64,000 nt of DNA, from assembly GCA_038501195.1 (NCBI GenBank), contig JBBPUQ010000010.1:1505501-1569500 (forward strand). Reading direction: 5' to 3'. Shown one piece after another: positions 1 through 64,000 of the stretch. The first letter of the stretch is position 1; each line of letters starts with the position of its first letter. The translations under genes were made by a program, and so were the position numbers. The notes under the pieces are model-generated. The model ran no database searches. It was not told the DNA's origin and was given only the letters and a program-made list of their open reading frames with translations. This DNA comes from Nemania diffusa. Its lineage: Eukaryota; Ascomycota; Sordariomycetes; Xylariales; Xylariaceae.

Positions 1-408
1 AACAGCGGTACCAGTAGACGTCGAGGTAGTAGACGTCGTCGTCGTAGTTGACGTCGGTACACTGGTCGTTACAGTAGTAAGGACCTGGTAGTTAATCTCG
101 ACACAGTAGTATAGCCCTTGGACCATAGTACAATCACCTAGCAACGCGACGCTTGGGTTCTGTGTCTGGTGTTAGCAACGCATACCACTATCGTCGTGGG
201 GAGATACGGTACTCGCCCATGCTATGAACTGAGCCTGTGTCATGCCATAGTACTCTTCTATGATGGCGCACGTCAACAGGTACGAGTCTTGCACCCAGGC
301 GGTGCAGTATTGGGAGGCACCCGGAGCGGCTGTCCCATCGGGAGACACCAGGTACGCCTCCGCAGCGCCGAGGGCGAGTGCGGAGAGAGCCAAGCTGGAG
401 AACTTCAT
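1..408 (-). CDS. Secreted LysM-domain protein, 5' part (runs off the window)
   Basis: Two exons are visible: 217-408 (residues 1-64) and 1-159 (53 more in-frame residues), and the gene continues beyond the window edge. Residues 1-18 form a signal peptide (hydrophobic core LALSALALGAA, cleavage near AEA-Y). A LysM domain follows from about residue 34 to 86, split by the intron after Trp64; it opens with YCTAWVQDSYLLTC, ends with CTMVQGLYYCVEINY, and joins across the splice as FIAW-NPSVALLGDC. Cysteines at the usual fungal LysM positions support the fold. A Thr/Ser-rich linker begins right after, as in multi-LysM effectors and LysM chitinases. LysM domains bind chitin or chito-oligomers outside the cell; such proteins can hide hyphae from host detection or shield them from hydrolases. 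The remaining domains are outside the window, so an effector and a LysM-chitinase cannot be told apart. It lies 4 kb from a LysM/CBM18 chitinase. Confidence 0.85.
160..216 (-). other. GC-AG intron in the LysM gene (57 nt)
   Basis: Reading on the minus strand, exon 1 ends in TGG (Trp64) at 217, followed by GCGAGT, and exon 2 starts at 159 with AAC after CACAG. A consensus branch site GCTAAC lies at 175-170, about 10 nt from the acceptor. The only GT nearby (GTACCG from 212) would put exon 2 out of frame and reach a stop. The GC donor restores an uninterrupted LysM domain and a linker that stays open to the window edge. Confidence 0.8.
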
Positions 409-1869
409 AGTCCTGGTAACACCGACACTGGAGGTGCAAGTGATGTCCTGGTTTCCTTTGCGGCGGCGCGACGGGATGGGAGCAGGAGACTACCAAAGGA
501 GGTGGCAGTAGAATCGGAGAGGCTTTTGTGTATTTTCAGCATGGTCGACATCCACTAGCCAAAGGTTCTGAGGACACCGTCCAGGTCCTGCGATGTGCAA
601 GTGACTTCAGAGTGTCTTCGGGCCCCCTAGAACCTAGCATCGTGAGATTTACGCACACTCGGGCGTACATCCAATTTCGGCGTTTCTTGATTGCCTGTTG
701 CTAACGACAAGGGACTGCATTAGTCTGACCATCCATCTAGGGCTATTCATAGGACAACTTTTAGCTATCCATGTTTCCCTATAGGGAGAGTCGGAAAGAG
801 GCCGTTAGTGTTATCCATCAGATGTTGGGTCTCACCACCTTTGACGGTCAAAATTCTTTATTGAAAAAAAAAAGCATACATCCCTGTCTAAGGAGACAAG
901 GTATCGCTAAAGGATCTAGCACAGACGGAGATACTATGCATGTGATATGGACGGAGCTGCTGTGCCTCTCGTGCGAGCAGGGGTTGATGATTACCTACAT
1001 ACTAAGTAGGTATTCTGTATGTGAGATGATTACGTACGTGTGAAAGAGCAAGCCGCTCGGCTCGGACGATGTTGTCGAGGCTGTTTTCTGCGCCTCGCGA
1101 GGCAAGCTTTTGAGTCATAAGGCCTTCCCCGAACTTCTTATGTAATACCTATAACTACATAACCTGCATCAGACCTTGGACGCGCTCGTGAGGCTTCTCT
1201 GTCGTGCATCTGGAAAAGTTTGGGACTAGAGAGCGCGATTTTTTTTCGCATTCGCGCTACGGTCACTAGCCATTTTATGTGACTATTTTAGGTAACTATT
1301 TTTGGTACCGATTTAATGGAACTATGTAACCCTTCCTTCTACAACACACTTCTCGAAGCACCGTCGACTCATTCGCTCCGCGGAACTTGCCACAATTAAA
1401 TGTTTTATTGGTGTTGTTTTAGTTTGCTAGCCTGGGTAGTTCTACGCTACTATACGGAGCGCTTTCGCAAGGGCTTCGCCTCGGAGATCAGCCCAACACG
1501 CTCACGTTCACGCGCCCCCAATATATGCGTGAAACCCACTATAATTACTAGGTGCTATGAAGTGTGCTGTAGATTCACGTCGAACTTCGGAATCTCGGGT
1601 TAATCCTACATGAAGTATAGGACGCTCACGTCAGGCCAGCCAACAGTGGAATCGATAATTATGGGGGACATGTTCACACAGGCGGGATTGGAATACAAGA
1701 TCCGAAAACGAAAATCAATTATAGTGTAGGTACAGTATATCGCAACAGCTAGTGAACTATCCAAGGTAACCCCCTCGCACTCAATTCCCTGTCACTAGCC
1801 TCTGGAACCCTCTTGGGTGGCATCTGCATTCATTGTCAAATTAACAGTTGTCCGAGGCTTCACTCGATT
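409..1869. other. Intergenic region between LysM gene and metalloprotease gene
   Basis: This holds the promoter and 5' leader of the leftward LysM gene (409 onward) and the 3' flank of the leftward protease gene. I see no believable coding region: the open frames near 771-1043 and 1400-1603 match no family I recognise and have no signal peptide or domain. A short inverted repeat, TACCTAC at 992-998 and GTAGGTA at 1006-1012, could form a small hairpin. No clear TATA box was found for the LysM gene. Confidence 0.6.
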
Positions 1870-3130
1870 CTACGTATACTTAGTAATGGCGTCTGTAGCG
1901 ATCATTGGATAGCCCCCGTTGAGCCAAAGCACAGCAGGTGTACCGCTCGGTGGGTTTTGATACATGTAAGCTGCCATCGCGAAGAACACGTAAGATTCCG
2001 CGTTGTTGGTGACCGTCAACCTGGTCGCCTGGTCGCTGTTGATAGAGGCTTTCGAGGCTGCTACCAAGTTGTAGTAGGGATCGCCCGAGGTTTGCGCAGA
2101 ATCGGTGATATGCACAAGTTCATGGTACAGCGTACCGCTGAGGGGAACCCACTGGTCGAGGCCCTTTGGGGCGAATGGCTGCACAGGATATGTGCCTGAC
2201 GAGATGGCGTTCGCGAGACTGGACATGGAATGTAGGGAGCTCGCTGGGCTCTGGGTCGTGGGCGAGAAAGAACGATCACAGAAGAAGGGAAACCTGTCAA
2301 ACCCGGTTGCTTTCACTTGCGGGTTGGGGCTGGTATAGGGGCGCTTGGATGTCGCCGCGTATCGTTTCGTATTCTGGCACAGCTGAAGCGAGTCCCAGAG
2401 ATAGGCATCCAGTATATCAACCCAGTAGGTTTGAAGACCCGGGCTAGTTGACTTAGATGCCGCGAAAGGTAGCGGGAACGCTTGAGAAACCGTTAGGAAG
2501 TCATTTCCGACGGGAATGAAATCGCCATCGTGGTCTTTAACTGGTTCGTCCCAAGGCGTGAGGGCTCCCCAGGAATCACCGCAAAGTAGCCACGGCGGCT
2601 GATTGGTTAGCGGGCTTGCGACACCGCCGCCATTGAGGAATTGTGAGATACCAGCGAGACGTCCTAGTCCATGGGGATTAGTGAGATACTCAACAAATAT
2701 CGACCGGCCGAATTGTACCTTGCACAGCCGAAAAGGCTGCTGTAGAGCTAGAATCAACAGTTACTGTGCTCTTATCGAATTTGATGCCTAGCCAGGCAGT
2801 GAGTAAGAGGCGAGATCCCCCATCGGTCTGCCAATTTCCAAAGGCCGTCGCGGCCGCAGTCTGGAGCTTGGCCACTTCCGCCAGCCAGGAGTCGAACGTG
2901 GCCTCTTTTGAGACACAACTCCAATCGGCACTGGCATCATCTCCAAGTGTGAAGAGACTTGTGGTCTTAGGTTGCGCAGGAACCACTGGGTTAGGTAAAT
3001 GAACCCGGGGTAGGAGAGTTGCATTGGCGCTGGGTAGTTCAACGAGCTCAGATCGTAGAATCACGCCTGCATGGCAGACGGCGAGCAGGCAGGCCGATGC
3101 CAAGAGGGTCGACGGCCGGGAGAACATCAT
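1870..3130 (-). CDS. Secreted HExxH zincin metalloprotease (aspzincin/M35-like)
   Basis: Two exons, 2719-3130 and 1870-2663, separated by a 55-nt GT-AG intron (2664-2718) with a CACTAAT-type branch site, give 401 residues; the phase matches exactly (137 codons plus 1 nt, then GA). Residues 1-21 are a signal peptide ending CHA-G. The first Met of a Met-Met pair is taken as start; the second is equally possible. The catalytic half carries TLYHELVHITD, with the zinc-binding HELVH at residues 318-322 (bases 2124-2110). About 38 residues later comes NNAESYVFFAMAAYMY, which resembles the NAD(S/T)Y-type block that supplies the third ligand in fungal aspzincin-like and deuterolysin-like proteins, here with Glu360 instead of Asp. 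Six or so cysteines suggest disulphides and an extracellular site. It diverges from the chitinase gene. Family placement is by motif only; substrate is unknown. Confidence 0.75.
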
Positions 3131-4082
3131 GGCGCCTATGAGAGAGGTGAGGATGGCAACTGGACGAAGTCAGAAACGACCAAGTCGGCAAATGGACGAA
3201 GGCGGGGGATAGATGTATAGATGGCTCAGAAATTCGCAGCCAAGACCAACGCCGCTTTGGTTGCCTGCATGTGCTAGGTCCTAACCTGGGTATACCACAT
3301 CGCCGCTCGCGCGAGACAAGAACTGCTAACGAGACATAAGAGTATTCGGCTTCGGCCGGGGCCCCCGTGCAGCCGTGGGCTTTAGAACCGCCGAGATGAA
3401 AGGACCCGACTCTAGTGCCACCCTTGTCATGATTCCATGAATAGAGTGCTTCGCGATCCCGAACTTCCGCAAGCGTACACCACATCTTCCCCGTCAGCTA
3501 GAATTTTTTGACAATTGGTATAAGAAGGATCACGCTATTGATTACCGTCTACAAGCTTCTATGGTCCTGACGCGTACGACTGGCGCATCTAGAGCATACG
3601 ATCACGTACAATATAGAAATACGCCGCATTCATGCAGCAAGACTCCGGAGACGCTAGGGTCATAGGGCTACATGCAGTATCACTTATTTTCGTTTATCAC
3701 GCGCCTCTTCTCCCATGTGGGCGCCATGTGGGCGGTTGGGGGCCGGAGGGGCGAATGGCCAGGGGTCATCGAGCAAAAAGAGGAATACCCCTGATCTATC
3801 CCTGGTATGTCATCGTCTCCACGCAGGCCGAACCAAGTCGGTGGAGAGCCGTTGGCCGTCATCTCGTTAGCACGTGTTTTCCATGGACGGAGGTAGCCGT
3901 GAAGTATCAGGTACGTGCTTCCTGGCTAACACGCAGGCGATGGCAACCCGACTCTTCGATGGCGCCCAAGCAGATTCTCACATATAGAGGGAGGGACCTT
4001 TTACGCTTCTGCGTTCTCGGAGGCTTCTGTCCAACACGCCACTCCCTCCCTCACTCTGTTCTCGCCAGTCCCGGGCTGCCCC
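3131..4082. promoter_or_regulatory. Divergent promoter between protease (-) and chitinase (+)
   Basis: The two start codons face away from each other across 952 bp. On the plus strand a TATA-like CATATAGA lies at about 3980-3987, roughly 95 nt before the chitinase ATG, and the leader just upstream of the ATG (about 4031-4082) is pyrimidine-rich, a common feature of fungal core promoters. On the minus strand CTATACATC (3212-3220) lies about 85 nt upstream of the protease start. These boxes are weak matches. Open frames inside the stretch have no recognisable product. Shared regulation is inference from the arrangement. Confidence 0.5.
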
Positions 4083-7000
4083 ATGGGACGAATCACGATG
4101 GTGTCTTTCATTGCAGTGACCATCACCGGGCTCATCCACGGCGCTCTTGCCTTGAGCCCCGGGGCCGCCTCTTCGGTGCAAGCGCTGTTGAGTAATTCAC
4201 CAATTCCTACCCGTGCAGCGCCGCTGGCTACGTCTACACCGGATTTGAGCGCTCTGAAGGCCTCCATCCTAGCCGGCAACTACTCGCGTAAGGTCGACCT
4301 AGCCCTCGGCCGGAGCTGTCCCCTGCCGTGCACTGCCGACCCGAAGCAGTGGTATGTCTACCACAGTCTCGATCGTTTCGCAAAGTGCGACGGTACCCTA
4401 CTATTGGACTTCGCTCTCATCAACCCGCTCAACGACTCCAGCTCGCCCGTTAGCATCGCGGCCTGTACTGCGAACCTGGCGGATATCTCTGCCCCAGCTG
4501 CGAACGAGACATGTGTGCACAGTGGCGTCTCCCTGAAGGAGACGAATTCATCCCTAGAGCTCCGGTCCTCCGGGTCTTCCTCGGCGTCTGTTGCCGAAGT
4601 GGTGGCTGCTTTGAAGCAGCTCGAGGCTTACTCTACCCTTACCGGCGCCGGCTGCAATGAGACAATTAACTTCGCAATGTCTGGCTCTGTTGCCGTGGGC
4701 ATATACGCCGGCTCAAGGCTCACCAACCAAGGACTCGTCTCTTCTGTCATCACCCAACTCAGTACCCATGTGCAGGGCGAGGGGAAATTGCCTGAAGAGC
4801 TCCTAGTGCAGCTCTGTGAGAACCACTCGGCACGTTACTCCATGGGAATCTACATCAGCACCAACTCAGATCTATCTGCTGCTCAGCACGCGGTCCAGTC
4901 GTGGAAGAATAACACCTGCGTCACCAGTGTGGGCGCAACTGTCGATACTGCGTGGCAGAAAGTTTCTTACCTTGTCCCCTCGCGGATGGGGAGCAACTCA
5001 TCTGCCGTCAACAGCACCATCCCCTCGTCTAATTCCTCAATAATCTCAAACCGAGCCGCTTTTCCTCAATCCGACGCTGGCAAGCTAGGCATCAGGGCCA
5101 CGTGCTCCACCGTTCAGGTCGTTGCGCAAGACACCTGCACAACGCTTGCCGCCGAGTGCGGCATCACACCTGCACAATTTACAGAATACAATCCCAGTTC
5201 AACTTTGTGCTCCACCCTCATAGCCGGCCAGCATGTGTGCTGTAGCTCTGGGACATTGCCAGATTACACGCCCTCGCCCTACTCGAACGGGACATGCTAC
5301 ACCTACACGGTCATAAAGGATGACTCTTGCTCGTCTCTCGCTGCCAGCTACGATATTACCGTAGATGATATCGAAACCTGGAACGCGAACACGTGGGGTT
5401 GGTACGGCTGCTCGGATCTTCTGGCAGGCTACACTATCTGTCTTAGCTCCGGCTACGCTCCGCAGCCCTCAAACGTTGCCAACGCTGTTTGCGGCCCTCA
5501 GGTCAACGGCACGACCATCTTGCCGGGTGGTACCAACTTCTCTTCTATCAACGAGTGCCCGCTGAACGCTTGCTGCGATATCTGGTGAGTTCCATCTATC
5601 CCGTAACATAGGTTCGTATCTTTCATCAGACGAAAACGCTGACATGAATTCTTTATAGGGGTAAATAGCAATTGTCTTTTAAGAATCGTTTTCAAAAGAA
5701 TATCATACTGACCATAATGTGCTAATGTAGGCCAGTGCGGCACGACGTCCGAGTTCTGCACGATCTCAGAATCTAGTACCGGGGCTCCGGGAACTGCGGC
5801 TCCAAACCAGAACGGTTGCATATCAAATTGCGGCACCGAAATCATCACGTCGTCCGCACCAGCCTCCTATTTCAAGATTGGCTACTTTGAAGCATACGAT
5901 TGGTCGCGTCCTTGTTTGAAGGCGTCGGTTGCAGATATCAACACCACCGCATTCACGCATATCCATATGTCGTTTGCTACCTTGAACGCTGACTTTTCTG
6001 TCAACATTACTGATATTAGTGCCCAACTTCCATATTTGCAAGGCCTCCAAGGTGTCAAGCGCATAGTATCGTTCGGAGGCTGGGCTTTCTGTACCGACCC
6101 TAGTACTTATATGATTATGAGAAACGCCGTGAGCACTGAGGCCAACCTCAACGCTTTGGTTGCCAGCGTTGTGGACTTTGTGAAGGAATATGATCTTGAT
6201 GGTATCGACTGGGACTGGTAAGTTGAAAAAAATCTATGATATCTCCATCTCAATCTCGTCATCTCCTAGTATTACTGACACACGTGATAGGGAATATCCA
6301 GATGAGCCCGATATTCCCGGTATACCAGCGGGCACACAGGCTGACAGTACTGGCTACTTCCTTTTCCTCTACTTATTGAAGAATGCATTGCCCTCCGGCA
6401 AAACGATCTCGTTTACCGCTCCAGCTTCGTTCTGGTACCTGCAGTACTTCGACATCGAGGCGATGAGTCAGGTTGTCGATTATATCGTTTTCATGACCTA
6501 CGATTTGCACGGCCAATGGGACTACGGCAACGCATTCTCCGACCCGGGCTGCTCGGGAGGAAACTGCCTGCGATCTCATGTCAACTTAACCGAGACTATC
6601 AATGCTCTCTCGATGGTCACTAAGGCGGGCGTTCCCTCTAACATGATCGCCGTCGGAGTCACGGACTACGGGCGGTCTTTCGAGATGACCGAGGCCGGCT
6701 GCTGGACCGAGCTGTGCACGTATGTCGGCCCGGACTCTGGCGCCGAACCGGGTATCTGTACTGGAACGGCGGGATACCTCGCAGACTACGAGATCAACCT
6801 GATCAGCTCTGAGAACCCGTCCGCGGACCTCCTATGGGACTCAGCATCTTATTCTAACATGATGGTTTGGAACAGTACCCAATGGGTCGCCTATATGAAC
6901 TCTACAAACAAGGCAGTGCGTACAGAGCTATACGAGGGCCTGACTTTCTTGGGAACTGCCGACTGGGCTATCGATCTAGCAGATCCGGGTACAGACGGTG

Positions 7001-8975
7001 AAGATAACGGGTCTGGCAGCTCAACCGACCCGAGTGCCTCAACGATCTATGTCAACCCGGACATCTGGAGTTCAGCAACACCAGTGGTAACTGCTCTACC
7101 GGGAGTAACGTTGGTCTGGCCACCGCTGCCTCTTACCACCCCCACCACAATCACGTTCCCTCCTTGGACCACCACTGTCTCGTACGGGAGCCTTACGTCA
7201 ACGACGAGCACAGGTGCCGACGGCTCGGTAACGACGGAACCGTGGTATGTATACATATCATACTTGACGGTCATCACCATCCCACCCGGTAAGTGACCCT
7301 GCTTCTTTCTTCTGCCGTCGTCACTACCATCGCGCTCTAGTTGCTGACCCAAATTATCGATTCATAGTTACGACTACAGCAATTCCGGTCTGGGGTGTGA
7401 CTCTTCCGTCAGGTTCATCTACGGGCGGAACCATCGTTCTCTCAAGTTCGATTCAGCCAGATCCCTTCGACATTACGATCTACCCGTAAGTAATCCCTTA
7501 ATTTTTACTGGCCGTTTCGTCCATTTATCCGTACCTGTAGCTGACTGATCATGGAAGAATTGTTGGTGGCACTACTACTATCATCGGCGCCACGGAGACC
7601 ACCACAAGCTCCGCGACAGGAGTAATCATCTGGGGAACTGAGACTTACTCTCCTCCTCCCCAAACAGAAACCCTCGGAGGCACCACGACTGTCAAGGGAG
7701 GTACCACTTTACCGCCAGTGACAAGTAAAGTCACTCCTAACCCGTACCCTACAACGGTACCCTCGACCACAGACCCAAAACTGAACCCCCACACCCCTAA
7801 ATGGACTTCGGGGGGGCCACCAGGTCCAACGGCTAAGCCTGGCTGCCTTGGATGTGGTACAACATGTAAGAAGGCATCCTCTCGTTTGGCATCCTCTCGT
7901 TTGCTCCTTGTCATGTTTATCTATTACTGTATTACCTCCATCAATCAGGAACTGACAGTTCATCTCCAACAGGCTTCCTTTTCTGCGATCCCGGCTGCCC
8001 CTTCTGTCCTCCAGGGGTTTTCGGCTCCGGCGGCGGCGGTGGCGGCGGTGGTGGCGACCCCGATGACGAGAACTCCTCAAGCTCGTCGTCCTCGAGCTCC
8101 GACTCGGCCTATCTCGCGACGATTTACATCGCCAGCGACGACGCCGAGACCTGGCCCGCGACGTTCGACGCCTACGCGGACATCACGGCGGCGATATCCG
8201 CCGAGGCGTCCTACTGGGACTCGGTCTGGGGCGTGACCAGCCCGCCCAGCGTCGTCACCATCACGACCACGGTGACGCCGCCGCCGACGACGACCACATC
8301 GACGGTGGTGGTGGTGGTAACGCCGACGGCGGACTGCGAGCTTTGGGACGCGGGCTTCGCGTACGAGATCGAGATCTACAACATCAACCACGTGAGTTAC
8401 CGCTGGCGTCATTTTCTTCCCTTTCTAGTAACTTAAGAGCTCCCGAAATGTCTCAGGGGTATGTTTCGGGAGCATGTTTCGAGAGTTGTAGAACTACGCA
8501 AAAGAGTAATTACTAACTCCAGCGGTTATAGTGGTCCACGGACGGCGGCGCCGGGCTGAAGAAGCAAGAAGACGGCTGCGGTGCTGTGACGGGGTGGGAC
8601 TACGTTGATGAGACAGACACCGAATACGCCCACGTCTGGTTCTACATCGACTTCTTCATCAAGGCCGGGTGCATCGAGCGCGCCATCGTCTCGGCCGGCG
8701 GGCCCAAGCTCTCGTGCGCCAAGGGCGGGTTGGCGAGGAAGCGCGACGAGATCGAAGGCGGCAGCGAGCACGAGCGCCGCGCGCAGATACCCGCGCAGCC
8801 TGTGTACCAGGCGGCCTCCGGGGCGGATCTCGCGTCGCTGACGAGTGTTTACGGCGCGCCGCCGGCGTCTGCCCCTACTTATACCCCGGAGGTGTGGACT
8901 AATACGACGCCTATCGTCACAGTATCAGTCATCACGACGACCTTGGTGACTACTCCGACTCTTTCCATGGGATAG
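4083..8975 (+). CDS. Subgroup C LysM-CBM18-GH18 chitinase
   Basis: Eight exons: 4083-5584, 5659-5660, 5731-6217, 6291-7288, 7368-7485, 7558-7865, 7973-8391, 8532-8975. Every junction is in phase, giving 1,425 residues. Domains: signal peptide 1-24 (ALA-L), the N-terminal Cys-rich region typical of subgroup C (about 60-300), LysM1 (about 341-387), LysM2 (about 405-453), hevein-type CBM18 (about 470-535, eight Cys at 470, 492, 497, 498, 504, 511, 531, 535), GH18 (about 548-890), then Ser/Thr/Pro-rich linkers, a CxxC-rich patch, a Gly tract, an acidic/Ser run and a conserved-looking C-terminal module. GH18 marks are SFGG (615-618), DGIDWDWE (658-665, catalytic acid Glu665) and MTYD (732-735). 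The enzyme should hydrolyse chitin at or outside the cell wall; subgroup C members are linked to fungal-fungal attack or wall remodelling. It is intact, although it ends about 700 bp from the mutated AT block. Confidence 0.92.
5585..5730 (+). other. Two introns flanking a 2-nt microexon (GG, 5659-5660)
   Basis: Exon 1 ends ATCTG at 5584 and meets GTGAGT; an in-frame TGA lies at 5586-5588, so splicing is required. The downstream exon starts at 5731 with GCCAGTGCGG. Joining these directly gives the wrong phase. The sequence between contains TTTATAG-GG-GTAAAT: an acceptor ending at 5658, two bases GG, and a donor at 5661. With them the protein reads ACCDIW-GQCG, the conserved hevein-domain run. 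Both flanking introns (74 and 70 nt) have branch-like sites (GCTGAC; GCTAAT). Confidence 0.8.
6218..6290 (+). other. Intron inside the GH18 catalytic motif
   Basis: A 73-nt GTAAGT...GATAG intron splits the codon of Trp664, so that DGIDWDW lies upstream and the catalytic Glu665 downstream. If retained, the frame stops at once (TAA at 6219-6221). Confidence 0.9.
7873..7902 (+). repeat. 15-bp perfect tandem duplication within a chitinase intron
   Basis: GGCATCCTCTCGTTT is present twice head to tail (7873-7887, 7888-7902) just inside the donor of the 107-nt intron 7866-7972. The duplication lengthens the intron without touching the splice sites or the branch-like ACTGAC near the acceptor. It looks like recent replication slippage. 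Confidence 0.9.
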
Positions 8976-9690
8976 GAGACGAAAGAATATTAATTTGTAT
9001 AAGTAGAGACCAATTTGAGTCGGTTCCTAAGATATCATGAGTGTATCAACATTATATGTAGAAATCAATATAAATACCGTGGCTCTCAGATGTGCTTCGA
9101 TTAAGCTTGGATCCCAGGATTAATTATGAGTTGTACCGTATGGCAGTGACTAAGTAAGTAAGTAGGCATTGTGGCCTGGAATTGCTTGGATGACCGACGC
9201 CTTTTTGTTCTGGGTGGAATTCGATTGTTTAAGACGTATCATATAAGCAAGGGGGAAAGATGAGGTATCGCGGTCACCACGTCACTGGCGACGTGTCAGA
9301 CGGGCAGGCAGTGTATTTATATATTAAATGCGGTGGGTTTACGTGGGCTGAGTATTTCTATTTCTCAACCCCGCGAATGTCAGATCTTATATTACTATTC
9401 CTGATCTAATTTTGGGAGAGGTTTCCCAGGGTATGAACGGGACTTCGAAAGACGGGTAGTAAGAATTTGAGTTTAGAAGTAATGAAACTAGGTAAGGTTA
9501 TGACGGATAGCGTGGCATAATGTTGTATTGTGTTTTTCTGAAGATCATCCTTAACATACTGAGATGTAGGTGGGAAAGACTACATAAACATTAGCCTAGA
9601 TATTGAAACGAAGCGTACATTACACACACAACGCACTTTAGAGAACTAGCCACAGCTATAGAAAATCATTTCTAAAGATTTGAAGCAATA
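8976..9690. other. Chitinase 3' flank and transition into the AT block
   Basis: No coding region is seen. The stretch probably holds the chitinase 3' UTR and polyadenylation site (AT-rich runs just after the stop, 8988-9010, and AATATAAATAC near 9067), but no signal is clear enough to place. Base composition is still mixed up to about 9,690 and then falls abruptly to nearly pure A/T. Confidence 0.5.
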
Positions 9691-10510
9691 ATAACAGTAG
9701 TTTAAAAAAGCAATCGAAATAATGTTAAAATAATAAAATTATTATAAATATTATATAACAATTTAATTAGTTAATATTAAAAGTATTAATTTTTATAATA
9801 TTATATATTTTTTTTATAAAAAATTATTTTTTTATTAATTAATAAATAAAAAAATAAAAAATTTAAAATTTTGCTAATTTAATTAATATAATTTTTTTTT
9901 GCAATAATATAATTTATATTATTTTAATTTTTTTTAAATAAAATAATATTATTTTTAATATATTTTTATTTAATAAATTAAACAAATATATAAAAATAAT
10001 ATAAATTTATAAATTAAATAATTAAAATATAAATAAATATAAAAATTATTATATAAATTAATATAATTTTTTATTATAAAAAATTTTATAATATATAATA
10101 TAATATTAAATATAAAAATAAATAATAAGTTTTTATAAAAAAAATTAATTTTAAAATAGTTTAATTATAAAATAATTATTAATAAATTTTAAAAATTTAT
10201 TTAATTTATTTTTTTTTAATTTTAATTTTTTTTAATAAATTTATTTTTTAATAAAATTAAATTTAATTAATAGTTTTAATTTATATTATTATTTTTATTA
10301 TTAAATTTTAAAAAAAATTTTATTAATTTTTTTAATAGTTTTTATATTTATTTTATATTATTTTTAATTTTATTATTTTATAAAAATAATAAATTAAAAA
10401 TATTATATTAAATTAATTTATTTTTTTTAAAATTATTAATATAAATTTTTAATTATATTTAAAATTAAATTTTTTATTTTTTTAATTTTTTATTTTTTTA
10501 ATTTTAAAAT
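9691..10510. other. Unassigned AT-rich sequence
   Basis: Nearly pure A/T sequence between the compartment boundary and the solo Y LTR. I recognise no gene, repeat or structural element; it is presumably a decayed older transposon. Confidence 0.5.
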
Positions 10511-10820
10511 TATTAAATTAATAATTTAATAAAATTTATATATATATATTAAATATATATAATTAAAACTTAAATTAAAACTTTTATTAAATAATTAAAT
10601 AAATAAAAAATATAAAAATTTATTAAAATTTATAAAATTTATAAATTTTATATATATATATATATAAATAATTTATATATAATTTTTTTAGTTATATTTT
10701 TTTTTATAAAATATATATATAAATTAATATAAAATTTTAAAACTTAAAAATAAATTTTAAACTTTATAAATTATTTTAAATTTTTATATATATATATATA
10801 TATAAAAAGTTTTATTAATA
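10511..10820 (+). repeat. Solo LTR of Copia family Y
   Basis: This 310-bp stretch aligns from end to end with the LTRs at 25040-25347 and 36183-36490, starting TATTAAATTAATAA (from TGTTAAACTAATAA) and ending TTTTATTAATA (from TTCTACTAACA). It is flanked by the 5-bp duplication AAAAT at 10506-10510 and 10821-10825. There is no internal Y sequence on either side, so it is a solo LTR left by LTR-LTR recombination. It is heavily mutated. Confidence 0.88.
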
Positions 10821-12767
10821 AAAATTATTATTAAAATATTTAAAAGTTATAATATAATTATAATTAATATTAGTTTTATATTTTTATATATTATAATTAA
10901 ATAATAATAGTTTATAATAATTAATTTTAAAATATAAATTATTATTTAATTTTTATAATTAATTAAAAAATAAAAAAAAAAAAAAAATAAATTAAAAAAT
11001 ATATATTAAATAAAAATTTTATTAATTTATAATAATTAAATTTAGTTTTAAATATAAAATCTTTTTTTTTAAATAAAAATTATATATATTATTAAAACTA
11101 TTATTTAAAAAAAAAAAAAAAAAAATTAATAAATTAAAATTTATATTAAATTTAAATAAAAGTTTTAGTTTTTTAAAAATAAGTTTTTTTTTTTAGTTTT
11201 TTTAATTTTTTTAACTATTTTTTAAATAGTTATTTTTTTTTTATATAAATTTTTTAATTTATATTAAAAAATAGTTGTAAATAATAAATTAAATTTTTAA
11301 TAATATATATTTTAATAATTTTTTATAATTTTTTATATAATTATATAAAAAAAAATTATTAATTATATTTTTTTTATTATTAAATAATTTATTTATTTTA
11401 TTAAAATTTATTAATAATATTATAATATAAAAAATATTTATATAAATATATTATTAATAACTAGTTTATTTAAATAAAAATATAAAAATTAAATTTATTA
11501 AAAATTAAAATTTAAAAAAATATAAATAATATATTTTTTAAAATATTTTAAAATTTTTATTTTTATTTTTTTTAATATATTTTATAAAATTAAAACAATA
11601 TATATAATAAATTTAAATATTTATTAAAATAATATATTAATAATTTTTATTATTATTATTAAAAATAATAAATTTAAAAAATAAATATTTATATAAATTT
11701 ATTTTATTTTTTTAATTAAATTTTTAAATTTATAAATATAAATTTTATAAAAATATATTTATATAAATATTTAATTTTTATTTTAAATAATAAATTTAAA
11801 TTATATATTATTATATTAATAAATATTAATAAATAAAACTAAATTTTTTTTTATTTATTTAATTATATTTTTTTATTTTTAATATAATATTAATTAAATT
11901 TAGTTTTATTATTTATAATTAAAAATAAAAATTATAAAAAAAAAAGTTTTTATTATAATTATAAATTTATAATTTATTAAAATTTTTTTTTAAAATATAT
12001 AGTTATAAATAAATAATTTAAAATTTTAATTAATATTAAAATAAAATATATTAAAAAAATATATAAAAAAAGCAATTTTATTTTTATATATTTATATTTA
12101 ATTAAAAATAATATTAATTTAAAAGTTTTTAATAATTTAAAATAATATTTAAAAATTTTTAATTAATTTAAATTAATAAATTAAAATTTTTAATTTAATA
12201 AAAAATAATTTAATTAATTTTAGTTTTGTTTTAATAAATTTAAACTAATATTTAAAAAAAAAAAACAATTTAATTTTTATTAATTTTTTAATATTTTATT
12301 TAAAAAATATATTTAATTAAATTATTTATTTTTTTAATATTTAAATTTTTATTTTTTTTAATTATATTTATTATTTTTTAAAAGTTTTAAAATATTAAAA
12401 ATAAATTTATTAAATAAAAATAGCTATAATATTAATTATTAGTTTATATTAATAAAAATATATAAATTATATAAATAAAAAATAAAAAGTTAAAATATAA
12501 AAAAATAATATTTATTATTTAAATTTTTTAAAAATAATAAAATATATATTTATATTTAAAATTTAAATAAAAAATATTAATTAAATTAATAAAAATAATA
12601 AATTTTTAAAAAATATTATAAATTATAAAATATTAATAAAGTTTATTTTATTAATTATTTATATTTTTTAAAAATAATTTTTTATATTTTTTATTTTATA
12701 TTTTTTTTATTAATTTTATATAAATAATATATATTATTTATATATTTAAAAAAAATATTATTAAAAA
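10821..12767. other. Unassigned AT-rich sequence
   Basis: Nearly pure A/T with no recognisable gene or paired repeat; it lies between the solo Y LTR and element X1. It contains A and T homopolymer runs, for example near 10974-10987 and 11108-11124. Confidence 0.5.
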
Positions 12768-12816
12768 TATTATAATTATAAAAAGTATAAAAGTTAATTT
12801 ATTAATTTTATTAATT

Positions 12817-12857
<41 letters not shown>

Positions 12858-13115
12858 AAATTATATATATATATTATATAAAATATATAAATATATAAAA
12901 CTATAAATAAAATGATAAATAAAATTATAAAGTTTAATTAAAGTTTTTTTAAAATAAATTTTATAAAGTAAATTTTTTAAAATAAATTATTTTAAAAATT
13001 ATAATTTTTATAAATTAATAAAAATTATAAAATTATATTATAATAAAATATATAAATTTTAATTTATAATTAATAAAATAAATATAAAAATTAATTATTT
13101 ATATAAATTATTATA
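12768..13115. repeat. X1 left LTR
   Basis: 348 bp, matching 19835-20185, 35160-35502 and 46549-46891. It contains an A run of about 30 nt near 12829-12855 followed by CTAAATTATATATATAT, a landmark shared by all four copies. Confidence 0.85.
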
Positions 13116-13500
13116 TTATTTTTTTTAAAAATTAAAAATTTAATATAAATTAAATTAAAATTAATTAAATATAATATTTAAATTTAATTTTAATATTTAA
13201 ATTAAATATTTTATTATTGTTTTTATAATTTTTTATAAATTTATTTATAACTGCTATTTTTATTTAATTTTATAATTTAATTAATAGTTTTAATTTAATT
13301 AATTTATTTAAATAATAATAGTTTAATATAATAAATATATTTTTAAAATTTTTTATAAAATATTAAATATTATTAAAGTTATAACTTTTTTATAAAACTT
13401 AATATTATAATTTTTTAACTTTATTAAAAGTTTTTAATTTTAATATTTAATTTATTTTAAATTTTAATTTATTATTAATTTTTTTAGCTAATAATAAAAT

Positions 13501-16213
13501 TTATAACTATTATAATAATAAATTATTATTTATTTTTTTTAATTTATTTATATAAAATAAGTTTTTTTTTTTATATAAATTTAATATATTTAATTTATAA
13601 TTATATTTTTTTTATTTAAAAATTTTAAATAGTTGAAAATATTATAAATTAAAACAAATTATTAAAATATATATTAAAAAATTTTTTTATATAAAAATAT
13701 TTTATTATATTTAAAAAAATTAATAAATTTTTATTTTTTATTAATTTAAATTTTTTGTTTTTTTATATAGTTTTAATAGTTTTATATATAAATTTTTAAA
13801 TTTATTATATTTAATTAATTAATTTTTATATATATTTAATTTATTTATTAATAAAAATTAATTAATTTTAAAACTTAGTTTTAAATATTTTTTTAAAAAT
13901 ATTATATTAATTATTAAATATTATAAAAAATTATAAATAAAATTTAAAACTAATAAATATATATTTTAATTATTTTAATATTTATTTATATAAAAATATA
14001 ATTTTTAATTTAAATTATAATTTGTTTTTTTTATAATATTTTATATTTATAAATAATAAATATTATTTTATTTATATTTAATATTTATTAATAAATTTAA
14101 AATTTTTATAAATTTTAAAATAAATAATTTAATATTATTAAAAAACTAAATTTTTAATATAAAAAATATAATATAATATATAATAATATTTTAATATTAA
14201 TTTTTTTATATTATTTATTTTTTAATTAAATAAAATATATAAATTTTATTAAATTTATTAATAAATATTTAAATAAAATTATATTTATATTAATTTAAAA
14301 ATATATTTTTATTATTTATTATTATATATTTTTAAATATTTTATAATATAAATATTAAATATAATAATTTAAAAATTTTTATTTTTATTTTTTTATTATA
14401 TTTTTATTTATAATTGTTAATATATTAATATATATTTTTTTTAAAAAAAAACTAATAATAGTTTTTTTTTAATATTTATATTAATTTATTTTAATTTTAA
14501 TAAATTATTAATATTAGTTTATATATTTTTTATAATAAAATAATTTAAAAAAAAATTATTTTATTTATATTAATTTTTTATAAATTTATTATTATTTTTT
14601 TATTATAATTTTTAAGTTTTAAATTATATTTTTTTAAAAAATTAAATTAATTAAATTTATATTTTTATAATTAATATTTTAATTTTAATAAATTAAAAAA
14701 TATTATAAAATTTTTAATTATATTAAATTTAATAAAATTAATATTTTTATTTTTTATTTTTAAATTTTAATTATTAATAAATTAATTTATTTTAAAAAAA
14801 TATTTAATTTATTATTTTTTTTTATTTATATTAAAAATAATGTTATAATTATTATAATAATAAATTATATTTATTTTTTTAATTTATTTATATAAAATAA
14901 GTTTTTTTTTTAATTAATTTAATATAATTAAATTTATAATTATATTTTAATTATTTAAAAATATTTTAAATAATTTGAAAATATTATAAATTAAAACAAA
15001 TTATTAAATATATATTATTAAAATTTTTTTTTATATAAAAAATATTTTTATTATATTTAAAAAAATTAATAAAATTTTTATTTTTTATTAATTAAAAATT
15101 TTTTGTTTTTTTATATAGTTTTAATAGTTTTATATATAAATTTTTAAATTTATTATATTTAATTAATTAATTTTTATATATATTTAATTTATTTATTAAT
15201 AAAAATTAATTAATTTTAAAACTTTTTTATTTTAAATTTTAATTTTTAAAAATATTATATTAATTATTAAATATTAAAAAAAATTATAAATAAAATTTAA
15301 ATATTTTTATAAAAAATATATATTTTAATTATTTTAATATTTATTTATATAAAAATATAATTTTTAATTTAAATTATAATTTTTTTTTTTTATAATATTT
15401 TATATTTATAAATAATAAATATTATTTTATTTATATTTAATATTTATTAATAAATTTAAAATTTTTATAAATTTTAAAATAAATAATTTAATATTATTAA
15501 AAAACTAAATTTTTAATATATTAAAAATATAATATAATATATAATAATATTTTAATATTAATTTTTTTATATTATTTATTTTTTAATTAAATAAAATAGC
15601 AATAATTTTATTAAATTTATTAATAAATATTTAAATAAAATTATATTTATATTAATTTAAAAATATATTTTTATTATTTATTATTATATATTTTTAAATA
15701 TTTTATAATATAAATATTAAATATAATAATTTAAAAATTTTTATTTTTATTTTTTTATTATATTTTTATTTATAACAATTGTTAATATATTAATATATAT
15801 TTTTTTTAAAAAAAAACTAATAATAGTTTTTTTTTAATATTTATATTAATTTATTTTAATTTTAATAAATTATTAATATTAGTTTATATATTTTTTATAA
15901 TAAAATAATTTAAAAAAAAATTATTTTATTTATATTAATTTTTAATATTATTATTTTTTTATTATAATTTTTTAAGTTTTAAATTATATTTTTTTAAAAA
16001 ATTAAATTAATTAAATTTATATTTTTATAATTAATATTTTAATTTTAATAAATTAAAAAATAGTTATAAAATTTTTAATTATATTAAATTTAATAAATAT
16101 AAAAGTTTTTATTTTTTATTTTTAAATTTTAATTATTAATAAATTAGTTATTTTTTAAAAAAATATATTAATTATAACATTATTTTTTTTTATTTATATT
16201 AAAAAATAATGTT
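13501..16213. repeat. 1,342-bp tandem duplication inside X1
   Basis: Unit 1 (13501-14842) and unit 2 (14843 to about 16213) run in parallel: both start with a variant of TTATAACTATTATAATAATA and end with a variant of TATTAAAAATAATGTTA. X2 carries only one copy (about 35770-36182 continued at 41953-42890). The two units have since diverged by point changes and small indels, so the duplication predates much of the mutation. Confidence 0.8.
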
Positions 16214-17339
16214 AAAATTATTTAAAAAATCTATTTATTTAATTTATTTTATTAAAAAAGCTTTTTTAATTAATTAATAAATTAATATTTAATAATTAAT
16301 AATTATTTAAAACTATATATTTAATAATTTAAAATAATAATATTTAAAAGTTTATATTATTATTAATATTTTTTAATTTTAAATTAAATAAACTTATTTA
16401 TATAAAGTTATAGTTTTTAAAAAATAATTAATAAATTTTTATTTATTATTTTTTTATTTTAATTAAATAATTTTTTTAGTTATATTATATAAAATATTTA
16501 TTTTAATATATATTAAAACTTTAAATTAAAAAAAAGTTAATATTAAAACTAATATAATTAACTTTTTTATTATTTTAAAAACTTTTTATTATTTTAATTT
16601 TAATTTTTATTTATAGTTTTTTTTTAATAATTATATAAATAATTTAAAAATATTATAAATATAATAAATAAATATTTTTATAAAATTATAAAATTTTAAA
16701 AATAATTAAATCGATATTATAGTTTTAAAATATTTAAATATTTAATTTAAAATTACTTTAATTTTTTTTAAATTTATTTTAATATTTTAATTAGTTTTTA
16801 AAATTATATTTAAATAATTAATTATAATAATTTTAAAATAAAATTTATAAATATTTTTTTTAAAGTTAATTTTATATAAATAATATATTATTGTTTTATA
16901 TTATTTTTAATATTTTAAAATTTTATTAAAATAAATTAAAATATTATTAATATATAAATTAATAAATTAATTAAATAAATTATAAAATTAAATATTAATA
17001 AAATTTTATTATTATATAAATTTTATTTTTAAATTAAATAATAAAATAATTTAATAAAAAGTTTTTAATTTAATTTAAAATATAATTAAAAAATAAAATT
17101 TAACTATTAATAATAATTAATTAAAAGTTTTAATAATATTAAATTTTAAATATATTTTTAATTTATAATAATTAAATAATATATTTTTAAAATCGAAAAC
17201 TTAAATAATTTAATTTTTTAAAAATTGATTTTTTTATTAAAAATTAATACATAACTTTTTATTAATTAAATAAAATTTAAATATAAATAAAATAAATATT
17301 ATATTTAAATTTATATTTAATTTAATAAACTTTATTTTA

Positions 17340-17342
<3 letters not shown>

Positions 17343-17377
<35 letters not shown>
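17343..17377. repeat. Poly(T) tract, about 35 nt
   Basis: An uninterrupted T run inside X1. The matching place in X2 (about 43990-44010) has only short T runs, so this is a slippage-expanded homopolymer rather than a family feature. Confidence 0.8.
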
Positions 17378-17382
<5 letters not shown>

Positions 17383-19834
17383 TATATTAAATTAATATAT
17401 AATATTATAAAAAATTATTATTTTTAAATTTATTATTAAATTTTAAAACTATATTATAACTAAATTAAAATAATAATATTTTAATTAATTAAATTTTTAA
17501 AAAAAATCTTTTTAAATAAATTAATTTTTTAAATATTAATTATTTTATTAATTTAATATATTTTAAATTTTTATTAAATAAAAATAATTTTAATTTATTA
17601 TTAAAAATTTTTTATTATTTTTTATATAAAATATTAATATTAATTATTTAATTAATATTAAATATTTTTATAATATATTAAATTATAATTAATTTATTAA
17701 ATATATCGAGTTTTTTTTAATAAATTTAATTTAAATTATTTATATAGTTTTATTTTAATTAAATAATAATTTTTATATTAATAATTTAAATTTTAAAGTT
17801 TTAAATTATATTATTAATTAATATATTATTTTATAATATTTTATAACAATATTTTAAATTATTTTTTTTTAATTTAACTTTTATTTTTAAATTTATTTTA
17901 TTATATTAATTTATATTTTATTAAATTTTTAAATTAATAATTTTTTTAACTTTAATTTTTAATAAAATAATAATTATAAAAAAAAATTATATAAAAATAA
18001 AAATATTATTAAATTATATAAATTATTTATATTAATAATTTATTAAAATATTTTATTTTAATAATTAATATAAATTAATTATTATTTAATAATTAATTTT
18101 AATAATTTTAAACTTTTAATTAAAAAAACAATATTTATTTATTTTTAAAATAGTTTTTAATATTTAGTTTATTTTATTAATTATTTTATTATAATAATTA
18201 ATTAATAATATTAATTTTTTTAATTTAATAATTTTAATTTTAAATTAAAATTTAATTTTTTAAACAATTTATTAATTAATTAATAAATTAATTTAAATTT
18301 TAATATTATATAAAATAATAGTTATAATATTAACTTTATTAATTTATATTTATATAATTTAAAAAAAGCTTAATAAATTATTTAAATTATTTAAATTAAT
18401 TATAATAAATATTTAAATTAATATAAAACTTTATATTAATTTTATTTATTTTTTAAATTTTTAAAATTAAAAGATTTATTAAATTTTAATTTATTATAAT
18501 CTTTTATTTTTTAAATAATTAATATATTGTTTTTTTTAAAATATTATTTAATTATATATTTTTTTTTTTATAATTAAAACAAATATTATTATTTTAATAT
18601 ATTTTTTTTTAATTATTAATTAACTTTTTATATTTATTATTTTAAAAAAATTTAATTTTTTTTTTAGTTTTATTAAATTTATTATTAAAATAAAAACTTT
18701 TTTTAAAATTAATTATATTTAAAACTTAATTTTTTTAATTTTATTTAAATAATTATTAATAATTATAAATAACTTTAGCAATTTTATTATAAAACTTTTT
18801 ATATATAAAATTTAAATTAATATTAACTTTAAAAATTTTATTATTAAAATTAATATTTAAATATTTTTACTTTTTAAATAAAACTATTAAAATATAAAAT
18901 AAATTAATAAATATTTATTTATTTAAAAAGTTTATAATAATATTAAATAAAAATTTATTAAATTATAATAAATAATAATTAATATTTAAATTATTTTAAT
19001 AATATTATTAAATAATTAAATAATAAATTAATAATAAGTTTTTATTAATTATAAAATAAGTTTTTTAAATTAAAAAAATAAATAATATATTTAATTTTTT
19101 TTATTATAAAAAATATTTTCATTTTTTTTAAATTTATTAATAAATTTATAAATTTAAATATTAAACTTGTTTTTATTACTAATAAATTTTTTAAAATATT
19201 TAATTTTTATTTTAATTTTATTTTAATAAATAATATATTAATTATTAAATTTAAACGAAAATTTTTTAAATATAAATTATATATTTATATTATAAAATTA
19301 AAAAATAATATTTAAAATTTTTTTAAAAATATTGTTTTTATAACTATATTTAAAAAATATAATTAAATTAAATCATTTTTATAATATAATTATTTATTAA
19401 TAAAAAAAGTTAATTTAAATTTTTTATATAATAATTATATTTTATTTAATAATAAATTCTTTTTTTTATTTAAAGTTATTATTATTATTTTAATTTATTA
19501 TTTTAAATTATTAATATAAAATTAATTTATAAAATTTATTTTTATTATTAATAAATTTTATAAATAATAAAATAATAATTAAAATAATAATTAAAATAAT
19601 AATTAAAATAATAATTAATTAATTAAATAAACTTAATTAATTTTTAAATTTAATTTTAAATTTTTAAATAATAACATTTTTTTTAAAAATATAAATAATA
19701 TATTATATTAATAATTTTATTTTAAATATATAATTAAAATAGTTTATTTATTATATATAAATTATATAAAATAAATAATAATTATTTATTTAAATTAAAT
19801 ATTTATTAATAAATAAAAAATAATTTGAAAATAA

Positions 19835-19888
19835 TATTATAATTATAAAAAATATAAAAGTTAATTTATTGATTTTATTAATTAAAGA

Positions 19889-19926
<38 letters not shown>

Positions 19927-20185
19927 AATTATATATATATATTATATAAATTATATAAAAATATATAAAATTATAAATAAAGTTATAAATAAAATTATAA
20001 AGTTTAATTAAAGTTTTTTTAAAATAAATTTTATAAAATAAATTTTTTAAAATAAATTATTTTAAAAATTATAGTTTTTATAAATTAATAAAAATTATAA
20101 AGTTATATTATAATAAAATATATAAATTTTAATTTATAATTAATAAAATAAATATAAAAATTAATTATTTATATAAATTGTTATA
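19835..20185. repeat. X1 right LTR
   Basis: 351 bp, matching the left LTR of X1 with C/T and G/A differences and a different A-run length. Confidence 0.85.
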
Positions 20186-23100
20186 AAAAATAAAATATAT
20201 TATTATTATTATTTTTAATAAATTTAGTTATTTTTTAATTTTATATTTAAAAATAATATTAATTAAAAACTTTATTTTATTTTATTTTTATAATATAATT
20301 TATTTATAATTATTTAAAAAAAAATAACTATTAATATATTAAAAATTAAATTTAAAAAATAGTTAAAAATAAAAAAAATAATATTATATATTATAATTAA
20401 AAATATTAATAAAATAATTAAATAATTATTTATTTTTTTTTAAATTTTATAATTAATATATTTTTATTTTAAAATAATTATAAAAAAATATAAAAAAATT
20501 TAAATAAAATTTTTTTTAAATTATATTTTTGTTATTTTTAATAAATAAATATATTTTTTACTTTTATAATATTGTTATAATATTTAAATAAAAAAATAAT
20601 AAAAAAAAAATTAAAAAATTTATTAAATTTATATATATTTATATATAATTTTAATATTTTTATTAATAATATAATAATAAATAAATAAAAAAATTAAAAA
20701 TATATATAAATAAAAATATAAATAAAAAAAATAAAAAATAAATTTTTTTTTTTAAAATTTAAAGTTAAAAACTAATATAATAAATTTAAATAAAAAAAAT
20801 AATAAAAATTTATAATAAATTAAAATTTAATATTTTTATTTTATAAATTTTTTTATTTAATAAAAGTTAAAAAATAAAAAAATATTATTTTTTTTAATTA
20901 TTAAAAAAATTTTTAATTAGTTAATTAAACTTTTAAATATTTTTAAAAATTTTATTTATTAATATTAAATTTTATAATTTAATAAAATAAATAAATAATT
21001 TTTTTTAAATTTTTTAAATAGCTTATATTTTTTAAATTAATATTTTAATAATAATTATTAATATTTTAATTTATTAATTTTTTAATTTATATATAAATTA
21101 TTATTTAATTATTTATTTAATTAAACTTTTTTAAATTAAATAATTTTTAAAAAAAAAACTATATTTTTTTATTTAATTAATTTATAAAAATTATTTATTT
21201 TTAATAATTAATAGTTTTTTTTTTATTAAAATTTATTATTGTTTTTAATAAATTTTAATTATAATATAATTATTATATAACTTTTTTTTAGTTTTTTTTT
21301 TATTTTTCTTTTTTAAATTAATAAATTTTTTAAATGTTTGTTTATTTTTTTTATTTATTTTTTTTATTAATATATTTTTTTTTTAAAGTTTAAAATTATA
21401 TATAATATTTTTTTTATTATTATATTTTTTTTTAATAATTGTTTTTATATATATAATTAAAATATTATTTTTTTATTTAATTAAAAAAATTTTAAATTTT
21501 ATTATTTTATATATTTTTTTAAACTTTAAAAAATTTTTTATTTTTAAAATATTTATTTTATTTAATTTATAAATAATAAAATTTATAATTTAAAGTTTTT
21601 TAAAATTTAAAAGTTTATAAATATATAAAGAAATTATTAATTTATATAATTTTTTATTAATATTATTATATTATAAATTTTTAATAATTTTTTTATTTAA
21701 ATTTTTAATAATATTATTAAAAATTAATATATATATTAAAAAGTTTATTTTAATATTTTTAAACTTTTTAATATTTTTTTTATTATTTTTATTATAATTA
21801 AAAAAACTTTTAATTATAATATTATTTTTTATATATTATATATTAAAATAAATTAAAATAATTTTTAAAATCAATATATTTATAATTTTATTTATAATTA
21901 TTATTATTTTAAAAGTTTTTATATTTAATAATTTAATATTTTTAATATTGTTTTTTATAAAATATATAAATATTAATTTATTTAATTTAAACTATATAAA
22001 AAAATTAAAATATAACTTTTTTTTAAATATATTTTAATTTTTAAATATAGTAATAATATTTATAAAAATTATAAATTTATAATTTAAAAAGTTTATTATA
22101 TTTAATATTATAATAATTTAATAATTAATTAATTTAAAATAAATAAATAAATTATTAAATTAAAATTAAATATTTATTTTAATAATAATAAAATTACATT
22201 TATTATTAAATTTAATATATTTATTAAATTTATAAATTAATATATTAAAAAATTTAATAAAAAAAAAATAATTTAATAATAAATAATATTTTTAATAATT
22301 AAAAAACTTTTTTTTTTTTATATATATTAAAGTTTTTTTATTATATTTATAATATTTTTAAATATTTTAATAAATATATAATATATAATATAATATTTTT
22401 AAAAGCTATATTTTATTTTAATTATTAATATTTATTATATTAATTAATAAAAAATAAAACTATTATATAATATATAAAAAAAAAAATTATAAAAAAAACT
22501 ATTATTAATTTTATATATTATTAAAAAACTTATTAATTTTATTATAATAATATTTTAAATAAAATATTTATTATTTAAATTTTTTTTTTTTATTTATAAA
22601 TATTTAAAAACTTTTAATTATTTTAAAATTTTATATTTATAATTTTAAGTTTTTTTATTTTTAATTTAATTATTATTTAATTTATAATTAATTTATTTTT
22701 TTTATTATTATTTATTTTTATAATTTTATTAAATTTATTTTTTAATTTTAAATTATTAATAATTTATTTTATAATTTATATATTTTTTTTTAAATTTATT
22801 AATTTTTAATATTTTTTTTTATTTTTAATAAACTTTTTAAATTTATTTATATAAAAAATATTTTTAAATTTAATATTATTTAAATCTTTTAATTTATATT
22901 TATTATTAATAAAAAGTTTTTTAATTTAATAAAAATTATATTATTTATAAAAAAGTTTTTTATTATTATTTATATTAATTTTAAATTTTTTATTATATAA
23001 AAATATAAATATTTTTTTTTTAATTAATTTTTAATTTTATAAATATTTTATTAATTTTTATTTTTACTTTATTTTTATTTTTTTTATAAAATAATTTAAT

Positions 23101-25039
23101 AAACTTTTTTAATATTTTTTTTTTAATATTTTATTTAATAAATTTTTATTATAATTATATTTTTAACATTTTTAATTTTATTTTATTATAAAATTTTTAT
23201 TAAAACAATAATATTTTTTATAAATATAATAAATAGTTTTTTATAAATTAATTTATAAATATTATATTTATAATATTTAATAAAAATATAATTTAATTAT
23301 ATAATATTATTAAATTAATTTTTTTTTTTTTTTTTTATTATTAATTAATTTTATTAAATTTAATTTTAAAAATATATATATTTTTTTTTATAAATTTTTA
23401 AAATTAAAAATAATAAATTAAATTATAAATTAATTTATGTTTTATTTTTATAATAACTTTTTTAATTTTACTTTTAAATTTAAAACTATTATTATATTTT
23501 AATTTAATTAAAATATTATATTATTTAAAAATTTTATAATTTAAAAATTTATAAATATTTTTTATAATTTAATTTTTTAAAACTATAACTTTTAAATAAT
23601 TAAAAAATTTATATTAAGCTTTAATAATATATTTATAATTATTTTATAATAATATAATTTAAATATATATAATTTAAAAAATTAAAAGTTTTATAAATAT
23701 ATTTTAATAATATTTTTTTTAAGTTTTCTTTTTAAGCTTTTTAATATAATATATATAATTTAATTATTTTTAATATATTTTTATAAAAAACTTTTTAATA
23801 ATATTATTAAATAATTTATTAAATTATATTTTTTTTATTTTAATATATAAAACTATTATAATAAATTTAAATTATTTATTTTTATAATATTTTAATATTT
23901 AATATTTTATAAAGTAAATATTTTTTATCGCTTTTTTTTATAATTTATTATTTTAAATAAAATATTTTAAAAGTTATTTTTTAAAATTAATTTTATATTA
24001 AATATTATTTATAATATTTAAATATTTAAAAATAGTTATATATTTAATTATAATAACGTTTTATAGTTTTTATTTGTTTTTAATAATAATAATAATTTAA
24101 TAAAATCTATATTATTTAAATAAAATAGCTTTTATTATTTTTTACTTTTTTTTTTATTTTATAAAATTGTTTTTTATTTATAAGTTTTTGTTATAATAAT
24201 ATTAAAAACTTTTAAAAAAACATTTTAAAAATTATATTAATTTTATATTAATAAATAATTAAAAAAAATCTATATAATATTTAATTAAATATTAATAAAA
24301 TTATTAATATTATTTTTTTATTTATTGTTTTTTTTATTAAATAGTTTTAATAATTTTTTTAATAAATTATTTATAATAATATATTTTTTATTAACTATAT
24401 AATAAATTTTAAAATTAAATATTTTAATTTAAATAATTTATTATATTAAAGTTATATTAAATAAAATAAAAAAATTATTATTAAATTAAATAATTAATAT
24501 TTTAATATTAATTTTTAAATAAAAATATATTTTATAAAAATAATTTTATAAATATTTTAATATTTTTACTATTATTAAATATTTTTTTTTAATTATATTA
24601 TAATTTAATTTTACATTTTTTTAATATTTTAATTTATATTAAACTAGTTTTATTATTTAATTAATAAATTAAATAAAAATAATTTTTTAATTAATATTAA
24701 AAATATTTATTTTTATTTATATAAGTTTATTTTTATAATTTAATATAATTAAAATAAAAGTTTTAATAAAAATATTTTTAAATTTTACTATAGCTTTATA
24801 TTAAAGCTTTTTTTATAAAAAAAAAATATTTTTATAAATTAATATAATTAAAAATTAAATAATAATTAAATATTTTTTTATTTAAATATAATAATATATT
24901 ATAATTTTTAAAAAAAATTTTATATAAATAAAATTTATATATTTAAATTATTTTATAATTTTAATTATTTTAACTTTTATTAGTTTTTAATTATAAATAT
25001 TATATATATAATTTATTATTTTTATAAAAATTTAATATT
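20186..25039. other. Unassigned AT-rich sequence between X1 and Y1
   Basis: About 4.9 kb of almost pure A/T. I found no paired terminal repeats and no coding region. It is the host sequence into which Y1 inserted (target ATATT at 25035-25039), and probably remains of still older elements. Confidence 0.5.
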
Positions 25040-25347
25040 TGTTAAACTAATAACCTAATAGGACTTATATGTATGCACTAGGTGCATATAACTAGAACTT
25101 AAACCAGAACCCTTATTAAATAACCAAATAAATAAAGAATACAAAGACCTACTAAGATCTACAAGTTCTACAAGTTTTATACACATATATATATAAATAA
25201 CTTGTATATAACTTTTTTAGTTGTATTTTTTTTTGTAAAATATATATACGAATTAATATAGAACTTTAGAACTTAAAAACAAACTTTAAACTTTATAAAT
25301 TATTCTAAATTTTTTTGTATATATATGTATAAAAAGTTTTATTAATA
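25040..25347 (+). repeat. Y1 5' LTR (least mutated LTR)
   Basis: 308 bp. It keeps many C and G bases in its first 130 bp (for example CCTAATAGGACTTATATG) that are T or A in the other LTRs. Differences from the 3' LTR checked over the first 100 bases are transitions. Confidence 0.9.
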
Positions 25348-28300
25348 TTAATTAGTAATTACAAAATGTAATTATAAATTAACAAAATAAAAAAGCAAAG
25401 TTTAATTATAAAGTAGTTTTTATGTTTGATTTTTTATTTTTTATATAAAAAGTAAACTATTATTTGTATTAATTAAAAAAAAAAAAGTTGAATTAATTAT
25501 TAAATAAAAAAAACTTAAATATTATAAAGTTGAAACAATTTTTTATATAATAATTTAGTTATTTTTATATAAAAATTAATAAAACTATAAACTATTTTAT
25601 ATATTTAATTTTTTAACTATTTTATTTATTTATTTATTTTTTTATTTTTATAATTCTTTTTTTTTTTTTTTTTTTTTTATAATTATATTAAAATTTATAA
25701 CAAAGTTAGTTATAGCAGTTGTAGCAGCAGTAACTAAAACTAATTACTTTAAATTTTCGAACAAAAAACTGTACTTATTTTTGTATAAAAATATAATTAA
25801 AAAAAGCAGCATTAATATTTTTAAATAAAAAAGTGAAACCGATTTTAAATATTGAAATATTACAATTAATTTAAACAATATAATTATTTCAATATAATTA
25901 TTAATATATTTTATATAATGTTTGAAAAAATATATATAATTAAAAATTAAAAGCAAATAGTTTGTACAAATATTTATAATAAACTTTAATAATTGAACAA
26001 AACTTATGTTTATAAATATTAATTATATGTTTAAATAAATATTTGTTGTAATAATTAAATATAATAAAAGTATTAAAATATATAAAAAAACATTAAATAA
26101 TTAATTTATATATATTTTTAAAAAGTTTAACAAAAATAATAATAAAAAATTAAATAACAATATATTTATATAAACAGTTTTAATATTTATATTAGCAAAT
26201 ATATTAAAACTAGTAGTTATATAAACGGATTTTTTAATATTATAACTAGTTATATTAAAACTAGTAATATTAATATACTATATAGTATTTAATACAAATA
26301 ATTAAGTATTTAGTTTTTTTGTATAAATAAAAACTTAAAAATTTATATTTACTTTTAGAATTTTTACTGCATATTTTATGTTTTTACTTATGTACAAAAA
26401 TCGATTGTACAAATTTCTTTTTATCTGAATTATTTATAATAGTTTAATTAAAATAGTTCAATTTACTGTATTTACTAAAATATAGCGATTTAACTAAAAC
26501 TATAGCAATAAACTGTATAATATATTATATAATAAAACTTAAATTTTTATTTTGATGTATTGTTAACTTAAAATTATTAAAAAACAGTATTATATAGTAT
26601 TTTTTTTTATATTAAAAAAAAAAACTAAACAATATTATTTTAACTATATTAATTTAATATATAAATAAAACAAAATTTATATAATGTTTAACAATTATTT
26701 TAATATAATAATTAACTATAGTTAATATTAAATTGATTAAATTATTATTACTTTTATATAAATAAAACAAAATAACTTAACAAAAACAATGCTTAAAATA
26801 TTAAAAACTATAATTAATAAGTTTTAACTTATATAATATATTTTAAAATTTAGCTACTATAAAAAAATATTACTTTATATAATAGTTGTATAAATATACT
26901 TTAATATATTTAAATTTAAATTTGCTTTAATTAGTTAAAAATTTATATATAAAGCTTTGTTTTTTAACTTATAAGCAGTGTTATAGATTTTTTTCAATCA
27001 AAAAATAAACTACTATTATATAACAAACGTTTATTTTGTTAACAAACAATATAATATTAAATATTTAAAACGATTATATAGTTATAGTTTTAAAAAAAAT
27101 TTTTGTTAAAAATTACAGCAATTATACAATAAAAATAACAGAAGTAATAAAAAGTGCTTTATTTATAAAAAGCTTAGTTATTAGTTTATTAATTACAGCT
27201 AACAAAAAAAATCGAAAATAAAAAAACAATATTTTATTATATATAATACTTTAAAACAAAAAGCTCTATTGTATAAAAAATATAATATATTTATATTAAA
27301 TTATAAAAGTAATAAAAACTTTTTATATAATAATAAATTTAATAATAACTTAGATTTTAAAACTAAAAACGAAACAGTTTAATTTTTAATAGATTTAGTA
27401 TATTTTTATTATATAATAGAAAAAAATATATATATTTAAAACTAAACGTTAATATTAAATAATTTTTATTTAAACAGTTAATATAATATAAAGTACTAAA
27501 ATATTTTATAAAATATTAGCGCAGCTAAAATTTCAACTATTAAAAAAGCTTAAGTTAAAACTTTTATATAAAAGAACTTTTTTATATAAATAAATTAAAC
27601 TTTAAACAGTATAACAATTTGATTTAGTAGTATTAAAAGCTTTAAAGCTATAAATACTATAATAATTTTAATATTAATTAAACTGATTAAATTTTATATT
27701 TTAAACATACTAATTTTGTTTTTATTGTTGCTATAAAATATAAATTAACTATATGCTTATTTTAATAATATATAAAATATAATTATATAACAAAACAATA
27801 TAACAGTATTAATTATATAAAAATAAAAACATTTGTTTTTTAATATTAACTAATTAAAAGCTATAAGTTATTTTATAAAACAAAAGTTTTAAAAGTTATA
27901 TTGTTGATTTAAATACTTTTATATAAAAAAACTTGTAAAATTATTACAAAAAACTAAATATAATAACATTAATATTTTAATATTTCGAAAAATTAAAAAG
28001 TTTTGTTATTATTATTAATTATATAATTAAGCTTTAAAAAAATTTAAATTTTTACTAAAAAATAAATATAATTTTAATTACAAAATAATTATTAATGTTG
28101 TATAAATTAACAAATAATTAACTTTATATGTAATTAATACAAATATTTTGTTTTAAATAGCTAAATTTTTAAAGTTTTTAAATATATATAATATTTAAAA
28201 CATATTATATTAATATTAAATTTTAATATATTAAAAACTATTTGATTATATTATATATAATTTTAATATAAATTTTTCGTTTGAAAAATTTTGTAATAAT

Positions 28301-29079
28301 ATATAATTAGTTAAAGCTTTATACAAAAAAATGTTTATTAAAACATATTAAGTTGTTAAAAAAATCAAACGAATATATATATTATTTTATTATACGTTTG
28401 ATATTTTGTACAAAAAAATCAGTTATTATATAAACGAAAAAACAGTATTACAAATAGCTATAAAAGCTTTAAATAATATAGCTAAACTAAATAGTTTTAT
28501 ATTTATTTTATTAGTTTTTAAAGCTTATTTTAAAATTAATAGCGATTTATTTTTTTTGCTAAAAATTATTTAAAAAATAAAAGTTATATAAAAAGTTATA
28601 AAAATATTAAAAAGTATTTATATAAAAGTTAATATTAATTAAACTATATAAACTAAAAACAAACTAGTATTATTATACAAAGTACTTTTTTTATTTCTTT
28701 AAAGTAAAATTATAGTATAAAAAAAATACAAAAGTTAAACAAAACTATATAAAATTTCTGCAATTAAAAATTATAACATTATAGTTAATATAACAAATAA
28801 ACTAGCTAAGTTTTGTTATATATAAGTTAAACTATATTACTAATAGAAAGTTATATTTAACTTATTATATAAAAAAAATAACTTTTTATATAACTTTTTT
28901 TAAATTATTAAACAGCTGCAACTTTAATACAAAAGTAAACTGAAAAAATTACTTGCATTTATTAGCAACTAATACTTTGTACCAAAAAAAGTTAACAATT
29001 ATACTTTAGCTATATAACTAAAACAGAACAGTGTAATTATTACACTTAGCGCATTTTTTAAACAATTGAATATAGCTAA

Positions 29080-29345
29080 AATAAACACGCTAGCGACCCA
29101 GAATGTATTTCAGTTCGTACAATATAACCCGGACTAATATAACTAAATGAGAATTTTCTGGACTAAGCTCGTACAAAAAGTTAACTACTATTTGCGTCGA
29201 TTAAAAAAAAAAGAGTTGAATTAACTATTGGACAAAGAAAAACTAGGCTTGTACAAAAAGTCAAAAATAAAACAACTAAGCTGTACAAAAAGTCCAAATT
29301 AGTTGTACAAAAATATAAAAACAACAACAAAGTTTGAATTTTTAT
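29080..29345 (+). repeat. Hypomutated island in Y1 with an 80-bp leader-derived insertion
   Basis: This stretch retains CpG and CpC dinucleotides that are absent around it. The motif TGTACAAAAA or its one-base variant CGTACAAAAA occurs four times (about 29170, 29250, 29282, 29303). The segment about 29181-29260 is absent from Y2 (near 40205) and Y3 and matches the Y1 leader at about 25444-25518, both carrying variants of AAACTACTATTTG, an A run and GAGTTGAATTAACTATTGG. Confidence 0.7.
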
Positions 29346-30733
29346 GCAAGTACTAATAATCCAGCATATAAATTAACAATTTATTATAGTTTTAAAACTA
29401 TTGTTAATTTAAAACTACAGTATGTATATAAAACTGCGAGATATTTTTTAAGTATATATATAGTTATATAATAAGTTAAACTAAAAGATTTATGTTTACT
29501 TGTTAAAAAAACTAAAAAATAAATATTTAGCAAATATTATGTTTTAAATTGTATAACTATTATATAAATTAGCTAAGTTAAAACTATATTAGTATAAAAC
29601 TTATTACAAATATTACTGTTAAAAATTAAGTATAAAAGTATTTATATATAACTTATGTTTATTATATATTAAAAAAAAACCTGACGAATTTGCGATTATA
29701 GAACTTTAAATAAACGATACTTTCAGTATTATATTTAAAAAGTTTTCGTATAAAAAAAAAACTAAGCTATTATTTTATACAAAACTAAAAGTGAAATTAA
29801 CACTTAAATACTCTATTGAATTTAATAGAAGTAAAATTTAAATAAATAAATAAGATTTTTTTTTTATTTAATAAAAATAAACTAAATAATTATATATTAT
29901 TAACTTTTGTATAAAAAATTATTTTTAATAATATATTGTTTAATAAATTTAAAGCGTATATATTACGTTAGTATATTAACTAAAAATATTGTATAATTTA
30001 TTAATTACTGTACAAGTTTAAAAACTATTAAAAAATAATGTTAAAGCACTAAATATATAAATATAATAGCAAATTAATAACATATAGCAAAAATTATACT
30101 ATATATTTTTGAACTTTAGTTGTATGAAAATTTTTATTTTTATTAATAAAGCGTTTATAAACAATAAAAATTTGAATTTTTAAATTAAATTTATAATTGT
30201 ATTAGCTAATAAAAGCTATATAAAAAATACTTTTATAATCAAAAATAATATTGTTTACTAAAATTTAATTAAGTATAAATAAGTTATATATAATATATTA
30301 GCAAATAAACTATATAATATAGTTAATAAATTTAACTGTACTATTATACTTAGTACAACTTTTTAAAAAATTATTTGTATAATAGAATTATTAATAGTAT
30401 TATTAGTTATATATACCAATTTTAAATTTTTGTATAAATGTTTAATTAAATTAAGAACTATGTAAAAAAAACAACTTATAATTGATATTATATTATTTCA
30501 AAAAATGTATAAAAATTACAAAATTATAAAAATATATTAAATCGATAGCAAAAACAACTTAATAAACATTTATATAAAAAAAGCACTTAATTAAGTATTA
30601 AAAAAACTAGTTAGTATAAATAAGCTAGTTATATAAATAAAAGTATATATAAATTAATTAAATAACAGAAAAAATAACAAAAAATTAGTTAATATTAAAA
30701 CTGAAATTATTACATAAAAAAAAAAATCTTTAG

Positions 30734-31041
30734 TATTAAACTAATAATTTAACAAAACTTGTATATATATATTAAGTATATACAATTAAAACTTGAACTA
30801 AAACTTTTATTAAATAACCAAATAAATAAAAAATATAAAAACTTACTAAAATCTACAAGTTTTACAAGTTCTATATACATATATATATAAATAACTTATA
30901 TATAACTTTTTTAGTTATACTTTTTTTAATAAAATATATATATAAATTAATATAAAACTTTAAAACTTAAAAACAAACTTTAAACTTTATAAATTACTTT
31001 GAATCTTTTTATATATATATATATAAAAAGTTCTACTAACA
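30734..31041 (+). repeat. Y1 3' LTR
   Basis: 308 bp, preceded by an A-rich tract (about 30717-30726) where a polypurine tract is expected. More C/G bases are lost here than in the 5' LTR. Confidence 0.9.
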
Positions 31042-34000
31042 ATATTATTTATTTTTAATATTATTTATAATTAAACTAATTAATTTAAAATTTAATAAAA
31101 TAATATTAATATTTTTTATATATTTTATTATAAATTAATAAATTTTAAAAATAATTTTTTAATTTTTATAATAAAAAATAAAGCTTTTAATAATTATATT
31201 ATTAAAAAAAAAACTTATATTTTTAAAATAAAATATTATATAAAATTTTTAATAAAATTTTTAAAAAATAAATAATAAAGTTAATATATTTTTAAAATAA
31301 AATAATTATTTAAAATATTTTTAAAAATATAAAAAAAATAATATATATATAGTTATATTTATTTAAAAATATTTAATTATAATTAAAAAAAAAATTAATA
31401 ATTAAAAAAATTTTATATATAATAAAATTTTTAATAAATTTATTATAACTTTTAAAAAAGTTAATATTTTTTATTAAAATATTATTTAATTTAATAATTA
31501 AATTAATTAATTAAAGTTTTTTATTTATTTTTTTTATTATAAATTAAATATTATAATAAAATAAATAAAATTTTTTAAAAACTTTATTTTTAAATTATAT
31601 TTTAAATATTTTAATAATTTTTTTTTTTTTAAAATTAAAAATTAAAATCTTTTTTATTTATTATATTTTAAAAAAAATTATTTTAATTTTATATAAAAAT
31701 ATAACTTTATTTTCAAATTTATTTATTTTAAAAAAATTTTAAACTAATATTATTTTTTATTTAAATAAAACTTTTAATAATATTATTTTTTTTAAATTTA
31801 TAAACTTTATATTTTTTAAATTTTTAATTAATTTTATTATATATTTTAATATTAATTTAATATTTTTTATTATTTTAATAAATTTTAATTAAATTTAAAT
31901 AAATATTTTTAAAAATAAAAATTAAATAAATAAATTAATATTTAAAAAAACTAGCTTTTTTAATATTAATAAATTTATTAATTAATTAATATAATTATTA
32001 TTTTTTTATAAACTATTAAAATTAATATTTTTAAAATATAAATTATTAATATATAATTTTTAAACTAATATATATTTATTTAATTTAAAATTAGTTTTTT
32101 TTTTTTTTTTATATTTTTTTTTTAAATTACTTTTTTTTAATTATAAATATTAAAAAATATAAATTTATTTAATAAAATATTATTTTAAAATTTTTTTTTT
32201 TTGTTTTATTTTTATATATTATATTAATATTAAATTTATTTTTTTTTAATATATTAATATTATAATTTATATATTTATTTTATTTAATATTATAAAGTTA
32301 TAATATTTTAATTTTTTATAAAACTTTTTATATAATAGTTTTTATAATATTAATAAAGTTTATATTTAAAAAAATTGTTAAAACTTTTTTATTATTTTTA
32401 AAACTAATATTTTAAATTATAATAATATTTTTAAAATTAATATTTTTTTTATATAAAATTTTATTTAAATTTAAATTTATATTTATTAAAAATAATAAAA
32501 AATTTAATAATATATAATTATTTAATAATAATTTATTTTTATTTATTTAATAAAATAACAATTTTTATTTAATTTTATAAAAATTTTATTAATTTATATT
32601 TAAATTAATTAAAAATTATATTTTAATTTAAAAAAACTTTTTATTATTATTTGTTAAAGTTTTTAATAAATAAATAGCTTTTAGTTTTTTAATAAATTAA
32701 TAATATTAACAATATTAATTTTAGTTTTTTTTTTTAAAAAAAAAAACAAAAATAAAAATATAAATATTTTTAAACTATATATTATATATATAATATTTTT
32801 TATTATAAAATAAAAATATTTTTATATATATAATAAAGTTTATATTTAATAAAAATAAAAAAATAATAACTATAGTTTTAATAATATATAAAATTAATTT
32901 AATGTTTTTTTTTATTAATAAAACTTTTATTTTAATTATTTTTTTATAAATAATATAAAACTTTTATTTTATAAATTTTTTTTAAGCTAGTTTAGTTTTT
33001 TTTATAAAAAAACAATATTTAACTAAGTTTTTATATTAATAATAACTATAATTAATTTATTAATTTTATTATAATTTATAATAATTGTAATTTTAAAATA
33101 TAATTAAATAAAGTTTAAAATAAATTTTATAACTATTAATATTAAATAAATTATAATAATTAACATTTAATAAAAAAACTTTTAAATTATTTATTTTTAA
33201 TTTAATTTAATTATTATAACTATAATATAAAAATAATTAAATTTAAATTTTTTAATATTATTATTTAAACTTAAAATTTTATTTTTTTTAATAAATATAA
33301 TATTATTTAATTTTTAATTTTTAATATTTAATTATTTTTTATTATAAAAATTTTATTAATTTAAAACTAATAAAACTAAGTTAATTATATTTACTACTAA
33401 GTTATTATTAAATTAAAACTTAATAAAATATAAAATATTATTAAATAATATATTAATTATTTTAATTTTTATATTTTTTAAATTTTAATATAATTATATT
33501 ATTTTTTATAATAAAATTTTTATAAATTTTAATTTATTAATAACTATATTTTTAATAATAATATTTACTTTTTTATTAAATATATTTTTAACTTTTTTAA
33601 ATTAAATTTTATTAATTAAATTTTATATATTTTTAATAAATAAAATTAAAATAATATTAAATATTTTAAACTTTTATTATTTAAAACTTTTTATATTAAT
33701 AAAGTTTTAACTTTTTATTATAAATTTTATATTTAATATTATTAATATATTTTAAATAATATTAATAAAAAATTTATTATTTTTATATTTATATTTAATA
33801 ATTTTAATAAAATTAATAAAATTAATATTTATTTATATAATATTTATAACTAAATAATTTTTAGTAAAATATATTTAATATATTTTTTTATATTATTTTT
33901 ATTTTTATATAAAATTTTAAAATATTTATTTAATAAATTTTTATTTATAAAATTATTAATAATTATAAAGTTATTTTTATTAATATTTAAAATAATATTA

Positions 34001-35159
34001 ATTATATTAACTTTTTTTATATTTAATAGTTTAATTTTAATATTTATAATATTAATTATTTAAACTTTTTATTAATTTATAATTTAAAATAAATTTTAAT
34101 AATTTTTATTAATTTTTTTTTATAAATTTTAATAAATAGTTTTAAATTTAAAATTTTTAAAAATAAATTTTCTTTTATAAAACTTATAATAAATTTAATC
34201 TTAAAAACAAATATTTTTTTTAAATATAAGTTATAAATATATTTAAAAATATTTTTAATAATATTTTTTTTTTTTTTTAAACTTTTTAAATAATATTTTT
34301 AAAAACTTTAATATTTTTAATTAATATAAAAAAGTTTAGTTTTTTTAAATATTATTTTTTATTATAATATAAAATATTATTATTTTTTAATTTATTTGTT
34401 TATTTATAATTATTAAAATAATGTTTTTTTTTATAAATAAAATAAATAATATTTTTATTATTTTTTTAATTTATTTTTATATTTTTTTTAATAAATTAAT
34501 TTTTTTAGTTATAAATTTATTTAAATTAATTTATAATATAAATATTTATAATTAATTTAAAAATAACTATTTATTAAATTAGTTATTATAACTAAAAAAA
34601 TTATTAATATAAATATAAAAATAACTATATATATAATAATATAATAATATAATTTTAAAAAAAGTTTTAATATAATTGTTTTAAAAAAATAATATATTTA
34701 AAAAAACTAAGTTTATTTTTGATTTTATTTTATTTTTCTTTTATTATTTTTATTTTTTATAAATAAATTTTTATTTTTTTCAATTATTTAATAAAATCAT
34801 TTATTTTTTTATTTTTTTATTTTATAAATTTAATTTTTTTTTATAAAGTTATAAGTTTATTTTTTACTATAACTTAGTTTAATAATTATTTAATTAATAA
34901 TAAATTTAATATTATAAAAATAATTAAAACAAAAATATATATATTTTATTAAATATATATTTAATTATATAAATTTTTATTATATTTTATTTATATAAGT
35001 TTTGTTTATTTATATTTAATATTATATAATTTAAACTTAAAAACTATAATAATTTAAAATATTAAGTTTTTTTATAATTAATTATAATTTATTTTATATA
35101 AAATATTATAAATTATTTAAAAACTATTTAAAATATATTTAAATATTAAACTTTTAATT
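31042..35159. other. Unassigned AT-rich sequence between Y1 and X2
   Basis: About 4.1 kb of almost pure A/T, continuing the sequence interrupted by Y1. No gene or paired repeat is recognisable. Confidence 0.5.
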
Positions 35160-35502
35160 TGTTATAATTATAAAAAATATAAAAGTTAGTTTATTAATTT
35201 TATTAATTAAAAACTTTAAAAAAAAAAAAAAAAAAAAAAAAGCTAAATTATATATATATATTATATAAAATATATAAATATATAAAACTATAAATAAAGT
35301 TATAAATAAAATTATAAAATTTAATTAAAGTTTTTTTAAAATAAATTTTATAAAATAAATTTTTTAAAATAAATTATTTCAAAAATTATAATTTTTATAA
35401 ATTAATAAAAATTATAAAGTTATATTATAATAAAATATATAAATTTTAGTTTATAATTAATAAAATAAATATAAAAATTAATTGTTTATATAAATTATTA
35501 TA
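35160..35502. repeat. X2 left LTR
   Basis: 343 bp, the X LTR copy that keeps the TG start; it carries the family's A run and the following GCTAAATTATATATATAT landmark. Confidence 0.87.
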
Positions 35503-36182
35503 TTATTATTTTTATAATTTTTTATAAATTTATTTATAATTGTTATTTTTATTTAATTTTATAATTTAATTAATTTATTTAAATAATAATAATTTAATAT
35601 AATAAATATATTTTTAAAATTTTTTATAAAATATTAAATATTATTAAAATTATAACTTTTTTATAAAATTTAATATTATAATTTTTTAATTTTATTAAAA
35701 GTTTTTAATTTTTATATTTAATTTATTTTAAATTTTAATTTATTATTAATTTTTTTAATTAATAATAAAATTTATAGCTATTATAATAATAAATTATTAT
35801 TTATTTTTTTTAATTTATTTATATAAAATAAAGTTTTTTTTTTATATAAATTTAATATATTTAATTTATTGTTATATTTTTTTTATTTAAACATTTTTAA
35901 ATAATTAAAAATATTATAAATTAAAATAAATTATTAAAATATATATTAAAAAACTTTTTTTATATAAAAATATTTTATTATATTTAAAAAAATTAATAAA
36001 CTTTTATTTTTTATTAATTTAAATTTTTTATTTTTTTATATAATTTTAATAATTTTATATATAAATTTTTAAACTTATTATATTTAATTAATTAATTTTT
36101 ATATTTATTTAATTTATTTATTTATAAAAATTAAATAATTTTAAAACTTAATTATAAATATTATTTTTAAAAATATTATATT

Positions 36183-36490
36183 TATTAAATTAATAATTTA
36201 ACAAAACTTATATATATATATTAAATATATATAATTAAAATTTAAACTAAAACTTTTATTAAATAATTAAATAAATAAAAAATATAAAAATTTATTAAAA
36301 TTTACAAAACTTATAAGTTTTATATATATATATATATAAATAACTTATATATAACGTTTTTAATTATATTTTCTTTTATAAAATATATATATAAATTAAT
36401 ATAAAACTTTAAAACTTAAAAATAAACTTTAAACTTTATAAATTATTTTAAATTTTTTTATATATATATATATAAAAAATTCTATTAACA
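36183..36490 (+). repeat. Y2 5' LTR
   Basis: 308 bp, beginning TATTAAATTAATAA and ending TTCTATTAACA. Confidence 0.9.
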
Positions 36491-39400
36491 TTAATTAATA
36501 ATTATAAAATATAATTATAAATGAATAAAATAAAAAAACAAAAACTAGCTATTATTAAAAATAACTTTTATGTTTTATTTTTTTTTTTTTTATATAAAAA
36601 ATAAACTACTATTTATATTAATTAGCTAAAAATATATTAAATTAACTATTAAATAAAAAAAACTTAACTATTATAAAATTAAAATTAGTTTTATATAATA
36701 GTTTAGTTATTTTTATATAAAAATTAATAAAACTATAAGTTATTTTATATATTTATATTTTCGATTATTTTATTTATTTTATTTTTTTTACTTTATTATT
36801 TTTTATAACTATATTAATATTTATAACAAAAATAACTATAGTAGCTATTGCTGCAACAATTAAATAAACTTAAAATAATAAGTTAACAGCTTTATATAAT
36901 AAAAATAAATTTATATATAAAAATATAACTAAAAATAATAATATTTAAATAAAAATTTAAAAAAAGCAAACTAATTTTAAATATTAAAATATAACTATTA
37001 ATTTTAATTAATTTATTAAACTTTTATAATTAATAATATATTTTATAAACTATTTGCAAAATTATATATAATTAAAAATTGAAAATAAATAGTTTATATA
37101 AATATTTATAATAAATTTTAATAGTTAAATAAAACTAATATTAATAAATATTAATTATATATTTTAAAAAAAATTTATTGCTATTATTAAAAATAACAAA
37201 AATATTAAAATATATAAAAAATTGCTTAAAAACAAACTTTTATATATTATTAAAAAGTATATAAACAAAAACAATAAAAACTTAAATAATAATATATTTA
37301 TATAAATAGTTTTAATATTTATATTAATAAATATATTAAAACTTTTAATTATATAAACAAATTATTTAATATTATAACTAGTTATATTAAAATTAACAAT
37401 ATTAATATATATTTTAATATTTAATATAAATAATTAAATATTTATTTTTTTTATATAAATAAAAATTTAAAAATTTATATTTACTTTTAAAATTTTTATT
37501 ATATATTTTATTTTTTTATTTATATATAAAAATTAATTATATAAACTTTTTTTTATTTAAATTATTTATAATAATTTAATTAAAATAATTTAATTTATTA
37601 TATTTACTAAAATATAATAATTTAATTAAAACTATAGTAATAAACTATATAATATATTATTAATTTAAAATTATTAAAAAATAATATTATATAATATTTT
37701 TTTTTATATTAAAAAAAAAAACTAAATAATATTATTTTAATTATATTAATTTAATATATAAATAAAATAAAATTTATATAATATTTAATAATTATTTTAA
37801 TATAATAATTAATTATAGTTAATATTAAATTAATTAAATTATTATTACTTTTATATAAATAAAACAAAATAATTTAATAAAAATAATATTTAAAATATTA
37901 AAAAGTATAATTAATAAGTTTTAATTTATATAATATATTTTAAAACTTAATTATTATAAAAAAATATTATTTTATATAATAATTATATAAATATATTTTA
38001 ATATATTTAAGTTTAAACTTGTTTTAATTAATTAAAAACTTATATATAAAACTTTATTTTTTAATTTATAAATAATATTGCAAGTTTTTTTTAATTAAAA
38101 AGTAAACTATTATTATATAATAAATATTTATTTTATTAATAAATAATATAATATTAAATATTTAAAATAATTATATAATTATAACTTTAAAAAAAACTTT
38201 TATTAAAAATTATAGCAATTATATAATAAAAATAATAAAAATAACAAAAAATGTTTTATTTATAAAAAACTTAATTATTAATTTATTAACTATAGCTAAT
38301 AAAAAAAATTAAAAATAAAAAAGTAATATTTTATTATATATAATATTTTAAAATAAAAAATTTTATTATATAAAAAATATAATATATTTATATTAAATTA
38401 TAAAAGTAATAAAAACTTTTTATATAATAATAAATTTAATAATAATTTAAATTTTAAAACTAAAAATAAAACGATTTAATTTTTAATAAATTTAATATAT
38501 TTTTATTATATAATAAAAAAAAATATATATATTTAAAATTAAATATTAATATTAAATAATTTTTACTTAAATAGTTAATATAATATAAAATATTAAAATA
38601 TTTTATAAAATATTAATATAACTAAAGTTTTAATTATTAATAAAACTTAAGTTAAAACTTTTATATAAAAAAACTTTTTAATATAAATAAATTAAATTTT
38701 AAATAATATAATAATTTAATTTAATAATATTAAAAGTTTTAAAGCTATAAATATTATAACAATTTTAATATTAATTAAACTAATTAAATTTTATATTTTA
38801 AATATATTAATTTTATTTATACTATTGTTATAAAATATAAATTAACTATATATTTATTTTAATAATATATAAAATATAATTATATAACAAAATAATATAA
38901 TAATATTAATTATATAAAAATAAAAATATTTATTTTTTAATATTAGCTAATTAAAAGTTATAAATTATTTTATAAAATAAAAGTTTTAAAAATTATATTA
39001 TTAATTTAAATATTTTTATATAAAAAAATTTATAAAGTTATTATAAATAATTAAATATAATAATATTAATATATTAATATTTTAAAAAATTAAAAAGTTT
39101 TGCTATTATTATTAATTATATAATTAAGTTTTAAAAAAATTTAAATTTTTATTAAAAAACAAATATAATTTTAATTATAAAATTATTATTAATATTATAT
39201 AAATTAATAAATAATTAACTTTATATATAATTAATATAAATATTTTATTTTAAATAATTAAATTTTTAAAATTTTTAAATATATATAATATTTAAAATAT
39301 ATTATATTAATGTTAAATTTTAATATATTAAAAACTATTTAATTATATTATATATAATTTTAATATAAATTTTTTGTTTAAAAAATTTTGTAATAATATA

Positions 39401-41645
39401 TAACTAGTTAAAACTTTATATAAAAAAATATTTATTAAAACATATTAAACTATTAAAAAAATTAAACAAATATATATATTATTTTATTATATATTTAATA
39501 TTTTATATAAAAAAATCAATTATTATATAAATAAAAAAATAATATTATAAATAACTATAAAAGTTTTAAATAATATAATTAAATTAAATAGTTTTATATT
39601 TATTTTATTAATTTTTAAAGTTTATTTTAAAATTAATAATAATTTATTTTTTTTATTAAAAATTATTTAAAAAATAAAAGTTATATAAAAAACTATAAAA
39701 ATATTAAAAAATATTTATATAAAAGTTAATATTAATTAAATTATATAAACTAAAAATAAATTAATATTATTATATAAAGTATTTTTTTTATTTTTTTAAA
39801 ATAAAGTTATAATATAAAAAAAATATAAAAATTAAACAAAACTATATAAAATTTTTATAATCGAAAATTATAATATTATAATTAATATAATAAATAAATT
39901 AATTAAGTTTTATTATATATAAATTAAATTATATTATTAATAAAAAGCTATATTTAATTTATTATATAAAAAAAATAATATTTTATATAACTTTTTTTAA
40001 ATTATTAAATAATTGCAATTTTAATATAAAAATAAATTAAAAGAATTATTTATATTTATTAATAATTAATATTTTATATTAAAAAAAATTAATAATTATA
40101 TTTTAATTATATAATTAAAATAAATATATTAGCAATTTAAAATATATTTTAGTTTATATAATATAATTTAAATTAATATAATTAAATAAAAATTTTTTAA
40201 ATTAAGCTTATATAAAAAATTAAAAATAAAACAATTAAATTATATAAAAAGTTTAAATTAATTATATAAAGTTATAAAAATAACAATAAAATTTAAATTT
40301 TTATATAAATATTAATAATTTAATATATAAATTAATAATTTATTATAACTTTAAAACTATTGCTAATTTAAAATTATACTATATATATAAAGTTATAAAA
40401 TATTTTTTAAATATATATATAGTTATATAATAAATTAAACTAAAAAATATATATTTATTTATTAAAAAAATTAAAAAACAAATATTTAATAAATATTATA
40501 TTTTAAATTATATAACTATTATATAAATTAACTAAATTAAAATTATACTAGTATAAAATTTATTATAAATATTACTATTAAAAATTAAATATAAAAATAT
40601 TTATATATAATTTATATTTATTATATATTAAAAAAAAATTTAACAAATTTACAATTATAAAACTTTAAATAAATAATATTTTTAAAATTATATTTAAAAA
40701 GTTTTTATATAAAAAAAAAACTAAGCTATTATTTTATATAAAATTAAAAATAAAATTAATATTTAAATATTTTGTTAAATTTAATAAAAATAAACTAAAT
40801 AATTATATATTATTAACTTTTATATAAAAAATTATTTTTAATAATATATTGTGTAATAAATTTAAAAAATATATATTATATTAATATATTAATTAAAAAT
40901 ATTATATAATTTATTAATTGCTATATAAGTTTAAAAACTATTAAAAAACAACATTAAAACATTAAATATATAAATATAATAACAAATTAATAATATATAA
41001 CAAAAATTATATTATATATTTTTAAACTTTAATTATATAAAAACTTTTATTTTTATTAATAAAATATTTATAAATAATAAAAATTTAAATTTTTAAATTA
41101 AATTTATAATTATATTAATTAATAAAAGTTATATAAAAAACACTTTTATAATTAAAAATAATATTATTTATTAAAATTTAATTAAATATAAATAAATTAT
41201 ATATAATATATTAACAAATAAATTATATAATATAATTAATAAATTTAATTATATTATTATATTTAATATACTTTTTTAAAAAATTATTTATATAATAAAA
41301 TTATTAACCATTTTATTAATTATATATATTAATTTTAAATTTTTATATAAATGTTTAATTAAATTAAAAACTATATAAAAAAAACAACTTATAATTAATA
41401 TTATATTATTTTAAAAAATATATAAAAATTGCAAAATTATAAAAATATATTAAATTAATAATAAAAATAACTTAATAAATATTTATATAAAAAAAATACT
41501 TAATTAAATATTAAAAAAACTAATTAATATAAATAAACTAGTTATATAAATAAAAATATATATAAATTAATTAAATAGTAAAAAAAATAATAAAAAATTA
41601 ATTAATATTAAAATTAAAATTATTATATAAAAAAAAAAACTTTAA

Positions 41646-41952
41646 TATTAAATTAATAATTTAATAAAACTTATATATATATATTAAATATATATAATTA
41701 AAAATTAAACTAAAACTTTTATTAAATAATTAAATAAATAAAAAATATAAAAATTTATTAAAATTTATAAAATTTATAAGTTTTATATATATATATATAT
41801 AAATAATTTATATATAACTTTTTTAATTATATTTTCTTTTATAAAATATATATATAAATTAATATAAAACTTTAAAATTTAAAAATAAACTTTAAACTTT
41901 ATAAATTATTTTAAATTTTTTATATATATATATATAAAAAGTTTTATTAACA
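41646..41952 (+). repeat. Y2 3' LTR
   Basis: 307 bp, colinear with the 5' LTR and ending TTTTATTAACA. Confidence 0.9.
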
Positions 41953-44900
41953 ATATTAATTATTAAATATTATAAAAAATTATAAATAAAATTTAAAATT
42001 AATAAATATATATTTTAATTATTTTAATATTTATTTATATAAAAATATAATTTTTAATTTAAATTATAATTTATTTTTTTTATAATATTTTATATTTATA
42101 AATAATAAATATTATTTTATTTATATTTAATATTTATTAATAACTTTAAAATTTTTATAAATTTTAAAATAACTAATTTAATATTATTAAAAAATTAAAT
42201 TTTTAATATATTAAAAATATAATATAATATATAATAATATTTTAATATTAATTTTTTTATATTATTTATTTTTTAATTAAATAAAATAATAATAATTTTA
42301 TTAAATTTATTAATAAATATTTAAATATAATTATATTTATATTAATTTAAAAATATATTTTTATTATTTATTATTATATATTTTTAAATATTTTATAATA
42401 TAAATATTAAATATAATAATTTAAAAATTTTTTATTTTATTTTTTTATTATATTTATATTTATAATAATTATTAATATATTAATATAAGTTTTTTTTTAA
42501 AAAAATCTAATAATAGTTTTATTTTAATATTTATATTAATTTATTTTAATTTTAATAAATTATTAATATTAATTTATATATTTTTTATAATAAAATAATT
42601 TAAAAAAAAATTGTTTTATTTATAATAGTTTTTAATATTATAACTTTTTTATTATAATTTTTTAAATTTTAAATTATATTTTTTATAATTAATATTTTAA
42701 TTTAAATAAATTAAAAAATAACTATAAAACTTTTAATTATATTAAACTTAATAAATATAAAAGTTTTTTTTTTTTATTTTTAAGTTTTAATTATTAATAA
42801 ATTAATTATTTTTTAAAAAAAATATATTAATTATAATATTATTTTTTTTTTATTTATATTAAAAAATAATATTAAAATTATTTAAAAAGTTTATTTATTT
42901 AATTTATTTTATTAAAAAAACTTTTTTAATTAATTAATAAATTAATATTTTATAATTAATAATTATTTAAAATTATATATTTAATAATTTAAAATAATAA
43001 TATTTAAAAATTTATATTATTATTAATATTTTTTAATTTTAAATTAAATAAATTTATTTATATAAAATTATAAATTTTAAAAAATAATTAATAAATTTTT
43101 ATTTATTATTTTTTTATTTTTATTAAATAGTTTTTTTAATTATATTATATAAAATATTTATTTTAATATATATTAAAACTTTAAATTAAAAAAAAACTAA
43201 TATTAAAATTAATATAATTAATTTTTTTATTACTTTAAAAACTTTTTATTATTTTAATTTTAATTTTTATTTATAATTTTTTTTAATAATTATATTAATA
43301 ATTTAAAAATATTACTAATATAATAAATAAATATTTTTATAAAATTATAAAGTTTTAAAAATAATAAAATTAATATTATAATTTTAAAGTTTTTAAATTT
43401 TTAATTTTAAATTATTTTAATTTTTTTTAAGTTTTTTTTAATATTTTAATTAATGTTTAAAATTATATTTAAATAATTAATTATATTAATTTTAAAATAA
43501 AATTTATAAATATTTTTTTAAAAATTAATTTTATATAAACAATATATTATTTTTTTATATTATTTTTAATATTTTAAAGTTTTATTAAAATAAATTAAAA
43601 TAAATTAAAATATTATTAATATATATATTAATAAATTAATTAAATAAATTATAAAATTAAATATTAATAAAGTTTTATTATTATATAAATTTTATTTTTA
43701 AATTAAATAATAAAACTATTTAATAAAAAGTTTTTAATTTAATTTAAAATATAATTAAAAAATAAAATTTAATTATTAATAATAATTAATTAAAAACTTT
43801 AATAATATTAAATTTTAAATATATTTTTAATTTATAATAATTAAATAATATATTTTTAAAATTAAAAATTTATTTTTTTATTAAAAATTAATATAAAATT
43901 TTTTATTAATTAAATAAAATTTAAAAATAAATAAAATAAATATTATATTTAAATTTATATTTAATTTAATTTTAATTTTAATTTTAATAGTTTTTTTATT
44001 TTTTATTTTTTAAAAAAAATATATTAAACTAATATATAATATTATAAAAAGTTATTATTTTTAAATTTATTATTAAATTTTAAAACTATATTATAATTAA
44101 ATTAATATAATAATATTTTAATTAATTAAATTTTAAAAAAAAAAATTTTAAATAAATTAATTTTTTAAATATTAATTATTTTATTAATTTAATATATTTT
44201 AAATTTTTATTAAATAAAAATAATATTAATTTATTATTAAAAATTTTTTATTATTTTTTATATAAAATATTAATATTAATTATTTAATTAATATTAAATA
44301 TTTTTATAATATATTAAATTAAAATTAATTTATTAAATATATTAAATTTTTTTTAATAAATTTAATTTAAATTATTTATATAGTTTTATTTTAATTAAAC
44401 AATAATTTTTATATTAATAAATTAAATTTTAAAATTTTAAATTATATTATTAATTAATATATTATTTTATAATATTTTATAATAATATTTAAAATTATTT
44501 TTTTTTAATTTAATTTTTATTTTTAAGTTTATTTTATTTTATTATAAAATATAATATTATTTATTAATAATTTTATTATATTAATTTATATTTTATTAAA
44601 TTTTTAAATTAATAACTTTTTAAGTTTTAATTTTTAATAAAATAATAATTATTAAAAAAAATTATATAAAAATAAAAATATTATTAAATTATATAAATTA
44701 TTTTTATTAATAATTTATTAAAATATTTTATTTTAATAATTAATATAAATTAATTATTATTTAATAATTAATATTAATAATTTTAAATTTTTAATTAAAA
44801 AAACAATATTTATTTATTTTTAAAATAGCTTTTAATATTTAATTTATTTTATTAATTATTTTAATATAATAATTAATTAATAATATTTATTTTTTTAATT

Positions 44901-46548
44901 AAATAACTTTAGTTTTAAATTAATATTTAATTTTTTAAATTAATTATTAATTAATTAATAAATTAATTTAAATTTTAATATTATATAAAATAATAATTAT
45001 AATATTAATTTTATTAATTTATATTTATATAATTTAAAAAAAACTTAATAAATTATTTAAATTATTTAAATTAATTATAATAAATATTTAAATTAATATA
45101 AAAACTTTTATTAATTTTATTTATTTTTTAAAATTTTAAAATTAAAAAATTTATTAAATTTTAATTTATTATAGTTTTTTATTTTTTAAATAATTAATAT
45201 ATTATTTTTTTTAAAATATTATTTAATTATATATTTTTTTTTTATAATTAAAACAAATATTATTATTTTAATATATTTTTTTTTAATTATTAATTAATTT
45301 TTTATATTTATTATTTTAAAAAAGTTTAGTTTTTTTTTTAGTTTTATTAAATTTATTATTAAAATAAAAGCTTTTTTTAAAATTAACTATATTTAAAATT
45401 TAATTTTTTTAATTTTATTTAAATAATTATTAATAATTATAAATAGTTTTAATAATTTTATTATAAAATTTTTTATATATAAAGTTTAAATTAATATTAA
45501 TTTTAAAATTTTTATTATTAAAATTAATATTTAAATATTTTTATAAAAATTAAATTTATTTTAATTTAAATATTTTTATTTTTTAAATAAAACTATTAAA
45601 ATATAAAATAAATTAATAAATATTTATTTATTTAAAAAGTTTATAATAATATTTAATAAAAATTTATTAAATTATTATAGCTTAATTTAAATATTAATAA
45701 ATAATAATTAAAATTTAAATTATTTTAATTATATTATTAAATAATTAAATAATAAATTAATAATAAATTTTTATTAATTATAAAATAAATTTTTTAAATT
45801 AAAAAAGCAAATAATATATTTAATTTTTTTTATTATAAAAAATAGTTTTATTTTTTTTTAAATTTATTAATAAATTTATAAATTTAAATATTAAATTTAT
45901 TTTTATTATTAATAAACTTTTTAAAATATTTAATTTTTATTTTAATTTTATTTTAATAAATAATATATTAATTATTAAATTTAATTAAAAGTTTTTTAAA
46001 TATAAATTATATAGCTATATTATAAAATTAAAAAATAATATTTAAAACTTTTTTAAAAATATTATTTTTATATTTATATTTAAAAAATATTATTAAATTA
46101 AATTATTTTTATAATATAATTATTTATTAATAAAAAAAATTAATTTAAATTTTTTATATAATAATTATATTTTATTTAATAATAAGCTTTTTTTTTTTTA
46201 TTTAAAATTATTATTATTATTTTAATTTGTTATTTTAAATTATTAATATAAAATTAATTTATAAAATTTATTTTTATTATTAATAAATTTTATAATTAAT
46301 AATATAATAAATAAAATAATAATTAAAATAATAATTAAAATTATAATTAATTAATTTTTAAATTTAATTTTAAATTTCTAAATAATAACATTTGTTTTAA
46401 AAATATAAATAATATATTATATTAATAATTTTATTTTAAATATATAATTAAAATAATTTATTTATTATATATAAACTATATAAAATAAATAATAATTATA
46501 TATTTAAATTAAATATTTATTAATAAATAAAAAACAATTGTAAAATAA

Positions 46549-46891
46549 TATTATAATTACAAAAAATATAAAAGTTAATTTATTAATTTTATTAATTAAA
46601 AACTTTTTAAAAAAAAAAAAAAAAAAAAAAACTAAATTATATATATATATTATATAAAATATATAAATATATAAAATTATAAATAAAGTTATAAATAAAG
46701 TTATAAAGTTTAACTAAAGTTTTTTTAAAATAAGTTTTATGAAATAAATTTTTTAAAATAAATTATTTTAAAAATTGTAATTTTTATAATTTAATAAAAA
46801 TTATAATATTATATTATAATAAAATATATAAGTTTTAATTTATAATTAATAAAATAAATATAAAAGTTAAATATTTATATAAATTATTATA
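46549..46891. repeat. X2 right LTR
   Basis: 343 bp, equal in length to the left LTR; followed directly by the TAATT duplication. Confidence 0.87.
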
Positions 46892-48091
46892 TAATTTCTT
46901 TAAATAATTTATAAATAAAAATAATATTTTTATAAGTTTTTTTATTTTTTTTATTTTTTTTATTTTTTTTAATAAAAGTTTTATATTTTTTAAAATATAA
47001 TTTTAAGCTTTTTATAATATTAACTTTAAGTTTATTTTTATATTTTTTTAATAATAATAATAAAAAATATTATTATTAAAATATATTATTTAAAATAATA
47101 TTATATATTAAATTTAAAAATATAATATATAAAAAAAAAAGCTAGTTTAAAATTAATTAAAAAAGTTTATTTAATTTTAATTTTCATTTATTTTTATTAT
47201 TTATTTTTATTTTATTATTAATAAAATTTACTATAATATAAAATTTTTTTTTTTTAAAATAACTTTTTTATTTAATTATATTAAATATTAAAACATATAA
47301 AAAAATATATTAACTTTAATATTTTTAATTATTTAATTATTTAATTAATTAATTAATTAATTAATTTTTTAATAAAATTATTTATAACTTTTTTTTATTA
47401 CTATAACTTTTTTTTTTATTTTTTATTAATAATTATTTTTTTTAATATTATTAATATTTATTTATTAAATTTTTAACTTATTAAAATTATTATTTTAATT
47501 ATTATTAATTATTTTTATAACTATAGCTTTTTTATTTAATTAAATAGTTAAATTTTTTTTTAAATTTATTAGTTTTATATTTAATAATAGTTTTAATTTT
47601 AAAAAACTTTTTTTTTTTTTAAATTTAATTAATTATTTTAAATAAACTTAAAAAAAAACAGTTTAATAAAAAAGATTTTTTTTATATTTTTTTAATAATA
47701 AATATACTATTAATATAATTAAATAAATACCGAAAGTTTTAAAAAAATTAATTTTATAAACTAATTAATTTATTTTTTTTTTTATTTTTTAAAATTTTAT
47801 AAATTGTTATAAAAGTTTTTAAAATAATTTATTAAACAAATAATATTTTTTATATAATTTTAAATATATTTTATTTTTTTTTTAAAACTTTATTATTTAA
47901 TATTTTTTATTATAATAATATTTAATATAAAATATTATAAAATTTATTACTAATTTAATATTTTTTTACAAATGTTTTTTTAAAAAATATATTTTTTTTA
48001 AAATATTAATAACTTTTATTTTTATAATTATATTATTAAAGCTTAATAGTTTAAATTTAAATAATTATTTATATATTAAAAATTTAATAAA
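46892..48091. other. AT-rich sequence between X2 and Y3, with one dispersed-repeat copy
   Basis: No gene is seen. It carries one copy of the 207-bp dispersed repeat (47078-47284) and, at its right end, the ATAAA target site of Y3. Confidence 0.5.
47078..47284. repeat. 207-bp dispersed repeat, copy 1
   Basis: Matches 63111-63318 in the same orientation, from AAAATATATTATTTAAAAT to ATTATATTAA, sharing an A run followed by GCTAGTTTAAAATTAAT. Homology ends abruptly on both sides. It may be a solo LTR or the end of an unidentified element. Confidence 0.7.
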
Positions 48092-48399
48092 TGTTAATAA
48101 AACTTTTTATATATATATATATAAAAAAATTTGAAATAATTTATAAAGTTTAAAGTTTGTTTTTAAGTTTTAAAATTTTATATTAATTTATATATATATT
48201 TTATAAAAAAAAGTACAACTAAAAAAGTTATATATAAATTATTTATATATATATGTATATAAAACTTATAAGTTTTATAAATTTTAATAAGTTTTTATAT
48301 TTTTTATTTATTTAATTATTTAATAAAAGTTTTAGTTTAAATTTTAGTTATATATATTTAATATATATATATAAATTTTATTAAATTATTAGTTTAATA
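48092..48399 (-). repeat. Y3 3' LTR
   Basis: 308 bp; more heavily mutated than the 5' LTR of the same element. Confidence 0.9.
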
Positions 48400-51300
48400 T
48401 TAAAGATTTTTTTTTTTATACAATAACTTTAGTTTTAATATTAACTAATTTTTTGTTATTTTTTTTGCTATTTAATCGATTTATATATATTTTTATTTAT
48501 ATAACTAATTTATTTATATTAATTAACTTTTTTAATATTTAATTAAATGTTTTTTTTATATAAATGTTTGCTAAGTTGTTTTTGTTATTAATTTAATATA
48601 TTTTTATAATTTTGTGATTTTTATACGTTTTTTGAAATAATATAATGTTGATTATAAGTTGCTTTTTTTATATAATTTCTAGTTTAATTAAACATTTATA
48701 TAAAAATTTAAAATTAATATATATAACTAATAGTATAGTTAATAATTTTATTATATAAATAATTTTTTAAAAAATTATACTAAATATAATAATATAATTA
48801 AATCTGTTAATTATGTTATATAATTTATTTGCTAATATATTATATATAATTTATTTGTATTTAATTAAATTTTAATAAATAATATTGCTTTTAATTGTAA
48901 AAGTGTTTTTTATATAGCTTTTATTAGCTAATATAATTATAAATTTAATTTAAAAACTTAAATTTTTATTATTTGTAAATATTTTATTAATAAAAATAAA
49001 AATTTTTATATAACTAAGATTTAAAAGTATATAGTATAGTTTTTGTTATATATTGTTGATTTACTATTATATTTATATATTTAATATTTTAATGTTGTTT
49101 TTTAATAGCTTTTGAACTTATATAGTAATTAATAAGTTATATAATGTTTTTAGTTAATATATCAATATAATATATACTTTTTAAGTTTATTAAATAATAT
49201 ATTGCTAAAAATAATTTTTTATATAAAAGTTAATAATATATAATTGTTTAGTTTATTTTTATTAAATAAAAATAAAATTTTATTTATTTATTTAAATCTT
49301 GTTTTTGTTAAATTTAACAAAATGTTTAAGCGTTAATTTTGCTTTTAATTTTATATAAAATAATAGCTTGGTTTTTTTTTTATATAAAAATTTTTTAAAT
49401 ATAATATTAAAAATATTATTTATTTAAAGTTTTATAATTGCAAATTTGTTAAGTTTTTTTTTAATATATAGTAAATATAAGTTATATATAAATACTTTTA
49501 TATTTAATTTTTAGTAATAATATTTATAATAAATTTTATATTAATATAATTTTAATTTAATTAATTTATATAATAGTTATATAATTTAAAACATAGTGCT
49601 TATTAAGTATTAGTTTTTTAGTTTTTTTAATAAGTAAATATAAATTTTTCAGTTTAACTTATTATATAATTGTATATATATTTAAAAAATGTTTTATAAC
49701 TTTATATATATACTGTAGTTTTAAATTAACAATAGTTTTAAAGCTATAATAAACTGTTAATTTATATATTAAATTATTAATATTTATATAAAAATTTAAA
49801 TTTTATTGTTATTTTTATAACTTTATATAATTAATTTAAACTTTTTATATAGTTTAGTTGTTTTATTTTTAATTTTTTATATAAATTTAGTTTAAAAAAT
49901 TCTTATTTAATTATATTAGTTTAAATTATATTATATAAATTAAAATATATTTTAAGTTGCTAGTATATTTATTTTAGCTATATTTAATTATTTAAAAAAT
50001 ATATTAAATATAATAATTATATTATTTTATTTTAGTTATATAATTAAAACATAATTATTAATTTTTTTTAATATAAAGTATTAATTGTTAATAAATATAA
50101 GTAATTTTTTTAGTTTGTTTTTATATTAAAATTATAACTATTTAATAGTTTAAAAAAAGTTGTATAAAAAGTTATTTTTTTTATATAATAAATTAAATAT
50201 AACTTTTTGTTAATAATATAATTTAATTTATATATAATAAAATTTAGTTAGTTTATTTGTTATATCGACTATAATGTTATAATTTTTAATTGTAAAAATT
50301 TTATATAATTTTGTTTAATTTTTATACTTTTTTTATATTATAACTTTATTTTAAAGAAATAAAAAAAGTATTTTATATAATAATGCTAGTTTATTTTTAG
50401 TTTATATAGCTTAGTTAATATTAACTTTTATATAAATACTTTTTAATATTTTTATAGTTTTTTATATAACTTTTACTTTTTAAGTAATTTTTAGCAAAAA
50501 AAATAAATCGCTATTAATTTTAAAGTAAGTTTTAAAAACTAATAAAATAAATATAAAACTATTTAATTTAGTTATATTATTTAAAGCTTTTATAGTTATT
50601 TATAATATTATTTTTTTATTTATATAATAACTGATTTTTTTGTATAAAATATCAAATATATAATAAAGTAATATATATACTTGTTTAACTTTTCTAATAG
50701 CTTAATATACTTTAATAAATATTTTTTTGTATAAAGTTTCAACTAGTTATATATTATTGCGAAATTTTTTAAACAAAAAATTTATATTAAAATTATATAT
50801 AATATAATCGAATAGCTTTTAATATATTAAAATTTAATATTAATATAATATGTTTTAAATATTATATATATTTAAAAACTTTAAAAATTTAGCTACTTAA
50901 AACAAAATATTTGTATTAATTATATATAAAGTTAATTATTTATTAATTTATATAATATTAATAACGATTTTATAATTAAAATTATATTTATTTTTTAATA
51001 AAAATTTAAATTTTTTTAAAACTTAGTTATATAATTAACAATAGTAACAAAATTTTTTGATTTTTTAAAGTATTAAAATGTTAATATTATTATATTTAGT
51101 TTTTTATAATAATTTTATAAGTTTTTTTATATAAAAGTGTTTAAATCAATAATATAATTTTTAAAGTTTTTGTTTTATAAAATAATTTGTAATTTTTAAT
51201 TAGTTAATATTAAAAAATAAATGTTTTTATTTTTATATAATTAATATTGTTATATTATTTTGTTATATAATTATGTTTTATATATTGTTAAAATAAATAT

Positions 51301-53704
51301 ATAATTAATTTATATTTTATAACAATAGTAAAAATAAAGTTAGTATATTTAAAATATAAAATTTAATCGATTTAATCGATATTAAAATTATTATAATATT
51401 TATAATTTTAAAACTTTTAATACTACTAAATTAAATTGCTGTATTATTTAAAGTTTAGTTTATTTATATAAAAAAGTTTTTTTATATAAAAGTTTTAGTT
51501 TAAACTTTTTTAGTAGTTAAAACTTTAGTTACATTAATATTTTATAAAATATTTTAATATTTTATATTATATTAACTGTTTAAATAAAAATTGTTTAATA
51601 TTAATATTTAGTTTTAAGTATATATATTTTTTTTTATTATATAATAAAAATATATTAAATTTATTAAAAATTAAACTATTTTATTTTTAGTTTTAAAATT
51701 TAAATTATTATTAAATTTATTGTTATATAAAAAGTTTTTATTATTTTTGTAGTTTAATATAAATATATTATATTTTTTATATAATAAAGTTTTTTGTTTT
51801 AAAATATTATATATAGTAAAATATTGCTTTTTTGTTTTTGATTTTTTTTGTTAATTATAGTTAATAAATTAACAATTAAGCTTTTTATAAATAAAGCACT
51901 TTTTGTTATTTTTATTGTTTTTATTATATTACTATTATAATTTTTAATAAAAATTTTTTTTAAAGCTGTAATTATATAATCGTTTTAAGTATTTAATATT
52001 ATATTATTTATTAATAAAATAAACATTTATTATATAATAGTAGTTTATTTTTTAATTAAAAAAAACTTATAGTATTATTTGTAAATTAAAAAATAAAGCT
52101 TTATATATAAGTTTTTAATTAATTAAAACAAGTTTAAATTTAAATATATTAAAATATATTTATATAACTGTTATATAAAATAGTATTTTTTTATAATAGC
52201 TAAGTTTTAAAATATATTATATAAATTAAAGTTTATTAATTATAGTTTTTAATATTTTAAACATTGTTTTTATTAAATTGTTTTGTTTTATTTATATAAA
52301 AATAATAATAGTTTAATCAATTTAATATTAATTATAATTAACTGTTATATTAAAGTAATTGTTAAATATTATATAAATTTTGTTTTATTTATATATTAAA
52401 CTAATATAGTTGAAATAATATTGTTTAGTTTTTTTTTTTAGTATAAAAGAAAATATTATATAATATTGTTTTTTAGTAATTTTAAATCGACAGTATATTA
52501 AAATAAAAATTCAAGCTTTGTTATATAATATGTTATATAATTTACTGCTGTAGTTCTAGTTAAATCGTTATATTTTAGTAAATGTAATAAATTAAGCTGT
52601 TTTAATTAAATTATTATAAATAATTTAAGTAAAAAAAAGTTCGTACAATTGATTTTTATATATAAATAAAAGTATAAAATATGCAGTAAAAATTTTAAAA
52701 ATAAATATAAGTTTTTAAGTTTTTATTTATATAAAAAAAATAAATATTTAATTATTTATATTAAATATTATATAATATATTAATATTGCTAGTTTTAATA
52801 TAGCTAGTTATAGTATTAAAAAATCCGTTTATATAACTGTTAGTTTTAATATATTTGTTAGTATAAATATTAAAGCTGTTTATATAAATATATTATTGTT
52901 TAATTTTTTATTATTATTTTTGCTGAATTTTTTGAAAATATATATAAATTAGTTATTTAATGTTTTTTTATATACTTTAATATTTTTGTTATATTTAACT
53001 ATTATAACAAATATTTATTTAAATATATAATTAGTATTTATAAACATAAGTTTTATTTAATTATTAAAGTTTATTGTAAATGTTTATATAAATTATTCGT
53101 TTTCGATTTTTAATTATATATATTTTTTTAAATATTGTATAAAATATATTAACAATTATGTTGAAATAATTATATTGTTTGAGTTAATTGTAATATTTTA
53201 ATATTTAAAGTCGATTTTGCTTTTTTATTTAAAAATATTAATGCTACTTTTTTTAGTTATATTTTTATATAAAAATAAATATAATTTTTTGTTTAAAAAT
53301 TTAAAATGATTAGTTTTAGCTACTGCTGCTGCAGCTATTATAGTTAACTTTGTTGCAAGTTCTAATATAGTTATAAAAAAAAAAAAAAAAAAAAAAAAAA
53401 GTTTATAAAAGTAAAAAAGTAAATAAGTAAAATAGTTGAAAAATTAAATATATAAAATAGCTTATAGTTTTATTAATTTTTATATAAAAATAATTAAACT
53501 ATTGTATAAAAAGTCGTTTTAATTTTGTAATATTTAAGCTTTTTTTGTTTAATAGTTAATTTAACTTTTTTTTTTTTAATTAATACAAATAGTAGTTTAC
53601 TTTTTATACAAAAAATAAAAAATCAAATATAAAAGTTATTTTATAACTAAGTTTTGTTTTTTTATTTTGTTAATTTGTAATTGTATTTTATAATTATTAA
53701 TTAG

Positions 53705-54012
53705 TATTAATAGAACTTTTTGTATATATATATATAAAAAGATTCGAAGTAATTTATAAAGTTTAAAGTTTATTTTTAAGTTTTAAAGTTCTGTATTAAT
53801 TTGTATATATATTTTATAAAAAGAAGTATAACTAAAAAAATCGTATATAGATTATTTATATATATGTGTACATAAAACTTATAAGTTTTATAGATTTTAG
53901 TAAATTTTTGTATTTTTTATCTATTCGGTTATTTAATAAAGGTTCTAGTCCAAGTTCTAGTTGTATATACTTAGTACATACATATAAGTTTTATTAGGTC
54001 ATTAGTTCAACA
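53705..54012 (-). repeat. Y3 5' LTR
   Basis: 308 bp; its outer part (about 53930-54012) keeps many C and G bases, as does the 5' LTR of Y1. Confidence 0.9.
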
Positions 54013-57000
54013 ATAAATTTAAAATATATATTATTAAAATTTTATTATAATATAAAAATTATATTTATTTATATATTATTAAAGTTTTAAAACAAATAAT
54101 AATATATAATAATTTTTATTGTTTAATTTTTATATTTTAAAAAGTTATTTATTTAAAAATTATATATTATAGTTATTAAAAGTTTTATATTTATTATTTT
54201 TTATAGTTTTTTTTAAAAAGCAAATATAAATTTACAATTTTTATTTAATATAATTTTTATAAAAACACTTTAGTTATAAATAAATAAAAACTTTATTAAA
54301 AATATAGCTTAATTTTTTACTATATATTTGTTATAATTTAATATTAATAATAATTTTTTTAAAGTAATATATATAACTATTATTATTATATTATAATAAT
54401 TAAATTTTTTAATTTATTAAAATATATTTATAAATAATATATTTAATAAATTTAATATAAAATTTATTACAATTGTTTTTATTAGCTTTATATTTTTTAA
54501 TTTAATTAATTAATAATTTTTATAAAGTTTTTTATAATTAATATTATATATTTAATATTTATTATAATATTTAAAATATATTTAAACTTTTTATATTTTT
54601 AATTTAATTATATAACTTTTTAAATTTTTTATTATTTTTTATTTATTAAAATAATATTTATTATTATAAATAATTTTAAAAAACTTTTTAATTTATATAT
54701 TAAATATATATAATTTATATTTATTTTTTTTATTTATATTATATAATAAACTATTAACTATTGCAAAAAAATATTTAAATTATTTAAAGTTTTTAACACT
54801 TTTATTATTTTTTTAAATATTAATTAAAATTTTTTAATATTTAAAGTTTTTATAATAATTTATAATAATATTTTTTTATATATTATTTTTTATTATTGCT
54901 TTTATAATTATTTAAATTTAGTTTAATATTAGCTTTTTATTTGTTTTTTTTATTTTTTTTATTTTATTGACTTAATTTATTATAGCTTAAAGTTAATTAA
55001 AAATATTTAATATAAAATTAAATTATTTTAATAAATAAAAAACTTATAAATTATATTAAAATAAATAAATAAATATATTTATAAAACATTTGTTTATTTA
55101 ATTTAAAAAAACTATATTAATATAAATTTAATTAAATATTTTTTTAATTATTAAATAATTAATTAATATTATTACTAAATTATATAAAGCTTTTATAATT
55201 ATTTAAAACTTTTTATATTTTTAAACAATATATATAACTTTTAATTTTAAAAGTTTATATTTTATTTTAAACTATAATAAATATTTATTTAAAAATATAA
55301 TTAATAAAATTTATATATTTAAAATTAACATTTTTAGTTTTTAAATATAGCTATTTTTTAATTAAAATAATATCAATTTAAAACTTTTTTTTAAAAAGTT
55401 ATTTATTTATATAAATAAAATTTTAACAAAATTATAATAATAAAAAATTATATTATTATATATTAGTTTTTATATAGTTTTAAATAAAGCTTTTTTTTTA
55501 ATTATTAAAATAAATAAAATAATTTAATAATATATTTATTATTTATTAAAATTACTAGCTATTATATATTTTAATTATTTTTTTTTATTAAAAAAAGTTA
55601 TTTTTTATTATTATAATAATTTAATATATTATATATAATATAGCAGTAATATTTTTAAAAATTTTATATTTTTAAAATATTGTTTTAATATTTTTAACTA
55701 GTTTAAAAACTACAAATTTTTAAAAACTTTTAACTATTTTGTTATAATAAATAACTTAAATATATTTATTTAAAATTTTAATAATTTTATTAATAAATAT
55801 TTTAAAAATAACTTTTTAAAAAATAACAAAATTTACTATTTATAAAATAGCTTAAATATTATATATAATTGTTTTAAATAATTCTTTTTATTATTAAAAA
55901 ATATTATAATATTATTAATAAATATTTAATAGTAATATTTATAAAATTATAATAGTTTATTTATAAATTATTATATATATATAAATAAATTTTGAAATTT
56001 TATTAATATTATTATAAATTTTTTTAAACTTTTTAAGTTTATAATAATAAATTTATTTTAATATTTTAAATAAATTTTAAACTAATAAAAAAAAACATTA
56101 TATTTATTATTAAAATATAACTTTTTTTTTAAATTAATATTATTATTTTTAATTATAATAAAAATAAATAATTATTTAATATTATTATTTTATTAAAAAC
56201 TTATAAATTAACTATAAATTAAATATATAGTTTTTTTTTTTTTATAATTAAACAATAAAAATTAAATATATAAAAAATAATAGCTTATTTATTTATTTTA
56301 TATAATTTTATTTATATAATTTATTAAATATTAAATTTATTATATAATAGTTTTTAATATTTAATAAATATAAATAACTATAAAATTTAAACTTTTATTA
56401 ATTATTTATTAAAAATATTTTTATTTATTTATTTTTTAAAATATTAATTATATTTTAATTAAACTAAACTTTAAATATTTTTTTTAACAAATTTAATATT
56501 TTTTAAATTAGTAAATTTTTGTTAATATAAATAAATTAGCTAATAGCTGTTTTTACTTTTTTTTTTAAAAAAGATTTTTTAATATTTATTATAATAGCGA
56601 TTTTTTAAATTTTTAACTTAGGTTTTTTTATTGCTTTTATTACTGCTACACTTAAATTAAAGCTTATAAATTTTATTTTTAAAGCAGTTTTAATTATATT
56701 ATATATAATATTAATTAATAAAGTTTTTTTAACTATATTTAACAATTTTAATATATTAATTATATTAGCTATATTATTTTAACTTATATTTTTTTAAATT
56801 TATATTAGTTTTAATTTATAGTTTTTTATAACTATTACTTTTTATATATTTATATTTAAAATAAATTAATTTATAAAAAATATATTTAATATTATAACAT
56901 TTTTAAATATTTATAAGCTTATATTTATAGCTTTAACTTTTATATTATTTATAGTTATTACTTTAGCTATTAAAATAGCTATTTTTATATATTTTTTTTA

Positions 57001-58064
57001 TATAGCTTTAATATAATTTGATTTTATATACTTTTAAATTATATTTATTTTAATATTTTTAAAAATTATTTTTTTAACTAGTAATAAATTTATTAATATA
57101 ATTAAATATAAAGTAGTTAATTTTATAACTACAGCTATTTTATTTTTATAAAAAAGTTTAAAAGTAAATTTATAATTTAAAAACAAAAGTTTATATATTA
57201 TAAATATATAAACTATTTTTTTAAGTTTTAAAATTATTTTTTATAAAAATATTATTTTATATATATATAAATAAACTTAAAAATATATATAAAAAAATAT
57301 TTTAAAGTTATTTATATTAATAAATGTAATTTTATAATATTTATAATTAATAACTATATTATAAAAATTTAAAAAATTATTTTTAAAAAATATAATAAGT
57401 TTAATATTTTTATTTAATATTTATATAAATTTAATAACTTTTAAAAGTTTAAAAAACTTATAGTTATTATATTTTAATAAATAAAATATAAAAATAATTT
57501 AATTTATATATTAAATATATTTATTATTAATATTTTTAACTTTTTTTTTATATTATTTAATTATATATAAAAAATTAATAAAACTTTTATATATTATTAA
57601 GCTTTTTTTAACTTTTATATTTATATAAACTATAATATTATTTTTATTAAATTTATTATATATAGTTATTTTTAAATATAAAAATTAATTATTTAAAAAC
57701 TTTTTTATTTAAATATTAGTTTTTTAAATTTTAAATAATATTATTTATAAATATAATATAATTAATTTAACTTTTTTATTTTTTTTAAAAAAGTTATTAT
57801 TTTATATTATTAATATTATATTTATTAAAACCGCTTAATATATAAAATTTATATTTTAATATTTATATTACTTTAAATATATAAAAAACCTATTTTTAAA
57901 AAAAAAAACAAATTATTATATTATTTATATAAACAATATAATATATATATAAAAAATAAAAATTTAATTTGTTTTTTAATATATTTGTTATATTTATTAA
58001 TATATTTATTACATTTTTTTATTAAATTAAATATTTAATTATAATATTTATATATTTTATTATA
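54013..58064. other. Unassigned AT-rich sequence with a milder patch
   Basis: About 4 kb without genes. Between about 56,480 and 57,160 G and C are somewhat more frequent (for example GCTTTTATTACTGCTACACT near 56,633), which suggests a younger or less mutated element, but I found no terminal repeats or protein motif. Confidence 0.45.
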
Positions 58065-60125
58065 AATTACAGCTTTTTATTTTATAAGTTAAATATTAAT
58101 ATAGCTAATGTAATAGCTAATATAATAATTCAACTAAACTAAATCATTAAATTAAATAAAAAAATTTGCATATAAAAAACTTAGTTGCAAAAATTTTATC
58201 TATAATCAATTTTTTTTTTTTTTACTTTAATATTAATATATATATTTAAAATACTTTATATACTGCTATAAATATATTTGATATAATAATATTAAAGTTT
58301 TTTAAACAAAGCTAAATTTTTTAATTTATTATAATTAAATAATTAATTTAATAAAATTGAACTTATAAAATATAACCTTTGTTATATAAATTAACATAAT
58401 AAAAAAATATACATTGAAGAAATATTACTAGTACTTTTTTAATTATATAAAAGCTTTTATTTTTAGCAGTTATTTTTACTATTTAAAAGCTTTATTTTTT
58501 ATAATATTTTCGAAACTTTGATATTTTATATACTATTTAATTTTAATAGTAGCAATAAATATTTCTATTTTACTTTTTTTAAACTTAAAAGTTTTACTTT
58601 TAAATTTAAATTTTTTTTAACTATATAAAAGCTTTGTTTTTAATAGTTACTTTTTTTTTAAAACTTTAGTTATTTTATATACTATTTAATTTTAGTAACA
58701 ATATAAATAATATATGTTTTATTTTTAATACAAATATTTTAATTATTAAAACTTTGATTTATAAATTAATAAGCTAGTTTATTAAATTTTTGTTTTTTTA
58801 TACTATTTAAACTTTTTTTTTTTTTTTTATATATTTTTTAACTTGTTGTTACATCTATAAAAAATAGCCGAAAGCTTTTTAAAACTTCTATTTTTAAACT
58901 TTTTAAGTTATTACTTTAAAGCTTTTTTAATAAATTTAATAATAAATATTACTGCTAATTGCTTTTTTCGATTTATTAAATTAATACAAATATATAAAGT
59001 TACTAGTTTATTTATTAAATATTTGATTTAATATATTTTTTTAATATTTCTTTATATAAATTTATATATAATTAAACTTTTTAATATAAATATATTAATT
59101 TGCTAATATTTTGATTTATAGTTTAATAAACTAGTTTATTAAACTTTTGTTTTAATATATTATTTGAACTTTTTACATATAAAATTTTATATAATTAAGT
59201 TATTTAATATTTACTTATATAATAAATCGAAAACTTTAATTTCTTTTACTTTTAAAATTATTTATAAACTTTTTAAAATTTTCGAAAGTTTTATATAAAC
59301 TTAACTGTTAAATCTATAACTTTAGTTTATTTATAAAGCAATTTTTTATATATTTCTTTAATTTTTTAATTCAGTTTAAAAAATTATATATACTAATTTA
59401 ATAATTTAATTAAAAATTTTAAAACTATTTATTTTTTATATTTATATTTATATTTTTTACTTTATAAACTAAAAGCTATAGCTATAGCTTAAAACTATAA
59501 AAAATTTAAACTAAAGAGTAATATTTTTAAGCTTATATAATTTTTATATATATAAAAGTATTTTTATTTACTTTAATCTAGTTTTTTTAACTATAAATTT
59601 TCTAGCTTTTAAAACTTTATAAATTTATTAAAATTATTTTTTATATATTTTAAATATACAATTTAAAATATTTTTAGTTTTATATAAACTACAATATAAA
59701 ATAAAGTATTTATTATATATATAAATTAAATTGAAATAATTTAAAGCTTTTAACAACAATTTTAAAAGTTTAAAAAAATAATTGATTTAATAGCTTATTT
59801 AATAAATAAGTTAATAAATTAATAACTACATTAGCAGTTGCTACTTTAATAAATTTTCTTTTATAATATAAATTATATACAAAATAAAAATTTAAAAAAA
59901 TAGTTATAGCTTTTTGCTTTATAAGTTAAGTATTAATGTAACTAGTACAATAGCTAATGTAATAACTTAGCTAAACTAAGTTATTAAATTAAATAAAAAA
60001 GCTTGTATATAACAAGCTTAGTTGTAAAAATTCCACCTACAGTCAATTCTTTTTTTTTTTTTTTTAATATTAATATATATACTCAAAATACTTTATATGC
60101 TGCCACAAATATACCTGACATAACA
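58065..60125 (-). mobile_element. Short non-autonomous element with 224-bp terminal repeats
   Basis: Direct repeats of equal length lie at 58065-58288 and 59902-60125, enclosing 1,613 bp with no coding capacity. Read on the minus strand the repeat starts TGTTATGTCAGGTATATTTG, an LTR-like start; its other end (GCTATAACT) is not the usual CA. A possible 5-bp target duplication is TTATA at 58060-58064 against CTATA at 60126-60130, equal after one C-to-T change. The size suits a TRIM-like or deletion-derived LTR element. Orientation and class are tentative. Confidence 0.6.
59961..60019. other. Two adjacent perfect hairpins in the less mutated terminal repeat
   Basis: AATAACTTAG (59961-59970) pairs with CTAAGTTATT (59976-59985) around a 5-nt loop, and AAGCTTGT (59999-60006) pairs with ACAAGCTT (60012-60019) around another 5-nt loop. 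In the partner repeat (about 58123-58182) the same places have lost pairing through C/T and G/A changes. Confidence 0.75.
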
Positions 60126-62811
60126 CTATAGTTGATTAATATATATACGCTATTATTTTTAGTTAAAAATTAATTATTTTTTAAACCAAAAGTTAACATG
60201 TTTTTGTTACTTTTAAATTAATTATTTTATATTATATAAATATAGTTATAATTATATTTATTTTATTATTTATTTTAATTGTTTTTTTACTTTTGCTTTT
60301 TTTTTTTTAAGTAAGTTTTTGCGATTTGTTTTATTAAAGTTAAAATTTATTTTATTACTTATATTTTTAAAAAAAGTTTTGTTAACTTTATAACTTGTTT
60401 TTTTTGTTTTAAAATTTGTTTTAATTATATTAGTTATTATTATATTATTTGCAGCAAAATTTTTGCTTATTATATCGATTTTAATATATAAACTTTTTAA
60501 AAAGTTGCTTTTGTTTATTAATATTTTAGTTTATATAAACTTTTTAAAATAGTTTAAAGTAATATTTTTATATTACTATTAATAAAATTAGCTTTATTTT
60601 TGTTATTTTTATTATATAAAACAATAATATATTATTTTTGCTTTAAATAAAAGCTAGTAAATATATTTTAATTTTAAAGTTTATATTTGTTTAAATAACT
60701 GTTATAATGTTATATTAATTATAATTGCTATAATTTAGTGTTTTTATAACTTATATATATTTGAGCTTTTTTTAAATAAAGTTAATTATAGCTGTATTAT
60801 TTTTAGCTATATTTTTAAATATAAATTTAGCTATATTAAACTATTTTATTATAATTATAGTTTATATTATAAATTGCTAAATTAACTTATTAAATATAGC
60901 TATAAAACTTTTAACTTTTAAATAAATTTATATTTAATTTATTAATTTATTATTTTATTATATAATAATAAGTTTTTTTATTAAAATTTAAAATGTAGCT
61001 AAAATTTATTTAGTATTATTTTTAGCAGTATTTTTGTTTTTAAAAAAAAAATCAATATATTTAATAAAACTATATATATTTATAAAAATTAGCTTGTTTT
61101 TATTAATAATTAGTTTTATATTATTAAAATTATTATAGTTTAAATTAAATAAACTAACATTAAATCGTTTTAATTATTAAAACTTAAAAAAAAAATTGTT
61201 AATATTATAATTAAATATTTATAATATAAAACTTTTTTAATAATAATTATTTTTATATAGTTTATTTAAATTTTTAATTAAATAAAAATTATATTTAAAT
61301 TAATATAAATTTTTTAAGTTATTAAATAAAAAATTGCTTAAATTGCTAAAATCGATAAATCGTATATTATAAAAAGTACTAGTTAAACAATTATTATAGC
61401 ACAAAAAGAATTAAATTTTTGTTTTATTTAATTATTAATATATAATTAAATAACAAAATAAATTATTTAAATTAAAATTTAGTACTATTGTTAATTTAAG
61501 TTAAAACTTAATTATAAATTAAATAAATTAAATTTAAAATTAAATAATAAATATTAAATTAATTTGATTTATTAATGTTATAATTAAATTAAATTGTTAT
61601 ATTAAACTATTTAAAAAAAAAAAAAAAAAAGTAATTATTTAAAATAAAAGTTATAACAAAAGTTATAACAATAGTTTATTAATTAAATTTTTTTTAAAAA
61701 TTAGTTTAATTTAAAAAATAAATTTTTTTTTTAATAATATTACTAAGTTAACAATTTTATTAACTGCTAATTTAAATAATTAAATTAATATTGCAAATTA
61801 ATTTTTTATATTTTTTAATTTTTTTTATATGTTAATTATATTATTAGCTACTATATTTAACTTTTTTTAAATAATTAAATATTTAATAAATTATTTCAAG
61901 TTTTATTTAATAATTACTTTTTATATTTAAATATTTTTAAGTTTATATTAAATATATTTTTAAAAAGTTATATTATTGTTAATTTTTAAAAAAATAACAG
62001 ATATTTTAAAATTTACATTTAAAAATATAAAAAAAAAGTTTATATTTATTATATAAAACTTTTTGCTATTATATAATATAAATAGTTAAAAGTATATAAT
62101 TATTAAAAATGTTTAATTTTAAGTTTTAAATATAGTTTTATTAGCTAAAACAAAATTATATTTTATATTTATAGCTAACACTTGTTTTTTTTTTAAGCTT
62201 TATAAAAATAATTTATTTATTTTAATTAACTTTAAAATAAAGTTTTTAATATTTGCTAATTTATAAAATTTGTATAATTTATTTAAATCTATTATTAATA
62301 ATAATATAAACTTTTATTAAAGCAATATAAAATAACTTAAATATTTAAAGTTATATATAATATAATTTAAATATAAATTATAAAAATAAAGTTTTTTAAT
62401 AAATATTTATGTTTTAATAAATAATATATATATATAAAATTAAATAAATAAATTATAAATATATAAATAATATAAAATAAAATAATAAAATATAAATAAA
62501 AAATTTTATATATTATTAAAAAGTTTAATATAAAATTTAAAAATATAAATATAAATTAAAGTTTAAAAAAATAATAATTAAAAATATTATAAATATTAAA
62601 TAAACAAAAATTAATAAAAGCTTAAAGTTTAAACAAATAACAAGTTTTAATTAATTAATATTATTTTAAATATAATAATATTAAAAATAAATATAATTAT
62701 TTTATATAAAATATAAAAATAATTTATTTTATATAAAATTTTAATTAATCGATTTATAGTTTATTAATTAAAAGTTTATTATATTAATATTAATTATAAC
62801 TTTTTATTAAA

Positions 62812-62985
62812 TATAGCTGTTAAAAAACTAATTTAGTTAATTTTTAGTTATAATATTGCTAATTTTTTATTGTTTAATTATTATAGCTGTTAAAAAATTA
62901 ATTTAAGTAATTTTATAATAAGCTTTTATTTTTAATGTTTTAAATATAGCTATTAAAAAATTAATTTAACTAAAATGTTAAAACA
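62812..62985. repeat. Imperfect triple repeat of 62-70 bp
   Basis: Variants of TATAGCTGTTAAAAAATTAA followed by TTTA occur at 62812, 62882 and 62944, spaced 70 and 62 bp. Only the first part of each unit is well conserved. Confidence 0.55.
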
Positions 62986-63110
62986 AACTATTAAGTTTTA
63001 AAAATTTAAATAAAAGTATTAACAATAGCTGTTAATATAAAAAAAAAAATTAAAAAATTGTAAAATTAAAAAATAAAATTATTGCAATTATAAAATTTAT
63101 TATATTATTT

Positions 63111-63318
63111 AAAATATATTATTTAAAATAATATTATATATTAAGTTTAAAAATATAATATAAAAAAAAAAAAGCTAGTTTAAAATTAATAAAAAAGATT
63201 TATTTAATTTAAATTTTAGTTTACTTTTATTATTTACTTTTATTTTATTATTAATAAAATTTATTATAATATAAAGTTTTTTTTTTTTAAAAATAACTTT
63301 TTTATTTAACTATATTAA
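63111..63318. repeat. 207-bp dispersed repeat, copy 2
   Basis: Same orientation as 47078-47284 and slightly less mutated (for example TTTACTTTTATTATTTACTT). No companion copy nearby makes it the end of a full element. Confidence 0.7.
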
Positions 63319-64000
63319 TTATTTAAAATTGCTATAGCTAAATATTTATTTTAGTTTTTTTTTAGCTTTGATTTAAATATTAATATTTTTAATATAGCTA
63401 TTGATAATTTTTTTTTATTATTTAGTTTATATATAAATAAATAATTGTTTAATTAAAAAATAAATAAAAATTTTTTAAATTATAAATAATTTTTTAAGTT
63501 TTTTTAATTAATTAATAAGTTTATTACTTTTAAATAATAAATTAAAAATTATTTTTAAATTAAAAAAATTTAATAAAATTATATAAATAATATTTTCTTT
63601 ACTTTTTAATAATAAATTAATAAATATTGTAGTAATAAAAACGCTTTTTTGTTTTTTTTTTATTAATTAAAATTAAAAAAAAAGTCGGTTTATTAAACGA
63701 TTTATTTAAATCAGTTATAGCAATAAATATAATAAAAACAATAATTTTTTAATAAAACAAATTAAAAAATATTTTAATTTAAATTTATAAAATAATATTA
63801 AATAATTTTTTAACTTTTTTCTATTAAACTTTTAAAAATTAATCAACTTTTTATATTTTTTAAGTTAATATAATTTTTAATATTATTTTTTTAAATAATA
63901 TAAAAAACATTAATATTTTAATAATTGTTTTATATTTTTTTCTTTTAATATATCTTTTTAAATTTAAAATGTTTTTATAATTTAATTTAGCTTTTGTTTT

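Follow-up and report, generated by a model that had tools for sequence, protein, structure and literature searches.

Introduction

According to an older study cited in PMC12940212, Arabidopsis, Drosophila and humans have exons of two to five bases. The Arabidopsis APC11 gene carries an exon of a single nucleotide, which was proven with constructs (Guo and Liu 2015, PMC4674806); when its A was changed to TT, the resulting artificial 2-nt exon was reported to be spliced correctly in Arabidopsis and mis-spliced in rice. Reads spanning a plant 1-nt exon mostly failed to map before the aligner was given that exon (PMC8831610). In fungi, a 1-nt exon was described in CYP621A of Fusarium, with RNA reads from two species and 20 orthologues with DNA (Nelson and Syed 2026, PMC12940212). 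This base lies in an AG-G-GT island within an apparent intron, which is 139 nt long in F. graminearum. Phrase searches of an open library gave such 1-nt exons and, among the papers listed, no fungal 2-nt exon.

The consensus signals of fungal introns are given as GURWGY for the donor, RYURAY for the branch point and YAG for the acceptor, and splice sites in Ascomycota are described as being paired by intron definition (PMC12403724).

Here we analyze a chitinase gene of Nemania diffusa located in a stretch of 64,000 nucleotides, referred to below as the window (G000:C10:1505501-1569500; the assembly comprises 55.6 Mb in 16 contigs). Positions 5585-5730 of the window, 146 nt in total, very probably represent two complete, ordinary U2 introns of 74 and 70 nt surrounding a constitutive coding exon that consists of two nucleotides, GG.

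Results

Structure of the chitinase gene

The gene model occupies positions 4083-8975 of the + strand and consists of 8 exons encoding 1425 amino acids. The product is a class V (GH18) chitinase of the LysM-CBM18-GH18 type. The features of the model are listed below; P0001 is the annotated protein of Hypoxylon argillaceum.

4083..5584, + strand: exon 1, coding for the N-terminal part, which includes the LysM region, and for the start of CBM18, and ending with TG, bases 1 and 2 of the W501 codon (translation; alignment with P0001 over 1420 residues)
5585..5658, + strand: predicted intron 1, 74 nt (donor, branch-point motif and acceptor present)
5659..5660, + strand: predicted microexon GG, exon 2 (sole WGQCG path among those enumerated)
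5661..5730, + strand: predicted intron 2, 70 nt (donor, branch-point motif and acceptor present)
5731..6217, + strand: exon 3, the remaining CBM18 (GQCGTTSEFC...) and the start of GH18 (translation, domain matches)
6218..6290, + strand: intron 3, 73 nt
6291..7288, + strand: exon 4, the remainder of GH18 and the stretch after it
7368..7485, + strand: exon 5 (consistent with P0001)
7558..7865, + strand: exon 6 (consistent with P0001)
7973..8391, + strand: exon 7 (consistent with P0001)
8532..8975, + strand: exon 8, including the TAG stop (consistent with P0001)

Two GH18 matches were found within the gene, and the LysM domain was assigned through the near-identical P0001, where LysM is listed. 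The last intron (8392-8531) is 140 nt long, about twice the length typical of this gene; this phase-0 intron calls for no additional exon. Downstream of the gene the GC content falls from about 35-40% to 1-3% at about 9.7 kb and then stays below 16% (2-kb bins) up to the end of the window (9700-64000). The edge of this low-GC block is about 0.7 kb away from the chitinase stop codon. Our guess is that it is a block of repeats, nearly saturated with RIP-like mutations and possibly centromeric.

The junction at 5585-5730

Exon 1 ends at 5584 with ...GAT ATC TG and exon 3 begins at 5731 with GCCAGTGCGG (GCCAG...). Intron 1 starts with the donor GTGAGT (5585-5590) and finishes with the acceptor TTTATAG ending at 5658, while intron 2 starts with the donor GTAAAT (5661-5666) and finishes with TAG ending at 5730. 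The two bases between TTTATAG and GTAAAT are GG at 5659-5660, precisely where the first-pass annotation of this DNA had placed them; they provide the third base of the Trp501 codon and the first base of the Gly502 codon. With GG included the junction becomes ...ATCTG-GG-GCCAG and is read as TGG GGC CAG TGC GGC, giving WGQCG within CCDIWGQCG, and the frame continues CCDIWGQCGTTSEFC into GH18. Wheat germ agglutinin could be aligned without gaps at the CC..WG.CG stretch, as CCSQWGYCG, and hevein also matches this stretch. The GG form scored 24.9 bits for Pfam CBM18, which is below the cut-off of 27.8; the GG-skipped form gave no match.

The direct 5584-5731 join is two bases out of phase, in agreement with the earlier claim, and reaches a stop at codon 516. 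If intron 1 or both introns are kept, the stop is at codon 502, the TGA that had been said to follow at once on read-through; if intron 2 alone is kept, it is at codon 504. Because all four of these computed failures stop ahead of the GH18 catalytic domain, inclusion of GG is required for the enzyme. At the DNA level, then, GG has the attributes of an ultra-short (1-15 nt) microexon: it is flanked by GT-AG introns and is needed for the frame of a conserved protein. We infer that both introns are spliced and that GG is included constitutively.

Comparison with the fungal consensus showed that the donor of intron 1 matches at 6 of 6 positions; the A of its branch-point motif GCTGAC is 16 nt from the intron end, and the acceptor is TAG. 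The donor of intron 2 matches at 5 of 6 positions, with a mismatch at +5; here the A of the motif ACTGAC is 19 nt from the intron end, and the acceptor is again TAG. The other five introns of the gene are 73, 79, 72, 107 and 140 nt long, and in each the A of the branch motif is found 12-20 nt from the end.

How often chance would produce such an arrangement was estimated by dinucleotide shuffling (20,000 rounds) of the 146-nt interior, the island being required to have 45 nt or more on either side. YAG/GG/GTR appeared in 16 of the 20,000 shuffles, and in none when branch motifs in both halves and the donor match were also required. When any two bases were allowed between YAG and GTR, the corresponding numbers were 446 and 2.

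These numbers bear on the possibility that 5586-5729 is removed in one step as a single non-canonical intron with TG...TA ends. Since 5585 and 5730 are both G, the mRNA produced with the GG exon would be letter-identical to the product of this removal, and alignment of reads may show just one gap of 144 nt here. We nevertheless regard one-step removal as very improbable: GT-AG sites are available one base off on each side, and the full set of inner signals, seen in 0 of 20,000 shuffles with GG and in 2 of 20,000 with any two bases, would have to be a coincidence. TG-TA ends are not known from U2 or U12 introns, which also counts against it.

The identity of the two products means that a junction read containing GG, or the finished mRNA, is no proof of two introns. 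The detection of GG in cDNA, the test suggested in the first-pass annotation, therefore cannot separate a microexon from one-step TG..TA removal. It would distinguish inclusion, with the predicted cDNA ...ATCTGGGGCCAGTGC, from skipping, with ...ATCTGGCCAGTGC. Splicing intermediates or mutants of the inner sites could separate two introns from one step. The predicted partly spliced RNAs are TG directly followed by GGGTAAAT, where intron 1 is gone and intron 2 kept, and TTTATAG/GG/GCCAG, where intron 2 is gone and intron 1 kept.

Homologous proteins at the site

Conservation of the site in orthologues was judged from annotated proteins only. The set consisted of 153 distinct proteins from three listings (the best 120 of 1816, 16 of 16 and the best 120 of 282 rows). 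Among these 153, exact WGQCG is present in 140 and WGECG in 3; a looser motif is absent only from P0001, P0006 and P0132, the last of which has WGQYG.

The nearest protein among the matches listed is P0001, followed by those of Ustulina deusta, Xylaria cf. heliscus and a record labelled Lasiodiplodia mahajangana. P0001 is identical to the chitinase at 1398 of 1420 aligned residues, and its sole internal gap is due to nine extra residues between CCDIWG and QCG, an insertion found in P0001 alone among the 153 proteins listed. It corresponds to a middle exon of 29 nt, in which the acceptor of intron 1 is shared, GG is extended by 27 bases up to a donor GTTTTC, and the final acceptor is shared. 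A weak donor GTTTTC matching that of the deposited H. argillaceum model is present at 5688-5693, inside intron 2 of the chitinase gene.

A longer middle exon of this kind, 29 nt with nine added residues, has the deposited model P0001 in its favour. For the chitinase gene it is hardly credible, since it would be read as WGK*QLSFKNR, with an in-frame TAG within intron 2, the insertion is unique to P0001 and the CBM18 score drops to 15.2 bits. We think that the P0001 model itself is mis-annotated here, with GG seemingly lengthened to 29 nt: to join these two sites the model needed a 2-mod-3 filler, and in our view the one chosen is wrong.

The first-pass annotation had suggested that orthologues may be mis-annotated at this point. 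This appears to be right for H. argillaceum and does not extend to orthologues in general. Two of the four closest relatives among the matches listed (P0001, P0002, P0003 and P0006) are broken here, but P0002 and P0003 read WGQCG; P0004 and P0118 (81%) read WGECG and WGQCG, respectively. The missing Pfam CBM18 label in P0001, P0002 and P0003 was considered as a sign of mis-annotation and rejected, the GG form being below the cut-off as well.

The same comparison is relevant to a sequencing error or a decaying gene, in which two bases would have been lost at the exon edge and a single 146-nt intron would contain GG by chance. An intron of this length is not impossible, given that the longest other intron of the gene has 140 nt. 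However, the 1425-aa frame is otherwise intact, the GG island bears complete splice signals and the H. argillaceum model needed its filler at the same place, so we give very little credence to error or decay.

Enumeration of splice paths

All GT/GC-AG paths with one or two introns of at least 35 nt each were enumerated for sites from about 5500 to about 5770, and those which kept the frame without a stop through SEFCTISESS... were retained. WGQCG was produced by none of the eight single-intron paths and by one of the 86 two-intron paths, that with the GG exon. The claim that GG restores the CBM18 run W-GQCG was thus borne out, with no other path among those enumerated doing so. The GG path is also the only two-intron path enumerated that has consensus-like donors and YAG at both acceptors.

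The existence of eight in-frame single-intron paths leaves room for a different structure, for instance splicing from a donor at 5530 (GTACCA) or 5527 to 5731 with removal of part of CBM18. A join of the 5530 type is annotated in P0006, where the donor is shifted to the equivalent position and 19 residues, including part of CBM18, are lost. The P0006 model is a poor one, with several other large gaps, which weakens it as independent support. In seven of the eight paths one or both cysteines of the CC pair are missing; the remaining path, with a GC donor at 5575, retains CC at the cost of DIWG. No donor among the eight fits GURWGY. The 5530 form, the sole alternative single path scored, reached 8.0 bits for CBM18. 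We consider splicing along any such path highly unlikely; a cDNA with TNFSSINECPLNACCDIWG would argue against it.

Other arrangements of the two introns were also considered. Nested in-frame paths, as in a stwintron, did not yield WGQCG in any of 13 cases (12 of donor type and one of acceptor type, the two types covered), which rules out a stwintron among the donor-type and acceptor-type nestings enumerated. A search of the genome with the intron pair returned only the pair itself at E up to 1 (the search skips very common words), so that no second copy was found that would indicate a repeated sister stwintron or an introner element. Tandem duplication of one intron was rejected because introns 1 and 2 are not similar (213 of 500 shuffles scored as high). 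Likewise, the RNA fold of the stretch was not better than that of shuffles (z +1.18), and terminal inverted symmetry joining the outer sites, or another special RNA structure, was rejected.

Other CBM18 genes of the genome

Searches of the genome hit four paralogous genes (on C7, C5, C3 and C9) and a further CBM18 gene on C4. Additional weak matches, two at C3:1764735-1765324 and one at C4:5493592, are outside the five-gene intron count given here. The two paralogues nearest at the site are uninterrupted by an intron and read CCDVWGQCG (C7) and CCNVWGQCG (C5). In the C3 gene, a distant chitinase (L014, G000:C3:2922298-2925348), the same glycine codon is split by a 68-nt intron, CCSQY-GG/A-FCG, in phase 2; it sits one base downstream from where intron 2 lies in the chitinase gene. 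This C3 intron ends with AAG and is without an RYTRAY branch-point motif, and its borders are less sure than those in the chitinase gene. A 57-nt intron is located just ahead of CC in the C9 gene (L023, G000:C9:2864785-2868312), and a 68-nt intron in the codon following CC in the C4 gene (L015, G000:C4:1153787-1156852).

Overall, an intron lies within or beside the CC..WG.CG motif in three of the five other CBM18 genes resolved, at three different positions, none of which is exactly either of the two positions of the chitinase gene. The motif looks like a frequent intron site in this genome, and the view that introns at the motif are confined to the lineage of the chitinase gene is too simple.

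Discussion

The arrangement of two complete introns around GG suggests how the junction would be processed. Because splice sites in Ascomycota pair across introns, a 2-nt exon would not need to be recognized as an exon. Almost no space separates the AG of intron 1 from the U1 site of intron 2; the two could hardly be bound together, so the introns would be removed in turn. If intron 1 were to leave first, TGGG/GTAAAT would remain as a usable donor, and either order of removal would give the same mRNA.

Two routes to this structure are open: either a second intron was gained two bases away from an older one, or GG was lost from an exon edge and the loss was rescued by a cryptic AG-GG-GT island. 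The latter route was proposed for Fusarium CYP621A (PMC12940212). We lean towards the gain of a second intron, because both introns are of typical size with branch points of their own and because the C3 intron is one base away from intron 2. Given that position of the C3 intron, one of introns 1 and 2 may be older than the other. The broader proposal, that this is the first constitutive 2-nt exon of a fungal nuclear gene, common at least to this species and H. argillaceum and arisen by gain of a second intron, is put forward tentatively and with considerable doubt.

If the proposal is true, the locus would be an 'un-nested' neighbor of the stwintron, with two full introns removed in turn and two coding bases between them, and a natural test of the minimum distance between 3′ and 5′ splice sites. 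With these sites two bases apart it would offer a compact natural substrate for splicing studies. The GG exon would also be the second fungal case near the lower limit of exon size, in an unrelated gene. The H. argillaceum model illustrates how a gene model can be bent around a tiny exon, the outcome being an exon of 29 nt and a break in the chitin-binding motif. Since the outer junctions carry repeated bases, RNA that has been spliced correctly can pass for the product of a single non-canonical intron, so that tiny exons of this sort may be discarded even when RNA-seq is available.

Several known systems resemble the chitinase junction. Like the Fusarium CYP621A exon (PMC12940212), it is found in an ascomycete nuclear gene as an AG-exon-GT island inside an apparent single long intron. 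Both cases share rescue of the phase in a conserved motif and an intronless relative that serves as a length marker, and the finding that nearly all CYP621A gene models are wrong at the exon can be likened to the chitinase case. The differences are that the exon has two bases and not one, that the gene encodes a chitinase and not a P450, and that DNA of one genome was used here against 20 orthologues and RNA reads there. APC11 (PMC4674806) likewise has a constitutive, ultra-short exon that is needed for the frame and was earlier mis-annotated, but it is a plant gene with a natural exon of one base, whereas the chitinase exon is fungal and of two bases. The microexon of Xlr2 in Trichoderma virens (PMC11121469) is also from a filamentous ascomycete; its inclusion is regulated and it belongs to another gene, while inclusion of GG in the chitinase appears to be obligatory. 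Finally, the [D1,2] stwintrons of Hypoxylaceae and Xylariaceae (PMC12403724, PMC9024468) come from the same order, which is rich in stwintrons, and similarly consist of two crowded U2 introns removed consecutively; in both situations the product is altered if the outermost sites are joined directly. In those stwintrons, as described, a splice signal is interrupted and no coding base lies between the introns, whereas the chitinase introns are each complete, with two coding bases between them.
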